From contig NZ_JANRMI010000002.1 of NCBI RefSeq assembly GCF_029531655.1, forward strand, positions 434,001 through 498,000: a DNA stretch of 64,000 nt. The letters run 5' to 3'. Source of the DNA: Bdellovibrio svalbardensis. GTDB taxonomy: Bacteria; Bdellovibrionota; Bdellovibrionia; Bdellovibrionales; Bdellovibrionaceae. Below, piece after piece: positions 1 to 64,000 of this stretch. The notes beneath the pieces were generated by a model. The model ran no database searches. It was not told where the DNA came from and saw nothing but the letters and a program-made list of their open reading frames with translations. Position 1 is the stretch's first letter. Each line of letters starts with the position of its first letter. The position numbers were made by a program, and so were the translations under genes.

Positions 1-2440
1 CCGCCTCTTTTGTAAGACGACCGTTTGTGATGATGCCTTGGAGGTCTTCCTTATTCAAAATGTAGTGAGTGTTAGCCAGTTTGATATTCAAAGCCTTAGT
101 CAATGGAGAAGCTGCTGGCATAGCATTGACGTTGATCAATGCTAGATTGTTCTCTTGTGCGAATTGAGGATTTGCAGAGCGAGCTGTCGCAGCTTTCAAA
201 GCAGAAGCCTTGGCATCTAGACCTTCTTTGACAACTTGAGTGATCAATCCCTTTGTTGCTGAGTCATTGTTGCCTGAACCGCTCAAAAGGAAAGTGCTGA
301 TTGATGACGCGTCGACAATTCTCAATGGACGAGAAGCCTCGTCGACGTTCAAAACCACAGGGCCCACAAAAGTTGGGGTTTCAAGGCCGGTACTTGTATC
401 AATCGCAGAATCAAGGGCAGCGCCGGCCTGCTTGAGGTTGATTCCGGCAGCAGTTACTTCCACTTTAGTTTCATCGACAGGGTAAAGTTCAACCAGCATG
501 TTATTGCGGTTGCCCAGCGCTTTCAAATCCTGAGTCTGGAAAGTGATATCTGTGTTGATTTGACCGCTCATGACATTGACGAATTTTTCTGCTGAAGAGA
601 CATAAGTGTTCTTGCTGTCGTAGTCGCGGTTGCGAACAACTGCCAGTTTAAGAAGATAAACACCGTCACGAAGCTTTTCAACTTCGCCGCGACCGTAGGA
701 AAGACTTGAGTACATCAAAATACGCGGATCCATCTTGAACTGAATCTTTTTGATAACATTGAGATTCAAAAGGTTATCCACCTGATAGTTGTATGACAAA
801 GTGTTGTAGCTGAAAGAGTCCATGATCACTTGAGTCTTCGGACGAGACTCTGCTTTGCAATCCAAAGCAAGCTTTTCGTTGGCATCGACATAGCGAAGAT
901 CACGACCCATGGAACCATTGTTGTCCCAAGGATTTACGATGATCGCCAGTTTTTCGTTCATGCCAAGATCTGCATTTTCGATTTGTACGTAGCCTTTGAT
1001 GTAACGTTGGCAATCGAAGTATTTGATTTTGATGCTTTCATCCCAAGTGATGCAGGCATTGTTGTCAGTTTTTACAGAGGCAGACACTGCGGTATCACCT
1101 TCGTTTTGGCGGAACTTTGTGACTTTGAATGTTTGTGCACGAGCCGATTTTTGATCCAAGCCATTTTTTACACAGGCTTTGATATTGTAAATCACTTCGC
1201 GAGTTGAAGTGGTCTCTGCACCCACTCTAACATTTTTGATCTCAAGCTGAGAAACTTCGATCTTTGGTTTTTGATAGGCGTCTTGCTGCAAGGTCTCCGC
1301 AGGCGCGCCAGAGCCAGAACCAGAACCAGAAGCTGGATTTGATACATTTGGCATTTGTGCATTTACGTAGTTATCAATCTTGAAGTTTTGCTCTTGTGCC
1401 ACTTGGCTGGCTAATTTCAAGAAAGAAGAACCTTTGATTTGGTCATAGTCGCCAAGAATATAGATGCCATCAAAGCCAGTAAGGCCTTCTGGACCGTTTT
1501 CAGGAAGAAGTTGCACACCCAAAACCATTTGTCCACGAGTTGGGATCGCCGCCAAAGAGATTGGAGCTCTTACAGCCAAGCTGCCGTTTTCCATTTTAGC
1601 GTCCAGAACCGCTGTTTGCGCAAGCAAGCGGTGAAGTTCTTTGCCATTTGCAAGGTAAGAGTGGATCAACTTAATGCGTGCTTTGAAGGAACCGGATGTC
1701 AAGGGGCGGAGAACGATCTCGCCGTTCATTTTAGTTAATTGAATCGCAGGAGTTCCTCTCATCTCAACGAGAAGATCAACACCGGTGGAAGTTAGCTTTT
1801 GTTCTGTCACAAACAAGCGTCCCTCTTCAAGCCAAAGAGGACGAGTGCGAAGTTTTTGATCCGCAGAGAAACCCTTGAGTGCCAAAGAAGAAACCTTTTG
1901 GGACTTTACCAAATTAGGGATGGCATCTTCGTTTTTTACATCCATCACGGGCGCTAGGTTTTCGCCATGAGACCAGGGATTGATCGCATAAGAAACAGTG
2001 CGCACGCCCTTATGAAGGCCTGTGCCGCGAATGTGACGGTCAATCTTGATGTACTGAGAATCTGCCAAATAATTGTATTGAATTGTTTCAGACCAAACCA
2101 AGCAGCCAGAAGCATCTGTTGTGACTTCTTTGCCGGCTTCGTCGATTTTAAATTTGTGACCCGAGATGACTTTGTTGTAGTAGATGTCTTTCAAGCAAGC
2201 ATAAAGGTTGAACACTTTGGAAGTAGGAAGGGCAAATGAACCTTCTTTGGTAGATTCCAAAACAGAAGAACGACTTGGTGCCGCCTCAACATTGAAGGTT
2301 GCCGCTTCCGAGTTGTCAGCAGTAGCATCAGCAGCTTGCGCTGTGGCTTCCTTATCTTTAGGTGTCGGCAAGTTACAAGCCGCAAGACTTAGAACATTCA
2401 AGCTAAGAAGTAGGGTGATAAGAGTCTTAGATGTTTGCAT
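1..2440 (-). CDS. Large two-module secreted lipoprotein (C-terminus beyond window)
   Basis: The minus-strand frame is open from an ATG at 2440 to the window edge, giving at least 813 residues; the stop lies outside. The N-terminus is a lipoprotein signal with lipobox LSLAAC (Cys22). Two similar modules follow. Residues about 75-345 and 415-680 share the pattern AC(L/V)K, then GC(L/I).W.E.I.Y, a YIK segment, NPW, and later a strand-rich stretch ending in QLLPENG or ELYPVDE. They are joined near residues 370-380 by a serine-glycine linker. The start codon lies inside the end of the upstream barrel gene (14-nt overlap), so the two are probably translationally coupled and their products may work together at the outer membrane. 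I do not recognise a named family. Reading frame and lipoprotein nature are seen; partnership is inferred. Confidence 0.85.
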   Translation of the reverse strand, partial: MQTSKTLITLLLSLNVLSLAACNLPTPKDKEATAQAADATADNSEAATFNVEAAPSRSSVLESTKEGSFALPTSKVFNLYACLKDIYYNKVISGHKFKIDEAGKEVTTDASGCLVWSETIQYNYLADSQYIKIDRHIRGTGLHKGVRTVSYAINPWSHGENLAPVMDVKNEDAIPNLVKSQKVSSLALKGFSADQKLRTRPLWLEEGRLFVTEQKLTSTGVDLLVEMRGTPAIQLTKMNGEIVLRPLTSGSFKARIKLIHSYLANGKELHRLLAQTAVLDAKMENGSLAVRAPISLAAIPTRGQMVLGVQLLPENGPEGLTGFDGIYILGDYDQIKGSSFLKLASQVAQEQNFKIDNYVNAQMPNVSNPASGSGSGSGAPAETLQQDAYQKPKIEVSQLEIKNVRVGAETTSTREVIYNIKACVKNGLDQKSARAQTFKVTKFRQNEGDTAVSASVKTDNNACITWDESIKIKYFDCQRYIKGYVQIENADLGMNEKLAIIVNPWDNNGSMGRDLRYVDANEKLALDCKAESRPKTQVIMDSFSYNTLSYNYQVDNLLNLNVIKKIQFKMDPRILMYSSLSYGRGEVEKLRDGVYLLKLAVVRNRDYDSKNTYVSSAEKFVNVMSGQINTDITFQTQDLKALGNRNNMLVELYPVDETKVEVTAAGINLKQAGAALDSAIDTSTGLETPTFVGPVVLNVDEASRPLRIVDASSISTFLLSGSGNNDSATKGLITQVVKEGLDAKASALKAATARSANPQFAQENNLALINVNAMPAASPLTKALNIKLANTHYILNKEDLQGIITNGRLTKEA

Positions 2441-3575
2441 AGAATGTCTCCAACTTGATCATCAAAGCCTTTTCGCGGGATTGAACTGGGTTTGCATACA
2501 TGACTTCCGCGTCTCTGTACTGGATGCCCAATTTAAAACCTTCTTTTTTGAAAGAAAAATAAGTCTCTGCCCCGTAACCGATGCGATTGGTTTCGAAGTT
2601 GCGGGCATTGAAGTAAGAGACCGCCGCTTCTGGCGCGATCGAAAAGTAGAAACCTTTGAATGTCCAATCCATATTGCGGGTCATTTGAATATTCGTTCCA
2701 AGAGAGTATCTGACTGCGTTCGCGTCTTCAGAAGAGACTTTGTCATTGTGGAGGTAATCCACTTGGCCCAGAAGATCGACGCTGCTAAGAACCGGGATTT
2801 GCAGCTCGGTGGAAGCTTCGATGCCTTGGAACTTGTTAAGGAACGTGTATTGAGCGTCAGAGACGTTGTTGATTTGCATATTTCCCAGCAGCAAAGACTG
2901 TTGCGCCACTGCTGACGGTAGATTGTTGAACAAGAAGTAGCTAACACCAGTTTTCCAGAAAGTATTTTTGCTTGGCTGCCATTTCAACAGCAAAGCCGCA
3001 GTGTTCAATGACGGAGTCGCTTCAAGTTCTTTGGTGTTTGTGCTTAAAGAAGTTGATGTTGGGATGGCTGTTTCTACTGCAAGACCAGCTTCCATGGTGT
3101 CACCCTTTGCCAAACCCATAAGACGAGCCGCTGGGAATGCCATATCGTCGATCAAGAGGGCGGAGTGCATGAATCTTTGGTTCAAAGCACCTGCTGAAAA
3201 ACGAAGGTTGTTGAAAGGTGTATAATGAGCGGCCGCTTGATTCAAAAGAATCTTATTTTCCATTTTGTCTGCGCCATCAATAGTTTGAGACTGGCCTGAA
3301 ACCAGGCGAATGGAAGGCTGTAGATCCAGAAACAATGAAGAGGACAGAGTGTACTTAGAGCGAAGATCGAAACGGAAATCGACATATTTTGATTGAGATT
3401 GCTCATCCTTGAAGTCTTGGCCAGCAAGACGAACTCGCCAGTCTGCCTGGAATTTTTCTTCCTTCTTCTTTGTTGGCAAAGAAGTGCTGATTTGGTTCAC
3501 CACTTGGTCCTGAGACCAAGCTTGCGAAGCCAGTATCATAATGAGACAAAATGTCGAAATCACACTTCTTTTCAT
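2427..3575 (-). CDS. Outer-membrane beta-barrel protein
   Basis: 382 residues starting with a Sec signal peptide (MKRSVIS...SQAWSQ). The mature protein is rich in alternating polar/hydrophobic strands such as YFSFKKEGFKLGIQYRD, and has a terminal strand ending in ETFYANI, all typical of outer-membrane barrels in the porin/alginate-export style. No enzymatic motif is visible. Its 3' end overlaps the start of the large lipoprotein by 14 nt, so the barrel is the first gene of a two-gene operon. Function as a pore or as an export/anchoring platform for the lipoprotein cannot be decided from sequence. The ATG at 3575 is the natural start because it directly precedes the signal peptide. Confidence 0.8.
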   Translation of the reverse strand: MKRSVISTFCLIMILASQAWSQDQVVNQISTSLPTKKKEEKFQADWRVRLAGQDFKDEQSQSKYVDFRFDLRSKYTLSSSLFLDLQPSIRLVSGQSQTIDGADKMENKILLNQAAAHYTPFNNLRFSAGALNQRFMHSALLIDDMAFPAARLMGLAKGDTMEAGLAVETAIPTSTSLSTNTKELEATPSLNTAALLLKWQPSKNTFWKTGVSYFLFNNLPSAVAQQSLLLGNMQINNVSDAQYTFLNKFQGIEASTELQIPVLSSVDLLGQVDYLHNDKVSSEDANAVRYSLGTNIQMTRNMDWTFKGFYFSIAPEAAVSYFNARNFETNRIGYGAETYFSFKKEGFKLGIQYRDAEVMYANPVQSREKALMIKLETFYANI

Positions 3576-3599
3576 GCAGTCCCCATTTTCACAGGACTA

Positions 3600-3643
3600 C
3601 ATTTCAAAAGCCGTGCGCAGCAAAAGGCTCTTCATTTCAAAAG
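3600..3643. repeat. Direct repeat CATTTCAAAAG upstream of barrel gene
   Basis: The 11-mer CATTTCAAAAG occurs at 3600-3610 and again at 3633-3643, exactly 33 nt apart (about three helical turns), 25-68 nt upstream of the barrel gene start. On the coding strand it reads CTTTTGAAATG. The spacing and position fit a regulator binding on one DNA face, but no protein is known to bind it. Confidence 0.4.
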
Positions 3644-3691
3644 TAAAAGACTTAATAAAAATGCTTTGTACAGGTGACGTTCTTCGGCGCT

Positions 3692-3714
3692 GGCTGTCTT
3701 TCTATGAGACAGCC
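3692..3714 (-). terminator. Hairpin downstream of NlpC-like gene
   Basis: GGCTGTCT and AGACAGCC form a perfect 8-bp stem with a 7-nt loop, 11 nt past the stop of the minus-strand gene ending at 3726. There is no T-run after it, so it may stabilise the transcript end rather than act as a classical intrinsic terminator. Confidence 0.45.
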
Positions 3715-3725
3715 AAGTGATGGGA

Positions 3726-5483
3726 TTAAGGGATGTATTTGTCGATATAGTAAAGGAAGTCATAGCGATAGAACGTAGGGTTCTTCGCATTTTCCGCCTC
3801 GAGCTCTTCGAGGGTTTGACCATACACGACGGTGTTGTCCTTCACGAGAAGATTGCGGATAAAGTTCTGAGCCTTGTACCAGCGAGTTTTATTCTCATCA
3901 TCAGTGCAAGTGCCAAGCTCTTGGGGCGAAGAGGCTCCCATACGTCTTTCGATGCATAAATACGGGTCGAAGGAGAGGCGATTTACGCGGCTCAAGCCAT
4001 CGAGTAAATTGAAGGTCACCATTTTCCCTGCAGAGTTCTTGTAAGAAATCCTGCAGGTTTCTCCCGCGGTTTTGGCCATCGCAATAACGTCGGCCTTAAA
4101 ACTGCCACCATTATATTCAATCAAAGAATCACGGGCGTTGATGCGATCGTTGTATCCCTTGATGGATTTGATGATTTCGTAAAACGTCGAGCGAATTCGG
4201 AAGTCTCTACCAGGGGTCGAATAGTTTTCCCAATCGCCCTCGGCCTGATAGATATTCATCGGCAATTTCTCTGGATGGGGTTGCAGATGCAAGCCCTGGT
4301 CAATGGCCTTTTGTGCATCCAAAGCGCGATCTTGGAAGCCAGAGCAAAGTTCATCGATTTCTGCTTTGAGTTGATCCAGCGGGCGAATTTTTGTATTGGC
4401 ATCTGTCGCAAGGTTCAATTTCAGGAATTCATAATAGTCAACGATACGGCCTTGGACAGCGAAAGTGCCTTTGGACCAGTTACCAGAGGGATCTGGATTT
4501 GTTCCCACAAATTGCTCAAGCGAAAAACCAGGAATACTTTGGTTGTTTGCAGTCACGATCGCTCCAGCCGTATAGCCAGTGGAATTGCTGCGCGCGCTGA
4601 CAATTGAAAAAGGACGGAAGTTTTTAAATCCGGCACCATGAGCCGGGCGACTGCGCAGGAACGCTTTATTGTAAAGCTTATGAGTGACTCCGTTATCAGG
4701 ATGGGAGTCGAAGTATCGAACATCACCAGTTGGTGTCACTTCATAAACCACGGCCACATGCCCTGAGGGATCGTAGATGATCGTTCCTGGCTTGATATTG
4801 TTGCGATCCATTTTTACCGGGTAAAAGTCCGGATCGACGGGCATTGTTGTGTTCGCATCAAAGCGATAATTCGATGAATTTACATTAGAGATGATGTAGC
4901 GAGCCGAACTAAAGAAGTTGTAGGACTTTGGCTCTGCTGCGGGAATAGTGGTGCGAGACTTCATCAGTGTCCCGCTTTTGCTATTCGCTAAAGAGAAGTC
5001 ACGAGCTGCATTGGGGAATAAGTTAAAAAGCTTTCTTTGGTCGCTCGTCCACTCTTCAATGTCTTCCGGCGTTCCTGATTTGCCGGTCACTGCTGTGAAC
5101 GGAAGACCATTTTTCCAGGCATAATACATTCTTAAAAGGTAGGGGAATCTGCCGCAGTCAGCATAGAAGAAAACTTCAGACTCTTGGGCTGGATCATAGT
5201 AGGGATTCGACATTGGATTTTTGAAGCAAGTATCAACGCTGTTACATTTTGATTTCGCCATGCGAACCACAAAGTTCTGATAACCTTGCTCATCACTCGC
5301 ATCCCACTGTGTTTTGCGCACAGTCCAGGCACCCTTTGCAGAGTTACTGTTTTTAAACGCAATTTCCATAGAAGGCGCAGGGGTTGCTCCTAATATATCA
5401 GCGGAAGCCCAAGGTGCTGCCAATAACGCGCAAGCCGTTAAACCGAGTGCGACTATATTAAAAGGATGTCTTAAGGTTTTCAT
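3726..5483 (-). CDS. Secreted NlpC/P60-like cysteine-peptidase-type protein
   Basis: 585 residues from the ATG at 5483, chosen because it begins a clear signal peptide (MKTLRHPF...AAPWASA); the frame stays open upstream without a credible start. Cys110 sits in ADCGRFPYLLRMYYAW at the start of a predicted helix, His242 in DPSGHVAVVYEV on a predicted strand, and an FDSHPDNGVT segment follows at about 258-267. This Cys-His order with a GHVAVVYE-type strand resembles the papain-like NlpC/P60 or CHAP hydrolases that cut peptidoglycan peptides or amides. The match is by motif only; the region after residue 280 is unassigned. Possible roles are wall remodelling or a secreted amidase. Fold assignment is an inference of moderate certainty. 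Confidence 0.65.
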   Translation of the reverse strand: MKTLRHPFNIVALGLTACALLAAPWASADILGATPAPSMEIAFKNSNSAKGAWTVRKTQWDASDEQGYQNFVVRMAKSKCNSVDTCFKNPMSNPYYDPAQESEVFFYADCGRFPYLLRMYYAWKNGLPFTAVTGKSGTPEDIEEWTSDQRKLFNLFPNAARDFSLANSKSGTLMKSRTTIPAAEPKSYNFFSSARYIISNVNSSNYRFDANTTMPVDPDFYPVKMDRNNIKPGTIIYDPSGHVAVVYEVTPTGDVRYFDSHPDNGVTHKLYNKAFLRSRPAHGAGFKNFRPFSIVSARSNSTGYTAGAIVTANNQSIPGFSLEQFVGTNPDPSGNWSKGTFAVQGRIVDYYEFLKLNLATDANTKIRPLDQLKAEIDELCSGFQDRALDAQKAIDQGLHLQPHPEKLPMNIYQAEGDWENYSTPGRDFRIRSTFYEIIKSIKGYNDRINARDSLIEYNGGSFKADVIAMAKTAGETCRISYKNSAGKMVTFNLLDGLSRVNRLSFDPYLCIERRMGASSPQELGTCTDDENKTRWYKAQNFIRNLLVKDNTVVYGQTLEELEAENAKNPTFYRYDFLYYIDKYIP

Positions 5484-5920
5484 AATAAGGGATCGGGTTG
5501 CAAACCCAGGGCCACGACTTCTCAAACTGGGAATCAATAGAATCGATCTCTGCGTGAATTGCTGTCGCAGCAATTGACAGAAGCCACGAAAGGGAATTGT
5601 CAGAGAGGGTTCTGCACAAGGTCTTGTTCGCAGAATTGGGGGGAGCACAAATTTTGTTGGTTTGTTGTTAACGAACTTTTTGTTTCGATTGTTGCAATAT
5701 CCTTCATAAGTTCTAAGACATGCGTATTGTTTTCGCTGCGAGCTGCGATTTATCAGGAGATGAAGTTGTAAAACTGTTGCGGATTCTGAGGCTTTACAAC
5801 AGGGACACAGGGCTTTTTTCTTAACAATTCCATACTAATAGGGGATTTCCTTGCAATTTCTTAATTGAAACTTACTCACAATGTGGCCGAAGAGATATGT
5901 GGCTAATTAAGGATGTGTAA
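5484..5920. other. 437-nt divergent intergenic region
   Basis: No credible gene lies here. It separates the leftward NlpC-like gene from the rightward fibre cassette 1, so it should hold both promoters. It contains a perfect hairpin at 5557-5575 (AATTGCTG, TCG, CAGCAATT), 74 nt upstream of the NlpC-like start, and an A/T-rich stretch at 5820-5870. Short frames present in it have no ribosome site and no recognisable product. Confidence 0.6.
5867..5893 (+). promoter_or_regulatory. Possible sigma-28 (FliA-type) promoter of fibre cassette 1
   Basis: GAAACTTA at 5867-5874 is followed, 15 nt after the GAAA, by GCCGAAGA at 5886-5893. The FliA consensus is TAAA-N15-GCCGATAA, so the core GCCGA and the spacing match while two -10 bases and one -35 base differ. 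The predicted start would be about 20 nt before the lipoprotein start codon. Suggestive only. Confidence 0.3.
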
Positions 5921-6466
5921 GTGAATCAAATGGTAGCGAGGTCAAAACTTATATTGTTAAGTTCATTCACGGTGTGTGCTGTGAGTGCCTGCGCGCCTTC
6001 GGAAAACCCGATTAGTGAAGATCTGATTAAAACAAGTCCTCCGACTTTCTCAGGACTCACTACTCAGAACTATACAACTCCTTCTGTTACATTTGAGCTT
6101 AACGGCGAATGCGACACCAAATCTTTTGGTTTGGAGTACTCGTTTGATGAACAAGAGTGGATCAAGATTCCTGACGGCTGCCTCAATGGCACCTTCAAAA
6201 TTGGTCTGACGATTGCCAAGTCAAAAACAGTCTTTGCCCGAGCTCTCACAAAAAAAGGTAGAACATCTTCATCTCAAGCGACGGTTCGTTTGGTGTTGCC
6301 ACCAACGTCTCCAGCTTTTCAAACTGTTACAGCAGGACTCTCATCGGATGAAGGTTCAAAGGCTTTGCAGTTTACAATGAGCTCTTCCATTCAAGGAAAG
6401 ACTCTTGTGAATGCAGACTTTAATTTGAATAGCAATGTTGTTGGGGTGGTGTATGGATCTCCATAA
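5921..6466 (+). CDS. Ig-like lipoprotein of fibre cassette 1
   Basis: 181 residues, GTG start at 5921 with AAGGAT about 8 nt upstream; an in-frame ATG at 5930 is the alternative. The lipobox is VSAC at the end of a hydrophobic signal. The mature part looks like one beta-sandwich domain: GECDTKSFGLEYSFDEQEW, a second Cys in PDGC, then VFARALTKKGR. The same order (Cys, SFD...W, Cys, FRAL...G) is found in the lipoprotein preceding the second fibre at 53565-54128. The 3' end overlaps the fibre gene start by 14 nt. The likely role is a membrane-bound partner, anchor or export helper for the fibre; this is inferred from context, not from a known family. Confidence 0.8.
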   Translation: MNQMVARSKLILLSSFTVCAVSACAPSENPISEDLIKTSPPTFSGLTTQNYTTPSVTFELNGECDTKSFGLEYSFDEQEWIKIPDGCLNGTFKIGLTIAKSKTVFARALTKKGRTSSSQATVRLVLPPTSPAFQTVTAGLSSDEGSKALQFTMSSSIQGKTLVNADFNLNSNVVGVVYGSP

Positions 6467-9400
6467 GAAGTCTATTGCATCTTTTTTAAGTCTGTCAGTG
6501 GTATTTCTATTGGGGCAGGCCTCCTTTGCATCAACTTCAGTGCCATCGTTATTGCCTTTTCAGGGAAGATTGACTGATACTACGGGACACCCGATTAACT
6601 ATGGCGTTTCTGTAGCCTTCCGTATTTATCCTCCCACGGGCACTTGCTATATCTATGAAGAGACTCAATTTATCACACCAAATACTTATGGTGTGTTCTC
6701 AACTCTTCTTGGTGTGGCCTCCAATTCGACCGGTCCGAGCAATTCTTTTTCGTCAATTTTTAATAATTTAGCTTCGGTGAGTTTGAACAATTCATGTATG
6801 GCCGTGTATGTGCCTGCTGCCAATGACTGGCGACGCATTGAAGTTTTAGTGAACGGCGACCCAATTGGCGGGATGCAGACATTGGGAGCTTCTCCATTTG
6901 CATTGAATTCGGAATCATTGCAGGGTTTGACGGCAGATAAATTCATTCAAGTGTCAGGGACGGTGACGCAAGCAGCTTTGCAGTCTATGACTTCAGGTGC
7001 GGATGCAAGCGCCTATCATAACCATGACAGTCTTTATGCGCGTGTGGACGGTACCAATTCTTACTCAGGTAATATTTCCACCTCTGCTAATATCGTGACG
7101 TCTTCTGGAAAAATCGGAATTGGTATAGCGAATCCAAATGCTGACCTTGAAATTAAAAAAGACAATCCAAGCATTCGACTACAGTCGAACGCAGCTTCGG
7201 GCGGCATTCCCGCTCTTGACTTCTATAGTGGCAATGCGACTCAACGTGCGCGCATTGAAAGTGCTGAAGGCAGCAATACCTTGAAGTTCTATACAGGGAC
7301 AACCGAAGCTTTCCGCCTGGATGCTTCGCAAAATGCATACTTCAGCGGTAATGCTTTTGTCGCTGGCAGTTTGCAAGTTGGGAAATATACGAATGCACAA
7401 GAGACGACGTTAAATACTTATTTAACAGGTGCGGCAGCGGGTGCCGCTGGAACAATCTGGTATAACAGTACGGGGAACAACCTTAAGTTTTGGAATGGCT
7501 CATCCATCCAGTCCGTTGGTACGGTGACATCGGTCACAGCAGGCGCTGGCTTGACGGGTGGAACCGTGACGTCAAGCGGGACATTGGCTGTAGATGCTGG
7601 TACCACTGCAAATAAAATTGTACAGTTGGACGGCTCCGCGAAATTGCCAGCTGTTGATGGCTCCCAACTTACTGGCTTAACTGCGACTCAAATTTCTTCG
7701 GGTGTTTTGCCTGCATCACGTGGTGGTACGGGCTTGTCATCACTGGGAACTGCAAATCAAGTTCTAGGCGTGAACAACGCGGGCACGGCGGCAGAGTACA
7801 AAACAATCACTGCAGGCAGTGGTGTGAGCATTTCTCATGGCGCGAATTCCATCACGATTAATGCCGTGGGTACGGGTGGAACAGTGACCAGTGTGGATGT
7901 TGCGGTACCGGCTTATATGTCCACAAGCGGCGGTCCAGTGACCAGCTCGGGCACCGTGACTTTGGGGTTCAACTCACAAACAGCGAAGACCGTTTTCGCA
8001 GCTCCGCAAGGATCAAGTGGAGCTCCTGGCTTTAGAAATCTTAATATTGTTGATATTGCTTCCAGTGTTGCTGGAAATTTCATGACCGCTTCGGGGGCTT
8101 GTCCTGCCGGTCAATCGCTGACTTATCTTTCAGCGAGCGATACGATGAGCTGTCAGGCTTATTCGATCACTTCGGGCCAAGTCACGGGCGCGTTGGGATA
8201 CACTCCTTTAGCGAATGCATTAAATAGTGCGCAGATCTTTGTCGGTAGCGCTGGTAATGTTGCGACAGCAGTCTCTATGTCTGGAGATGTGAGCTTGACG
8301 AATGCTGGTGTAGCGACAGTCGGCGGTCTTGGCGGTAAAGCTTTCAATGGAACTTTGGCGACTAGTAACAAAATTCTTTGGTACAACCAGGCTGGTGATA
8401 AAATCAATATCACTTCTTTGCCGACTTGTACGGCCAGTCAGTATTTAACTTTCGATGGTGCCGCTTGGACTTGTGCGACGGATGTGGGATCTGGCGGCAA
8501 TGTGGCTTCTTTGACTGCTAACTATCCTTTGAAAAATAATGGTACCGCTTCGAATCCTGTTTTGGATTTGCAATATGACTCTGCCCAGTTTGATTTGAAT
8601 AGCAATAATTTACACCTTAAAGCAGGCGGCATCACGAGTACGGAGCTTTCTGCAACTGGTGTTGGCGCGGGCACCTATAAGTCAGTGACTGTTGATACCA
8701 AAGGTCGTGTGACTGCGGGAACTAATCCTTCCACACTTGCAGGTTATGGCATCACGGATGCTTTACCACTCGCTGGTGGGACGATGAGTGGTGCGATTGA
8801 TATGAGTGGTAACAATGTGACCAATCTAGGTTATATGACCATGGCGGCAAATAAGTCTTTGCATCTTTCGAACAATGCTGCGGATCCAGCGGGATTGACA
8901 GCTGCTGATAAAGGTAAAACTTGGTTTAACTCGACAACCAATCAAATTAAATACTGGGATGGATCTGCTGCGGTGGTCGTGAGCGCTTCGGGTAACTATT
9001 TGACGGACCTGACGGGCGATGTGACCGCTTCGGGTCCTGGTTCTGCGGCAGCGACGATTGCTGCGAATGCAGTGACAACTGGTAAAATTTCAGACGGCAC
9101 AATTTTGGGTGCGGATATGAATTTTACTGGTGTGAATACAGCTACCTCTGGGCTTGCGGTGGTGGATTCAACGGGTAAGTTCTTTAACTTCGCCTGCGGA
9201 ACGGCCGGTCATGTTGCGACTTGGACTGCCTCGGGATGGGCGTGTCAGGCGCCGGCGCCAACGGGCGTAACAAGTGTTGCTACCGGGACTGGCTTGAGTG
9301 GTGGGCCGATTACGAGCACTGGGACTATCTCTTTGGCGAATACAGCGGTGACTGCGGCTTCATATGGATCTGCAACTCAGGTGGGTGCATTCACTGTTGA

Positions 9401-12400
9401 TGCTCAAGGTCGTTTGACTGCGGCTTCGAATGTCACAGTGACTCCGGCTTGGTCTTCAATTACTTCGACGCCAACAACTCTTGGTGGTTATGGAATTACA
9501 GATGCTGTGTCGACAACATTGGCTTCTGGAAAAATCTTAGTGGGTGACGGTTCGAACGTAGCGACAGCGCAGACGATGTCAGGCGATGCGACGCTATCAA
9601 ATGCTGGAGCATTGACTTTAGCGTCAAGTGGTGTAACTGCGGGTACTTATTCAAAAGTAACAGTTGATGCCAAAGGTCGCGTTACAGTGGGTGCGAATAT
9701 TTCTTCTGGTGATGTGACGACAGCTCTTGGTTATACGCCGCTCAATAAAGCGGGCGATGTCATGACTGGAAGTATTGGTTTAGGAAACTTTACGAATGCA
9801 ACCGAAGCAACTTTGATTTCTGGCTATGCAGCTGGTGATAAAGGTAAGACTTGGTTCAATACAACAACTAATCAGGTAAAATATTGGGATGGTTCTGCGG
9901 CGCAGTCGTTGGGAATTTCTGGAGCAGGATTGACATCGTTGGGTGGTCAAACAGGTTCTACGCAAACTTTAGCAATTGGAACTGCGGGAACTTCGCCAGC
10001 CTGGTCATCGGCTTCAAATACACACACATTGAATATTCCAATGGCTTCTTCTGCAGGAACGACTGCGGGTCTTTTAAGTAAAACAGATTATGATTCTTTT
10101 GTGGCGAAACAACCTGCCGGAAATTATGTCACTGATTTGGTTGGTGATGTTACGGCGTCAGGTCCTGGCTCTGCGACGGCGTCAATTGCGGCAAATGCAG
10201 TAACAACTGGTAAAATCCTAGATGGCACTATTTTGGGTGCCGATATGAACTACACGGGAGTTAACACAGCAACATCAGCAATTGCGATCAAAGACAGCAC
10301 GGGTAAGTTCTTTGACTTTGCTTGCGGTACAACTGGCCAGGTTGCGACTTGGACAGTGACTGGTTGGGCATGTCAAGCTCCGGCGACTAGCGGAACTGTG
10401 ACAAGTGTTGCGACGGGTACCGGTTTAAGTGGCGGTCCTATCACGGGCTCAGGAACGATTTCATTAGCGAACACGGCTGTTACTGCAGCCTCTTATGGTT
10501 CTGCAACTCAAGTGGGAACATTCACAGTGGATGCTCAAGGTCGATTGACGGCGGCTTCAAATGTGACAGTGACCCCAGCTTGGTCTTCGATCACTGGAAA
10601 GCCAACAACGCTAGCGGGTTATGGCATCACTGATGCTCAGTCTTCAACTTTGACGAATGGGAAAGTCCTTATCGGTAACGGTTCAAATGTTGCGGCAGAA
10701 CAGACTGTCTCTGGCGATGCGACTTTGTCAAATGCCGGTACTTTGACTTTAGCCTCTAGTGGAGTGACTGCAGGAACTTATTCTAAAGTGACAGTCGATG
10801 CAAAAGGCCGTGTTACGGTGGGCGCGAACATTGCGTCTGGTGATGTGACGACGGCTCTTGGTTATACTCCGCTCAATAAAGCGGGCGATGTAATGACTGG
10901 CAGTATTGGGCTAGGTAACTATACGAATGCAACCGAAGCGACTTTGATTTCTGGCTATGCGGCTGGTGATAAAGGTAAAACTTGGTTCAATACAACAACT
11001 AATCAGGTGAAATATTGGGATGGTTCGGCGGCGATGGCACTTGGTGTGTCTGGCGCAGGTCTGACATCCTTTAATGGTGAAACGGGTTCAACACAAACTT
11101 TGGCGACACCAGGAACTGCTGGCACAGCACCGGCTTGGTCGTCAGCAGGAAATGTACACACATTGAATATTCCAATGGCCTCTTCTGCGGGAACGACTGC
11201 GGGACTTTTAAGTAAAACAGATTATGATTCTTTCGCGGGTAAACAAGCTGCAGGTAACTATGTGACTGCTTTAACAGGTGATGTGACTGCGACGGGCCCA
11301 GGTTCCGTGGCTGCGACGATCGCAGCGAATGCTGTTACAACTGGTAAAATTTTAGATGGCACTATTTTGGGTGCTGATATGAATTACACAGGCGTGAATA
11401 CAGCAACGTCAGCAATTGCGATCAAAGACAGCACAGGTAAATTTTTTGACTTCGCCTGCGGTACAACTGGTCATGTTGCAACTTGGACAGTGACGGGTTG
11501 GGCGTGTCAAGCTCCAGCGACTAGCGGAACTGTGACAAGTGTTGCGACAGGTACTGGCTTAAGTGGTGGGCCTATCACAGGTTCAGGCACAATTTCACTT
11601 GCGAATACAGCAGTGACGGCAGCTTCTTATGGTTCTGCAACTCAAGTGGGAACCTTCACTGTAGATGCTCAAGGTCGTTTAACTGCAGCAGCCAATGTGA
11701 CTGTGACTCCGGCGTGGTCTTCAATTACTTCGACACCAACAACCCTTGGTGGCTATGGAATTACCGATGCTCAATCAACAACTTTGGCATCTGGAAAAAT
11801 CTTAGTGGGTAATGGTTCGAACGTCGCGACAGCACAGACGATGTCAGGCGACGCGACTTTATCAAATGCCGGCGCTTTGACTTTAGCATCTAGTGGTGTG
11901 ACTGCTGGCACTTACTCTAAAGTGACTGTTGATGCAAAAGGTCGCGTGACTGTAGGGGCGAATATCGCTTCTGGTGATGTGACGACGGCTCTTGGTTATA
12001 CGCCACTCAACAAAGCTGGCGATGTGATGTCGGGTCTATTAGGTCTTAACGGAGTTGGTGCAGATCCAGGCGGGCTTGTTGCTGGTGATAAAGGTAAAGT
12101 GTGGTATCGCACAGATACAAATGAAATAAAATATTGGAACGGCTCAGCAGCAGTTGCTCTTGGAGTGTCTGGTGCGGGACTGACCTCATTTAATGGTGAA
12201 ACGGGCTCAACACAGACTTTGGCGACGCCAGGAACTGCTGGTACGGCACCAGCTTGGTCATCAGCAGGAAATGTGCACACATTGAATATTCCAATGGCCT
12301 CTTCTGCGGGAACGACTGCGGGTCTTTTAAGTAAAACAGATTACGATTCTTTTGCTGCGAAGCAAGCTGCTGGCAACTATGTGACTGCTTTAACAGGTGA

Positions 12401-13457
12401 TGTGACTGCGACGGGCCCGGGCTCTGTGGCTGCGACGATCGCAGCGAATGCGGTGACAACTGGTAAGATCTTGGATGGCACCATTTTAGGTGCGGATATG
12501 AACTATACAGGCGTTAATGCGGGAACTTCGGCGATCGCGATCAAAGACAGCACAGGCAAGTTCTTCGACTTTGCTTGTGGTACTGCGGGGCATGTTGCAA
12601 CTTGGACAGTTTCAGGTTGGGCATGTCAAGCTCCGGCGACAAGTGGAACTGTGACAAGTGTTGCAACAGGTACTGGATTGAGCGGGGGTCCAATCACGGG
12701 TTCAGGTACAATTTCTTTGGCGAACACAGCAGTGACAGCAGCTTCTTATGGTTCTGCAACTCAAGTGGGAACTTTCACGGTGGATGCGCAAGGTCGTTTA
12801 ACGGCAGCATCTAACGTAACAGTGACTCCGGCATGGTCATCAGTGACAGGCAAGCCGACAACACTTGCGGGATATGGTATTACGGATGCTCAGGCGGCTT
12901 TGGGTTATACTCCAGTTAACAAAGCTGGTGATACGATGACGGGCACTTTGAACTTAGCTTCGAACGGTTTGGTTGTGGGAACGACTCAATTGGTTGTGAG
13001 TGGTGGTAATGTCGGTGTTGGTACCGCGTCGCCAGGTTATAAATTGGATGTTTCTGGAACCGTTGGGGCTACCGCATTTTATTATACTTCAGACAGACGA
13101 TTGAAGCATGACATTCATCAGATCAGAGGTCTCGAGAATATTCTCTCGATGCGTGGAGTTCGATTTAAATGGATCAAAGATGATCAGCCTGAAATTGGTT
13201 TGATTGCGCAAGAAGTGGAAAAAGTAATGCCTGATCTGGTGCACACAGATCCAGACACAGGAAAGAAATCCGTTAAATACGGTAATATCGTGGCTCCACT
13301 AATTGAATCGACCAAAGAGCTTTATGCGATAAACGTTAAACAGCAGCGTGAGATTCAGTCTTTAAAAGGCCGAGTGGAAAATCTAGAAAAGCAAAATCAA
13401 GAGATGCTAGAGCAGATGAAAGAGATTCGTCAGTATTTAAAAGCCAAAGCGAAGTAA
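6453..13457 (+). CDS. Giant trimeric adhesive fibre 1 with S74 chaperone domain
   Basis: 2334 residues from the ATG at 6453, preferred over the ATG at 6435 because GGGG lies just upstream and the signal peptide begins there. Order: signal peptide; N-terminal beta-domain (PFQGRLTDTTGHPINYG, YEETQ, GASPFALNSE, residues about 25-160); a long shaft of short repeats (VTSVTAGAGLTGG, KYWDGSAA, AGLLSKTDYDSF, TLAGYGITDA); an ICA/peptidase S74 domain from about 2205 with the processing motif SDRRLK (Ser2213, Lys2218) and GLIAQEVEKVMPDLV; and a terminal heptad coiled coil. Such domains trimerise phage tailspikes and then cleave themselves off. The same layout defines the mosaic adhesive trimer proteins of Bdellovibrio, which bind prey surfaces. 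No phage genes lie nearby. Prey-binding specificity cannot be read from sequence. Confidence 0.93.
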   Translation: MDLHKKSIASFLSLSVVFLLGQASFASTSVPSLLPFQGRLTDTTGHPINYGVSVAFRIYPPTGTCYIYEETQFITPNTYGVFSTLLGVASNSTGPSNSFSSIFNNLASVSLNNSCMAVYVPAANDWRRIEVLVNGDPIGGMQTLGASPFALNSESLQGLTADKFIQVSGTVTQAALQSMTSGADASAYHNHDSLYARVDGTNSYSGNISTSANIVTSSGKIGIGIANPNADLEIKKDNPSIRLQSNAASGGIPALDFYSGNATQRARIESAEGSNTLKFYTGTTEAFRLDASQNAYFSGNAFVAGSLQVGKYTNAQETTLNTYLTGAAAGAAGTIWYNSTGNNLKFWNGSSIQSVGTVTSVTAGAGLTGGTVTSSGTLAVDAGTTANKIVQLDGSAKLPAVDGSQLTGLTATQISSGVLPASRGGTGLSSLGTANQVLGVNNAGTAAEYKTITAGSGVSISHGANSITINAVGTGGTVTSVDVAVPAYMSTSGGPVTSSGTVTLGFNSQTAKTVFAAPQGSSGAPGFRNLNIVDIASSVAGNFMTASGACPAGQSLTYLSASDTMSCQAYSITSGQVTGALGYTPLANALNSAQIFVGSAGNVATAVSMSGDVSLTNAGVATVGGLGGKAFNGTLATSNKILWYNQAGDKINITSLPTCTASQYLTFDGAAWTCATDVGSGGNVASLTANYPLKNNGTASNPVLDLQYDSAQFDLNSNNLHLKAGGITSTELSATGVGAGTYKSVTVDTKGRVTAGTNPSTLAGYGITDALPLAGGTMSGAIDMSGNNVTNLGYMTMAANKSLHLSNNAADPAGLTAADKGKTWFNSTTNQIKYWDGSAAVVVSASGNYLTDLTGDVTASGPGSAAATIAANAVTTGKISDGTILGADMNFTGVNTATSGLAVVDSTGKFFNFACGTAGHVATWTASGWACQAPAPTGVTSVATGTGLSGGPITSTGTISLANTAVTAASYGSATQVGAFTVDAQGRLTAASNVTVTPAWSSITSTPTTLGGYGITDAVSTTLASGKILVGDGSNVATAQTMSGDATLSNAGALTLASSGVTAGTYSKVTVDAKGRVTVGANISSGDVTTALGYTPLNKAGDVMTGSIGLGNFTNATEATLISGYAAGDKGKTWFNTTTNQVKYWDGSAAQSLGISGAGLTSLGGQTGSTQTLAIGTAGTSPAWSSASNTHTLNIPMASSAGTTAGLLSKTDYDSFVAKQPAGNYVTDLVGDVTASGPGSATASIAANAVTTGKILDGTILGADMNYTGVNTATSAIAIKDSTGKFFDFACGTTGQVATWTVTGWACQAPATSGTVTSVATGTGLSGGPITGSGTISLANTAVTAASYGSATQVGTFTVDAQGRLTAASNVTVTPAWSSITGKPTTLAGYGITDAQSSTLTNGKVLIGNGSNVAAEQTVSGDATLSNAGTLTLASSGVTAGTYSKVTVDAKGRVTVGANIASGDVTTALGYTPLNKAGDVMTGSIGLGNYTNATEATLISGYAAGDKGKTWFNTTTNQVKYWDGSAAMALGVSGAGLTSFNGETGSTQTLATPGTAGTAPAWSSAGNVHTLNIPMASSAGTTAGLLSKTDYDSFAGKQAAGNYVTALTGDVTATGPGSVAATIAANAVTTGKILDGTILGADMNYTGVNTATSAIAIKDSTGKFFDFACGTTGHVATWTVTGWACQAPATSGTVTSVATGTGLSGGPITGSGTISLANTAVTAASYGSATQVGTFTVDAQGRLTAAANVTVTPAWSSITSTPTTLGGYGITDAQSTTLASGKILVGNGSNVATAQTMSGDATLSNAGALTLASSGVTAGTYSKVTVDAKGRVTVGANIASGDVTTALGYTPLNKAGDVMSGLLGLNGVGADPGGLVAGDKGKVWYRTDTNEIKYWNGSAAVALGVSGAGLTSFNGETGSTQTLATPGTAGTAPAWSSAGNVHTLNIPMASSAGTTAGLLSKTDYDSFAAKQAAGNYVTALTGDVTATGPGSVAATIAANAVTTGKILDGTILGADMNYTGVNAGTSAIAIKDSTGKFFDFACGTAGHVATWTVSGWACQAPATSGTVTSVATGTGLSGGPITGSGTISLANTAVTAASYGSATQVGTFTVDAQGRLTAASNVTVTPAWSSVTGKPTTLAGYGITDAQAALGYTPVNKAGDTMTGTLNLASNGLVVGTTQLVVSGGNVGVGTASPGYKLDVSGTVGATAFYYTSDRRLKHDIHQIRGLENILSMRGVRFKWIKDDQPEIGLIAQEVEKVMPDLVHTDPDTGKKSVKYGNIVAPLIESTKELYAINVKQQREIQSLKGRVENLEKQNQEMLEQMKEIRQYLKAKAK
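9271..12890 (+). repeat. Four 1.12-1.13-kb in-frame repeats in fibre 1
   Basis: The segment beginning CAAGTGTTGC (protein SVATGTGLSGGPI) recurs at 9271, 10402, 11536 and 12655, i.e. periods of 1131, 1134 and 1119 nt (about 375 residues). Each unit carries GSATQVG.FTVDAQGRLTAA, YGITDA, SGDVTTALGYTPLNKAGD, KYWDGSAA and SKTDYDSF sub-motifs; the last unit is truncated before the chaperone domain. Units are nearly identical as protein but strongly different at third codon positions. Confidence 0.9.
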
Positions 13458-13589
13458 GAGTCATGCCTATCATGCGAGCAAGATGAACGTCTGGGTTTTT
13501 TCTAAAAAAATCGAGACACTTTCTCATAGACAATCATAAAATTGAAATGAGAAATGCTCGGGTCTTTTGTAGCCTGTGAAGGGGTTAAA

Positions 13590-14642
13590 ATGTTGTTATC
13601 AAGAACTGGTTTGGGGTTGGTTGTATGTGTGCTGGCAGTTCATTCATCAGTTCACGCTGTGAATTGTGCGACCTATCCAAATGGGACCAGTCTTGCTGCT
13701 GGGACGTCTACAGATATCACCCCAGGTGGCACGGGAAGTTGTGCAACTTGTAAGCGCGTTACCAATATCAGTGGTACCAATTCCTTACTTGTACCCACTG
13801 GAACTGATGCAGATTGGACAGCCTTCTACACCAATGTGGGAGCGGGTGTTGCCACCATCGGTGTTTGTGGGTCGTGCACTCCTGGCTCTCAAACAATATC
13901 TGCGAATACTACAACGTGGGCTGTTCCTGCAAACTGCACGACAATTACCATCGAAGCTTGGGGCGGCGGCGGTGGCGGCGGTGGCGGCTCGACTAAAACT
14001 GGTGCTGGCGGCGGCGGTGGCTATGCAACTAAAGCGCTGACTGGTTTAACGCCAGGTGAAACTTTCACCATCACAATTGGTCAAGGAGGCGGTGGTGGTT
14101 CCGCTTCCGCGGGGGCTGGTGGTGCCGGAGGTAGCAGTGGTGGTGCGGGAGGTACCACAGCTGCGGCTAGCGCAGGAGGTGGCGCTGGAGCCGGTGGTGG
14201 TGGCGGAACACCCAACGGAACTGGAACATCTGGAGGCGCTGGTAAATATGGCGGCGGCGGCGGCGGTGGTGCTGCAGCTGGAGCTTCTGGTGGCGGTGGC
14301 GGAGGCGGTTCAACTGTTGTGACTCAAAATACTGGATCTGTGACTCATGTCATTGCTGGTGGCGGCGGTGGTGGCGGCGGTGGTCAGTCCGCTGGAGCTG
14401 GAAATGGTGGTTATGGTGGCGGCGGTTGTGGCAATGCGGGCGGCGCCGGTGGTGCAAATGATAAGGCTGGTGGCGGAGGAGGTGGAGCCTGTGTTGGAAC
14501 TACGACAACTGCAGGCTCTAATGGTACAACGAATGCGACAGGTGGCCAGGCAGCCAATCCTCCGGCTGGAACCGTTGGCGATGGCAACTCTGTTTTAAAT
14601 GGGGCCGGCTATGCGGGCCAGGTTATTATTTCTTATCCTTAA
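13590..14642 (+). CDS. Secreted glycine-rich (polyglycine) surface protein
   Basis: 350 residues. The ATG at 13590 is chosen because GAAGGGG lies 7 nt upstream and a signal peptide follows (LVVCVLAVHSSVHA); an earlier in-frame ATG at 13554 has neither. Residues 20-90 hold several cysteines (CATYP, CATCKR, CGSC). From about residue 115 comes WAVPANCTTITIEAWG and then more than 200 residues of glycine runs mixed with Ala, Ser and Thr, ending in AGYAGQVIISYP. This matches the glycine-rich domain of phage adhesins and many bacterial surface proteins, where glycine strands pack as polyglycine-II helices. It follows the fibre gene by 132 nt on the same strand, so it may be a co-expressed surface component. 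No substrate can be named. Confidence 0.85.
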   Translation: MLLSRTGLGLVVCVLAVHSSVHAVNCATYPNGTSLAAGTSTDITPGGTGSCATCKRVTNISGTNSLLVPTGTDADWTAFYTNVGAGVATIGVCGSCTPGSQTISANTTTWAVPANCTTITIEAWGGGGGGGGGSTKTGAGGGGGYATKALTGLTPGETFTITIGQGGGGGSASAGAGGAGGSSGGAGGTTAAASAGGGAGAGGGGGTPNGTGTSGGAGKYGGGGGGGAAAGASGGGGGGGSTVVTQNTGSVTHVIAGGGGGGGGGQSAGAGNGGYGGGGCGNAGGAGGANDKAGGGGGGACVGTTTTAGSNGTTNATGGQAANPPAGTVGDGNSVLNGAGYAGQVIISYP

Positions 14643-14683
14643 GTTTGCAAAACCGGGATACATTCGTATCGACTATCAATAAT

Positions 14684-16702
14684 CTATTTCATTTTATCTT
14701 GAAGGGCGACGTCGAACATCAGACTTAAATAATGCCCTTCGATTTTACCTGTATTGGGAATGTTAATCGCATCGGTGGTGCTGTAGCTGAACTGATCAAG
14801 CTGATAAGTATAACCGAATGATGTTCTCCATTTTTGTGAAAGGGCATAGGACGCCAGGACACTCAGGCGGTAAGAGTTGGTTGGTTGTTGATCCAAGCCA
14901 TTGGGAGTTTCAAGGCTTGTTTGGCTGCGATAGATCGAAGTTGAAACTTGACCGCCCCATTTATCCGTAAAACTTTTTAAATACGCAAATTGAAGTTGCG
15001 GACCCGCATTTTTGATTTTTGAGAAGACCACTTCCGTTGTGTAGGGGTAGGTGAGGATCTCAGGATTTTCATTGATCGAATAACCCAGCCAAAAACGCAT
15101 TCGGTCGCCGTTACCTAAGAGATGTCGGTAGCCGACATGCAGACCCATTTTTGAATAGAAGTAGTTGTTGCTGCGGAACTGAAAGCCGGCCAAAGAGCCA
15201 TGAGCTAAAATTCCAATGCGAGATTTACGTCCCCAATATCCCAATGCCAATTCAGACTCACCACCAAAAAGTTTTTGTGTGACGATCGCATTGTTGTCGT
15301 AATTATAACCTGTGTAGTTTTCAACTGAAGAAATCTGGCGATACCAGCCATAAAATTGAGAGGACTCTTCGGCAGAGTTCATATCTAATTTGACGTACTG
15401 ATTAATGCGGAACTTTCCTGTGGCTTCCGAAGCAGATGGCGGATCCTGAGGCTCATTTTTTGAAAAGGCCTTTGCAGTCCAAAAGTAATTTTTGCTGTCA
15501 GGAAGTTCTACGACTTTGAATGCCTCGTTTGTTTCTTCAGTCCGAATGAGTTTTTTATCTCCATCATAGATATAGACTCGATAGAAGGTGGCCTTGGGAT
15601 CGGCTTTCCACTTCAACATGACCTTAGATTTTAGATCGTCCAGGGCTTCAACCGTTTGATCATCGGCAGGGCTCAAGGGAGTTGGCAAAAAGCGTTTTAC
15701 GAAGAAGCGCGAAGGAGCACTCCATTCGGTGCTGCTATTGTTGTCGTTCAAGCCACGAACACGCATTTCGTATTCGCCAGGGGTTAGGCGAAAGCGGAAC
15801 TCAGGCTCGAAGGACTGGAAATAAGCAGGGGCCGCCTCTTCCGTGTCATCGACGTTTACAGAGACGACTTCAAACTCGTACTTCTTAGCGTGTTTAATCG
15901 GCTCTACTTTGACCAGAGTACCGCGGCCCTTCTCATTGGCCCCCAGAATTGCGAACGGAGAGAAATACTTCGGCAGGCCTGCCTGGAGCAAGCGGACATA
16001 GTCGTTGCGGTTTTTCAGAGGAGTCGTACTCCAAGAATAATTTGAACTGACCTTAAGGGTCGACTTCAGATAAGTTTCTTTGGTTAAGACATAACGGAGT
16101 GGGGATCCTTGAGCATCTTTCAGTTGGAAGAAGTACCACTGTGCGCCTGGAACCGCTGGCCACTGGAAGAAGATAGTTTCGTCAACGGCACCTTTAGGTT
16201 CTATCTCCATGTTGTTGTCGGGGTAAGCGCGAGCAATGGGACGATAGCCGACCCAGAAAAAGTGGGTTTTGCTCCAACGACCTTTGCTGTTCGCGGCCGC
16301 GAGGGAACGAGTGCGAACGGCATAGCGGCCTGGACTCAAGCGAAGTCGTAGGATCGTTGACTCCGCATTCAGTTTGAACTTCCAAGGTTCCGACCAAATT
16401 TTCTTGGTGGGAATGACCTCAATTTCATAACCTGCGGCCGCAGTCACGGAGTTCAAAGAAATACGGACTGTTCGAGCCGGGACGTCTTTTTGAGAATCGA
16501 CGTCTTCAATTTTAATTCCTGCGAAAGACTCTTTTGATTCAGAGTCTTCCGTCACAGGAAGTTCATTTTTATTTGTGACCGGCTTCGCCTTCAGAGCTTC
16601 CGAAGCATTGATATCCATAGGTTGGGCAAAAGCATTTGAAGCCGCAAGGGCGGCGATGGAAAGAGCACACAATAATGTGAATCTCATCATGCTGTTTTTC
16701 AA
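14684..16702 (-). CDS. Envelope protein with FN3-like modules and C-terminal barrel
   Basis: 672 residues. The TTG at 16702 is preferred over ATGs at 16690/16687 because GAGGAT, inside the last codons of the upstream gene, sits 9 nt before it. A signal peptide (LCALSIAALAASNAFA) is followed by at least three fibronectin-III-like modules, recognisable by GYEIEVIPTKK, SPGRYAVRTRSL, KYEFEVVSV, TPGEYEMRVRGL and FYRVYIYDGDKK (residues about 75-430). From about 440 the sequence turns into alternating strands typical of an outer-membrane barrel (LGLHVGYRHLLG-type pattern), ending in LMFDVALQDKMK. It is the second gene of an operon with 16709-17239, 6 nt apart. Probably a surface-facing barrel with periplasmic or extracellular sandwich domains; role unknown. 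Confidence 0.8.
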   Translation of the reverse strand: MKNSMMRFTLLCALSIAALAASNAFAQPMDINASEALKAKPVTNKNELPVTEDSESKESFAGIKIEDVDSQKDVPARTVRISLNSVTAAAGYEIEVIPTKKIWSEPWKFKLNAESTILRLRLSPGRYAVRTRSLAAANSKGRWSKTHFFWVGYRPIARAYPDNNMEIEPKGAVDETIFFQWPAVPGAQWYFFQLKDAQGSPLRYVLTKETYLKSTLKVSSNYSWSTTPLKNRNDYVRLLQAGLPKYFSPFAILGANEKGRGTLVKVEPIKHAKKYEFEVVSVNVDDTEEAAPAYFQSFEPEFRFRLTPGEYEMRVRGLNDNNSSTEWSAPSRFFVKRFLPTPLSPADDQTVEALDDLKSKVMLKWKADPKATFYRVYIYDGDKKLIRTEETNEAFKVVELPDSKNYFWTAKAFSKNEPQDPPSASEATGKFRINQYVKLDMNSAEESSQFYGWYRQISSVENYTGYNYDNNAIVTQKLFGGESELALGYWGRKSRIGILAHGSLAGFQFRSNNYFYSKMGLHVGYRHLLGNGDRMRFWLGYSINENPEILTYPYTTEVVFSKIKNAGPQLQFAYLKSFTDKWGGQVSTSIYRSQTSLETPNGLDQQPTNSYRLSVLASYALSQKWRTSFGYTYQLDQFSYSTTDAINIPNTGKIEGHYLSLMFDVALQDKMK

Positions 16703-16708
16703 AATAAA

Positions 16709-17239
16709 TCAATCCTCAATAACAATAGAGCGAATTGACGGCGCCACGACGCCGTTCAAGCGACGAACTTTCAAATCATGCTGTGCGGACTCACTGCTTG
16801 CGAGTCCCTTGCGGTTGAGCGCAATCACTGTGACTTTGTAAGGAGTGAACTCAAGACTGTCTTGGAAGGGAAGTTCCTTGAGATACAAAGCAGTCTTGGA
16901 GGTCTTCCACGTGCGAACCTTTTTGCCGCTGAGATCTTTGATGAAAACTTGATATTGTTCGGCATGGGGAACTTGTTTCCACGCAACGCGAACTTCACCT
17001 TCATGGTTGGTCTGAAGTACTGGTGGAAGATTGTCGACATATTCAGGCGTACTCGGAGTTTTATCAGCAGGATCTTCCGGGCATTGATAGATGATCTTTT
17101 CATTTGGAGAAGGCGAATTCTCAGAGACGGTAGGGGGCGTGTGAGATTTGGAGTCCGGGGTCATGAGCGGGATGATTTTGCTGATGCCAAAGCCGACTAA
17201 GCAACCAACTGAAAAACTCTGGAACAGTTTTCGTTTCAT
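16709..17239 (-). CDS. Membrane-anchored single FN3-like domain protein
   Basis: 176 residues from the ATG at 17239, which has GAGGAG 6 nt upstream; an in-frame upstream extension lacks a ribosome site. A hydrophobic segment (SFSVGCLVGFGISKIIPLM, residues about 6-24) would be a signal anchor. A proline/serine-rich linker follows, then one fibronectin-III-like domain at about 85-165 (VRVAWKQVPHAEQYQVFI, YKVTVIALNRKG). The same kind of module is repeated in the downstream gene, so the pair probably arose from, or assembles through, related domains. Function not known. Confidence 0.75.
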   Translation of the reverse strand: MKRKLFQSFSVGCLVGFGISKIIPLMTPDSKSHTPPTVSENSPSPNEKIIYQCPEDPADKTPSTPEYVDNLPPVLQTNHEGEVRVAWKQVPHAEQYQVFIKDLSGKKVRTWKTSKTALYLKELPFQDSLEFTPYKVTVIALNRKGLASSESAQHDLKVRRLNGVVAPSIRSIVIED

Positions 17240-17384
17240 AAACTCCTCAAACAGTTGACGGCCAATCTGAATGCCGCTCACTATATTGTGTTTGTTTATT
17301 TACTGGCTGTTAACAATCTCATGAGTATATTTCGAATTCTGGGCCTAGGTTCGGTATAGCTCCATTGAAAAAATCATCGTTAAT

Positions 17385-18677
17385 TTAATTGGAAAGTTCG
17401 GCCAATGAGGACAGAACCCGTAAGGTGCTGTTTTTGTTTTTGCCGATCTCAGAACGAATTTCCTCTTTGATATGAGGCAACTGGTCTGATTTTTTGCGCA
17501 TGCGATCGATCAGGACCATCACATCTTCGGCAGAATGAACAACCTGGACAATCATCCCGGAAGAGAAGTTCTTTTTTTGATAAAGCAAAGCTTCACGGTT
17601 GTTCTGATGGAAGGGGCCCACCATGACCGGCAATCCTGCCGCCAAAGCCTCCATGACCGAATGAACTTGTTTTTTGAATGAACCGCCAATGAAGGCCATG
17701 TCAGACCAAGTGTATAATTCCGCCAAGATCCCCACTTGATCTACCAATAGAATACTTCCAGTCGGCCACTCGCTGGTCTTCGAATATCGCACAAAGGGAA
17801 GTCCCGCATCGCTCATTTGTTTTTCGAGTTTTTCCAAATGTGCCGGTGTCGTTTCATGGGGAGCAATAATAGCTTTCATAGCATTGCGTTTAAGCTTTGC
17901 CAGCGCCGGGATAATAATGTTTTCGTCTTCAGGCCAAGTTGAACCTGCGATAAAAACAAATTCATCAGGAGTGGGGATCAACTCGTTTTTGAGAGGTTTT
18001 GGATTTTCAAGGCGATGAAAGACTTGATCAAAACGGGTGTCTCCGCTGACAAAAATCTTCGTATGCAAACCTAGATATTCCAAATTTTTACGATCTTCTT
18101 CAGAAACGCAGTGAATTTCATCGATGTGATTTAAAGAGTACTTGGTAAGATATTTCGTCAGACCTTTGAGGCGGGAGGAGTTGTCTGCAAAGGTTGCTGA
18201 GAACAGGCAGCTTGGAATGTTCTTCTTGGCGACGACCTTTGCCAAGACCGGCCACACGTCTGTTCTGGAGTAGAGAATCGCACGAGGATTCCATTTTGCA
18301 ATAAAGCTATTCAGCAGGAAGTCCAAATCCCACGGCAAAGCAGCCCAAACGTCGACGTCATGCAAACCTTCCAGGATTTTTTTCGCAGAGGGTGATGAGT
18401 AGGTCACAATGATCGGCACGTTAGGATGTTGCTTTTTATATTCGCGAATCACCGGGCGGGCGTACTCAATTTCTCCACTGGCAGCATGAATCCACAGAGG
18501 GCGGGCCAAAGCGACGTCAGCTTCAGAGCCAGGTTTTTTGATTTTATAAAAGCCTTGGTTTTTATCTTCGATCATTTCGCGTATTTTTCCGCCCATGAAG
18601 GGACGAAGAAGTTGCAGCAGAAAATAAGCAAGAGGAACCAAGGTGTATTTATAAAGCCAAAAAACTAACAAACTCAC
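17385..18677 (-). CDS. waaA: 3-deoxy-D-manno-octulosonate (Kdo) transferase-like enzyme
   Basis: 430 residues. The family transfers Kdo from CMP-Kdo to lipid A at the inner-membrane face. Evidence: an N-terminal hydrophobic anchor (FWLYKYTLVPLAYFLLQLL), the acceptor-side motif WIHAASGEIEYARPVI with the conserved Glu, PWDLDFLLNSFIAKWNP, the sugar-nucleotide motif IAGSTWPEDENII, and the GGSFKKQVHSVMEALAAGLPV C-terminal site. The motif is one residue shorter than the usual HAVSVGE form, so a paralogue with another acceptor remains possible. Its start overlaps the end of the GT9 gene by 4 nt (ATGA), so the two form an LPS-core operon. Confidence 0.8.
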   Translation of the reverse strand: MSLLVFWLYKYTLVPLAYFLLQLLRPFMGGKIREMIEDKNQGFYKIKKPGSEADVALARPLWIHAASGEIEYARPVIREYKKQHPNVPIIVTYSSPSAKKILEGLHDVDVWAALPWDLDFLLNSFIAKWNPRAILYSRTDVWPVLAKVVAKKNIPSCLFSATFADNSSRLKGLTKYLTKYSLNHIDEIHCVSEEDRKNLEYLGLHTKIFVSGDTRFDQVFHRLENPKPLKNELIPTPDEFVFIAGSTWPEDENIIIPALAKLKRNAMKAIIAPHETTPAHLEKLEKQMSDAGLPFVRYSKTSEWPTGSILLVDQVGILAELYTWSDMAFIGGSFKKQVHSVMEALAAGLPVMVGPFHQNNREALLYQKKNFSSGMIVQVVHSAEDVMVLIDRMRKKSDQLPHIKEEIRSEIGKNKNSTLRVLSSLAELSN

Positions 18678-19714
18678 GGGCGATCTCCCAAAAGAAGGCG
18701 CAATTGTTCAGCAACTTGAGCTGGTGTGATGTCGACCAGACATTTTTGATATTTTTCTTTATTCACACAAGGGCCCTGGCCATGTTTGCTGCAAGGGCGG
18801 CAGTAAAGATTCAATTCCATGATCTTTGTCGAAGGTCGCGATGGAAAACCAAATGGTGCCGGTCCCATCAGTGCGATAGTTTTTTTGCCAAGTTGTTCAG
18901 CGACATGAAGCAGACCGGTGTCGTTGCTCACGATGGCCTTGGAAAGTCCCACTACGGAGGAGCTCACTTGAAGAGAGCACTTGCCTGCTAAATTAAGAAC
19001 TCGATCTGGGGCAACCGCATGTATGTCCTCGATGAAGGAATCTTCCGGTCCACCCAGCAGAACAAAGCGTTCCCCAGGAAGAAGTTGAATCAGTTCCATC
19101 CAGTACTGCTTGGGCCAACGCTTCAAAAAGAATGCTGCCGAAGGAGCCAATGCAATACTTCCTGCATAGTCACCTAAAACTTCAGCGGCTTTGCGAGTGT
19201 TTTCATCGCTTGGGAATATCTGTGGTGCCGGAGGTGCAATTTTTGAAACTCCCCAGGCTTGCAATGGTTCTAAAAGATCACGTTGTCCAGAGAAGGGCAT
19301 TTCAAAAGTGTTGATGCGAAATTTGAACAGCAAAAGTCTTTTCCAACGACGAATGGATCGGCGAATAAATGTCGGCCCCATTCCCAAGAAACCCAAAGGA
19401 CGAAGGATCCAAACGATTACGCGTGAACGCATGTTGTTGTGGGCGTCATAGATATGCGTGAAATTTTCTGCACGCATTGCCAGAGTCAGTTTCATCAAGC
19501 CCAAGAGACCTGCTTTGCGATCAAACTCCCAAACACGCTTTATATGCGGATGGTTTTTGAGTAAAGGCGCCATGTCTTTACGAGTAATCCAATGAATTTC
19601 TGCGCCAGGGAAAGTCTGCACCAGGGCAGAGGGCACGCTGAGGGTCTGAACCACGTCCCCGAAGCTAGAAAAGCGAATGATTAAAATTTTGGCAGTTTTG
19701 GCGGTGCTTAACAT
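18674..19714 (-). CDS. Glycosyltransferase family 9 (heptosyltransferase-type)
   Basis: 346 residues from the ATG at 19714; a GTG at 19750 is in frame but has no ribosome site. The start AKILIIRFSSFGDVVQTLSV is the GT9 signature, followed by IHWITRKDMAPLL, ALAPSAAFFLKRWP, FVLLGGPED, IVSNDTGLLHVAEQLGKK and ALMGPAPFGFPS. These enzymes add heptose or a related sugar to LPS inner core from an ADP-sugar. Four cysteines near the C-terminus (YCRPCSKHGQGPC...C) match the extra Cys cluster of one GT9 subgroup. Overlaps the Kdo-transferase-like gene by ATGA. Acceptor and exact sugar are not decided. Confidence 0.85.
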   Translation of the reverse strand: MLSTAKTAKILIIRFSSFGDVVQTLSVPSALVQTFPGAEIHWITRKDMAPLLKNHPHIKRVWEFDRKAGLLGLMKLTLAMRAENFTHIYDAHNNMRSRVIVWILRPLGFLGMGPTFIRRSIRRWKRLLLFKFRINTFEMPFSGQRDLLEPLQAWGVSKIAPPAPQIFPSDENTRKAAEVLGDYAGSIALAPSAAFFLKRWPKQYWMELIQLLPGERFVLLGGPEDSFIEDIHAVAPDRVLNLAGKCSLQVSSSVVGLSKAIVSNDTGLLHVAEQLGKKTIALMGPAPFGFPSRPSTKIMELNLYCRPCSKHGQGPCVNKEKYQKCLVDITPAQVAEQLRLLLGDRP

Positions 19715-19837
19715 CCCCAAGATCCTAGCAAGGGCGCCGTAAAAGGTCACATGTTTAAAATCTGGAAAGGGAGGGCGACTTTAAACAGGGCACAACGGGC
19801 ATGAACCTTGATGAATAGGGACCAGATAGGGAGGCCG

Positions 19838-21196
19838 ATGGCTTTCAAGCGATCCCCGGTGGGGACCACAATTTTGGCAGTTTTCGGGGGTGTTCTGACA
19901 CTTCTATTGCCATTATTTGCATCAGCACAAGTCCGTACTGAGATGAAACTCTTCTCAGATTCCTTTATTAGCCCCGAATTTGAGGCCACTCAGAAGACCA
20001 ATTATCAGTTTGTAGGCGCCCAGCTCAAAACCGAGAGTTTTTCTGAGGATGCGCTAAGAATGGATATCGCTGGCGGTGTCGCCATGGGATCTCCTCTCAT
20101 GAACTATTTAAACATCGGCGAATTTTATTATCAGAGCCATCAGAACGCGTCAGAAACCTTCTATATTGGTCGTAAAAAGCTGCTGTGGAATGAACTCGAT
20201 TCGCGTTGGAATCTAGGTGTCTGGCAGCCGGTATTTAAATGGAATCCGCTGGCTCCTGAAGAGCAGGGCCTTTCCGGAATCTTTTGGCAAATCGACAAGC
20301 CTCTTTATACTTTTGTGCTGTTCGGATCTCCATTGTATATCCCCAGTCAGGGGCCGAGTTTCGAGATCGAAGAGGGTGATTTTGCAAAAGGGAATCCATG
20401 GTTCCATCAGCCGCCTCAAAGCGTGCGTATTTGGAATGAAGCGACGAAAATGCAATATCGCTTTGACCAACCCAACACTTCAGAAATCGTTTTGCAAAAT
20501 TCTTACGGAGCTAAGATTGCCTTTGGGGACCCTCAGGGTTTTAGGACGCAGCTGAGCTATCTTTATGGTCCTGATAATGTGTTGGCAATCGGCTATCAGG
20601 GGAGCTTGGATATTTCGACGCTTAAAGGAAATGTGGAGCTTCAGCCCCAGGTATTCTTCCATTCACTCACGGGCGCTGACATGACCTATAAAATCAATCG
20701 TTGGAAGGTCGGCGTGAGCGGTCTGTGGGATCGCCCGGGCAAAGAAAAAATCTTTGATGAGCAATGGAGTCAGCCTCTTTTTGAAGATGCTCTTCTCGTC
20801 AGTCCATTTGTGGAGTGGGATAACGGTCTTTGGGCGGTTAATCTGATGCGCTTGGATATCTTTGGCGGTGAAATCAAAGAGGTGGGTGAGAACCTGGCCA
20901 ACACTCCGTTGACGAATCTTTATCCTTTCCAGCAGGCCAATCAGATTTCATTGATGACCAATTTGGGTATGGGCAAAGGCCAGCGTCTTATTGGTAAACT
21001 CAGCTACACACATTCTGATAAAAATGACTTCCAGTTGATCCGGATTAATACGCGCTATCGCCTCTCTGGTTTGTGGTCTTTCTTTGGCGAAGCTCAAGTG
21101 TTGAAGGCGGGGCCAACCAGCAAGTCGAATGTCAACGATATCGCTCAATTCGCGAACAATGATCGTATGATGTTGGGGGTTTCTTATGCTCTTTAA
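19838..21196 (+). CDS. Outer-membrane beta-barrel protein, first gene of envelope operon
   Basis: 452 residues from the ATG at 19838 (GGGAGG just upstream, signal peptide VLTLLLPLFASAQ follows); starts at 19808 and 19811 are in frame but weaker. The mature protein consists of alternating strands with many aromatic residues (FYIGRKKLLWNELDSRWNLG, LSYLYGPDNVLAIGYQG) and a terminal NDRMMLGVSYAL, i.e. a final strand ending in a C-terminal hydrophobic residue as used for barrel insertion. No known family recognised. It overlaps the following lipoprotein gene by 11 nt, implying coupled synthesis of barrel and lipoprotein. Confidence 0.8.
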   Translation: MAFKRSPVGTTILAVFGGVLTLLLPLFASAQVRTEMKLFSDSFISPEFEATQKTNYQFVGAQLKTESFSEDALRMDIAGGVAMGSPLMNYLNIGEFYYQSHQNASETFYIGRKKLLWNELDSRWNLGVWQPVFKWNPLAPEEQGLSGIFWQIDKPLYTFVLFGSPLYIPSQGPSFEIEEGDFAKGNPWFHQPPQSVRIWNEATKMQYRFDQPNTSEIVLQNSYGAKIAFGDPQGFRTQLSYLYGPDNVLAIGYQGSLDISTLKGNVELQPQVFFHSLTGADMTYKINRWKVGVSGLWDRPGKEKIFDEQWSQPLFEDALLVSPFVEWDNGLWAVNLMRLDIFGGEIKEVGENLANTPLTNLYPFQQANQISLMTNLGMGKGQRLIGKLSYTHSDKNDFQLIRINTRYRLSGLWSFFGEAQVLKAGPTSKSNVNDIAQFANNDRMMLGVSYAL

Positions 21197-23483
21197 GAAA
21201 ACCCTGCAGTTTGTTTTAGTGGGAATTTCCGCGTTGTCTTTGACGGCCTGTACTGATTTTATCAACGGCCAGAAAACAGAACCAGAAGTTCTGAATTTTT
21301 CAAACGACAGATTGTCTTGTTTAAAGCAACTGCCGACGCATTTGAAAGATTTTTCGATTGGCGAGGCAAAAGAAAAAGACATCCGTGGCAGCTTTGATTG
21401 CGCGCGTGATGCTTTGCTGTATTTCAAAAACAAAACCTATGGATCAGTTCCCAATGCCTATACGGTCGATGAAGTTCGAAACTTTTTTGCCAAGTATTTC
21501 TTGAAGGAAAATAATGTTTCTCCAGAGTTCTCCGCCGAACTCATGAAAATTAAAAAGGCTCTTTTAGGGGGCAGCGAAAGTTATATCACCAAGGATGAAA
21601 TTGTTCGTCTGGTGGATTTGTTGGCCATTGTCAGAGACGAAGCGGTTCAGCTTTCGCCGCATATGAAAGTCCTTTTGAACCAGGCGAAGGACAAAGGAAC
21701 AAATTGGGATCAAGTTTCTGCAGCGACGGAGCAGCTGCGTTTTTCTTTCCAGCGATTGCTTGAGAAAACCCAGATCTCGGGTTCTGACTATGGATTTGAA
21801 GATGCCAAGCGTGCGCTTTCAGGTCTTGGTGAGTTCCTCAGAGGATCAGAGCCCTTTGCTCCCTACGAAAAAGCCAAGGAATGGGTGCCATTGGTAGAGT
21901 CCGTTAAAAACATCCTGGTGGGCCGTCGCGCTCAAATGAGTAAGCTCTATCAATGGAAAGAGGGCTTGGACACGGTCATTGATCTTTATGGTCTGGCACT
22001 GAAATATCGCTACGTCATTCAAAATTTGGATTTTGGCAATGCCAATGATATTCATCAGCTCAGTCAGTTCATTGGTCAGGGATTGGATCTGATAGAAAAC
22101 TGTCAGCAGATGAAAAGCGCCGGAGTCATTCCTGCGGAAGATCTCGATCAGTTGATCGAGCAATTGACTCCGTATTTTAAGTTCAGTTTTAAATTGCGTG
22201 AAAGCTCTTTGAAGAAAATCTATCGCATTGTTCTTCTGCGCATGTTGTCTCCGGATCGTAAAGGGGATTCGCGTGGGTTTGCGGGATTGGAAAAGGCCCA
22301 TATCGCAGCCTTGCGCCGCGAGTTTAATATTTGGCGCATGGATCAAAGCTTTATCGACTTGGCGAAGATGGACGAAAAAAGCCAAACGATTTCGCAAAAA
22401 GATCTGCTGGAAAGATATAACGACTTCAACAAGAGCTTCGTGATTGAAAAGGGTATTACGTCCAATCCCTTGGAGCAGATGGCTTTGGATCAGTCATGGG
22501 ATGATTTCGGTCAGATTCTGAAGTCACCGATTCTGGTTAATTACAACGAGAAGGGTCGTATTATCGAGGCGACCAATCCTTCAAGTTACGGAGTGACTTG
22601 GAAGTCGCTGACAAAAACCAACTTGATGCGTGGAATTGCTCGCATGTTGATGCTTGGTTATGGAGAGAACACGGCGGGCAAGCTGTCAGATGCGCGAATG
22701 AGCAAAGCTGGGTTGATTGCCTGGTACGAGGAATTTAATGAAATTGGTTTGGATATTAAAGCCTTCGATCCTCGTTCAGGGAATTCTGGCTCGCGTAGCT
22801 TCTTGGAAGCGAACTTTTTCACGTTCAGTGGCAATGGTGACCAATGGATGGACCAACGTGAAACTTTTGAATTTGTGAGTCTGTTATTTAGCGCCGGTCT
22901 GTCATCCAGCGATGATATTCGGAAGGGCATGATCGCTTGTGAAGTTTCGCAAAAAGATATTTTTGGATATGCGTATCTTAAAGAAAGTTGTTTTAAAAAG
23001 CAGTTCAGAACGAACTTCTCATTCTATTTTGACAATATGCCATGGATGGGGAAATTCGTTAAAGGATTGAATGATAAGGACTATGACGAGTTCTACAACT
23101 ATTTGAAGAGTTCTGCAGTGATGCCGGATCAAAAAGTTGGTTTGATTGAAACAGCCAATATCCGCACGATGGTGACGATTCTTCACTATGTGGAGTCGAT
23201 TATGATAACTTACGACCTGGATCGAAACCAAACTTTGTCCTTGGATGAGGTTTACGCAGCTGCTCCAAGGTTTATGTCTTTCTTTAAGACGGTCAGCCCT
23301 ACGCAGTATGAATTCATCATTGAAGAGGGATTTGCCTATTTAGTATTCAAAGGCAGCATGCCGGGCCTGGGAGGCCTGACGGGCTTCCAGGTCACGAAGC
23401 ATTTTGTCGATGAAGCGACCCGTAAAGATATCCTGAGACTGTTCGGAACCTTGAAGGAGCAATTGAACAAGGTGCCAAACTAA
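21186..23483 (+). CDS. Large lipoprotein with EF-hand-like calcium loops
   Basis: 765 residues. Lipobox LSLTAC ends a short signal peptide. The mature protein is mainly helical. A good EF-hand loop lies at residues 677-688 (DLDRNQTLSLDE: acidic or polar residues at positions 1, 3, 5, 9 and Glu at 12), and a weaker one occurs earlier (SGNGDQWMDQRE). Cysteines recur through the chain. It is the middle gene of a barrel / lipoprotein / barrel-like set (19838-24561), with an 11-nt overlap at the 5' end. Calcium binding at the outer membrane is inferred from the loops. No family name can be given. Confidence 0.8.
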   Translation: MLFKKTLQFVLVGISALSLTACTDFINGQKTEPEVLNFSNDRLSCLKQLPTHLKDFSIGEAKEKDIRGSFDCARDALLYFKNKTYGSVPNAYTVDEVRNFFAKYFLKENNVSPEFSAELMKIKKALLGGSESYITKDEIVRLVDLLAIVRDEAVQLSPHMKVLLNQAKDKGTNWDQVSAATEQLRFSFQRLLEKTQISGSDYGFEDAKRALSGLGEFLRGSEPFAPYEKAKEWVPLVESVKNILVGRRAQMSKLYQWKEGLDTVIDLYGLALKYRYVIQNLDFGNANDIHQLSQFIGQGLDLIENCQQMKSAGVIPAEDLDQLIEQLTPYFKFSFKLRESSLKKIYRIVLLRMLSPDRKGDSRGFAGLEKAHIAALRREFNIWRMDQSFIDLAKMDEKSQTISQKDLLERYNDFNKSFVIEKGITSNPLEQMALDQSWDDFGQILKSPILVNYNEKGRIIEATNPSSYGVTWKSLTKTNLMRGIARMLMLGYGENTAGKLSDARMSKAGLIAWYEEFNEIGLDIKAFDPRSGNSGSRSFLEANFFTFSGNGDQWMDQRETFEFVSLLFSAGLSSSDDIRKGMIACEVSQKDIFGYAYLKESCFKKQFRTNFSFYFDNMPWMGKFVKGLNDKDYDEFYNYLKSSAVMPDQKVGLIETANIRTMVTILHYVESIMITYDLDRNQTLSLDEVYAAAPRFMSFFKTVSPTQYEFIIEEGFAYLVFKGSMPGLGGLTGFQVTKHFVDEATRKDILRLFGTLKEQLNKVPN

Positions 23484-23499
23484 GCTATCGTCGGGGCAC

Positions 23500-24561
23500 A
23501 TGAAGGCCTTAGTTCTTTTAATTTTATCAATTCCACAGCTTCTTTGGGCGTCAGCTTACACTGATGACGAAGTGGTATTGCCTTTGGAAGACAAAAATCC
23601 TCCCGAACTGGTCATTAAAGATGCAAGGTCCCGGGCACGCATTGAGGCCATTCTGGACAGCAAAAGATTGAAAGCAATCAGTTACAATCCTGACTGGTAT
23701 CCAGGCGAAGTGGTTTTTTTGGAATCCCAATCGCCGGGAACAGGTGTGATTGCGTTTGTGGAAATTAAGGATATTCTGGGCCGTCCCGATGGTTCTTATG
23801 AATTGATCGGCGAGTTGCTGCGCCAGTCCCGCGCCAATTTAGTTCAAGTCGGTGATCAGCTTTTGCATATCGATCTTTCCTCTGACAATCCGAAATACAA
23901 AGGCAGCACTGACTTGATGGTTCGGAAAAGATCGCCTTTGGTTTCTGGGAAATACAAGCCTTTGATCACTCAAGGTGTGTCTGTCGGTGATACGGCGGAA
24001 ACTTTATGGGAAAATGAGTACCTCATTACTTGGTACGGACAAATTAAATACGGCTTGAAAGATTGGGCGACAATTGAAACTGTTGTGCCAGCTTACCTGT
24101 GGGGGGCCTACAATGCCTCTGCAAAATTCAGAGTCTATCAGTCCAATGCCACGATTGTTTCCATGGGCCCGAATTTCGCGCGCATTCCTTCGGAAGATAA
24201 ATCGACACTCAATCTGAATTTCTATTGGGATTCGATCTCTTCTGAAAGCACTCTTTCACATACTTTCTTCACTTTGGCGCTTTTGACTTTCGAATCTGCC
24301 GAGGATGCGACGGCCATCAAGTCATTGGGGACGAGTTCCTTTCAGACTGGTTATGAGTTCATCATGCCGAATTGGGACCGGGTTCTGTTGGGACCGACCT
24401 ATAATTTCGAGAAGAAAGCAGTCGGGGGTTATTTGACCTATGTGAAAATATGGGATCGCTTCCACGGAAGTCTTTCCGTGAACTCGACCAACGTTTCTTC
24501 TTTCAAATTATCGCCTGTTGATGGTTACTATTTCTCATTTGATGCGTACTGGAGATTCTAA
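23500..24561 (+). CDS. Secreted, probably outer-membrane, protein
   Basis: 353 residues with a signal peptide (LVLLILSIPQLLWASA). Residues about 35-140 form a soluble N-terminal part (ARSRARIEAILDSKRLKAI, YPGEVVFLESQSPG, VQVGDQLLHIDL). From about 165 the sequence is strand-rich (YLITWYGQIKYGLKDWATIE, LGPTYNFEKKAVGGYLTYV) and ends in GYYFSFDAYWRF, a terminal aromatic strand typical of barrels. It lies 16 nt after the EF-hand lipoprotein and 2 nt before the methyltransferase gene. Unrecognised family; probably part of one envelope assembly with its two upstream neighbours. Confidence 0.75.
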   Translation: MKALVLLILSIPQLLWASAYTDDEVVLPLEDKNPPELVIKDARSRARIEAILDSKRLKAISYNPDWYPGEVVFLESQSPGTGVIAFVEIKDILGRPDGSYELIGELLRQSRANLVQVGDQLLHIDLSSDNPKYKGSTDLMVRKRSPLVSGKYKPLITQGVSVGDTAETLWENEYLITWYGQIKYGLKDWATIETVVPAYLWGAYNASAKFRVYQSNATIVSMGPNFARIPSEDKSTLNLNFYWDSISSESTLSHTFFTLALLTFESAEDATAIKSLGTSSFQTGYEFIMPNWDRVLLGPTYNFEKKAVGGYLTYVKIWDRFHGSLSVNSTNVSSFKLSPVDGYYFSFDAYWRF

Positions 24562-24563
24562 GA

Positions 24564-25781
24564 GTGAACAAGTTTTTCGTCTCGACACCTCTAGGTTATG
24601 AATTAAGCACCCTTGCTGAAATGAAGGAATGCTGGCCTTATCTATTGGGAAAAGATTCAAAAACTCACTCGTTGCCATTTCCTGAAGTTGAAGTTCTACA
24701 AGGCGGGTTGGAGTTCGAAACGGATTTGTTCGCGGCCTTACAATTGAATTTCTTTTTGAAAACAGCCAATCGCGTTTTGTTGCGTATGACGTCGTTTCGC
24801 ACGAAGGATTTGCCGAAATTCTATCAGAAATTTAAAGCGCTTCCTTGGCGCGAATATCTTCCTCACAGTCATGTGGAATGGGAAGTGGCCGCGCAAAAAA
24901 GCCGTCTGAATAACGAAAAACGTTTGCAGGAAAGTGCTGAAAAAGCTCTGCACGAATTGTTTGGTACGAAGGCAGGTTCAACTAGTCAGACTCCCTGTGC
25001 TGCGATTTATATTCGCATGGAAGATGATCTTTGCACGATCAGCTTGGACTCCACCGGGGAGCATCTTCACAAGCGCGGCTGGTCTGTCTTGAAAGGGGAA
25101 GCTCCTCTTCGTGAAACGATTGCGGCTTATCTGATTAAAGAAATGATCGGTGAGGCGACCCCGGCTGAGTTGCAACAGGTGACTCTGTTCGACCCTATGA
25201 TGGGGGCGGGAACATTCCTAACCGAAGCTCGCAGTCTTTGGCAGGGGCAGTTCCAGCGTCCTTATTCCTTCCAAAACTGGAAGAAGACGCCAAAACTATT
25301 TCAATCACCGAGTTTCGTTTTCAATTACGACTTACCCAAATCCGCAGTGTTTAAGGCCTTCATCGGTATGGACATCGAAGAGAAAATGCTCACGGTAGTC
25401 CGTGAAAACTATCAAGAAGTGGAAAAGCAGATCAAGGCTCAGGAAAAGGACAAGTTCCAAGCGGTGCCTTTGCAGGTCTATCTTCAGGATTCCTTGCAGG
25501 TCTACCACCAGGATTCATTGAAGGGCTCCAAATTAAGTGGCGAGCCCCTTTGGATGATCGTAAACCCTCCTTATGGAGAACGCCTGTCTGGGGCCGGCTT
25601 GGGAGGCCTTAAAGGCCTTGCGGAGGGCTTCTGTGGTCTGTATCAGCCGCAAAAGATCGGTATCTTGTTCCCGGAGCGTGAAAAGCTCAGTGCGGCGCCC
25701 AAGGGCTATCTTATTGAAAAAGAGCTTAAAATCAATAATGGCGGTCTGCGCTGCCTGTTCACTCTTTTGACACGTCTGTAA
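24564..25781 (+). CDS. THUMP/UPF0020-type RNA guanine-N2 methyltransferase
   Basis: 405 residues, GTG start. The family (RlmL N-terminal half / YpsC) methylates a guanine of 23S rRNA using SAM. The N-terminal THUMP-like part ends in STGEHLHKRGW, a diagnostic segment. The Rossmann part has FDPMMGAGTFLTEA (SAM-binding loop) and the catalytic NPPYGERL. A duplicated stretch, LQVYLQDSLQVYHQDSL, follows about residue 300. It begins 2 nt after the upstream envelope gene, so it is co-transcribed although functionally unrelated. The exact target base is not certain. Confidence 0.85.
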   Translation: MNKFFVSTPLGYELSTLAEMKECWPYLLGKDSKTHSLPFPEVEVLQGGLEFETDLFAALQLNFFLKTANRVLLRMTSFRTKDLPKFYQKFKALPWREYLPHSHVEWEVAAQKSRLNNEKRLQESAEKALHELFGTKAGSTSQTPCAAIYIRMEDDLCTISLDSTGEHLHKRGWSVLKGEAPLRETIAAYLIKEMIGEATPAELQQVTLFDPMMGAGTFLTEARSLWQGQFQRPYSFQNWKKTPKLFQSPSFVFNYDLPKSAVFKAFIGMDIEEKMLTVVRENYQEVEKQIKAQEKDKFQAVPLQVYLQDSLQVYHQDSLKGSKLSGEPLWMIVNPPYGERLSGAGLGGLKGLAEGFCGLYQPQKIGILFPEREKLSAAPKGYLIEKELKINNGGLRCLFTLLTRL

Positions 25782-25864
25782 AATTTTAGGAATTGGTTAG
25801 AATTGGGGGGCAATTGGACTTAGCCCCTAGAAGTTTGCAGGATTTCCATGTAGATTCCTGACCC

Positions 25865-26812
25865 ATGAAAACAAGCAAATTACTTTCTGCCTTTTTTATT
25901 TCGTCCCTTCTTGGTTTTACAGCCTGTACTCCTCGTGATGTGAAGGTTGTCGATGACAACACTCGTTTGAAAATCAATTCGAAAAAATCAGGCGGAGGCC
26001 CAAGATCACAAAGCGGTGATTTCAGTTTGGGTAATTATGCTTTGTCTTCTTTCCTGATGGAAAAACAAATCGAAGCGGTGGAATTGGTGAAGTTGGCAAC
26101 AGGCAGTGCTGAAGCAACCAAAACTCAATTCGGAGTGACTGCTTTGGAAGACGGCGCAGATGGTTCTAAGAATGCAACGATCACATCTTCAAAAGATATT
26201 CTTGAATACACTTCTGATGGTGCTGGCTGGAAAGCAAAAGTTAATAAAACGTTGAATGTCAGCTACACGTTGAAAGACGGATCTTTAGAGACGTTGAAGG
26301 CTTCCGGCACCAACGTTAAATCGTCCGTGGATTCTTCAGATGCACAAAGAACTTACGTGAATCTTGTTGAAAGCAATTATTCATTGTCAGTGGGTCCTGC
26401 AGACAAGGCAGAAAACCTGAAAATTGAATTGAAGTCAGATGGCTCTATCAGCGGTGCTAAAGGTGGAAAGAACATTCCAAACGCTGTAACGATCTCTGTG
26501 ACTTTGGTGGTTGATAAAGCTTCTTTGGCAACTCAGGACGTGAAGATCATCAGCACGACGGCAGCGATGACTTATCCAGGACCAAATGGCAAAGTGTTCA
26601 ATTCAAATCTTGATGGTGGCAACCTGACTTTGAAAGCTGACGGCCTTTGCAACGTTCTTTCAGGAACTGTGACAGCGAGTGCTGGTCCTAAGAACAAATA
26701 CTCTGTGACTTTCGACGGCGAGCAAATCAGCATCGCCGGCAAATGGAGCAAGACTTTGGCGACTTGTGGAAAACGCCCAACAGTTGATTTGGGTCGTTTG
26801 CAAGTCTACTAG
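25865..26812 (+). CDS. Secreted lipoprotein of unknown function
   Basis: 315 residues with lipobox GFTAC after a short signal peptide. The mature part is beta-rich and Ser/Thr/Lys-rich, with SKKSGGGPRSQSGDFSLGNY near the N-terminus and a single Cys pair near the C-terminus (LCNVLSG, LATCGKR) that could form a disulfide. No known domain recognised. The stop codon falls inside a 25-nt tandem duplication and a strong bidirectional terminator follows, so the gene is its own unit. Confidence 0.75.
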   Translation: MKTSKLLSAFFISSLLGFTACTPRDVKVVDDNTRLKINSKKSGGGPRSQSGDFSLGNYALSSFLMEKQIEAVELVKLATGSAEATKTQFGVTALEDGADGSKNATITSSKDILEYTSDGAGWKAKVNKTLNVSYTLKDGSLETLKASGTNVKSSVDSSDAQRTYVNLVESNYSLSVGPADKAENLKIELKSDGSISGAKGGKNIPNAVTISVTLVVDKASLATQDVKIISTTAAMTYPGPNGKVFNSNLDGGNLTLKADGLCNVLSGTVTASAGPKNKYSVTFDGEQISIAGKWSKTLATCGKRPTVDLGRLQVY

Positions 26813-26856
26813 AAGTAGACATCTAGTGTGATACTAGAAGTAGACATCTAGGGTGA
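26807..26856. repeat. 25-nt tandem duplication across the stop codon
   Basis: TACTAGAAGTAGACATCTAG plus five bases at 26807-26831 is repeated at 26832-26856 with one base difference (T versus G in the terminal TGTGA/GGGTGA part). The first copy contains the lipoprotein stop codon. GTCTACT-AGA-AGTAGAC at the junction forms a small hairpin. Confidence 0.75.
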
Positions 26857-26872
26857 TACTGATTTAAATAAT

Positions 26873-26902
26873 AAAAAAGGCCGCTCTTTAGCGGCCTTTT
26901 TT
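26873..26902. terminator. Bidirectional intrinsic terminator
   Basis: AAAAAAGGCCGC, loop TCTTTA, GCGGCCTTTTTT: a 12-bp perfect stem with A-run and T-run on its two sides. It lies between the rightward lipoprotein and the leftward EEP gene ending at 26910 and can stop both. Confidence 0.9.
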
Positions 26903-26909
26903 ATTTGTA

Positions 26910-28127
26910 CTAACTTGCTTTTTTAGCGGCTTTCTTTTTGGCCGGCTTATTATCAGTCTTCTTTTCAGCCTTCTTCTCTGGTGGCGCTTCTTCTTTGACC
27001 GGGTTCTTCGCGGCACTTCTTTGTTTCAATCGAGCATAGAGAGGGAAGTGATCTGACACTCCTTCTTGAGCATCATTGTCCCAACGCTTCGGATACTTAC
27101 CCTTGCTGAGGTGAACTGGATTGTAGCGGATCACGTCGATGGTTTTAGGTTCCAACTCATAACTGGCAGTTCCATCAGCCAAAAGACCTTTCCCGTAAAT
27201 CTGAGCATCCAGGAAAGACCAAGATTTCTTATAGTTGTGTGAGCCCGGGCAAGACTCGCAACCAACGAAGTGAGAAACGGCTCCGGCTTGTCCCAGGATA
27301 TCGCGGAAGATGTGAGCGGACTCTTCTTCTTCGTGCGAGATATTCAAGTCACCACCGGCAATAACAATGGCATTAGGACCCTTGCTCTTAACCAATTCAG
27401 CCAAGAACTGGGCAATCTGTTTTCTCCAGTAAGTTGGATTTGATTGAGAGGGAAAGTGGGCTACAAAGAAGGTCATTGGATCGCCATTTGGAGCCTTCAC
27501 AGTGACTTCTAAGATGCGGCGGGAACGCTCCATCCATTTTTGATCCTTATCGTTCTCGGCTTTCCATGGGATTGGATGAAGAATAGGTTTTCCAACCAGT
27601 GGGAAGCGTGACAAGAAAGCGACGTTGATGCCGCGTTTGTCAGGACCGTCGATAATCACTTCTGTGATATATTTCGCTGGCTTCAAATACTCGGTATTCA
27701 GCTTATGAAGGACAACATCGCTTTCGATCTCAATAATCATCAAATTGTCGGGACCTTGGCCATCAACATCCAATACGACTTTAGAGATATTTGTAAGCTT
27801 CTTATCGAGGGCTTCAGGTGTCCAATTCGTGCTGAGGCACTCGTTTCTGCGGTAGTCAGAGTCCGTTGAATCTACGCAACCCTGGCGCATCTTAGGATCG
27901 CCTTGCTTCACGTAAAGAGGCAAATAGGTGTAGTCTTCGTGACCTTCCGTATGAACTGTGTCGAAGAGGTTCTCCATATTGAAGGACATAAGGCTCACTT
28001 CATTGGGCGCCTTCTCCGGAAGACTCCATTTGTTCTTCTGAAAGCTGACAGCGCAACCAGTTAGAAGTGCAAAGAAGAGGGCCATTAAAAGAGTGGATAT
28101 ATTTTGGACAGATCGAAGATTTTTCAT
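26910..28127 (-). CDS. Lipoprotein of the endonuclease/exonuclease/phosphatase (EEP) family
   Basis: 405 residues from the ATG at 28127, which begins a lipoprotein signal (LLMALFFALLTGCAV); an upstream in-frame TTG at 28169 would spoil it. EEP signatures are present: LMSFNMENLFDT, IIEIESDVV (metal Glu region), VAHFPSQSNP, IAGGDLNIS (Asp-x-Asn) and a final SDHFPLYARL. Such enzymes hydrolyse phosphodiesters of nucleic acids or phospholipids. Exported to the membrane surface it could digest extracellular or prey DNA; substrate is inferred. The C-terminal 30 residues are Lys/Ala-rich (KKAEKKTDNKPAKKKAAKK), a positively charged tail that could bind nucleic acid. Confidence 0.85.
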   Translation of the reverse strand: MKNLRSVQNISTLLMALFFALLTGCAVSFQKNKWSLPEKAPNEVSLMSFNMENLFDTVHTEGHEDYTYLPLYVKQGDPKMRQGCVDSTDSDYRRNECLSTNWTPEALDKKLTNISKVVLDVDGQGPDNLMIIEIESDVVLHKLNTEYLKPAKYITEVIIDGPDKRGINVAFLSRFPLVGKPILHPIPWKAENDKDQKWMERSRRILEVTVKAPNGDPMTFFVAHFPSQSNPTYWRKQIAQFLAELVKSKGPNAIVIAGGDLNISHEEEESAHIFRDILGQAGAVSHFVGCESCPGSHNYKKSWSFLDAQIYGKGLLADGTASYELEPKTIDVIRYNPVHLSKGKYPKRWDNDAQEGVSDHFPLYARLKQRSAAKNPVKEEAPPEKKAEKKTDNKPAKKKAAKKAS

Positions 28128-28231
28128 GCCCACAAAGGTAAGAGGTTTGGTCAGGTGACACAAGTTCAAAGAGTTTTAGGATTCTATTGAGACAAAGAGT
28201 GTCTAAACTTTGAGTATTGTGTAACCTAGCG

Positions 28232-28246
28232 CGTTATGGCATAACG
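28232..28246. promoter_or_regulatory. Perfect 15-bp palindrome, candidate operator
   Basis: CGTTATG-G-CATAACG lies 38 nt before the start codon of the outer-membrane protein gene at 28284, close to where its promoter would be. Two 7-bp arms around one base suit a dimeric regulator. No binding protein can be named. Confidence 0.4.
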
Positions 28247-28283
28247 TCTCGGATTGTTCTCTTGCACTTACTAGGAGTCCCAG

Positions 28284-29216
28284 ATGTTAAAAAAAGCCAT
28301 AGCCATTTCATTATCAGTCCTTTGTTTAGCGACTCAGTCTTACGCAGCAAATGATGGTGAGGCGTTGGTAATGTCTGCCGCAGATCTTAAGAAGAACGAT
28401 TGGTCTGTAACTTTCTTCTCCATTGCTTCAGTTGCGAACATGAAGCCTGGTAAAACAGCTCCTGATAATGTGTCTGATCGTATGGTGAACAGTTACGACT
28501 ATTTTAGTTTGAACTATCGCATCGACACGAAATCCAAAGCCTCAATGCGTATTCCATTTTTATTCAACACCGCGGGCGTGAATGAATACGGCGATCAGAA
28601 GACTTCTGACTTTGCTCTTTCAGATATCCACTTTAGTTATTCAAATTATGATCTTGGATATATCGGCGATGTCGATGTATCTGGTGTGGCAAAGCTCTAC
28701 CTTCCGACCAGTAAGTACATGCAAGCCGCGAAGACGATTGCCAAGATCAGATTCGAAGGTTATTTCGATTGGCAGTTCGCACGTTTCTCTTCTCTTGAGT
28801 ATGTTGTAAAACCAGATATCTATCTTCAAACTCAGACTGCTTTCTTCAACCCAGATGGTATTCCACAGTACGATGACGGCTCTTTCATGCGTGATCCTCG
28901 TGCCGCGACAAAACAATTCGGTCTTCAGCATTACCTTCAGTTGAATTTGGATATTAACAAGTATGTTGGTTTCCAAACGAAGACGGGTTTCGACGAAAGC
29001 TGGTACCATGCTTCAGCGGCTGAAGAGATCGATGCTTCGCATGTGACCTCTGCAGTTGTCGGCGTCGGTCTTGAAATCCGTCCTATGCGTGGTTTGAATT
29101 TCTTGTTGTTGGCGACAAACGAAACAAAATTGAACAGCTACCGTGGGAACGATATTCAGTGGATGCAGCCGGAAAACACTGAGTACGCAATCATGACAAA
29201 CGCGTTCTTGTTCTAG
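28284..29216 (+). CDS. Outer-membrane beta-barrel protein
   Basis: 310 residues; AGGAG lies 9 nt upstream of the ATG. Signal peptide LSVLCLATQSYAA. Strands such as SYDYFSLNYRIDTKSKASM, ALSDIHFSYSNYDLGYIG and the last strand YAIMTNAFLF with terminal Phe indicate a barrel of roughly 10-12 strands. No domain name recognised. The gene converges with the pseudouridine synthase and shares 4 nt at the 3' ends. Confidence 0.75.
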   Translation: MLKKAIAISLSVLCLATQSYAANDGEALVMSAADLKKNDWSVTFFSIASVANMKPGKTAPDNVSDRMVNSYDYFSLNYRIDTKSKASMRIPFLFNTAGVNEYGDQKTSDFALSDIHFSYSNYDLGYIGDVDVSGVAKLYLPTSKYMQAAKTIAKIRFEGYFDWQFARFSSLEYVVKPDIYLQTQTAFFNPDGIPQYDDGSFMRDPRAATKQFGLQHYLQLNLDINKYVGFQTKTGFDESWYHASAAEEIDASHVTSAVVGVGLEIRPMRGLNFLLLATNETKLNSYRGNDIQWMQPENTEYAIMTNAFLF

Positions 29217-30061
29217 ATTTTAAAATGATGTGATTCGCCTGTGAGGGGATTGGTAAATTCCAGCTCGCAGGCTTCCAGTTCGATTCTTTCTTCTTCCCAG
29301 ATCTTCTCTGCCCCATACGCGTGATCGCCGATAATCGGGCAATTTTCAAAACCTAGCTGCGCCCGAATTTGATGAGTTCTTCCTGTGTGAAGATGAATCT
29401 TCACTTCGTAAGATCCATCATCCAACAAAGTAGAACTTAAAACTTCCAAAACACAATTTTGCCAGCCAGGCTGCTCCACGCGATCGACCTTTTTAGGGGC
29501 GCGAGGTGATGGCTCCATGAAGTGCGTGAGGAATCCCATAGGCGGTGCATTGGTCACGCGGGCGCGATAGATTTTTTTAAGTTCACGGGCGATGAGCATT
29601 TTGTTAAAGGCCGTTTGAAACTCAGCGGTTTTTCCGTAAACGATCAAGCCGCGAGTAGGCACATCCAAACGGTGGGTGAGAAAGACGGGTTGATTTAACG
29701 TCTCTTCAAGATAGGCCTGAACATTTTCGCGAATGTTATCCACCGAGGCATGAACGGGGAGACCTGAAATCTTGTTAACAATTATAAAGTACTGATTCTC
29801 AAAAATGATTCTTTCGGACCATTTGCCATCGTTCTTGGGAAAGCGCCGTGGTTTTGTATGGACTCGCAAGTAAGCGCCTTCTGAAACTGAGAAATCTTCT
29901 TGAAGGCGTTGGCCGTTTAAGTAAATCGCTCCTAAATTAAGCAGATTGTGAATTTGCGGTAAATCCAGATCTGTGTTGCTTAATATTACGTCACTCACGA
30001 GGCCCGACCCTTGGCTAATTATGTGTTTTACTCCGTATTCAAATCCTCTTGCGCTCTGCAT
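29213..30061 (-). CDS. RluA-family RNA pseudouridine synthase
   Basis: 282 residues. An N-terminal S4-like segment (LPQIHNLLNLGAIYLNGQRL) precedes the catalytic domain. The active-site motif is THRLDVPTRGLIVYGK, with the catalytic Asp in HRLD; the usual Thr-Ser-Gly after it is Thr-Arg-Gly here. HTGRTHQIRAQL and GDHAYGA follow as in RluA/RluC/RluD enzymes. They isomerise uridine in rRNA or tRNA. Start ATG at 30061 has AGGAT upstream. Target site unknown. Confidence 0.9.
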   Translation of the reverse strand: MQSARGFEYGVKHIISQGSGLVSDVILSNTDLDLPQIHNLLNLGAIYLNGQRLQEDFSVSEGAYLRVHTKPRRFPKNDGKWSERIIFENQYFIIVNKISGLPVHASVDNIRENVQAYLEETLNQPVFLTHRLDVPTRGLIVYGKTAEFQTAFNKMLIARELKKIYRARVTNAPPMGFLTHFMEPSPRAPKKVDRVEQPGWQNCVLEVLSSTLLDDGSYEVKIHLHTGRTHQIRAQLGFENCPIIGDHAYGAEKIWEEERIELEACELEFTNPLTGESHHFKI

Positions 30062-30081
30062 ACTAATCCTAATGGTAGGGC

Positions 30082-30100
30082 TTTGATCAGTGTTTGATCA
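30082..30100. promoter_or_regulatory. Paired TTTGATCA sites between divergent genes
   Basis: TTTGATCA occurs at 30082-30089 and 30093-30100, 11 nt apart, each holding the palindrome TGATCA. They lie in the divergent region between the pseudouridine synthase and DedA genes, 21 nt before the former's start codon. One-turn spacing fits a cooperative binding site; weak evidence. Confidence 0.25.
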
Positions 30101-30191
30101 TTGTGGTCGAAAAGTATGGATAGCACGGTGTGACGTTAGTATTCAAGCCGTTCAAGTTACTCCATATTAGTTTGCTAGGAGAACTTTCATT

Positions 30192-30857
30192 TTGGAATTA
30201 GCTAACGAACCCATTTTTCAATGGATCTCGCAATTCGCATATTCACCGGGGACAGTTTATCTAGTCATCGTTGGCATGATGCTGTTGTCTGCGGTGGGTT
30301 TGCCTATTCCAGAAGAGCTGACTTTGATCAGTGTTGGGATTTTGGCCTTTGTCGGTAAAAACCCGGATGTGTTTCCTCCTCCTTACGCCGGCGCCCCGGT
30401 TGTTAACGTACACTATGCAGCGATCATCGCCTTTGTGGCGGTCGTCTTCAGTGACACCTTAATCTATACGATCGGTAGGGTGTTCGGTCGAAAGCTTCTT
30501 TATCATCCACGAGTTCACAAAATGTTCCCTCCGCACTTGATGAAGCGTGTGGAAGAGTGGACGCATAAATACGGTATGTATGCTTGCGGTATCTTCCGCT
30601 TCACCCCAGGCATTCGCTTCCCAGGTCACTTGGCTTGCGGAATGATGCACTTCCCATTGTGGAAGTTCTTGTTGATCGACGGCATCGCCGCAGCGATCAG
30701 TGTGCCAACACAAATTTATCTACTGGCTCATTACGGTGAACCCATCCTAAAAAAGCTCCGCGAATTCAAGATCGTCCTCTTAGTCGTTCTAGTTCTCGTA
30801 GCCGTATACTTCCTGGTAAAAAAACTCCGCCAAAGATCCGCTGAGAAAAACGCCTAG
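30192..30857 (+). CDS. DedA/SNARE-associated family membrane protein
   Basis: 221 residues. A TTG start at 30192 is accepted because AGGAGA ends 9 nt before it and no ATG fits. DedA features: VIVGMMLLSAVGLPIPEELTLI, the FRFTPGIRFPGHLACGM re-entrant segment with the conserved Arg residues (F.RF.PG.R), and a C-terminal transmembrane helix with a basic tail. The family includes lipid scramblases/flippases, with undecaprenyl phosphate recycling assigned to some members. Inner membrane. A short hairpin terminator follows at once. Confidence 0.9.
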   Translation: MELANEPIFQWISQFAYSPGTVYLVIVGMMLLSAVGLPIPEELTLISVGILAFVGKNPDVFPPPYAGAPVVNVHYAAIIAFVAVVFSDTLIYTIGRVFGRKLLYHPRVHKMFPPHLMKRVEEWTHKYGMYACGIFRFTPGIRFPGHLACGMMHFPLWKFLLIDGIAAAISVPTQIYLLAHYGEPILKKLREFKIVLLVVLVLVAVYFLVKKLRQRSAEKNA

Positions 30858-30875
30858 GTACGCCGTACCTTTTTG
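30856..30875 (+). terminator. Short intrinsic terminator of DedA gene
   Basis: AGGTAC-GCC-GTACCT followed by TTTTT starts within the stop codon. Six-base stem, adequate T-run. Confidence 0.6.
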
Positions 30876-30895
30876 AGGCTCAGAGCGTCTAAAAG

Positions 30896-30925
30896 AAAAA
30901 CCCGCATCCAAGGACGCGGGTTTTT
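30896..30925. terminator. Bidirectional intrinsic terminator
   Basis: AAAAACCCGC, loop ATCCAAGGAC, GCGGGTTTTT gives a 10-bp stem with A- and T-runs on the two sides, serving the rightward DedA gene and the leftward gene ending at 30991. Confidence 0.85.
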
Positions 30926-30928
30926 TAT

Positions 30929-30967
30929 GCGCTGAGTGAAGCAAAAGGTGCCAGGCACCTTTTGCGG
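30929..30967. repeat. REP-like hairpin element, copy A
   Basis: GCGCTGAGTGAAGCAAAAGG followed by TGCCAGGCACCTTTTGC. The core GCAAAAGGTGCC-A-GGCACCTTTTGC is a perfect inverted repeat of 12 bp. The flank GAGTGAA is shared with copies at 32966 and 57226. Confidence 0.8.
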
Positions 30968-30990
30968 CGACCTTTTGCGGAACGCTGATC

Positions 30991-32049
30991 TTAGGCGGCT
31001 TTTGCGCCGTAGATCGCTTCTTCTGTGAGTTCGCAGCACAAGTGCAAAGCAAAAGGTTTTGCGTGTGGTTTTGGTTCCACGTCTTTCCAGAAGATTTTTT
31101 CGTAGCCGCTTTGCAATCCGAAAAGTTCTTCGCGGATTTTGAAACACAAACCAGCTGGGGAGCCCAACAACCAATCCATTTGCACCAAGTAAAGAGCTTC
31201 TTCCAGCTCAACCGGGTTGAGAGAGTTCACAAAACTCTTCGGAAGATTGTTTACCAGGTGGCAAGCATTGTGTGAATACTTGTGGAATGCTTTCTCCATA
31301 GGATCAACAAAAAGCTTTTCAACTTTTGTATCCGGAGTTTTAGGTCCCGCAAAAGGTTGCGAGAACTTTTTGAAATTCCAATACAACAAAGCATCATTCA
31401 CGATGTACTCAGCACGTGGCAAGTAGTCGGAAATAGCATCTACTTTTACAGCTTCATGCGAGTGATCCGCAACATGCGCGTTGTGATCAACGGCCACGAT
31501 ACCGCGAAGGTGATAGAGGAATGAATACAAGCAGTGAAGCTTTTCCATGAATGGCTTCGAGAAGTTCAAGCCGAAGTTGTATAAAAACGGCGAACCCACT
31601 TGTTTTTCAAACCAGCTGAAAGTTTCCAGCAAATGACAAAGTGAAGAAAGATCTACACCCCAGGGCTTCATCGCCAGATCAAAAGACTCATTGAATTGAT
31701 GCTCAAAAGCGGCGCAGATTTTTGGATCGACCACCGGCAAGTGAGATTGCAAGGCGCGAATGCGGCCCTGTGATCTTTCGTAAAGCTCAATATGTGGATC
31801 CAAGTTTTTCCAAGCATCCAACGCGAAGGAATAGTTTAAGTGGGGCGTGGCTACTGGAGACTTAATATAATTATTAAGTTTGACCAAAGACAAAGCCGTC
31901 AACGCATCAGCCATGTATTTAAAAGGCTCTGACGGAGAAAACTTCTTGAAGTCAGTTTCTTGATTCCAGAATTGGACCTGCAAAGGCTTCCAAGTGGTGC
32001 CTTTTTCCATAGTCACATCAAAACCCAAACGTAAACTTTTGTGCTTCAT
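30991..32049 (-). CDS. Conserved-looking protein of unknown function
   Basis: 352 residues from the ATG at 32049, with AAGGAG 6 nt upstream; a GTG two codons earlier is less likely. No signal peptide, so probably cytoplasmic. The sequence is mostly helical and rich in His and Asn: VAVDHNAHVADHSHEAVKV and HKYSHNACHLVNNL are two His-rich clusters that could bind a metal. I do not recognise the family. It stands alone, with a strong bidirectional terminator and a REP-like hairpin just downstream. Confidence 0.7.
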   Translation of the reverse strand: MKHKSLRLGFDVTMEKGTTWKPLQVQFWNQETDFKKFSPSEPFKYMADALTALSLVKLNNYIKSPVATPHLNYSFALDAWKNLDPHIELYERSQGRIRALQSHLPVVDPKICAAFEHQFNESFDLAMKPWGVDLSSLCHLLETFSWFEKQVGSPFLYNFGLNFSKPFMEKLHCLYSFLYHLRGIVAVDHNAHVADHSHEAVKVDAISDYLPRAEYIVNDALLYWNFKKFSQPFAGPKTPDTKVEKLFVDPMEKAFHKYSHNACHLVNNLPKSFVNSLNPVELEEALYLVQMDWLLGSPAGLCFKIREELFGLQSGYEKIFWKDVEPKPHAKPFALHLCCELTEEAIYGAKAA

Positions 32050-32161
32050 ACACACTCCTTCACCTCTGACATATCGGAATCAGTCCGCCCTTGTTCGAGT
32101 CGAGTTTTTGTGAGACGGTTTTATCAAGCCCGAGGTCGAGGCGAATTAAGGTGAGGACGAA

Positions 32162-32959
32162 ATGGTAGCATTTGGAAGATGGATCGATGCTCATGGGCAC
32201 TTGGCTGACAGCCGCTGGGATGGTCAGCAGGACGCTATTATTGAGGAAGCTCGCGCTCGCGGAATTCATTTCTTTATGCAAGGGGGCGTGGGGCCCGAGG
32301 ATTGGGAAAAACAGAAGGCGCTTCATGCGCGCTATCCCACTCATATCGGTATGTGCTTTGGTCTTCATCCTTACTGGGTTGCCGAGCACGACGAAGACGA
32401 GTGTGAAGACGCTTTGAACTTGTTGGCCCGAATGCTCCCTGAGGCCATGGGGCTGGGCGAGGCCGGATTGGATTTTCGCCCGAATATTATGAAGGACTCT
32501 CAAGAACGTCAGATCGGCGTTTTTGAGGATCAGCTGGAGTTAGCTCATATCTCCAACCGCCCCGTGGTGCTTCATATTGTGCAGGCTCATGAGCAAAGCC
32601 TGATGATCATGGATCTCTTCGGGTTGCCTCAGGAAAAGGGCATGGTTCATTCCTTCAACGGAAGTGCTCATAAAGCGCAGGATTTCCTCAATAGAGGCCT
32701 TTTCCTGTCCATCGGAGGCCCGGTATGCCGCCCAGACAATCAAAAGCTGCATCAGGCCGTTAAAGAGATTCCGCTGGAATTCCTGCTGATTGAAAGTGAC
32801 AGCCCCGATCAGGCGCCGCCGCTTTATAAAGGGCAGTTAAATCCACCAGAAAGCATCTGGGAGGTAGCAAAGACTATAGGGGAGTTAAAATCCCTTGATC
32901 CTTTGGAAATATTAGATATCACTACAGGGAATTTCCACCGCCTCTTCGGAATAACGTAG
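32162..32959 (+). CDS. TatD-family metal-dependent hydrolase
   Basis: 265 residues; GGTGAGGA lies just upstream of the ATG. TatD signatures: IDAHGHL (metal HxH), GMCFGLHPYW, MGLGEAGLDFR (metal Glu), VVLHIVQAHEQ, MVHSFNGSAHKAQDFL, and LLIESDSPDQAP (metal Asp). The family comprises 3'-5' DNases and D-aminoacyl-tRNA-related hydrolases in the cytoplasm. All expected metal ligands are present, so the enzyme should be active. Copy B of the REP-like hairpin follows the stop codon. Confidence 0.88.
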   Translation: MVAFGRWIDAHGHLADSRWDGQQDAIIEEARARGIHFFMQGGVGPEDWEKQKALHARYPTHIGMCFGLHPYWVAEHDEDECEDALNLLARMLPEAMGLGEAGLDFRPNIMKDSQERQIGVFEDQLELAHISNRPVVLHIVQAHEQSLMIMDLFGLPQEKGMVHSFNGSAHKAQDFLNRGLFLSIGGPVCRPDNQKLHQAVKEIPLEFLLIESDSPDQAPPLYKGQLNPPESIWEVAKTIGELKSLDPLEILDITTGNFHRLFGIT

Positions 32960-32965
32960 AAAACC

Positions 32966-33003
32966 AGCAAAAGGTGCCAGGCACCTTTTGCTTCACTCGG
33001 CGC
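32966..33003. repeat. REP-like hairpin element, copy B
   Basis: AGCAAAAGGTGCC-A-GGCACCTTTTGCT is a perfect 13-bp inverted repeat, followed by TCACTCGGCGC, the reverse complement of the GCGC.GAGTGA flank of copy A. It is therefore inserted in the opposite orientation, between tatD-like and tcdA genes. Confidence 0.85.
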
Positions 33004-33031
33004 ATTAGGAATTTTGAAGGATCTAATTAGC

Positions 33032-33910
33032 ATGGATACAAACGCGACTTCTTTAACTCAAGAACCAAATCTGCAACAGCCGCCAGAGACTGAATATGTA
33101 TTGCACCGTCGTTTTGATCGCATGGGCCGCCTGGTCGGTGATCCTGCGATGAAAAAGTTGATGAGCACACATGTGATGGTGATTGGTCTTGGTGGTGTGG
33201 GTTCTTGGGCCGCAGAAGCTTTGGCGCGTTCTGGTGTTGGACAAATCACCGTCATTGATTTCGATGAAATTTGCATCACCAATGCAAACCGCCAGATCCA
33301 TGCCTTGCAGGGCTTGGTAGGAAAGAAAAAAGCCGAAGTGATGGGCGAGCGTCTTCGCAAAATCAACCCTCAAGCGGTTGTGAAAGTGATTCCTGAATTC
33401 TACAATGCTGAGAATTCTGAAATGATGCTCGCGAATAAACCTGATTATATCGTAGATGCGATCGACAACATGACCGCGAAGGCGCACTTGCTTGCGACTT
33501 GCGTGGCTAAAGGAATTGAAGTTGTAACTTCGGCGGGTTCTGCCGCGAAAATGGATCCACTTCGTATTCAAAAAGTCGACTTGGCAGACACGCACACCTG
33601 TCCAATGGCACAACAGCTTCGTAAGATCCTTCGTCAGAAGTATGACTTCCCTGAAAAGAAATTTGGCATTCAATGCGTTTTCTCAGACGAGTTGGTGATG
33701 CAGCCGGAAGAACTCTTCTATGACAAAGGCATGGGCTTTAAGTGTGTATGCCCGCAAAAGAATGATCAGCACGGCTGTGACAATCGCAATATGATTTATG
33801 GCTCTGCGAGTTTCGTGACAGGGGCTTTTGGTCTTGCGATGGCGTCTCATATCGTGAACGATATCTACAAAACAATAAAGGCGGCAAATTCTGTCGAGGT
33901 GCAATCATGA
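33032..33910 (+). CDS. tcdA: tRNA threonylcarbamoyladenosine dehydratase (TcdA/CsdL)
   Basis: 292 residues from the ATG at 33032, with AAGGAT upstream; a TTG at 33014 is in frame but overlaps that site. TcdA is an E1-like enzyme that uses ATP to convert t6A37 of ANN-reading tRNAs to cyclic ct6A. Seen: HRRFDRMGRLVG, nucleotide-binding VIGLGGVGSWAAEALARSG, DFDEICITNANRQIHA, DAIDNMTAK, TSAGSAAKMDP, and FSDE. C-terminal membrane segment (FVTGAFGLAMASHIV) as in other TcdAs. Its stop codon overlaps the start of the 44-aa membrane peptide by 4 nt. Confidence 0.92.
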   Translation: MDTNATSLTQEPNLQQPPETEYVLHRRFDRMGRLVGDPAMKKLMSTHVMVIGLGGVGSWAAEALARSGVGQITVIDFDEICITNANRQIHALQGLVGKKKAEVMGERLRKINPQAVVKVIPEFYNAENSEMMLANKPDYIVDAIDNMTAKAHLLATCVAKGIEVVTSAGSAAKMDPLRIQKVDLADTHTCPMAQQLRKILRQKYDFPEKKFGIQCVFSDELVMQPEELFYDKGMGFKCVCPQKNDQHGCDNRNMIYGSASFVTGAFGLAMASHIVNDIYKTIKAANSVEVQS

Positions 33911-34041
33911 TCGTGGCAGCCTGGTTTACTATCGTTGGTCTTGTGGTTATTGCGGGCTTCGTATTGGTCGGTTTAACATTTAGACATTGGGCGCAGCAAA
34001 AGAAGGTGACCCATGCTGAGCAAAATACCGTTTCAAAATAA
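33907..34041 (+). CDS. 44-aa single-pass membrane peptide
   Basis: The ATG at 33907 overlaps the TcdA stop in the classic ATGA arrangement. The product has one transmembrane helix (WFTIVGLVVIAGFVLVGLTF, residues 6-25) followed by a short charged tail (RHWAQQKKVTHAEQ). The 3' end overlaps the start of the methyltransferase gene at 34013 by 29 nt. Position and overlaps on both sides argue for a real, coupled gene despite its size. Function unknown; perhaps it tethers one of the two neighbouring enzymes to the membrane, which is speculation. Confidence 0.55.
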   Translation: MIVAAWFTIVGLVVIAGFVLVGLTFRHWAQQKKVTHAEQNTVSK

Positions 34042-35083
34042 GTTAAGTCTTGGTTACTCCCTCGCTCGTTCTGTGCATTTTACGATGCAACAGATGAGTT
34101 TGCCATTTTTCGAATTGCTCGTGACGGGGAAAAGCAAAGATCATCCCTCGGTGAAGCATCCGTCAATAGAGCCGAAGCATCTTAAAAAGTCTTTTCAAGA
34201 GCTTTATCATCTGCTGAGGAAAGATTCTGAAAATATCGCGAAGGGCCTTTATCCCATAGAGGTTCTCAAGCCGGAATCGGTGACCAAACACGCCATTCGC
34301 TATCCGAAGATTTTGGTGGATGGCTATTATATCTCGAAGCGCCGCAGGGACCACAGTGCCAAGGAATTCAATCAAGAAGCGCGCGAGTTCCTGCATGATG
34401 TTCCTGAATACTACCAAAGAAATTTCCACTATCAATCTGGCGGCTATCTTACAAAAAAATCTGCGGACTTGTACGAGCATCAGGTTGAGATTCTATTCTC
34501 TGGTGCTGCCGATGCCATGAGACGATTGATCATTCCTTTGATGAAAGAGCATTACCCGAATCAGGGTGAAAACCTGCATTTTCTGGAAGTTGGCGCAGGA
34601 ACCGGGCGTCTGACGAGGTTTATGAAGCTGGCGTTCCCAAAAGTACGCATTACTGTGCTGGATCTCAGTGAGCCCTATTTAAAGAAAGCCCAGGAAAATC
34701 TTACGGAATTCAGCCGCATTGATTTTATTCATGGAAAAGCGGAAGAGTTGCCTTTTTTAGATGCGCAGTTTGATGCCGTTTATTCTTGCTTCCTCTTTCA
34801 TGAGTTGCCTTTGGCAATTCGCACCAAAGTCATTGATGAATCTTTCCGCACTTTGAAAGAGGGCGGGGTTTTAGGGTTTGTCGACTCTGTGCAAAAGAAA
34901 GATGCCGAGGATCTTGAGTGGGCCCTGGAACAGTTTCCGGTGGATTTTCACGAACCTTTTTACAAGAACTACAGTCAAAATCCCATGGAAGACCTAATCA
35001 CTTCCAGGGGATTCGTAGGTCTTCGAAAAGACAAAGGTTTTTTCGCTAAAGCGATCCTTGCACAAAAGCCATTCTCTGCTTGA
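34013..35083 (+). CDS. Class I SAM-dependent methyltransferase
   Basis: 356 residues. The Rossmann methyltransferase domain starts near residue 185: HFLEVGAGTGRLTRFM (motif I, SAM-binding), ITVLDLSEPYLKKAQENL (acidic ribose ligand), FDAVYSCFLFHELP (motif IV) and LKEGGVLGFVDSVQ. It resembles the UbiE/Coq5-like group, but the long N-terminal part (residues 1-180, basic and helical) is unassigned and likely recognises the substrate. Third gene of the TcdA operon, overlapping the membrane peptide. Substrate not known. Confidence 0.85.
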   Translation: MLSKIPFQNKLSLGYSLARSVHFTMQQMSLPFFELLVTGKSKDHPSVKHPSIEPKHLKKSFQELYHLLRKDSENIAKGLYPIEVLKPESVTKHAIRYPKILVDGYYISKRRRDHSAKEFNQEAREFLHDVPEYYQRNFHYQSGGYLTKKSADLYEHQVEILFSGAADAMRRLIIPLMKEHYPNQGENLHFLEVGAGTGRLTRFMKLAFPKVRITVLDLSEPYLKKAQENLTEFSRIDFIHGKAEELPFLDAQFDAVYSCFLFHELPLAIRTKVIDESFRTLKEGGVLGFVDSVQKKDAEDLEWALEQFPVDFHEPFYKNYSQNPMEDLITSRGFVGLRKDKGFFAKAILAQKPFSA

Positions 35084-35133
35084 GTTTTTTTGGGTAAACA
35101 TGCTACTTTCCTGCAGAATTTTAACAGGAGCGC

Positions 35134-36108
35134 ATGATGGGACCTATTTCTCAGTTTATCGAACACAACTATCGCCACTTTAATGCTGCAGCTTTGAAAG
35201 ACGCGGCTAAAGGATACAAAACTCACATCGCGAACAACGGCCAAATGCTTGTTACTTTGGCAGGTGCTATGTCTACTGCGGAACTTGGCTTGTCATTGGC
35301 TGAGATGATCCGTGCGGGTAAAGTTCATGCGATCTCTTGCACAGGTGCGAACCTTGAAGAAGACGTTTTCAACTTGGTTGCCCATGATCACTACGTGCGC
35401 ATTCCAAACTATCGTGATTTGACTCCACAAGATGAACAAAAACTTTTGGAAAGACATTTGAACCGCGTTACTGACACTTGTATTCCTGAAGAGGAAGCTA
35501 TCCGTCGTATTGAAAACGTTGTTCTTGAATACTGGCAAGAAGCTGACCAAAAAGGTGAGTCTTACTTCCCGCATGAATTCATGTACAAAATCCTTCTTTC
35601 TGGAAAACTAGAAAAGTACTACCAAATTGATCCGAAGAATTCTTGGTTGCTAGCAGCCGCTGAAAAGAATCTTCCAATGGTTGTTCCAGGTTGGGAAGAC
35701 TCAACTTTGGGCAACATCTTCACTGGCCACTGCATCAAAGGTGATATCAAAAATATCCACACTGTAAAATCAGGCATTCAGTACATGAAATCATGGGCAG
35801 AGTGGTACATCGTAGCTTCTAAAAAAGCTCCAGTTGGATTCTTCCAAATTGGTGGTGGTATCGCTGGTGACTTCCCAATTTGCGTGGTTCCTATGTTGGA
35901 ACAAGATTTGGGTCATGAAGACATTCCTTTGTGGAGCTACTTCGCTCAGATCTCTGACTCTACAACTTCTTACGGTTCATACTCAGGTGCGATCCCGAAT
36001 GAAAAAATCACTTGGGGTAAATTGGCTCCAACAACTCCAAGCTATATCGTTGAATCAGACGCGACTATTTGCGCGCCATTGATCTTCGCTTACGTTTTGG
36101 GTCAGTAG
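35134..36108 (+). CDS. Deoxyhypusine-synthase-like protein
   Basis: 324 residues. ATG at 35134 follows AGGAG by 3 nt; a second ATG at 35137 has better spacing and may be used. The family joins spermidine's aminobutyl group to a Lys (eIF5A in eukaryotes/archaea) or to putrescine (homospermidine synthase). Seen: QMLVTLAGAMSTAELG, ISCTGANLEEDVFNLVAHDHY, FQIGGGIAGDFPICVVP, SYSGAIPNEKITWGK with the Lys of the enzyme-imine site, and VESDATICAPLIFAYVLG. Bacteria lack eIF5A, so a polyamine-forming role is more likely. Monocistronic with a good terminator downstream. Confidence 0.85.
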   Translation: MMGPISQFIEHNYRHFNAAALKDAAKGYKTHIANNGQMLVTLAGAMSTAELGLSLAEMIRAGKVHAISCTGANLEEDVFNLVAHDHYVRIPNYRDLTPQDEQKLLERHLNRVTDTCIPEEEAIRRIENVVLEYWQEADQKGESYFPHEFMYKILLSGKLEKYYQIDPKNSWLLAAAEKNLPMVVPGWEDSTLGNIFTGHCIKGDIKNIHTVKSGIQYMKSWAEWYIVASKKAPVGFFQIGGGIAGDFPICVVPMLEQDLGHEDIPLWSYFAQISDSTTSYGSYSGAIPNEKITWGKLAPTTPSYIVESDATICAPLIFAYVLGQ

Positions 36109-36148
36109 TCGTTAGGTAAGTAAATTGATTTATTGTGCTCCAGTCTTC

Positions 36149-36191
36149 CTGGAGTGCGGACTTGCTACTCCGGAGACGCTGGAGTGCGGAC
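36149..36191 (+). repeat. Direct repeat CTGGAGTGCGGAC
   Basis: The 13-mer occurs at 36149-36161 and 36179-36191, 30 nt apart, between the deoxyhypusine-synthase-like gene and its terminator. Upstream, CTCCAG-TCTTC-CTGGAG forms a small hairpin that includes the first copy. Meaning unknown. Confidence 0.6.
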
Positions 36192-36194
36192 AAG

Positions 36195-36224
36195 AAGGGC
36201 TTCGTGCAGACGAGGCCCTTTTTA
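36195..36224 (+). terminator. Intrinsic terminator
   Basis: AAGGGCTTCG, loop TGCAGA, CGAGGCCCTT (one G-U pair) followed by TTTATTTT. Ends transcription from the deoxyhypusine-synthase-like gene, 87 nt after its stop. Confidence 0.85.
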
Positions 36225-36264
36225 TTTTCTGGACAGGCTTTCTAGAGCGGACTTTAATGTCCCG

Positions 36265-37977
36265 ATGAAAACACTTCTTATTATTTCTAGCTTATTGGCA
36301 GTTTCTTTAAACTCATTTGCTCGTCTATCCGACGGCAAAGCTCATTTAACCCTTCAGGGTGCCAAAATTGTTGGTGCTGTGGATTCAGGCTTTCATTTTA
36401 ATAAAGATGCTCCGGCAGCCTTGGTTATTGGAAGTGAGTCTGTGGAGCCTTTGAAAAAGGATCCAAAAGAAGTGATCTTTGATGCTTCGAAAGTAAAGTC
36501 TCAAAGCTTTTCTGTGAACTTCTATGTTTGCGATGACAAGAACACGGTTTGTGAATCGCACGAGTACGCTTACGCGATCCAATCTGGAAAGCTTGTTGCT
36601 GCCGAAGTGAATGCGGCTGTGAAGGTGGTTCCTTCAGTCAAGTCTGCCGTTACATCGTCTGCTGTTGCGAAGTCTGTTCCATTTAAGAAAAACAAACACG
36701 GCTTCTATCAGGACAATCTGCAAGAGGCCTTGAAGCTTGCCAAGGATTCAAAAAAGCTTCTAGTAGTGGATTTTGGCGCTCCTTGGTGCCCTTCGTGCAT
36801 CCGTTTGGAAACGGAAGTGTTTGGCGAAAAGGTATTTCAAAAAGCGACAGAGAAGCTGATCAAAGTCAGTATCAATGTCGATCGCGCCGACAATAAAGAT
36901 CTTTCTAAAAAGTACGATATCAAGGTGATCCCAACTTTGATCGTGATGAATGCCCAGGGAGAAGAACTGGCTCGTTTGATGGATTACAAACCTGCGGCAG
37001 TTTTAGCTAAAGACCTAGAGCAGATTCAGACTCAACAATTAGCCTCCGTCGAGGATTTGAAAAAGAAAGCAGAAGCGGGGGATGCGGCGGCCCGCAGAGC
37101 TATGGGCCAAAGGGCCTTTTACTCTGTGAACTTTGAAGAAGCGGCAAAGTGGTTGGCTCCTTTGAATGAACCCAGTTTGATGTTGGCTAACTGTGAAGTG
37201 AATCTAGGGCAGGAAAAATACGAAGAAGATAAGGCTAAGAATAAAGATCTCTATCAAAAGACTCTAGAGAAATGGATTGCCGCTTATCCTCAAGGGGTTG
37301 AAGCGATCGTATGGCGCGGTGAACTTCTTAAAGTTCTTAAAGGTGAAGGCAAAGAAGTTACGTCTGCGATGAAAAATGTTGGCGAGAAAAATATCGCCGA
37401 CATCCAAGCTCTTTTGAATTCAGATCAGGCACGCTCAGAGGCTTTTGCTAAAACATTATCTGGGGACTATACTGGTTTTGAGAAAATGGAACTGCTTTCT
37501 CAGTTGACGGAAAGTTATGATCTATTGGGCAACAAAGCAAAAGCAGATGAAGCCAAGACTTTGCTGGGTAAAGAAGTTTCGGCAATGTCTTTGAGTGAGA
37601 AACGACCGGGTCAAGTCTTGGTGGCTCTTGGATACATGAGACAAGCAGGTCAAAAAACGGCGATGGTTTCTTGGCTGGAGAAGTTGATCAAAGCTTATCC
37701 AAAAACAGACGTCTATTACACAAAATTAGCACGTTACTATATCCGTGAAAAATCTTTCGACAAAGCTTTGCCTTATGCGCAGAAAGCGGCCGAAATAAAG
37801 TCGGATTTGAATTTGTATAATTTAAAAACCTTGGCGGAAGTTCATAAGGACTTGAAACAAAACAAAGAAGCTTCTGAAGTTGTGGCTAAAGCCCTTGCTT
37901 TGCCCGAGGCGCAGCTCGAGCAAAACAAGAAGACCGTGGCCGCTCTGGAAGAGCTTAAGAAGTCATTGACTCAGTAA
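36265..37977 (+). CDS. Periplasmic thioredoxin-fold protein with helical-repeat C-terminus
   Basis: 570 residues from the ATG at 36265, which begins a signal peptide (LLIISSLLAVSLNSFA); the frame is open upstream through the terminator region and is not used. Residues about 30-115 resemble a DsbD N-terminal-like beta domain (NFYVCDDKNTVCESHEYAYA, two Cys). The thioredoxin domain (about 160-255) has VVDFGAPWCPSCIRLETEVFG with the redox CPSC motif and the cis-Pro in KVIPTLIVM. The rest is helical, with TPR-like pairs (YYTKLARYYIREKSFDKALPYAQKA). It likely reduces or repairs disulfides of exported proteins. It overlaps the convergent GMC gene by 23 nt. Confidence 0.82.
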   Translation: MKTLLIISSLLAVSLNSFARLSDGKAHLTLQGAKIVGAVDSGFHFNKDAPAALVIGSESVEPLKKDPKEVIFDASKVKSQSFSVNFYVCDDKNTVCESHEYAYAIQSGKLVAAEVNAAVKVVPSVKSAVTSSAVAKSVPFKKNKHGFYQDNLQEALKLAKDSKKLLVVDFGAPWCPSCIRLETEVFGEKVFQKATEKLIKVSINVDRADNKDLSKKYDIKVIPTLIVMNAQGEELARLMDYKPAAVLAKDLEQIQTQQLASVEDLKKKAEAGDAAARRAMGQRAFYSVNFEEAAKWLAPLNEPSLMLANCEVNLGQEKYEEDKAKNKDLYQKTLEKWIAAYPQGVEAIVWRGELLKVLKGEGKEVTSAMKNVGEKNIADIQALLNSDQARSEAFAKTLSGDYTGFEKMELLSQLTESYDLLGNKAKADEAKTLLGKEVSAMSLSEKRPGQVLVALGYMRQAGQKTAMVSWLEKLIKAYPKTDVYYTKLARYYIREKSFDKALPYAQKAAEIKSDLNLYNLKTLAEVHKDLKQNKEASEVVAKALALPEAQLEQNKKTVAALEELKKSLTQ

Positions 37978-39643
37978 CACGCACTTCGTTTTTAAGCGGG
38001 ATCTGGTCGGCGATGTATTCGGCGACCGCCGCAATGGTCAGCGAAGGATTAGGGCCGGTGGATGTCGGTAGAATACTGCCATCCACGACATAAAGCCCTT
38101 CGTAACCATAAACCTCACCGCGCTCATTGACTAAGCCCGTTTCCGCGGTTTCTCCCATCGGGCAGCCCCCCAAGGGGTGCACAGCAATAATTTTATTTAA
38201 ATGAGTCAGAGGATTGTCGATAAAGATGCCACCGACATTTTCAGCAATCTTTTTCATCTCTTCTTGAACTCGATCAAAATGTAAGTTGCTGCCTGTTTTG
38301 TTCCATTTAATGATAGCTTGATCGTCTTCGCGCAATGAAACCACGCCATCGGAACGATCTCGTCCCATGCCCAATAAAATAAGTGCTTTGCGTGCAAATT
38401 CCGCCTTGTCCAAAGCAGCTGCGAATTCGTCGCCAACGTTGATTTCCTCTTGGGTGCGAATTCCCAAAACTTTAAAGAAGTAGTTTTTCAGATTACGTAC
38501 AACCAGTTTGATGGCTCCCATGATGCCTTCAATTTGCGGAACCTTTCCGGAAAGATACCAGGCAAGTCCAATAGGGAAGCCCGCATCTTCCAAATACATT
38601 CCATGAGGGAAACCATCTGGATAGTTTTGAAATGAGTATTGAATCGCACTGGTAATAACCGGTCCCTTGCTGGGATCCAGTTTTTCTTTGGTGTCGATGA
38701 TCATACCCAAAAGATCTCCATTGCCACACCATTTTTTACCCAGCCAATTGTTCAATTTCGGAAGGTGACCTTTCTTTTTCATCTTCAACAGCAAAGAAGT
38801 TGAACCTACAGATCCTGCGGAAAGGATGACTTTCTTAGCGGTTAACACGACTTCCTGGTCGGGGAACTGCGGAACTCGCAGAGTGATCTTGTAGTGGTTC
38901 TCTATATTCTCAATCTTGATGACTTCGGCTTGAGTTTTCACTTCCAAGTGGCCGCTCGGACTTTTTAAACTCTTTGCGCGATGAATGTAGTTCAAATCCA
39001 AAGTGTTCTTTGCGTGGATGTTGCATCCGATATCGCATTCTCCGCATTTGGTGCACTTTGATTGTGTTGCCCCGTGAGTATTCGCAGTTTGTTGTCCAGG
39101 GTAATCTCCTTCAAAACGAATAGCTAAAGGAGGAAGGTGAAACTCCGGGCGGACGGTGGCTTCGGGATTCACGGGCATTTCTTCCGCGGCTTTCTTCATG
39201 GCCGCTGTTTTGGGAGTGTCACGATAATAGCTATCCGTCGCAAAAGGGTAGGGTTTTGCTTCCATCATAGACAAGACCTTGTCGTAATAAGGATCCAGAG
39301 TCTTGCGAGAAATCGCGGTCGGCCACCCGGTAAAAAACTCTGCGGGCATACGATAAAGAACGTTCGCGTAAATCAAACTGCCGCCGCCCAGACCGCTGGC
39401 GGTCAGGGTCATGACATCACTTTCGGGGCTGTCGCGAAACTCCATCAAACCAAACTTTTTGTCCTCGGGGTCCCAGAACATATTTTCTTGAACTTCTTGG
39501 GGGCGGCGAGGGAACTCATGCATTTTCCACTGGCGCCCACGTTCCAGTAGGCAAACATTGTAACCTTTTTCAGTCAAACGGCAGCTCATGACCGAGCCAC
39601 CAAATCCTGAGCCAATAACAACATAGTCAAAATCTAATTTCAT
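37955..39643 (-). CDS. GMC oxidoreductase (cholesterol-oxidase-like) with cysteine cluster
   Basis: 562 residues; GAGGAT precedes the ATG. FAD-binding YVVIGSGFGGSVMSCRLTEKG and a later GGGSLIYANV motif mark the GMC fold; HPLGGCPMG and GPNPSLTIAAVAEYIAD near the C-terminus are typical of cholesterol-oxidase-like members, which oxidise sterols or other hydrophobic alcohols. Residues about 200-210 contain CTKCGECDIGC, a ferredoxin-like set of four cysteines unusual for a plain oxidase; it may ligate an iron-sulfur cluster and pass electrons to a carrier instead of oxygen. Last gene of a three-gene operon with DUF6765 and a hydrolase. No signal peptide. Confidence 0.85.
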   Translation of the reverse strand: MKLDFDYVVIGSGFGGSVMSCRLTEKGYNVCLLERGRQWKMHEFPRRPQEVQENMFWDPEDKKFGLMEFRDSPESDVMTLTASGLGGGSLIYANVLYRMPAEFFTGWPTAISRKTLDPYYDKVLSMMEAKPYPFATDSYYRDTPKTAAMKKAAEEMPVNPEATVRPEFHLPPLAIRFEGDYPGQQTANTHGATQSKCTKCGECDIGCNIHAKNTLDLNYIHRAKSLKSPSGHLEVKTQAEVIKIENIENHYKITLRVPQFPDQEVVLTAKKVILSAGSVGSTSLLLKMKKKGHLPKLNNWLGKKWCGNGDLLGMIIDTKEKLDPSKGPVITSAIQYSFQNYPDGFPHGMYLEDAGFPIGLAWYLSGKVPQIEGIMGAIKLVVRNLKNYFFKVLGIRTQEEINVGDEFAAALDKAEFARKALILLGMGRDRSDGVVSLREDDQAIIKWNKTGSNLHFDRVQEEMKKIAENVGGIFIDNPLTHLNKIIAVHPLGGCPMGETAETGLVNERGEVYGYEGLYVVDGSILPTSTGPNPSLTIAAVAEYIADQIPLKNEVRVTESMTS

Positions 39644-39655
39644 CGGGAATATCCT

Positions 39656-40756
39656 CTAAGCGACACAAATTTGATATTTGGGAAGAACATCATGCAAGAC
39701 GGTAAAGCGATAGAATAACAAAGCATCGTGCATCAGTTTCCAATTCGAACCTAAGAAGCTGTCCTTGTAGGGAACATTTTTAAATTCAAACTCAGTTTGG
39801 ATGTCGATATCAAAAGCCTCTTTAAGCCAGCTTTCAGGGCCTTCCACAGAGTACTTCCAAGTATCTGTGCCGAACGTGAAGTGCCCGCATTGAATGTACT
39901 CACGCCATTTTTCCAAGCGCTCGTCGCCCTCTTCGTGATCAATCGTTTCTATAAATTCTTTGATCTTGGTAAGATCTTCGTCGAAGATTTTCACGACCGG
40001 CATATTGTGGGCCTTGCGAATGCTTTTGTAAAATTCAAGAACATGATGCACGGCCTGCATATATTCTGCGGGATTGTCGCGGCGGATGATGCGGCCTTCC
40101 CAGTCTTCGTAGCGCCAGCGCAGGTAAGGAAGATCGGGGTAGCTTAGAACGGTGCCGTGTCCGATGGGGTTGGACTCGCCTACAAAGAATGAAAGAATCC
40201 AATCGTAAATGCGACGGAAAGGATTTCTGCGATAGTACTTTCGGCGGTTCTTCATCATGACTGCATCAAGAACGCCTTCATCATCAAAGATTTCGGCAAC
40301 CTTATTGACGGGGTGAGTGATTCCCGCAAAGCCCTGGTGGGCCCAGGTGTCAACGAAAGCATGCGTTGTGACTCCCAAGAGGTGGTAGCCAAAAGATTTC
40401 TGAAAGTTCTCAATGCATTCTTTAAGAATATCCTGTGCGACCGGGCTGTTTGGTCGGCATATTAATTTTTGTACCAAAGAATCCACAGTCCCAACGCGCA
40501 CTTCATTTCCAGGAATAAAGTGAAAGGGAATCCACACATGGTGATTGGCGAGCTCTTTGAAGTTTCGATAGTCGAGCATCTTGTGGGCGCTCGCCTGAAA
40601 CTGATAGGCGGAATGGTTTTCAAATAAAATAGTTCCTGAGTGAATGGCATCGTCCACATATTGCGAACTGCTGGCAATGGTATTTGCTTCGAAGGGCGAA
40701 AACCCACTCATGCGGGCTAAAACATAGGTGATACCCAAGTGAAAGTCGATTTGCAT
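39656..40756 (-). CDS. DUF6765-family protein
   Basis: 366 residues. The N-terminus MQIDFHLGITYVLARMSGF, then SSQYVDDAIHSGTI, AHKMLDYRNFKELANHHVW and IPFHFIPGNE match the DUF6765 family as I know it. THAFVDTWAHQGFAGI, with histidines and Asp in helical spacing, resembles the zinc sites of phospholipase C/S1-P1 nucleases, so a metal hydrolase is possible but unproven. The ATG follows the stop of the upstream hydrolase by 1 nt, and the GMC gene begins 12 nt after its end, so the three are co-translated from one mRNA. Confidence 0.75.
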   Translation of the reverse strand: MQIDFHLGITYVLARMSGFSPFEANTIASSSQYVDDAIHSGTILFENHSAYQFQASAHKMLDYRNFKELANHHVWIPFHFIPGNEVRVGTVDSLVQKLICRPNSPVAQDILKECIENFQKSFGYHLLGVTTHAFVDTWAHQGFAGITHPVNKVAEIFDDEGVLDAVMMKNRRKYYRRNPFRRIYDWILSFFVGESNPIGHGTVLSYPDLPYLRWRYEDWEGRIIRRDNPAEYMQAVHHVLEFYKSIRKAHNMPVVKIFDEDLTKIKEFIETIDHEEGDERLEKWREYIQCGHFTFGTDTWKYSVEGPESWLKEAFDIDIQTEFEFKNVPYKDSFLGSNWKLMHDALLFYRFTVLHDVLPKYQICVA

Positions 40757-40757
40757 A

Positions 40758-42518
40758 TTAAACCTTTTGTTCCTTCAGGAAAGCGAGAAGTTTCGGGAAG
40801 ACTTCAATGTGCGAATACTGGCCCATAAAGGTGTCCTGATGGCCATAGCCAGGGAACTCGAGGTATTGAACTCGGGAGGCGTTCTTGCCGGTTTTCAATG
40901 CCTCGTAAGTCATTTTGTTAGAGCCCGGGAAGATGTTGTTTTCAGATCCACTGATAAACAGAATGGGCGGGAGATCCCTCTTTTGAGATTCCTGCAGATA
41001 GTTGGTCTTCTTATCAAAAGAGACAGAAGCCTTGGCAAAAAGCATCTTTCGAATATGGCGATAGTAGTGAAAGCTAGTGCCTCCAAAAAGATCGGCCAAA
41101 CGACGATGTGTAGTCGGGTGAATGTTGCGATGGACATAAGCGGCTGGGTATCCCCAGCCCCACATAAAGCTGACCAGATGACATGCCGGTTCTTTGCACT
41201 CATGACGAATGCCTCTTTCCATCCAATAAAGCCATTTGCCAAATCCAGGACCTGGGAAATAAGGCATGCGCGGACTGATGTAAGCATAACCAAAAAGATA
41301 TTCTAAGAGTTCTGGCCCAAAGATCATTTTAAGAAAGGCCTGCCAACGAACTTTGGGAGTTAAAGAGACACTGTTTGAGATAACGCTGGCGATACCTTTA
41401 ACATGTCCTGCCGCCAGTGAAGCCATGAATGACAAAGAGCCAACGCAGTGACTGACGACATGAATTTTCACATCCTCTCCGCAGGCTTGGCGAATGAACT
41501 CGATCGCTTTTGGGATGTCATTCTTCGCAATGTCATCAATGTTGTAGCGATGAGGCATTAAGTTGTAGACGAAACGACCGCTGCCGCGCCAATCCAAAGA
41601 CCATACATCCGTGAAGCCATTGGCATGCAGATAATTTACGAAGTTTTGATGCTCAGGCATGATGTACATGTCCGTGGATGTCGTTAAGCCGTGTAGTAAA
41701 AGAACGACGTTCTTAGTTTCTTTGGCTTTAAACCGTTGCACTGAGATGGTCAGCCCATCTTGCGTATCCAGTGGGTAGAGATGTTTTTCCCCCAGTGCGA
41801 CACCTTGGGTGGAGTTCACGGGGAAGAGATGTTCATTCCAGCGCGCAGAAGTTGTTGTAAAGATGAAGGGAGCATAAGCCACCCAAAGATTGCTGGCGAA
41901 GACATTTAAAAACTTTATCACCGCGTTCTGCTCTTCAAGGGCTGAAGGAGCGTTACTTTTAAAAGTGCCAAGTTGCTTGATGAAATCACTGACCGAGATT
42001 CGCAAGATTCCGACACCTTGAACCTTCTTATTTGCGGGATGGTCGAAGGTGGAGTGTCCTTCCCAAAGGTAATAGTACAAGGTGGTGGTCTGATTCCACA
42101 TCTCAAAAGAATCTTCCTTGAGCACTTCTTTGAAGCCAAAGAAGGTCCAAGCTTTTCCCTGAGAATCTTTCAAAAATAACGTGTAATGCATTTCCTTGGC
42201 TGTATCCAAATCGGGACTTGCCTCAGAGCGCACGAAGAGATTGAACAAGCCTGTCTCGACGGTGAGATCCTGTCCGCCTTGGAAATTGGTGATCTTGCCG
42301 AAAGCGATGGCCTGCAACAAAGGATCGACGATGAACTGATCCAAGTCGTTGACCTTGATCGTGAGGGTGAACTCGAAGGGGGTTCGTTCATTGGCTTCTT
42401 CGATTTGTACGAAGTCGTTTCGCTTCAAGGGACTATTGGCCGAAAGAGTAAATTGCTTTTCGATGAAGTGGCCGGCCATTCTCTCTGTGAACTCGAGGGA
42501 GGTGCTTTGGTGTGTCAC
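40758..42518 (-). CDS. Alpha/beta hydrolase with Cys nucleophile position
   Basis: 586 residues from a GTG with AAGGA upstream. Residues about 1-235 form a beta-rich N-terminal domain (FELTLTIKVNDLDQFIVDP-type). The hydrolase domain has VVLLLHGLTTSTDMYI (oxyanion), DVWSLDWRGSGRF, and the nucleophile elbow HVVSHCVGSLSF in which Cys358 replaces the usual Ser (Sm-x-Nu-x-Sm). PGYGHQD supplies a candidate His, and SGSENNIFPG the acid region. A Cys nucleophile recalls PHA synthases (G-x-C-x-G), though other synthase motifs are not obvious. First gene of the DUF6765/GMC operon, suggesting lipid, sterol-ester or storage-polymer chemistry. Substrate unknown. Confidence 0.8.
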   Translation of the reverse strand: MTHQSTSLEFTERMAGHFIEKQFTLSANSPLKRNDFVQIEEANERTPFEFTLTIKVNDLDQFIVDPLLQAIAFGKITNFQGGQDLTVETGLFNLFVRSEASPDLDTAKEMHYTLFLKDSQGKAWTFFGFKEVLKEDSFEMWNQTTTLYYYLWEGHSTFDHPANKKVQGVGILRISVSDFIKQLGTFKSNAPSALEEQNAVIKFLNVFASNLWVAYAPFIFTTTSARWNEHLFPVNSTQGVALGEKHLYPLDTQDGLTISVQRFKAKETKNVVLLLHGLTTSTDMYIMPEHQNFVNYLHANGFTDVWSLDWRGSGRFVYNLMPHRYNIDDIAKNDIPKAIEFIRQACGEDVKIHVVSHCVGSLSFMASLAAGHVKGIASVISNSVSLTPKVRWQAFLKMIFGPELLEYLFGYAYISPRMPYFPGPGFGKWLYWMERGIRHECKEPACHLVSFMWGWGYPAAYVHRNIHPTTHRRLADLFGGTSFHYYRHIRKMLFAKASVSFDKKTNYLQESQKRDLPPILFISGSENNIFPGSNKMTYEALKTGKNASRVQYLEFPGYGHQDTFMGQYSHIEVFPKLLAFLKEQKV

Positions 42519-42569
42519 TAAGTCTTCCTTTGTTTACATCTATAGTAGGAAGCTTCTTGAGTTCGGTAA

Positions 42570-42686
42570 ATGGGCAATATCGACCTAGGATCGGTGGACA
42601 GTGAAATAAAGTCTTGGACGCGGCAGCTTTCTGAAGCAGAAAAGTTCTTGCCTCCGGAATCAGTCGAGGAAAACATATCCGCATGA
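42570..42686 (+). CDS. Possible 38-aa peptide upstream of MOSC gene
   Basis: ATG at 42570 to TGA at 42686 encodes a short acidic, helical peptide (SEIKSWTRQLSEAEKFLPPE) whose stop overlaps the MOSC start in an ATGA arrangement. The ribosome site is weak. Could be a small coupled gene or a leader frame; low certainty. Confidence 0.3.
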   Translation: MGNIDLGSVDSEIKSWTRQLSEAEKFLPPESVEENISA

Positions 42687-43474
42687 GAATTGAAGAACTT
42701 TACATTTATCCAGTTAAATCAGCCCGCGCACAAGCATTAAAAGAAATGAAGATGACTCACGAGGGTCCCGAAGGGGATCGTCAGTGGATGCTGATTGATG
42801 AAAATGGAAAGTTTATTTCTCAAAGAACCGTGCCCAAGTTGGCAACTCTTGAAGTTTTCCATGAGACTGCCGCTTTGACGATGGGTTTTGAAAAGATGTT
42901 CTTTAAGATTTCGAAGAATAATTCTTTTCAGCGCAAGGTGAAAGTGTCGGTTTGGAATGACACTTTTGAGGCGGCGCTGGAACCGGATTTGTATTCTCAA
43001 GCGCTGTCTCAATATTTGGGAGTGAATTGTCGCTTGGTTCGCTATGCGCCGTACTCACAACGTCGCGTGCTTTCACATGCGGCTGATTGGAAACCTGAAG
43101 TTCGTTTTGCCGATGGCAGACCTTTACAACTTGTGAACCTGAAAAGTCTGGAAGAGCTGAATTCACGTCTGGCGCAACCGGTGGGTGTGGATCGCTTCCG
43201 TGCAAATATCATTTTTCAGGGTGAGAAAGCCTATGAAGAAGAGACTTGGAAGAAGATCAAAGTAGGCGAAGTGGTGTTCTCACTTCCAAAAAAATGTGCG
43301 CGCTGTACGATTATCACTATTGATCAAAAGACCGGAATTCCCAGTGGACCTGATCCACTAAAAACCTTGGCAGGCTATCGCCGCGAGGGAAATGGTGTCT
43401 TCTTTGGAACTTTGTGGATCCCTGAAAATGAAGGTCTCATTCGTGTCGGCGACAGTCTGCAGGTTTTGGAGTAG
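42683..43474 (+). CDS. MOSC-domain protein (YcbX/mARC type)
   Basis: 263 residues. N-terminal MOSC beta-barrel: RIEELYIYPVKSARAQALKE, GDRQWMLIDENGKFISQR; MOSC core: RFRANIIFQGEKAYEEETW, KCARCTIITIDQKTG, with the conserved Cys that binds the molybdenum cofactor. YcbX/mARC proteins reduce N-hydroxylated compounds, receiving electrons from a flavin/iron-sulfur partner. No fused ferredoxin domain here, so the electron donor must be separate. Cytoplasmic. Confidence 0.88.
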   Translation: MRIEELYIYPVKSARAQALKEMKMTHEGPEGDRQWMLIDENGKFISQRTVPKLATLEVFHETAALTMGFEKMFFKISKNNSFQRKVKVSVWNDTFEAALEPDLYSQALSQYLGVNCRLVRYAPYSQRRVLSHAADWKPEVRFADGRPLQLVNLKSLEELNSRLAQPVGVDRFRANIIFQGEKAYEEETWKKIKVGEVVFSLPKKCARCTIITIDQKTGIPSGPDPLKTLAGYRREGNGVFFGTLWIPENEGLIRVGDSLQVLE

Positions 43475-43583
43475 TCTTCACTTCATAAGAAGTCGGGCTG
43501 ACACTTCTGGCGGTCTGTAAATTCTGTACACAGTAAAAATCCTTTTAATTGCGTCTAGGCAAGGCCCAATGCATGCACCTTCT

Positions 43584-43607
43584 AAGAGTGGAATAAGACT
43601 CTTTTTT
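43584..43607 (+). terminator. Terminator-like hairpin just before the exported kinase gene
   Basis: AAGAGT, loop GGAATAAG, ACTCTT followed by TTTT, 110 nt after the MOSC stop and ending just before the AAAGG ribosome site of the next gene. It may end MOSC transcripts or attenuate the kinase gene. Confidence 0.5.
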
Positions 43608-43618
43608 AAAGGTGTATC

Positions 43619-45715
43619 ATGTTGAGACAAATTCTTGCGATCATACTTGTAGCTACCGGTTTGCTGTTCGCCAGTCTTTCTTTGGCTTCTAGTCATAAGA
43701 ACGGAGCCCAGAAGGAGCTCTATTTGTCCTATGAACAGCGCCTGGCATTGACCTACGCGATGATGGCCCATGGTGAAAAGCCAGAGGTTCAGAGGGAGTA
43801 CCTCGATCGTGCGGAAAAGTACTTTACTGCGGTTTCCAGTCTTCCGGTTAAAACAGTTCAAGTTGCGAATTTCGAAGAATTCTTAAGGCATTTTAGAGGT
43901 CAATGGCCCGACACTCAAAGTGTGGTATTGGATTTGGCCATGATCGAGAAAGACGGCCCACGTGCCATTGCGATCTATGAATCATCAAGCCCTCGGGTGC
44001 AAAGACAAATTGAAGCCTATCAAGAGTGGCAGCTAGAACAACTCAAAGCGATGGCCGAATCTGACAAGACGGCGCAAAGTTACCTTCAGTCCAAAGAGCT
44101 GGTCGGAAACGCTTTGCATTTGTTGCAAGATCCCTCTGGCAAAACTTTGGCAAAAGAGTGGTTGTTGGAACAAAACGAGAATCTTTTTAAAAAGCATATG
44201 CAGGAATTTGATCGCATCGGTGAAAAGATTGCCAACTCTGAGATGGCTCAGTCCACCGACGTTTCCATGAAGATTGTGTTGCAAACGATGCTGACTGAAT
44301 ACTTCGCAAGGCTTTCCCCGCAGTCTAAAAAACTCATTGTATCTTCTTTCTTAGGAGGCAACCTCCACGCGAACGACATGCAAAAGTTCGAGATTATGGT
44401 TCAAAATTCCGGACCTCAGTTGCAAAAGCTTTTGCAAATCGTGGCAAGGCAAGGGGACTTGAATCCTGAAATGATCAAGGTCTTTAAATCTTTGGAAGAT
44501 GCAGTTCGTCCTGTTCCCTATAGACAAGTTGAAGAAATACTTGCCAACGAAAAGGCAAACTACAAGTTTATATATTTCGAGAATAAACCCATTGGCGTCG
44601 GGACGATGGCGCAAGTCCACAGAGCGAAAATCCTGGTTGAGGGTGTTCGCAAAGATGTGGTTGTTCGGTTCATTAAACCGGATATCGAAAAGCGCGTGGA
44701 AGAAGATGGCCGTATTCTCAAAGAGGTGGCAGCCATCTTGGATAGTAATCCTGAATTTGCAAAGACAGGGGCCCCCAAGTTGGCTCCCATTGTAGCCGAT
44801 GTCACAGCGACTGTGACAGCAGAGCTCAGTCAGGAAGACACGATTGCCAGACAGAAGATGGCGGCGTCTCGCTACAATCAGACCACATTTATGAAAACGC
44901 CAGAATATAAAAACAGCATCGAGTTCCATGTCCCGGGAATTTATGCTCCAGAAACTCCAAAATCGAAACTCATGGTTCAGGAGCTTGTCATTGGTAAAAA
45001 ACTCGATAAAGAGGCGGCCGCTTGGGCGGAGCTGGCACCGAACCTCAAAAAAGGTGTCGTCGAGGCCTTGGCCAAAATGTGGGGCCAGGAGGTTCTGTTC
45101 GGTGGTGGTTTCTATCATTCGGATTTGCATCAGGGAAACTTCATGGTGCGACTCACAGACGAGAAAGTTCGTGTGAACATCCTGGATTTCGGAATGGGCG
45201 GTGTGATTCCTGCTGATTTACAGCGCCAGGTTATGGTGTTGGGCGCTGGTATCGAATTGAAAAATCCTGAATTGGTGGCTCGCAGCTTTTGGAAGATTAG
45301 TAACAAGTCAGTCAATGAAGTCACCGAGCAACAATTGAAGTCCCTGGTTGTAGCTCGTATGAAAGCGGGAATAACAAATCCAGATGAGATTTCAATCGAT
45401 GGCTGGACAAAGTGGGCCATGAATCATGGTTTGCGTCTTCCCTATGATTTTATCAGTTTGAATCGCGGTATCGTGATCGTGAATAAGCTTTTGCAAGACA
45501 GCGGAAGTAAGTTCTCAATCTCCAATATGATCAAGTCCTTTGCTTTTCAAAATCCAATGCTGGTTTATCGCCGCCTGGTTCTTGAAGAAAAACTATCTCA
45601 TGCAGATTTGATGAAGTTGGGACTTCAGGAAATTATTGGGATGGTTAGAAGTCCGGAGGCATTAACTTCTCCGAAGATGCCAGCGACCTTCAGATGTGAA
45701 GCGGTTTTACTCTAA
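43619..45715 (+). CDS. Exported ABC1/UbiB-like atypical kinase homologue
   Basis: 698 residues, beginning with a signal peptide or anchor (LAIILVATGLLFASLSLAS), which is unusual for this cytoplasmic or matrix family. Residues about 35-230 are a helical extension with no match. The ABC1 domain follows: KLLQIVARQGDLNPEMIKVF (KxGQ region, Gly to Leu), GVGTMAQVHRA (Ala-rich loop), VVVRFIKPDIE (the VAVK Lys is Arg), FYHSDLHQGNFMV (catalytic loop) and VNILDFGMGG (metal DFG). Family members act in ubiquinone production or lipid transport. The catalytic-loop residues remain while the Lys-equivalent and KxGQ are changed, so activity may be altered. Location outside the cytoplasm would lack ATP; an inner-membrane anchor is the alternative. 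Confidence 0.85.
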   Translation: MLRQILAIILVATGLLFASLSLASSHKNGAQKELYLSYEQRLALTYAMMAHGEKPEVQREYLDRAEKYFTAVSSLPVKTVQVANFEEFLRHFRGQWPDTQSVVLDLAMIEKDGPRAIAIYESSSPRVQRQIEAYQEWQLEQLKAMAESDKTAQSYLQSKELVGNALHLLQDPSGKTLAKEWLLEQNENLFKKHMQEFDRIGEKIANSEMAQSTDVSMKIVLQTMLTEYFARLSPQSKKLIVSSFLGGNLHANDMQKFEIMVQNSGPQLQKLLQIVARQGDLNPEMIKVFKSLEDAVRPVPYRQVEEILANEKANYKFIYFENKPIGVGTMAQVHRAKILVEGVRKDVVVRFIKPDIEKRVEEDGRILKEVAAILDSNPEFAKTGAPKLAPIVADVTATVTAELSQEDTIARQKMAASRYNQTTFMKTPEYKNSIEFHVPGIYAPETPKSKLMVQELVIGKKLDKEAAAWAELAPNLKKGVVEALAKMWGQEVLFGGGFYHSDLHQGNFMVRLTDEKVRVNILDFGMGGVIPADLQRQVMVLGAGIELKNPELVARSFWKISNKSVNEVTEQQLKSLVVARMKAGITNPDEISIDGWTKWAMNHGLRLPYDFISLNRGIVIVNKLLQDSGSKFSISNMIKSFAFQNPMLVYRRLVLEEKLSHADLMKLGLQEIIGMVRSPEALTSPKMPATFRCEAVLL

Positions 45716-45831
45716 AACAGGGAAACTGTAGTTTGGCAGTACGAAATTAAGAGTAGGAAATTTTGCAGGAACTATTTGTTTATAGAGTCTAGGCTCATCA
45801 ACAATGTGGCTATTTGGGAGGAAGCTCTATA

Positions 45832-47199
45832 ATGGCCACAACGACAGCAAACGGAACACTGGCTCCATCTACAATTTGGAAAGTTATAGCCGCATCAAGT
45901 GCGGGAACTTTGATTGAGTGGTATGACTTCTATATTTTCGGCAGTTTAGCAACTATCATCTCTGCACAATTTTTTCCCAAAGGTCATGAAACAGCCGCAT
46001 TGCTTGGTACGTTAGCGACTTTTGCTACGGGTTTCATCGTTCGTCCCTTCGGCGCCTTGGTCTTCGGGCGGGTGGGTGACGTTGTCGGTCGTAAGTATGC
46101 CTTTATGGTGACACTGCTTATTATGGGGCTTGCGACGACTGCCATCGGTTTACTGCCCAACTTTGAACAAATTGGTTTTCTAGCCCCTGTACTTCTTTTG
46201 GTTTTGCGACTTCTTCAGGGATTGGCCCTGGGCGGAGAGTACGGCGGTGCTGCGACCTATGTGGCGGAACACAGCCCGGATGGCAAACGCGGCTATTACA
46301 CCAGTTTTATTCAAACAACAGCGACTCTGGGATTGTTTGTCTCCCTGGGGGTTATTTTAGTCACGCGTCTTAATATGGCAGATGCCAGCTTTAAAGACTG
46401 GGGCTGGCGCATTCCTTTTTTATTATCTGTTGTTCTGGTGATTGTCTCTTACATGATTCGTCGGAAAATGTCTGAGTCACCGGTTTTTATGAAAATGAAA
46501 GAAGAGGGTAAGGCTTCCAAACGACCACTCCACGATAGTTTTATGCATCCGCAGAATCGCAGGCTTGTGATTCTGGCTCTTCTGGGGGCAACAGCTGGGC
46601 AAGGAGTCGTCTGGTATACGGGGCAGTTCTATGCGCTTTATTATCTGCAGACTGTTTTGAAGGTGGATTTTGTTTTGGCCAATCAAATCATCGCCGTGGC
46701 TTTGTTGTTGGGGACGCCCTTCTTCGTCGTCTTTGGTGCGCTGTCTGACAAGATCGGACGAAAGCCGATTATGATGGCAGGCTGTTTGATCGCGGCACTT
46801 TCTTATTATCCCATTTATCAGGGGATGGAGTTTTATTCTGACTGGAGTGCCGCGAATCCCACGGCCGCCGGAATCAATCCTAATGTGGCAATGTTGACTT
46901 TCTTGGTGTGGATTCAAGTGATGTTTGTAACGATGGTTTACGGTCCTATTGCGGCTTTCTTGGTCGAACTTTTCCCGGTTCAGATTCGCTACACATCGAT
47001 GTCATTGCCATATCATATCGGCAACGGTGTGTTTGGTGGACTGGTCCCATTTATTGGTACGGCTTTAGTGGCAAGTACAGGCAACCACTTCGCGGGATTG
47101 GCATATCCGATTTCAATTGCGGTGATGACCTTCATCATTGGAACTATCTATATTAAAGAGAATAGAAATGTTCAGTGGCATGGGCCCACTAAGACCTAG
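45832..47199 (+). CDS. MFS transporter, metabolite:H+ symporter (MHS) family
   Basis: 455 residues from the ATG at 45832 with GGGAGGAAG upstream. Twelve hydrophobic segments. Family marks: AGTLIEWYDFYIFG in helix 1, FIVRPFGALVFGRVGDVVGRK (loop 2-3), LLQGLALGGEYGGAATYVAEH in helix 4, and ALSDKIGRKPIMM in the loop 8-9 repeat. MHS members import dicarboxylates, alpha-ketoglutarate, proline/betaine or similar with protons. Inner membrane. The substrate cannot be read from these motifs. Stands alone, with a hairpin at its stop codon. Confidence 0.9.
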   Translation: MATTTANGTLAPSTIWKVIAASSAGTLIEWYDFYIFGSLATIISAQFFPKGHETAALLGTLATFATGFIVRPFGALVFGRVGDVVGRKYAFMVTLLIMGLATTAIGLLPNFEQIGFLAPVLLLVLRLLQGLALGGEYGGAATYVAEHSPDGKRGYYTSFIQTTATLGLFVSLGVILVTRLNMADASFKDWGWRIPFLLSVVLVIVSYMIRRKMSESPVFMKMKEEGKASKRPLHDSFMHPQNRRLVILALLGATAGQGVVWYTGQFYALYYLQTVLKVDFVLANQIIAVALLLGTPFFVVFGALSDKIGRKPIMMAGCLIAALSYYPIYQGMEFYSDWSAANPTAAGINPNVAMLTFLVWIQVMFVTMVYGPIAAFLVELFPVQIRYTSMSLPYHIGNGVFGGLVPFIGTALVASTGNHFAGLAYPISIAVMTFIIGTIYIKENRNVQWHGPTKT

Positions 47200-47223
47200 C
47201 CGCCATTCTTAAGTGAAGGCGGC
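47199..47223. terminator. Hairpin between convergent genes
   Basis: GCCGCC, 13-nt loop, GGCGGC, starting in the MFS stop codon and ending 12 nt from the stop of the PA14-like gene. No T-run, so a weak or factor-assisted terminator. Confidence 0.4.
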
Positions 47224-47234
47224 CATTATGAATT

Positions 47235-48416
47235 CTAAGGAGCGAGATCGATGAGCTGACTTCGAACCTCTCGATCTTGTGCGTCTTTCGAGATAGCTTG
47301 AACTTGGTAGAGCATTCCTGGCGTGAGGCCTGTCAACTTTGCCGAATGGCTTGTTACCAGGGAGCTATCCAAGTCGGTATAAACTTCCTCAAATGTAAAC
47401 TGATTTACAATTCTCAGGCGACTTGAAGCCGGGTAGTTCGTTTTCCAAGAAAGAGTCGCCGTAGAATCAGCCATAGCGCTGACGGCGAAGTTCGTAATTT
47501 GTAGTGGATCCAACGAACAAGGATTGGATGTTTGTTCCGGCATCTTGTAATTTTGTGAGCTGATAGTTTTCCATCCGGTCAGTTCTAAGAAACTCATTCC
47601 TACGCTCTTTTTGCCATTGCTGGCGCTATAGAAGAAGTTATTTCCTAAATAACCACAGAGTGAATGTTTGGAAGGCTCTTTCCAAGTTTTAGCCTGGCGG
47701 TGTTTTTTCCAAACCAAAACATTGGTGATGTAATAGCGAGGTCCTTGATAGTAAAGGAGCTTAATTGGAACTTTTGAAGCCTTGGTTAAGTGAATGGTGC
47801 GATATGGGCACCCCATACGAGTCGAGTGATTGCCATCGTTGTTAATTAGTTCATTCCAAGTTCCGTTTTCTTGGATGAAAAGGCGAACGCCATCATCGCT
47901 CAATGACGCCACTTCATAGTCTCCTTCGGCGTCGTTAGGGCCGAGCTGTAGAGTAGAAGTGTATTCCAAAGAGAAGTTTTCGATGAGTTTATTGCCTTGC
48001 GCATCCAATAAGAGATCGCCAGTTTGAGTTGCAAAGCCTTGAGTAAATGTGCGAGTCGGGACGTTGACAGAAGCGAAGTAAATCTTCTTATCCAATACAG
48101 TGCCCTTGTTGTGATAGTCCAAAACACTGTTCACAGTGCTTCCCATTGATTCGTTTCTGACGATCAGTTTTGCCAGCAATCCATTTTCTTGCGAAGGGGC
48201 CGCTGTATTGGAAAGAGGGTCGCAGACGGTATTTTCAGCGTCGTCATTAAAGTTGATGCTTCCTACAGACGGACCTGTCTCTGTTCTGCCGAAATAGCTA
48301 CAGCGAATCGACTTGAGTGTTCCCTTTTTATAGCGGATATCAGACGACGTGCTCTTAGCAAATGCTAAGGCTGGAAATAGTGCCATGCCCAACAGAAAAA
48401 CTGTGGATTTCATCAT
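47235..48416 (-). CDS. Secreted PA14-like / FN3-like protein downstream of fibre 2
   Basis: 393 residues with a signal peptide (VFLLGMALFPALAFA). Residues about 150-235 resemble a PA14 carbohydrate-binding sandwich: GDYEVASLSDDGVRLFI, ELINNDGNHSTRMGC, then a YYQGPRYYITNVLVW strand. A C-terminal fibronectin-III-like module occupies about 305-390 (STATLSWKTNYPASSRLRI, TPGMLYQVQAISKDA). Several cysteine pairs suit an exported protein. It lies on the same strand as fibre 2, 149 nt after its stop, as the polyglycine protein does after fibre 1. Probably surface glycan binding; inferred from the fold resemblance only. ATG at 48416 or 48413. Confidence 0.75.
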   Translation of the reverse strand: MMKSTVFLLGMALFPALAFAKSTSSDIRYKKGTLKSIRCSYFGRTETGPSVGSINFNDDAENTVCDPLSNTAAPSQENGLLAKLIVRNESMGSTVNSVLDYHNKGTVLDKKIYFASVNVPTRTFTQGFATQTGDLLLDAQGNKLIENFSLEYTSTLQLGPNDAEGDYEVASLSDDGVRLFIQENGTWNELINNDGNHSTRMGCPYRTIHLTKASKVPIKLLYYQGPRYYITNVLVWKKHRQAKTWKEPSKHSLCGYLGNNFFYSASNGKKSVGMSFLELTGWKTISSQNYKMPEQTSNPCSLDPLQITNFAVSAMADSTATLSWKTNYPASSRLRIVNQFTFEEVYTDLDSSLVTSHSAKLTGLTPGMLYQVQAISKDAQDREVRSQLIDLAP

Positions 48417-48440
48417 ACGTACCTCAACTTCGCAGATGTC

Positions 48441-48446
48441 AGTATA
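48441..48446 (-). promoter_or_regulatory. Possible -10 box of PA14-like gene
   Basis: On the minus strand TATACT lies 24 nt before the PA14-like start codon. No good -35 box at 17 nt. It suggests the gene can be transcribed separately from fibre 2. Confidence 0.3.
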
Positions 48447-48564
48447 GCAAAAGTTCGGAAGAACAGAAGGGAAGAGGTTTTAGTGTCATGGTTTGAGTCA
48501 TATACCTGTCGCGGTTTGAGACTCGTAAACGGAAATGTGAATTGCAGATTTCATTGAAAGGCTG

Positions 48565-51500
48565 TTAGTGGTTTCCCTCGCAGAAGGCCTGTTTACCCAA
48601 CTCACAGAGGGCTTGTTTCATGGCTGCATTTTCAGCTTTCATTTCCGCATTGTCAGCTTTTATCTTAGCATTGTCCGCCTCGAGTGAGGCAATCGCGCGA
48701 TCTTGTTTTTGATCATTCGCCAGAAGTGGTTGAATGTACTTCGTGTAAAGATCCTTGATTGAATTCACCACGGCCCAGTGAATTGGATCCGCATTCAACT
48801 CCAGATAGCCGTCATCACGAGTATGAACTGCATCTGGGATGACTTTCTGAACTTCTTGCGCAATAAATCCAGTCACAGCTTTATCAGAAGGGATGTTCAG
48901 TGCATTGTCTTTTTTATAGTTAAAGCGCACAGTGTGGAGTTGCAAGATTTCGTCTAATCCATATTCATAGTCACCATGAATATCTTTAAGTCGGGCATCT
49001 GAAGCCATAGTCCATGCTGTTCCCGTGCTCAAGCCGGCGGTGCCTACAACGTGAAGGGTGTAACCAGGGGTGCTGGTGCCAATTCCTATGTTACCAGTAC
49101 TGGTGATTCTCATGCGTTCCATCAATGCAGAGGACGGGGCCGTGAAGAAACCGAGTGCGCCGGGCGCGACACCACTTGAGTGTGCTCCGTCAGCCATGAA
49201 ACGGATTTGCGAAGATTGCTGGAAAGTTGTGGTGCCTGTTGCTCCATAGGCGCCAATTGTGCCGATGGTATCTGACGCATTCACAGGTGAGGCGGCACCT
49301 TTACTGCCTTTGGCAGTATAGAAATCATAGGTTCCCCAACTTGCGGTAGTTGAGCCGTAGGTGATTGTTTGGAAACCAGGATATCGTCCGACAGTTGGGG
49401 CGCTTGAATTGGCAACGGCGACCTTTGGCGAAGAGTCCTCACCGTAGAAAGTGGTATTACCAGTTGTGTCCACGCCCATACGTGGAACTGTCATACTCGC
49501 ACCATAGTCAAAGAGTGCGTAAGTTCCATCTGCCTTCGCAGAGATGACCCATGGATTGGCGGCGGCATTTGTATTTTCCAACTTAATTGAAGTTGAGTTG
49601 GTAGATCCTGATTTCAAATGCAAAGCAACCGGTAACGTAGGTTCGTTAACGAAGACTCGTGAAGAACCTGGGTTGGTGCCGAAAATTCCAATTTGTCCTG
49701 ATGGAGTGATAGACATTGCGTTTGTACTGTTGGTAACGATATTTAGTCCAAAGGCATCTGTTGTGCCCAAAACTGCAGCCGCACCAAAGGCATTTCCGCC
49801 GTTACTGAACAAGCCAGCACCATTAGAAGAATAGCAACCTGCGGTACCGCCGGCGTCGAAACCTACAAGTTGTCCTACCGGGCAGGTAAATGGAAGATAC
49901 GAGTTACCTGTTCCGTCCGAGGCAATCAAACGATTCGCAGTCATTGTTGTAGAGCCAGTACCTCCTTTAGAGACAGGTACGGCGGAGGCGAAGCTGGCTG
50001 GATTGACGTTCACAATTCCTGAAGTCACCGACAAGCCAGATCCGGCTTGCATAATCCCTTTTGACGAAGCGGTTGCATCACTCACTGAAATGGACGGTGT
50101 CGAAGAACCATTCGAAACCACAACTGGTGCTGTGCCAGTGACGTTGGTGACAGTACCACCAGGTGGTGTAGCCCATTTCAATCCCGTTGCCATTGCCGAA
50201 TCCACAGTCAAAACCTGACCGTTGGTTCCAGCTCCAAGGCGAACATTGTTGCCGCCGTTGTCATAAGTAACAAGATCACCCTTAGTGTTCAGTGGAGAAA
50301 GGACGTTGAAGGCTCCAACGATTGTAGTCGTGCCTGTACCACCTAAAGAAATAGGAAGAACACCTGTGGTTTCTGTTGAAAGATTGATAGCAGGGGAGGT
50401 CCCAGCTGCTGTAAGTCTACCTTGTGCATCGACGGTAATATTCGCGCGGTTGTAAGTTCCTGGTGCAACGGAAGTATTCGCAAGTGAGATTGTCACGTTC
50501 CCAGTCGAACCACCACCAGTCATTCCAGTACCAGCAGTCACACCCGTGATCGTGCCACCGCCACCAGGAGTGGCCCAAGACAAGTTGCCACCACCGTCAG
50601 TGCTAAGAACTTGGCCGGCAGCGCCATCAGCAGGAGGTAAAGTCCATGTTTTATTTGCGGTAACGTTCGAGGGTGATCGGAAACCGACGTAGTTTGATGA
50701 ATCAGCATCTGCAAAGCGCAATTCGTTTTGAGCATTCAGTTGCAAATAGTTATTGAAAGATTTTGCGGCATTGATTGTCTGTGGTGAAGTTTTATCAATC
50801 AATCCAGCGGTGTCTGGCGAACCACTTGCCCAAGAGGTCACACCTGTTGCGTAGACGACATTTCCAGCTGCTCCCGCCGCCAATGAGCTGAGGGCGCCAG
50901 TCCCAGCCCCCACAACTAAATTGCCAGCTCCAATGGTGGCCACACCCGTACCACCATTTGCCACCGGTAAAGTACCCGTGACATCAGTTGGAAGAGATAC
51001 TGACGAGTTGACCCAATTTGTTCCATCGAAACGAAGATGTTGTCCAGGTGAGTAGGTAACAGGAACAACACTTTTGCCTTTAATTTTATCCACTGACATC
51101 GTGCTGGAAGTTCCTGAAACGTCACCAGAGAATGTCGAAGCCGTTCCCAGCTTTGTATTGAAATTGTCATAGTCAGTTTTACTGATAAGACCCGCAGTTA
51201 CCGAAGCAACTGACGCCATCGGAATATTTAAGGTGTGTGTAGTTGTCGCAGAACTGAATGCCGGCGAGTTTCCACTTGTGCCAACGGCAAAAGTTTGTGT
51301 ATTTCCAGTTAAGCCATTTAGAGAAGTGATGCCAGCACCACTCGCTGCAAATGCATTCCAAGATGTTCCGTTACAATATTCAACGTTGCCGCCATTATAG
51401 CGAATCGCACCCGCTACACCCGCTGCACAGGCTGTTGCATCGGTACCAACGCGTACTGCTCCTGCCACATCAAGTTTGATTGAGGGAGTCGAAGTTCCAA

Positions 51501-53568
51501 TACCGACATTACCACCAGTGGGATTTAAAAGAATATTGCCCTTGGTGGCGTTTGAAGTGGAGTCTAACGTCAAGCTGTTACCTGCAGCTGTTCCACCATT
51601 CAGTGCCTGACCACCAGAGCGACCTGCCAATAAAGCATACTGAGTGAATGTATCGGATGTTTTTGCAACCCAAGCTGGTGCACCCGTACCATTGGTTAAA
51701 AGAACTGAATCATTCGCGGATGTTAACCCACCCACGACGTTGTTTGCAGAAGAGAATAGCAATTGATTTACTGTCGTTGAGCTAGGGTAAGCGGCAGTCG
51801 AGAATACGGGACCTGTTGGAGAATGTTGTAAGATAGTACCTGTTGTTGATCCGGAAACTGCAGTCATAGCACCAGAGCCATTTGTTCCGATGACGCTGTA
51901 ATTTGCCCAGCCCGATGAGGATAGTTTTCCATTCAGTTGAGACTGGATAGGAGAAGTGACTCCTGAAACATATCCTAATTCAGTGTTGGTCACAGCAGAG
52001 TGAGTGGGGATTCCATTAGAGTCAGACACCAACGCTTTATTAGCGGTAATTGCCGTTGCTTCGACAATGGCTCCGCCTGAAGAGACCATCACGCGATTGC
52101 CAACCAATGCAGTTGTTGAGTTTGTTCCGCCGTTTGCAATCGGCAATGTTCCTGTTACATCGGCAGTCAAACTTGCGTTGCCTGCGCTATAAGTTCCAGC
52201 ACCTGTACGCTTAACAAAACCCGTCGTTGCAATACCATTCAATCCACTCAACTCTGTACCTAAACCGATAGTTCCTGTTGAGGTGATTGTACCGCCAGTT
52301 AAGCCAGTTCCAGCAGTGACCGAAGTTACAGTACCAGCCCCTGCGGCTCCCAATGTTACAACAGCCGAGCCATTCCAGTATTTAATTTGGTTGGAGGTGG
52401 CGTTGTACCAAGTCTTGCCTTTATCAACGGTAGATAATCCCGTCGGATCCGTCGAGTTATTTGATAGATGCAAAGACTTATTCGGCGACATAGTAACATA
52501 GCCAAGGTTCGTAAGATTATTGCTATTCAAGTCAATAGCACCGCCCATCGTACCGCCAGAAAGGGAAAGAGCATCAGTGATGCTATACCCAGCCAAAGTC
52601 GTCGGTTTTCCAGACGTAATTTTACTCCAATCAAGTCCTGGAATATCAGTCGCAGTCAGCGCCCCGACTCCAGATATGACGCGCCCTTTAGCATCGGTTG
52701 TAACTTTAAAATAAGTACCTGGGGATCCAACAGAGGAAAGCGAAACGGCTCCGGCATTTGAAATCGTAGCATCACCACTCATATCGACCGGGGAGGCTAC
52801 GTTGCTGCCATTACCAACAAGTATTTTTCCACTGGCAAGGCTCGGAGATAATTTACCATTGAACGTATTCCAGTCCGACGAACTTAAAAAACCATTGGTT
52901 GAAAAAGTAGCTTGCGAGATGGAAACCACTGGATTTGCGGCGGCTCCGGTCACTGAGATAGGGGCTGAACCAGAGACCGTCAGTACGGTACCACCAGTCA
53001 AACCTGAGACACTCGAGCAACCGAAAGACATGGTCGCCGCATTCCAGGTTAGAAAGTTATTGGTGCCGTCACATGAAGTGGCGCCATTCACTTGGTTTTT
53101 CAAAACAAAATCAGAAACATCTTTATCAGCCAATTTCATCGCATTGATTGCGAAGGGAATATTGTTGATGGTGACATCGGGACTTAAATCCGTTCCGTCG
53201 ACTTTGATATGCAAACTGCGACTTGCGAATCCGCTGACAGAAGCTGCAGAAGAGCCCGAACAGTTTACAGATCCCGAAGACGCAAAAATGCGATCCGCCG
53301 TATTTCCCGTGCTGTCCTGGCGGGTGCCGCTTCCGACGATAACGCTGAATTCACCTGCGGCACCGGGAACAACAGTTTGAATTTCTTCATAGGCAATACA
53401 AGAACCATAAAGTACTTGAAAGGTGACGCTCTTGGATCCCGTTAGTGGATTGCCCAAGTTGTCAGTAAGAAGACCCTCATAAGTCATCAATGGACCGGGT
53501 GACGGTGAAGCCGCCAGAGCCGCGTTTGAAGCTAGAATCAAAAATAAGGAAAGGAGGGACTTTATCAT
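48565..53568 (-). CDS. Giant trimeric adhesive fibre 2 with S74 chaperone domain
   Basis: 1667 residues; AAGGA lies 7 nt before the ATG. Signal peptide LLSLFLILASNAALA; N-terminal beta-domain related to fibre 1 (MTYEGLLTDNLGNPLTG, CIAYEEIQT, NNIPFAINA); a shaft of mixed repeats (GTLPVANGGT, KYWNGSAVVTLG, VTSVTAGTGLTGG, AGLISKTDYDNF, NVGIGTSTPSIKLDV); then NTTFYG and other tail-spike-like segments; ICA/S74 domain with SDARLK (Ser1523, Lys1528) and GFIAQEVQKVIPDAV; and a heptad coil ADNAKIK-ADNAEMK-AENAAMK ending in a Cys-containing tail. Fibre 1 and 2 share modules but not overall order, as expected of mosaic adhesins. The upstream lipoprotein overlaps by 4 nt. Confidence 0.93.
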   Translation of the reverse strand: MIKSLLSLFLILASNAALAASPSPGPLMTYEGLLTDNLGNPLTGSKSVTFQVLYGSCIAYEEIQTVVPGAAGEFSVIVGSGTRQDSTGNTADRIFASSGSVNCSGSSAASVSGFASRSLHIKVDGTDLSPDVTINNIPFAINAMKLADKDVSDFVLKNQVNGATSCDGTNNFLTWNAATMSFGCSSVSGLTGGTVLTVSGSAPISVTGAAANPVVSISQATFSTNGFLSSSDWNTFNGKLSPSLASGKILVGNGSNVASPVDMSGDATISNAGAVSLSSVGSPGTYFKVTTDAKGRVISGVGALTATDIPGLDWSKITSGKPTTLAGYSITDALSLSGGTMGGAIDLNSNNLTNLGYVTMSPNKSLHLSNNSTDPTGLSTVDKGKTWYNATSNQIKYWNGSAVVTLGAAGAGTVTSVTAGTGLTGGTITSTGTIGLGTELSGLNGIATTGFVKRTGAGTYSAGNASLTADVTGTLPIANGGTNSTTALVGNRVMVSSGGAIVEATAITANKALVSDSNGIPTHSAVTNTELGYVSGVTSPIQSQLNGKLSSSGWANYSVIGTNGSGAMTAVSGSTTGTILQHSPTGPVFSTAAYPSSTTVNQLLFSSANNVVGGLTSANDSVLLTNGTGAPAWVAKTSDTFTQYALLAGRSGGQALNGGTAAGNSLTLDSTSNATKGNILLNPTGGNVGIGTSTPSIKLDVAGAVRVGTDATACAAGVAGAIRYNGGNVEYCNGTSWNAFAASGAGITSLNGLTGNTQTFAVGTSGNSPAFSSATTTHTLNIPMASVASVTAGLISKTDYDNFNTKLGTASTFSGDVSGTSSTMSVDKIKGKSVVPVTYSPGQHLRFDGTNWVNSSVSLPTDVTGTLPVANGGTGVATIGAGNLVVGAGTGALSSLAAGAAGNVVYATGVTSWASGSPDTAGLIDKTSPQTINAAKSFNNYLQLNAQNELRFADADSSNYVGFRSPSNVTANKTWTLPPADGAAGQVLSTDGGGNLSWATPGGGGTITGVTAGTGMTGGGSTGNVTISLANTSVAPGTYNRANITVDAQGRLTAAGTSPAINLSTETTGVLPISLGGTGTTTIVGAFNVLSPLNTKGDLVTYDNGGNNVRLGAGTNGQVLTVDSAMATGLKWATPPGGTVTNVTGTAPVVVSNGSSTPSISVSDATASSKGIMQAGSGLSVTSGIVNVNPASFASAVPVSKGGTGSTTMTANRLIASDGTGNSYLPFTCPVGQLVGFDAGGTAGCYSSNGAGLFSNGGNAFGAAAVLGTTDAFGLNIVTNSTNAMSITPSGQIGIFGTNPGSSRVFVNEPTLPVALHLKSGSTNSTSIKLENTNAAANPWVISAKADGTYALFDYGASMTVPRMGVDTTGNTTFYGEDSSPKVAVANSSAPTVGRYPGFQTITYGSTTASWGTYDFYTAKGSKGAASPVNASDTIGTIGAYGATGTTTFQQSSQIRFMADGAHSSGVAPGALGFFTAPSSALMERMRITSTGNIGIGTSTPGYTLHVVGTAGLSTGTAWTMASDARLKDIHGDYEYGLDEILQLHTVRFNYKKDNALNIPSDKAVTGFIAQEVQKVIPDAVHTRDDGYLELNADPIHWAVVNSIKDLYTKYIQPLLANDQKQDRAIASLEADNAKIKADNAEMKAENAAMKQALCELGKQAFCEGNH

Positions 53569-54128
53569 TCGAGGATCCTTCCTTTAACCACAACGCTGCC
53601 ACCACTTGCGACCGCTTGCTTTTGCGCACGAATGCGACCTTTTAATACGATATTGGCTGCCGTCGAAGTTCCGGCCCCAACCAAAACTTCTTGGCGGATA
53701 GTTGCTGACGGTGTGTATTTCACAGAGATGTCACGATAGACATAGTTACCCACGCGCGAAAGAGCGCGGAATTTCACATTGACCACCTGGCCACTTGTGA
53801 AAGACATCGAGTTCCATGGAGCTTTCGAGTTCGAAAGAGTCATGGTGTAGTTGCTGTTTGCGCAATCAAACTGCGAAGAAGTGTCGTAGGTGGAGGTGTT
53901 GGTCCACGTTGCGCCAGAATCGAAACTGACATCGACATGATCAATGAAGCGAGAGCATTTTGCTTGCAGGGGAATAGAGCTTAGATCCGCAGTGACGACG
54001 AAGTTCTTTTTGAATTCAAACTCGTCAAGCGCATGCAATGCAGCGACCTTAGGGTTTGCATCGGTGCAACCCACGAAAATAAAAAGACTAGTAAGGAGGC
54101 AAAAGTACCTGAAATTCCTCAACTGCAT
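53565..54128 (-). CDS. Ig-like lipoprotein of fibre cassette 2
   Basis: 187 residues from the ATG at 54128; a TTG at 54146 in frame has no ribosome site. Lipobox FVGC ends the signal peptide. The mature domain shows AKCSRFIDHVDVSFDSGATW, a second Cys in SQFDC, and VNVKFRALSRVGNYVYR, the same layout as the cassette 1 lipoprotein. The C-terminal 45 residues repeat a short strand (NIVLKGRIRAQ, SVVVKGRILE). The stop codon overlaps the fibre 2 start as ATGA. The upstream context carries a GCCGATCT element at about 54134-54141 on the minus strand that recalls a FliA -10 box but without a good -35. Confidence 0.78.
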   Translation of the reverse strand: MQLRNFRYFCLLTSLFIFVGCTDANPKVAALHALDEFEFKKNFVVTADLSSIPLQAKCSRFIDHVDVSFDSGATWTNTSTYDTSSQFDCANSNYTMTLSNSKAPWNSMSFTSGQVVNVKFRALSRVGNYVYRDISVKYTPSATIRQEVLVGAGTSTAANIVLKGRIRAQKQAVASGGSVVVKGRILE

Positions 54129-54198
54129 TGACCAATAGATCGGCAAGAATTGTGGAAAGCTAAAGTTTCGGAATAGCTCAATTATTTAATTGAAATCT

Positions 54199-54225
54199 CA
54201 AAGCGGAACATTTCGTTCCACTTTG
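54199..54225 (-). terminator. Hairpin terminator after MATE/Nfu operon
   Basis: CAAAGTGGAAC, loop GAAAT, GTTCCGCTTTG on the minus strand: an 11-bp stem with one G-T pair, 20 nt past the MATE stop. The following bases are only moderately T-rich. Confidence 0.55.
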
Positions 54226-54245
54226 ATTGTGTGGCGCTGTTTTTC

Positions 54246-55607
54246 TCAGTTAGAAACACTACTTTCAGTGTAGCGACGACTCAAAAGATGAAATCTCCAG
54301 GTCAAAAGGATGGACGCGAAGATCAAGCCAATCAAAAGCCCAACCCAAATGCCTACTGGACCAACGCCAAGGTGGAAGGCCAGCAGATAGCCGCCAGGCA
54401 GACCCATCACCCAGTAAGCAAAGAAAGCGATGATGCCTGGCCACTGAGTGTCGCTCATGCCTCGAAGAGCGCCGATGGAAACCGCTTGAACCCCGTCAAA
54501 GATTTCAAAGATCGCAACGACCACAAAGAATCGGGCGGCCCACTGAATGACATCAGGATCGCTGACATAAAGAGTAGGGAACCAGTGACGTAAGAAGAAA
54601 AAACCAAGAGCGCAAAGGCCCATGTAGATGCCGCCAACTTGAATGGCTGTAAAGCCAGCATGGCGAGCCAGAGGATAGTCTCCGCGACCCATTTCGAAAC
54701 CGACGCGGATGCTGGCTGCGATACCAATACCCAGTGTGATTAAGAAACTTGTACTGGCCAAACTGATGGTGATTTGATGGGCCGCCAGTGGAATGGCCCC
54801 AAACCAACCCATCATAACTGCCGCGGAAGAGAAGGCTCCGACCTCAAAGAAATAGGTAAATCCCGTTGGAATCCCCAGACGAAGCATATTCTTAACCATC
54901 TGATGATCGAAGCGATGGATCCAATGCTCAGTCATGTATTTGCTAAAGTTAGGATGAAGATGGACGTACAATATCATGGCGAAGGCCATCAAAGTGCGCG
55001 CAATTAAAGTGGCCCAACCTGAACCATTCAAGCCCAGCTTGGGGAAACCATAAAGGCCATGAATCAGAACATAATTTAAAGCCACGTTGATGATCACACC
55101 TGCGATCATCACAAACATTCCCACTTTGGTTTTACCAATGCCATCGGTGAATTGTTTATAGCACTGATAGATCATTGAAGGGATGATGGACCACGCGATA
55201 ATTTTAAAGAAGCTGACCCCGAGGGAAAGAATCTCAGGACGTTGTCCAAAAATATTCAAATGCGGAATCAGCAAATAGATGACGGCCATCAACAAGGCAC
55301 TGATGCCCATAGCGACCATCAGGCTGTGGCGAAGCAGCACTCCTCCCAAAGGGAAGTTTTCTTGTCCCTGCATTTTCGCGAACAAAGCTGTTGTTGGCGC
55401 AAGAATGCCCAGGCCAAAAATCAAAAAGACGATGAAGATGCTTCCGGCAAAAGCGGAGGCGCCTAAAGCGACGGGACCTATCGAGCCGACCATAATTGTA
55501 TCTGCCAGTTGGATCAGATTTTGACCCACTTGACCAACGATGATGGGACCCGCAAGTTTTAGAAGAAGCTTGGTTTCGTGAAAAGACTTAGACTGCAAGA
55601 ACTTCAT
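54246..55607 (-). CDS. MATE-family multidrug exporter (NorM-like)
   Basis: 453 residues with about twelve hydrophobic segments in two homologous halves. MATE marks: AGPIIVGQVGQNLIQLADTIMVG in helix 1, GLGILAPTTALFAKMQGQ, and in the second half GIPTGFTYFFEVGAFSSAAVMMGWFG and AAHQITISLASTSFLI. Such proteins expel cationic drugs or dyes in exchange for Na+ or H+. Inner membrane. The start overlaps the nfu gene end by 20 nt, so the two are coupled in one operon. Substrate unknown. Confidence 0.92.
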   Translation of the reverse strand: MKFLQSKSFHETKLLLKLAGPIIVGQVGQNLIQLADTIMVGSIGPVALGASAFAGSIFIVFLIFGLGILAPTTALFAKMQGQENFPLGGVLLRHSLMVAMGISALLMAVIYLLIPHLNIFGQRPEILSLGVSFFKIIAWSIIPSMIYQCYKQFTDGIGKTKVGMFVMIAGVIINVALNYVLIHGLYGFPKLGLNGSGWATLIARTLMAFAMILYVHLHPNFSKYMTEHWIHRFDHQMVKNMLRLGIPTGFTYFFEVGAFSSAAVMMGWFGAIPLAAHQITISLASTSFLITLGIGIAASIRVGFEMGRGDYPLARHAGFTAIQVGGIYMGLCALGFFFLRHWFPTLYVSDPDVIQWAARFFVVVAIFEIFDGVQAVSIGALRGMSDTQWPGIIAFFAYWVMGLPGGYLLAFHLGVGPVGIWVGLLIGLIFASILLTWRFHLLSRRYTESSVSN

Positions 55608-56136
55608 GAATTTCCGGGAAGAGTTCTTTCATACGAGTCTCAACGCCTTCTTTCAAAGTAACCTGAGAACTCGGGCAGCCAGAGCAAGCGCCTTTCATAT
55701 GGATATACAAAGTGTTGCCTTCAAGACGATTGAAAACAATGTCACCGCCATCAAGTGCGACGACGGGGCGAATTTCGCGATTTAAAACGGATTTAATATT
55801 ACGAATCAGGTCCGAGTCATTTTCATCGTACTCACCATGGTTTGTTACCATAGTTACAACCACAGGTTCATTGCGATCCAAATGCTCTTGAATCAAGCCG
55901 CTCAAAGGCTGCGCCAGAAGCTCCCAATCCACCCAGTCTTGCTTCGTCACAGTGATAAAGTCCGTACCCACGTAAACTGAGCTCGTCCATGGGAAACCAA
56001 AAATCTTGCTAGCCAGGGGAGAACGCTCTGCTTCTTGCGCCGTCGGGCAGTCAAAGCCCTCATCTGCTACTTTTTGGTGCAGAATGAACTTCATTGTCGA
56101 AGGATTTGGAGTCGTTTCATAGCTAACTTTATTCAT
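55588..56136 (-). CDS. Nfu-type iron-sulfur scaffold/carrier
   Basis: 182 residues; GAGGT precedes the ATG. The Nfu N-terminal domain (TTPNPSTMKFILH, PLASKIFGFPWTSSVYVG, ITVTKQDWVDWELL) is followed by a NifU C-terminal domain (residues about 110-180: LDGGDIVFNRLEGNTLYIHM, GACSGCPSSQVTLKEG). The CxxC pair binds a [4Fe-4S] cluster at a dimer interface and delivers it to apo-enzymes. This eukaryote-like Nfu layout is common in alphaproteobacteria and related groups. First gene of the operon with the MATE exporter. Confidence 0.93.
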   Translation of the reverse strand: MNKVSYETTPNPSTMKFILHQKVADEGFDCPTAQEAERSPLASKIFGFPWTSSVYVGTDFITVTKQDWVDWELLAQPLSGLIQEHLDRNEPVVVTMVTNHGEYDENDSDLIRNIKSVLNREIRPVVALDGGDIVFNRLEGNTLYIHMKGACSGCPSSQVTLKEGVETRMKELFPEIHEVLAV

Positions 56137-56173
56137 AAGACCTCACTGGGGGGCTATCAGCCCGGAGGGCCAC

Positions 56174-56200
56174 AGTATACCACAGCCTTGTTTCTGCCAA
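56174..56200 (-). promoter_or_regulatory. Probable promoter of nfu operon
   Basis: On the minus strand TTGGCA (56200-56195) and TATACT (56179-56174) match sigma-70 boxes, with a short 15-nt spacer. The transcript would start about 30 nt before the nfu ATG and include a small GGGCT-GAT-AGCCC hairpin. Confidence 0.45.
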
Positions 56201-56223
56201 GCGTGTTAATATCCGCGCCGCGC

Positions 56224-56252
56224 TTGATTATCCCGTAAAAGTTCAATACGTT
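56224..56252 (+). promoter_or_regulatory. Possible promoter of aldolase gene
   Basis: TTGATT, 17-nt spacer, TACGTT; the -10 ends 45 nt before the aldolase ATG. Spacing is ideal, boxes are moderate. Confidence 0.4.
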
Positions 56253-56297
56253 AGATGGGATTTTTAGAACGGTTAATCACATTCAGGAGACCTTCAG

Positions 56298-57221
56298 ATG
56301 ACACCAAGAGTTAGAGAGATTTTGAACTGGTACGGAGCGGACAATCCAGGCGTTTTGACGAATATGGCTCGCATGTTGAACCATGGTAAATTGGCTGGTA
56401 CTGGCAAGCTTGTTATTCTTCCTGTGGACCAAGGTTTCGAACACGGACCTGCTCGCACTTTCGCAAAAAATCCAGATGGCTACGATCCAAACTACCATGT
56501 TGAGTTGGCGATCGAATCAGGTTGTTCAGCTTATGCTGCTCCACTTGGTGCTATTGAGATGATCGCTCGCGATTATGCTGGCGAAATTCCTTTGATCTTG
56601 AAAATCAATAACTCTGACACTCTTTATACGGACAAGCGTCCTATCTCTGCTTTGACATCTTATATTGACGATGCTTTGCGCTTGGGTTGCGTGGGTATTG
56701 GCTTCACGATCTACCCAGGGTCTGCTGAACGCAAAGGTATGTACGAAGAAATCGCACAAGCAGCGCGCGAAGCGAAGGCCGCTGGTTTGGTTGTCGTGAT
56801 TTGGTCATACGCTCGTGGTGAGCAACTTTCTAAAGATGGTGAGACAGCTATCGACGTGATCGCTTATGCGGCTCACATCGCTTGTCAATTGGGCGCACAC
56901 ATCGTGAAAGTTAAACCACCAACGGCGCATATTGAACAGGCGGCTGCGGCAAAAGTTTACGCTGAACAAGGCATCAAAATCGGAACTTTGGCGGATCGTA
57001 TTCGCCACGTTGTTCAATCTTGCTTTGCAGGCAAACGCATCGTGATCTTCTCTGGTGGCGAAGCGAAAGGCACCGAAGAGCTTTTGAAAGAAGTGGGCGA
57101 ATTGGCGCAGGGTGGAGCTTTCGGTTCTATTATGGGCCGTAACGCCTTCCAACGTCCGAAGAAAGAATCACTTCAGTTGCTTCATAACGTGATGGAAGCT
57201 TTCGCAGGTAAAAAACTATAA
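56298..57221 (+). CDS. fbaB: Class I fructose-bisphosphate aldolase, DhnA/archaeal type
   Basis: 307 residues; CAGGAGA lies 9 nt upstream. This family cleaves fructose-1,6-bisphosphate through a Schiff-base lysine. Seen: KLVILPVDQGFEHGP (substrate-binding DQGFEHG), LILKINNSDTLY, GFTIYPGSAERKGM, VVVIWSYARGE, HIVKVKPPTAH with the candidate Schiff-base Lys (204 or 206), IVIFSGGEAKG and GAFGSIMGRNAFQR for phosphate binding. Glycolysis/gluconeogenesis, cytoplasm. Codon use is that of a well-expressed gene. REP-like copy C lies between it and lysS. Confidence 0.93.
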   Translation: MTPRVREILNWYGADNPGVLTNMARMLNHGKLAGTGKLVILPVDQGFEHGPARTFAKNPDGYDPNYHVELAIESGCSAYAAPLGAIEMIARDYAGEIPLILKINNSDTLYTDKRPISALTSYIDDALRLGCVGIGFTIYPGSAERKGMYEEIAQAAREAKAAGLVVVIWSYARGEQLSKDGETAIDVIAYAAHIACQLGAHIVKVKPPTAHIEQAAAAKVYAEQGIKIGTLADRIRHVVQSCFAGKRIVIFSGGEAKGTEELLKEVGELAQGGAFGSIMGRNAFQRPKKESLQLLHNVMEAFAGKKL

Positions 57222-57225
57222 TGTA

Positions 57226-57273
57226 TCGAGTGAAGCAAAAGGTAGCTGCCAGTTTTTGGGGGCACCTTTTGCT
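57226..57273. repeat. REP-like hairpin element, copy C (degenerate)
   Basis: TCGAGTGAAGCAAAAGGT matches the left flank and arm of copy A; the right arm GGCACCTTTTGCT is intact, but the centre is expanded to AGCTGCCAGTTTTTGG. The hairpin arms still pair. Same orientation as copy A. Confidence 0.75.
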
Positions 57274-57306
57274 GATCACATTTTGTTGATAAGAAACTAG
57301 GTAAAA

Positions 57307-58785
57307 ATGTCGATTCAAGAAAATCCGCTCAGAGCCGAGAAACGCAAAAAACTTCACGCACTTCGTGAGAAGGGCATCAATCCTTATCCTTATTCTTTTG
57401 AGAATAAGACGGCCATCGCAGAGATCGTCGAGAAACATGCGGCGGGTCTTCAAGCTGGAGAGAAAAAGCCTGAAAGTACTTACCGTATTGCCGGTCGTTT
57501 GATGACTTTGCGTGCGATGGGTAAAGCTTGCTTCTTCAACGTGCAAGATCAAACAGCTTCTGTGCAAGTTTATGTGAAAACAGAAGAGTTGCCAGAGCAA
57601 GAGCGTGCCGCTTTTGAATTGGTGGATCTTGGCGATATCGTCGGTGTTGAAGGTTATGTTTTCAAATCTCAAAAGGGCGAGTTCTCAATTTACTTGAAGA
57701 GCTTCCAAATTTTGACAAAGTCGATTGAACCATTGCCAGAAAAATTCCACGGCGTTCAGGACGTTGAAATCAAATACCGTCACAGACACTTGGATTTGAT
57801 GACCGATGCAGATTCTCGCAAGGTTTTCCAAACTCGTTCTAAAATCATCAGCGAGATCCGTCGTTTCCTTGATGATCGCGGCTTTATGGAAGTGGAAACT
57901 CCGACATTGCAACCGATCTATGGTGGTGCAGCGGCAACTCCGTTTACAACTCATCATAAAGCTTTGGATATGAAGCTTTACATGAGAATTTCACCAGAGC
58001 TTTATTTGAAACGTCTTTTGGTAGGCGGCTTTGAAAAAGTTTATGAGATCAGCAAGAACTTCCGTAATGAAGGCATCGACCGTACTCACAATCCTGAATT
58101 CTCTTTGCTTGAGTTCTATGAGGCTTACACAGACTACAACTACCAAATGAACCAATTTGAAGAGTTGGTTTCTCAGTTGGCTTTGAAAATCACTGGCAGC
58201 ATGAAGGTTTCTTACCAAGGTAAAGAAATTGATTTCACGCCACCGTGGAGACGTTTGACGGTTCACGATGGTGTTCGTGAATACGCGAAGATCGATCCAG
58301 ATAAGGCAACAGATCAAGAGTTGTTCGAAGCTGTGAACAAATTGGGTGGTCATATGGAAGCGCCAGAAAAGCGCGGAAAAATGATCATGGAATTGTTCGA
58401 GCTGACAGCAGAGCAGCACTTGTGGCAACCAACTTTCGTTATGGATCATCCGAAAGAGATTTCACCATTGACGAAAATTCACCGCAAAGACGATCGCTTG
58501 GTTGAGCGCTTCGAACCGTTTGCAGCTTACATGGAAATCGGGAACTCATACTCTGAGTTGAACGATCCAGAAGATCAAACGGCTCGTTTGAAAGAACAAG
58601 AAGCAGAGCGTGGCAAAGATGAAGAGTCTCATCCAATGGATGAAGACTTTTTGTTGGCTATCGATTCTGGGATGCCACCAACAGGTGGTGTCGGTCTTGG
58701 AATTGAGCGCATCGTGATGATCCTGACGGATCGTCCAAGTATCCGCGATATTATTTTCTTTCCGACAATGAGAATTACTAAGTAG
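57307..58785 (+). CDS. lysS: Lysyl-tRNA synthetase, class II
   Basis: 492 residues, normal for LysS. The N-terminal OB-fold anticodon domain (YRIAGRLMTLRAMGKACFFN) is followed by the class II core: motif 1 FMEVETPTLQPIYGGAAATP, motif 2 RNEGIDRTHNPEFSLLEFYEAY region, lysine pocket FVMDHPKEISPLTK, and motif 3 GGVGLGIERIVMILTD. Charges tRNA-Lys with lysine and ATP. All catalytic motifs are intact. An intrinsic terminator follows. Confidence 0.97.
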   Translation: MSIQENPLRAEKRKKLHALREKGINPYPYSFENKTAIAEIVEKHAAGLQAGEKKPESTYRIAGRLMTLRAMGKACFFNVQDQTASVQVYVKTEELPEQERAAFELVDLGDIVGVEGYVFKSQKGEFSIYLKSFQILTKSIEPLPEKFHGVQDVEIKYRHRHLDLMTDADSRKVFQTRSKIISEIRRFLDDRGFMEVETPTLQPIYGGAAATPFTTHHKALDMKLYMRISPELYLKRLLVGGFEKVYEISKNFRNEGIDRTHNPEFSLLEFYEAYTDYNYQMNQFEELVSQLALKITGSMKVSYQGKEIDFTPPWRRLTVHDGVREYAKIDPDKATDQELFEAVNKLGGHMEAPEKRGKMIMELFELTAEQHLWQPTFVMDHPKEISPLTKIHRKDDRLVERFEPFAAYMEIGNSYSELNDPEDQTARLKEQEAERGKDEESHPMDEDFLLAIDSGMPPTGGVGLGIERIVMILTDRPSIRDIIFFPTMRITK

Positions 58786-58789
58786 ACAT

Positions 58790-58810
58790 AAGGGAGCGAA
58801 ATGCTCCCTT
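58790..58810 (+). terminator. Intrinsic terminator of lysS
   Basis: AAGGGAGC, loop GAAAT, GCTCCCTT followed by TGTTTTG; 8-bp perfect stem directly after the lysS stop. Confidence 0.85.
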
Positions 58811-58840
58811 TGTTTTGACCTTGTTTAGGAGGTTGTTCTG

Positions 58841-59800
58841 ATGCGCTCATTAGTTTTACTTCTTGCAGTTGTAGGTCTATTTGCAGGTTGCCAATACGTA
58901 CCTACTAAAGTTGTTTCGCAGGAACCGGTGATTCCGGGAACCATGACGGCTGAAAAAATCATGGCGGATAATCCGGTGATTTTAGATGTCAGATCTCCTT
59001 TTGAATTCAATTTGTCTCATGTTCCTGGAGCGATCAATGTTCGCTGGGAGGACTTCTCTCAACAAGATCCTCGTTATCGTGGACTTTTGCAGACGGATCT
59101 TTTTGCAATGGCTCGTCGTCTTTCTTTGATTGGTATCGACTTGGATTCTAAAGTTGTCGTCCTCGGTAAAGGCCGCCAAGGTGGTGGTGAAGAGGGGCGT
59201 GTCGCCTGGACTTTGCAGGTTTTAGGAGTTCGCGAGGTTTACACTTTGATGCATACCTCTTACCGCGCGATCAACCCTAAGGAAGGTCCGCCTCCGGTAA
59301 AAAATAAACCTTACTGGAAGCCTGTGGTTGATGAGTCTATGATGATCAGTTTTGAAAATTTCAAAGCTTACGCCACCCAACAATTGCCTCCGATGAAGTA
59401 TTCATCACGTGCCCGCAGCAAATCTCTGGGCGGCTTGCCTCCAGGTGCCACGGATATGCCAGTGGCGAGCCTGTTCGGTATGAACTTCAATGACGCTAAA
59501 AACAAAGTCATTATTCTGGATGTGCGTGGCTCCCAAGAGTTCGCCCTGCAGAATTTAACTCAACAAAAAGATGTTAAAGCTTCAGTGGTCAATATCGAGT
59601 GGCGCGAATTCTTTAATGACAAAGATCTCCCGGCTAAAGAGGTGGAAAAGCTTCTTGCAGCCAAAGGCATCACTAAGGACAAAATTGTGATGGTTATCAG
59701 TAATCACGGTGTACGCTCGGCGGCAGTGACTTATGCTCTGCGCGGCTTGGGATATCGCCAATCAGTGAACTATGCCGGAGGCTATGAGCAATGGAAGTAA
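58841..59800 (+). CDS. Lipoprotein with two rhodanese-like domains lacking catalytic Cys
   Basis: 319 residues; AGGAGG precedes the ATG. Lipobox FAGC. Domain 1 (about 35-155) has NPVILDVRSPFEFNLSHVPGA, and its loop reads GKGRQGGGEEGR. Domain 2 (about 200-318) has VIILDVRGSQEFALQN and the loop VISNHGVRSA, where the sulfur-carrying Cys of the C-x-x-G-x-R pattern is Ser. With no loop Cys in either domain, sulfur transfer is unlikely; a binding or structural role at the membrane is more plausible. Last 10 nt overlap the thioesterase gene. Confidence 0.85.
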   Translation: MRSLVLLLAVVGLFAGCQYVPTKVVSQEPVIPGTMTAEKIMADNPVILDVRSPFEFNLSHVPGAINVRWEDFSQQDPRYRGLLQTDLFAMARRLSLIGIDLDSKVVVLGKGRQGGGEEGRVAWTLQVLGVREVYTLMHTSYRAINPKEGPPPVKNKPYWKPVVDESMMISFENFKAYATQQLPPMKYSSRARSKSLGGLPPGATDMPVASLFGMNFNDAKNKVIILDVRGSQEFALQNLTQQKDVKASVVNIEWREFFNDKDLPAKEVEKLLAAKGITKDKIVMVISNHGVRSAAVTYALRGLGYRQSVNYAGGYEQWK

Positions 59801-60243
59801 AGGGCGAAGAGATTGATAATATCCTTAGAGATAAGATCAAGCTCTACGAGCATCTTGGTATTGAAGTGATAGAAATCACGTCTCATAAAGCGCATTTCCG
59901 TGTTTCCCTGGAAAAGAATCTAAATCATAAAGGCACGGCTTTCGGTGGCAGTCTTTACGCAACCGGTGTGATGTCGGCCTATGCGCTGGTGTTGACGGGC
60001 TTAAAACACTACAAAATTGCCACAGACAATATTGTCATTTCCAAAGGGGAGATTTCCTATCTGCGCCCTGTTGATACAGATTTTGATGTGGTCGCGAGTT
60101 TTGATTCTCTCGAGCAAGAAGTAGATTTCTTTACCAAGCTTCAAAAAGAAAAACGAGTGAAGGACACCGTGAAGGTTCAGATACTCGGGGATGGCGGCTC
60201 TTTAAAAGCCTCACTCTTTGGGACTTTTGTTGTGAATGCCTGA
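59791..60243 (+). CDS. Hot-dog-fold thioesterase (YiiD C-terminal type)
   Basis: 150 residues. [23 protein letters not shown] is the conserved helix-loop of the YiiD_C thioesterase group, followed by the usual strands ([36 protein letters not shown]). These enzymes hydrolyse acyl-CoA or acyl-ACP thioesters; the substrate is not known. It begins inside the rhodanese-like gene (10-nt overlap), and its 3' end overlaps the convergent histidine kinase gene by 67 nt. Confidence 0.85.
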
Positions 60244-62315
60244 ATGAGGGCTTCGACCACCTCCGCCTTCTTAACTGGTTTTACCATATATTGATCACAA
60301 CCACTGCTGATTGTTCTTTGTAGCTCCTCCAAAACTGCGGTGGCGGTAAGAGCAATGATATAGGTGCGTGGACGTTTATTTTCTTTCTCGATATGTCTGA
60401 TGATCTCTGTCGCTTTGTATCCGCTCATAACCGGCATTTGCATGTCCATGAAGATAAGATCAAAAACGTTGTCTTTGCATTTCTCAACGGCCTCTTTGCC
60501 ATTCACGGCTTCGACGAAATCAAAGGGCATACTCTTTAAATAATGAGTGATAAGAACTCTGTTGTCCTCTGAATCGTCCACAAGCAGGATTTTATAGCGT
60601 CGTTGACTTAAAGACTCTGGCCATTTTGTGACGGCGGCTTTGGCTTTCTCTTGAGGGCCTGTCATATCGGGACGATACGGCAGTGTAATGCGGAAGGTGG
60701 TGCCGCGTCCGGCGAGACTGCGCAACTCAATATCTCCCCCCATGATTTCAACCAAATTCTTTGATATGACCAGGCCCAGGCCCGTGCCACCATATCGTCG
60801 TGTGATATTGGATTCACCTTGAACGAAAGGAGAAAAGATCACCTGTTGTTTTTCTCGGGGGATACCAATACCGGTGTCGCGCACTTCAATTAACAACTTT
60901 TCTTGCGGAGCTTTTTCAACAGAGACATTGATATAGACTTCGCCTTCATCGGTAAACTTCAGGGCATTTCCAATAAGGTTAAATAGAACCTGGCGAAGGC
61001 GAGTCGGATCACCCATTTGATAAAGGGGAACATCTTCGGCGAAATTGAGCTCAAATTTCAGGCCCTTTTCTTCGGCTTTGATCTGCAGAATTTCAAAAAC
61101 ACTACGAATGGTTGAATGAAGATTGTATGAGATGTTTTCAATCGTAAGGGCCTTGGCTTCAATCTTGGAGAAATCCAATAGATCATTAATCAGCGCTTTT
61201 AGATTTTCCCCAGCGTGACTAAAAAGTGTGAGATAGCGCTCTTGGTCCTTGGAGAGATTCGTTTCTTTCAAGAGTTCGAGCATTCCCAGGACTGAATTAA
61301 GAGGCGTGCGAATTTCGTGGCTCATTCTGGCCAGGAATTCAGATTTAGCGCGCGAAGCATCTTCAGCTTGTTCTTTTGCGACCTTCAGTTCGTTTTCAGC
61401 GCTAATGACCCGCGAAAGTCTTTTTCGAAAATATGAAACTGCAGAGCCCGCCACCAGGGCCGTGAAATTCAAGGTTAAAAGGGTTGCGACAATTTGGGTT
61501 GAATCCAGGGTTTGTGGCCATTTTTGTCCAGCCAAGGCGGGGTAGGCCAAAGTTAAAAATGAAATGAATGAATTGACGATAATGGCAAACTCCAGCCCGT
61601 ACCAAATAGCCGGCAGAAGAACAAAGATCCCCATGAAATACCAAACTCTGAAGATGGGAAGCGAGATGCTCAAGACCAAGGCGAGCGAAACGCCGATGGC
61701 AAGCAAGACTTTTTCCTTCAGGGGAATTCGCCATTTCCATTGCAGTTCAAAGTTGTCTACCGGGAAAAGATTGAGTTTTCTTTTTTCGAGTACTGGCGTC
61801 AGGATAATTAAGAGCGGAAGGCTGACACTGACTCCGCCCATAAGATCCCCAATGAACGCGCTAATTCCGACCCAAATTGCGGAATCGGAATTTGAATTTC
61901 CTGTTAGTATTAAAATTCCTTGAGACAGGCAGGCAGCGATGCCAGCCGGAATCATAACGCCTTGGATGCCGTAAATGATTAAGTCAGTGGGATTTGGAGA
62001 CCAGAGAGTGTTTTTGAATCGCTCCTTAATAAGAAGGTATGAAATCCAAACCTCGAAAGTTTCTATCAGACCAAATAAAGGATAGAATTCGACCTTATTG
62101 AGTCCCCAGAGTCCTGCAGAAAGCACCGAATTAATATAGAGAGCTGGGAGAACTCGGTAGCCCCACCATCGGATCAAAACAAAACCAAGTGCTACCGGAA
62201 AATAAAAAGTCGAAACGCCCGGTGCAATCTGATAAGTCAGACTGAGTCTTGTACCAAGATGAAAGATGGCGAGGGGAAGGACCCAGGTCCACCAAGGTAG
62301 TTTCTGTTTTTCCAT
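60177..62315 (-). CDS. MASE1 hybrid sensor histidine kinase
   Basis: 712 residues. Residues 1-305 are an integral-membrane MASE1 sensor (about eight hydrophobic segments; [37 protein letters not shown]). A short coiled segment leads to HisKA ([20 protein letters not shown], phospho-His), HATPase_c with [21 protein letters not shown] and [22 protein letters not shown], and a C-terminal receiver domain ([26 protein letters not shown] with phospho-Asp, [17 protein letters not shown]). Its ligand and downstream partner are unknown; a separate output protein is expected because no DNA-binding domain follows. Stands alone on the minus strand. Confidence 0.94.
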
Positions 62316-62381
62316 GGATTTAGTTTAGAAAAAATAAGAACGTGGGGCTAAGGATGTCTCGCGAAATTGCCGAAGCACAAA

Positions 62382-62855
62382 TTACTTCTTAAGACCCGTG
62401 ACTTGGCCATTAATAACTAAAAAGCCATCTTCATGTTTGTTTTTATTTGCGTTGGGATTGCTGTGCAGCCAATGCACAACTGCTCCCAGTGGTGACCAGG
62501 AGTCGACGATAAAATCTCCGCAGGCAATAAGTTCGTCACCGACTCGAAAATCAGGAAGCTCGCCAAATTCGACGTTATAAATGACTTCGACGCGATCGTT
62601 GTTGGTTGTCAGGTCTTTGTCGAAATCCACCTCAAAGTGAATGTGACCTTGGCGATTTTCAATAATCCCCACGATGCTGCCTTTAATGAAGGCGCGCGAC
62701 AGGAATTTACTTTTTTCGCTAAATTTCCAACCCAGCACCTGCTCATTGTTATACGAAATAACGGTGTTTTTATTTTTACAAGCAGGGATGTGCTCAGAAG
62801 CTAAAACTGCTTGAGAGCTAAGAAGTAAAATCAGAAGAAAAATAGAATTTCTCAA
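62382..62855 (-). CDS. Secreted DUF3465-like protein
   Basis: 157 residues from a TTG start that overlaps the TGA of the upstream cytochrome-like gene; AAGGAAG lies 7 nt upstream. Signal peptide (FLLILLLSSQAVLAS). The body RQGHIHFEVDFDKD, FRVGDELIACGDFI and GAVVHWLHSNPNANKNKHEDGFLVING matches DUF3465, small OB-like exported proteins, including the conserved VHW.H and HEDGF histidines. Cys pair (PAC, LIAC) may form a disulfide. Role unknown; translation is coupled to the haem lipoprotein. Confidence 0.75.
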   Translation of the reverse strand: MRNSIFLLILLLSSQAVLASEHIPACKNKNTVISYNNEQVLGWKFSEKSKFLSRAFIKGSIVGIIENRQGHIHFEVDFDKDLTTNNDRVEVIYNVEFGELPDFRVGDELIACGDFIVDSWSPLGAVVHWLHSNPNANKNKHEDGFLVINGQVTGLKK

Positions 62856-63610
62856 AGGGTGTCTTCCTTGGCGCCCTTATCGATCCAAGTTTTCAAAAAA
62901 ACCTGTTCGTCGACGGTCAATCTTGGCAATCCAGATTTGAGCGGAGGCATCTGACGCTTCGCTGTCGGTAAGACGATTTGATAGATCTTACTTTCCTCTG
63001 CCGTCTCGGCAAGAACACCGGCATCATGCATGCCTTGAACTGAATCTAAAACTGTTTCCACATCTTCAACGTCATGAGCGTGGCAGCTCAAGCATTTTGG
63101 AGCGATGATATACTTTTGCAGGTTTGCAAAAGTGACTTCAAGTTTTGAAATATCAGGCTTTTCTTCTTTTGGCGGAGCGACTGCGCCCTGACACTTGGGA
63201 AGATCTTTGATTTTTACACTTTTGCGAGATTTCGCCTGATCTTCAAGCCATGTTTCAACGATTTGCTTTTCACAATCCGTCAAGGTTTTGTATCCGCTTG
63301 ATTTTGGTGGCATGGCATTGCTGCTGATTTCGCTTAAGATCTTTCCACTTAAAGCCAGTGCCTCTGCGGGTGTGCCCATCGCGTTTCGACCTGTCGTATG
63401 GCATTCCATGCAGGTTCTCATGGCTGTCGATTTCAAAACATCAAAGGTAATTTCTTGATTTGCGTAAGCCAAAGTACCCAGCTCAGGCAGACCCGAGTTG
63501 GAACCCTTGAAGAGACCTGCTTCTTCCATTGCGAAACTGCATCCGCCTAAAGAGAATATCGTCAGGGAGGTTGAGAGGAGAAAAATAAGGATTTTGGCAG
63601 GATTTTTCAT
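62852..63610 (-). CDS. Di-haem cytochrome c-like lipoprotein
   Basis: 252 residues. Lipobox LGGC. Two haem c attachment motifs: CMECH and CLSCH. Each is followed by a methionine in AMPPKSSG or RQMPPLKSG, the likely sixth ligand in the planctomycete-type cytochrome pattern. The first half ends in TDCEKQIVETWLEDQ and the second in TVDEQVFLKTWIDKGA, showing two tandem cytochrome domains. It should carry electrons at the outer face of a membrane; partners unknown. ATG at 63610 begins the signal peptide. Confidence 0.85.
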   Translation of the reverse strand: MKNPAKILIFLLSTSLTIFSLGGCSFAMEEAGLFKGSNSGLPELGTLAYANQEITFDVLKSTAMRTCMECHTTGRNAMGTPAEALALSGKILSEISSNAMPPKSSGYKTLTDCEKQIVETWLEDQAKSRKSVKIKDLPKCQGAVAPPKEEKPDISKLEVTFANLQKYIIAPKCLSCHAHDVEDVETVLDSVQGMHDAGVLAETAEESKIYQIVLPTAKRQMPPLKSGLPRLTVDEQVFLKTWIDKGAKEDTL

Positions 63611-63672
63611 TCCGTTGTTGTATCAGAATAGGTGATTTTGTCCTGTAAAAAACCTATTGAAAGCTAAAAAGT

Positions 63673-64000
63673 TCAGGGCCGTTTAAGTTTTTGACAGTCA
63701 GGAGTCTGCACTGCGGTGAGAGGTTGTAGAATGATACTCAGATTAAAGACTTCATTGCTGGGGCTGTCTTCGCTAATTGATGAGATCTTACCCATCAAAC
63801 GTTTCATAAGTTGTTTAACTTGCGGAATTTTGGCGCGATCAATGGCAAAGGTAAGGGTTCCTAGGGCCGAAACCTCCCGAGGGAGGTCCCAGATGTATGG
63901 GAGTGTTTGCTCCAGAAGTTCTTGGTAGCTCTTCGCAGCCAGTGACGGTTGTGGGGAGGGGACAGCACTAGCTAGATTTGCGGCTAAGATAACATGCTGG
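63673..64000 (-). CDS. C-terminal fragment of TIGR02147/DUF4423-type regulator
   Basis: The minus-strand frame is open from the window end to a TGA at 63675-63673, giving 108 residues; the start lies beyond the window. PREVSALGTLTFAIDRAKIPQVKQLM and EVFNLSIILQPLT match the end of TIGR02147-family proteins, which usually carry an N-terminal DNA-binding part and are numerous in Bdellovibrio and Fibrobacter. Only the C-terminal half can be judged here. Confidence 0.7.
   Translation of the reverse strand, partial: QHVILAANLASAVPSPQPSLAAKSYQELLEQTLPYIWDLPREVSALGTLTFAIDRAKIPQVKQLMKRLMGKISSISEDSPSNEVFNLSIILQPLTAVQTPDCQKLKRP

Follow-up and report, generated by a model that had tools for sequence, protein, structure and literature searches.

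The closest described systems to the protein analyzed here are human COQ8A (ADCK3) and COQ8B, yeast Coq8, UbiB, and the mycobacterial ABC1 proteins Rv3197 and MSMEG_1954, whose structures have been solved with nucleotide. Kinase-fold proteins of this kind ordinarily act in the cell interior, in quinone metabolism. In the COQ8 field, changes at the A339 position of COQ8A and in the KxGQ motif are used to ask whether these proteins act as kinases or as ATPases, and the COQ8A A339G and Coq8 A197G substitutions increase autophosphorylation and ATPase activity and decrease CoQ (PMC7263595). The first-pass annotation of the DNA studied here took ABC1 proteins to be normally cytosolic or mitochondrial, which is too narrow, since plastid ABC1K proteins are also described (PMC4805650).

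The window, a stretch of 64,000 nucleotides from Bdellovibrio svalbardensis, contains an open reading frame (ORF) of 698 amino acids with an ATG start (positions 43619 to 45715, forward strand; features below lie on the same strand unless stated otherwise). This ORF is the Bdellovibrio member of a real exported ABC1 subfamily that is spread through the phylum; in the open-access papers searched, we found nothing on an exported ABC1 protein. If confirmed, the subfamily would place an ABC1/UbiB-type kinase fold outside the bacterial cytoplasm, in surroundings usually poor in ATP. It would also offer naturally occurring counterparts of the two motif changes named above, in a well-conserved, uncharacterized, predicted envelope protein of predatory bacteria.

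Fold and active-site motifs

The ABC1 domain (PF03109) spans residues 292 to 540 (44492 to 45238) and scores 96.3 bits against a Pfam gathering cut-off of 22.9. The AlphaFold model of the complete protein (mean pLDDT, 85.7; pTM, 0.80) has the COQ8A fold, with Z scores of 17.5 to 17.7 and 3.8 Å over 346 residues at 17% identity. Rv3197 and MSMEG_1954 match the model at Z scores of 12.5 to 14.4, and RIO and protein kinases match at 12 or less, well under COQ8A. The best NCBIfam matches are the UbiB models TIGR01982 (112.7 bits) and PRK04750 (81.2 bits), both far under the equivalog cut-offs of 487.55 and 667, respectively. Among the features proper to the UbiB/COQ8 family, the catalytic-loop Asp and Asn and the DFG are present, and the KxGQ Gly, the Ala at the A339 position and the VAVK lysine are absent. 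Compared with UbiB, the protein is predicted to be exported and is without the defining Gly and Lys.

Residues were counted in one profile alignment of 61 exported-type sequences (21 from the genus, 20 at order level and 20 at phylum level) and 87 canonical ABC1 proteins, comprising 8 Bdellovibrionota paralogues and 79 proteins from named genomes that were fetched by patterns from our own alignment and are not a random ABC1 sample. Equivalences to COQ8A were taken from a HMMER alignment, with COQ8A numbers counted from the chain offset. At the KxGQ motif (COQ8A K276 to Q279), HMMER and the profile alignment both place K270-L-L-Q273 (44426 to 44437). The Gly is found in none of the 61 exported-type sequences, which have Leu, Phe, Ile, Val or Met instead, versus all 87 canonical proteins, and the Lys and Gln are retained in 61/61. 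The loop G326-V-G-T329 (44594 to 44605) replaces A337-A-A-S340 of COQ8A, and G328 aligns to A339; this position is Gly in 53 of the 61 exported-type sequences, whereas it is Ala in 87/87 canonical proteins and Gly in none. The VAVK lysine (COQ8A K358) is replaced by R350 (codon CGG, 44666 to 44668), and the same position holds Arg in 52, Lys in 8 and Gly in 1 of the 61 exported-type sequences, versus Lys in all 87 canonical proteins. Three residues further on, at the position of COQ8A Y361, lies K353 (44675 to 44677), a site occupied by Lys (52/61) or Arg (9/61) in the exported type and by Arg in 82/87 canonical proteins. Unlike this ORF, Rv3197 and MSMEG_1954 retain the Ala-rich loop and the VAVK lysine at the aligned positions.

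The catalytic loop and the DFG align with those of COQ8A, COQ8B and Coq8, as do the KxGQ Lys and Gln. The catalytic loop HSDLHQGN (residues 500 to 507; 45116 to 45139) retains D502 and N507, and the DFG (residues 523 to 525; 45185 to 45193) retains D523 and G525, in every one of the 61 exported-type sequences, among which most other alignment columns vary. D502, N507 and D523 are likewise present in 87/87 canonical proteins. E402 (44822 to 44824) is the likely equivalent of the ExD glutamate and is Glu or Asp in 61/61, but this equivalence depends on the alignment, because HMMER and MAFFT place the motif differently relative to COQ8A; the ExD Asp position is S404 here and Asp, Asn or Ser in relatives. 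Among the 21 genus orthologues (50 to 75% identity), KLLQ, GVGT, R350, K353, HSDLHQGN and the Asp and Gly of DFG are invariant, and the DFG Phe is Tyr in some.

The first-pass annotation had read KLLQ, an Arg at the VAVK lysine and an intact HSDLHQGN and DFG in this protein, and each of these residues was located in the translation. Its statement that canonical ABC1 proteins retain the KxGQ Gly and the lysine held for the 87 checked, and the homologue comparison that it proposed showed the substitutions to be common to the homologues, rather than homologues keeping all canonical residues. The GVGT loop and the invariant K353 are details additional to that annotation.

Export signal and N-terminal domain

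The N terminus of the ORF, MLRQILAIILVATGLLFASLSLASS, has a single Arg in the n-region, followed by a hydrophobic core (12-residue mean Kyte-Doolittle hydropathy, 2.95); A23 marks the -3/-1 site. Residues 1 to 23 (MLRQILAIILVATGLLFASLSLA; 43619 to 43687) were assigned as a Sec-type signal peptide, for which cleavage after A23 is an estimate. A23 is invariant in an alignment of 11 sequences, and the dN/dS of residues 1 to 25 is about 0.2 to 0.3 in close pairs, with values of 0.22 to 0.26 for the signal segment in the two pairs also used for the kinase region, which indicates that the signal segment is translated and constrained. A wrong start codon or frame was ruled out because this segment is conserved and constrained.

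Signals were scored by a rule of our own, distinct from SignalP, that looks for a positive n-region, a hydrophobic core and either a -3/-1 site or a lipobox. By this rule, an n-h-c signal is found in the ORF itself, which has no second hydrophobic or transmembrane segment. Among the exported-type sequences, all 17 genus orthologues tested have a signal, as do 17 of 20 at order level and 16 of 20 at phylum level. The rule is lax genome-wide, with 138 of 325 ORFs passing, and the evidence therefore lies in the contrast with canonical ABC1 proteins, of which 5/87 overall, and none of the 8 from Bdellovibrionota, have such a signal. A lipobox was found by rule in six relatives (L141, L142, L144, L145, L149 and L150) and by eye in L152. 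The lipoprotein signal of these relatives would place the remainder of those proteins outside the cytoplasm. Together, signal peptides in nearly all members and lipoprotein signals in several suggest that the kinase-fold domain is most likely extracytoplasmic. Export of this conserved ABC1-fold protein, as predicted from sequence rules, is well supported and in our judgment highly probable, in agreement with the signal sequence proposed in the first-pass annotation; a search of the open-access literature found no localization data.

The same segment could alternatively be an uncleaved inner-membrane anchor with the kinase domain in the cytoplasm, an arrangement that had been named earlier as grounds for abandoning the export reading. 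One hydrophobic stretch at the N terminus might, in principle, be enough to anchor the protein, and some canonical UbiB proteins are membrane associated. However, the N-terminal flank is short and positive, -3/-1 sites are present, no second hydrophobic segment exists to return the domain, and in some relatives from other families a lipoprotein signal takes the place of the signal peptide. These observations make a cytoplasmic, anchored kinase domain very improbable.

Residues 24 to 262 (43688 to 44404) form an N-terminal domain of approximately 235 residues that is mostly helical, with two short strands, in AlphaFold models, and that reaches a pLDDT of 88.8 when modelled alone. The helical extension noted earlier ahead of the ABC1 domain is therefore recovered in the model, in which residues 26 to 262 are mostly helix. 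No Pfam family was found for this domain, and comparison with the PDB gave nothing convincing (best values, Foldseek E of 2.7 and VIA Z of 3.5), which is not proof of a new fold. Predicted export, this different N-terminal domain and a lone C-terminal Cys further distinguish the protein from COQ8A, COQ8B and Coq8.

Relatives, phylogeny and the C-terminal cysteine

An orthologue is present in 21 of the 24 genomes of the genus, including one (G015) in which it is split over two contigs, and is absent from G002, G011 and G023. Profile searches found relatives in other genera, in many families and in other branches of the phylum. The genome that carries the ORF also encodes L001 and L002, two ABC1 proteins whose motifs are canonical; L001 is a UbiB-like paralogue and has a pair of hydrophobic segments at its C terminus. 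The ORF is therefore an extra paralogue and not the sole ABC1 protein. A single-protein scan of named genomes gave no close relatives. The closest named relative among the matches listed is from Bdellovibrio bacteriovorus strain kdesi (56%), and in a profile scan that returned at least 80 loci, the matches listed comprise one from Bdellovibrio (L161) and otherwise canonical ABC1 proteins. Two diverged exported copies occur in each of two genomes (L041 and L044 in G029; L046 and L048 in G061). A 1274-amino-acid relative (L160:1488-5312), in which the loop and the beta-3 region are degraded and a C-terminal CEQAFSF is retained, is a possible pseudokinase of the family.

This distribution bears on whether the protein is an effector delivered into prey and acting in the ATP-rich prey cytoplasm, a route that the first-pass annotation had also raised. 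The predatory lifestyle would be in keeping with such a role, and Sec signals can carry fused reporters into the medium in attack-phase B. bacteriovorus (PMC12622784). Nevertheless, the gene is missing from 3 of the 24 genomes, no delivery signal or partner gene was seen, and the lipoprotein relatives suggest retention in the predator envelope. We found no evidence for transfer beyond the envelope and consider delivery into prey very improbable.

A tree of 64 rows places all of its 44 exported rows on the same side of a branch that has support of 100/99. Seven of these (L153 to L159), which keep the Lys and mostly the Ala loop, branch apart from the 37 other exported rows, nearly all of which have Arg, again with support of 100/99. 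On the simplest reading of a tree whose root was drawn at the midpoint only and whose rows were chosen by us, both of which bear on the order of changes, the earliest steps would have been export, a KxGQ motif without its Gly and the C-terminal Cys, with the Lys-to-Arg change coming later.

The protein has no hydrophobic C-terminal end. In place of a transmembrane end there is a tail of residues 673 to 698 (45635 to 45712), modelled with a pLDDT below 50 from residue 681 to residue 698, that carries the sole Cys of the protein, C693 (TGT, 45695 to 45697). This residue was absent from the first-pass annotation. The mature part of the genus proteins likewise contains a single Cys. All 20 genus proteins whose end is intact have their last Cys no more than 21 residues from the C terminus, as do all 20 order-level and 18 of 20 phylum-level sequences, versus 4/87 canonical ABC1 proteins. 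In this ORF and in L034 to L048, L088 to L093 and L141 to L157, the tail Cys, usually the only one, precedes hydrophobic residues (as in CExVF or CSQLIKMMF), a feature of nearly all the exported ABC1 proteins that is rare in the remainder of the genome sample. A lone, predicted extracytoplasmic thiol of this kind invites the idea of a disulfide partner or a modification. A common C-terminal tag was rejected as an explanation, as only 5 of 325 ORFs in 400 kb of the genome end in C-x-x-hydrophobic-x0-3, and of these only the present ORF and L111:4263-5582 also look exported.

Possible roles in the envelope

We tentatively favor a reading in which the exported ABC1 subfamily would be extracytoplasmic, would bind nucleotide and metal, and would act as a Cys-tethered envelope ATPase or phosphotransferase; taken as a whole, we place it a little short of an even chance. 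After export, the protein would reside in the periplasm or on the cell surface, its kinase-fold domain outside the cytoplasm and still able to bind nucleotide and metal. Its substrate would belong to the envelope and could be a lipid, as for the related COQ8/UbiB proteins. The inhibited state known from COQ8A would be loosened by the loop that contains G328 and by the missing KxGQ Gly. R350, with K353, would assume or weaken the part that the lysine plays in phosphate binding, and the C-terminal Cys would tether the protein to a partner or to the membrane. The ATP supply would have to lie outside the predator's own cytoplasm; in the bdelloplast, prey nucleotides may be a source, for which classical studies of how intraperiplasmic Bdellovibrio takes up ATP offer a lead. 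The parts of this reading that concern nucleotide, activity and tether are inferred. Functional analogies, for which we claim no sequence relation, are offered by FAM20C, a secretory-pathway kinase with a kinase fold outside the cytosol, and by the WNK kinases, which are without the usual beta-3 lysine.

The main competing explanation is an exported pseudokinase, in which the fold and the nucleotide or metal pocket would be kept for structure and the protein would act noncatalytically in the envelope, binding or scaffolding a lipid, peptidoglycan or a partner protein. Lys-to-Arg changes usually cripple protein kinases, and the periplasm is generally assumed to be free of ATP. The Arg that replaces the lysine in 52/61 sequences and the ATP-poor compartment both point this way, as does L160, in which the loop and other motifs are lost and the C-terminal Cys is kept. 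Conversely, the catalytic Asp and Asn and the DFG Asp are invariant in 61/61 very divergent sequences, in which some losses would be expected if the family were noncatalytic. In addition, two close pairs give dN/dS values of about 0.016 and 0.043 for the kinase region (NG86 method, with distant pairs of saturated dS left out), and such low values, together with the retained catalytic residues, argue against a dead domain. Retained nucleotide chemistry is thus favored by the invariant catalytic residues and opposed by R350 and the ATP problem, and we regard the pseudokinase as a substantial but doubtful alternative. A bolder form of the catalytic reading, in which the members would be active extracytoplasmic kinases across the phylum, with the Gly-loop and KxxQ changes freeing the kinase activity that is restrained in COQ8, Arg/Lys in place of the usual lysine, the C-terminal Cys as a covalent envelope tether and ATP from an external source such as prey, appears unlikely.

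No conserved operon partner was found in the loci compared, where a MOSC gene recurs in 5 of 12 and other genes less often, and the variable neighbours therefore suggest no substrate. Elsewhere in the window, the reverse strand encodes a 1667-amino-acid exported, repetitive, fibre-like protein with a C-terminal Peptidase_S74 (chaperone of endosialidase) domain (48565 to 53568). Chimeric fibre proteins of Bdellovibrio are described in prey recognition (PMC10769870).
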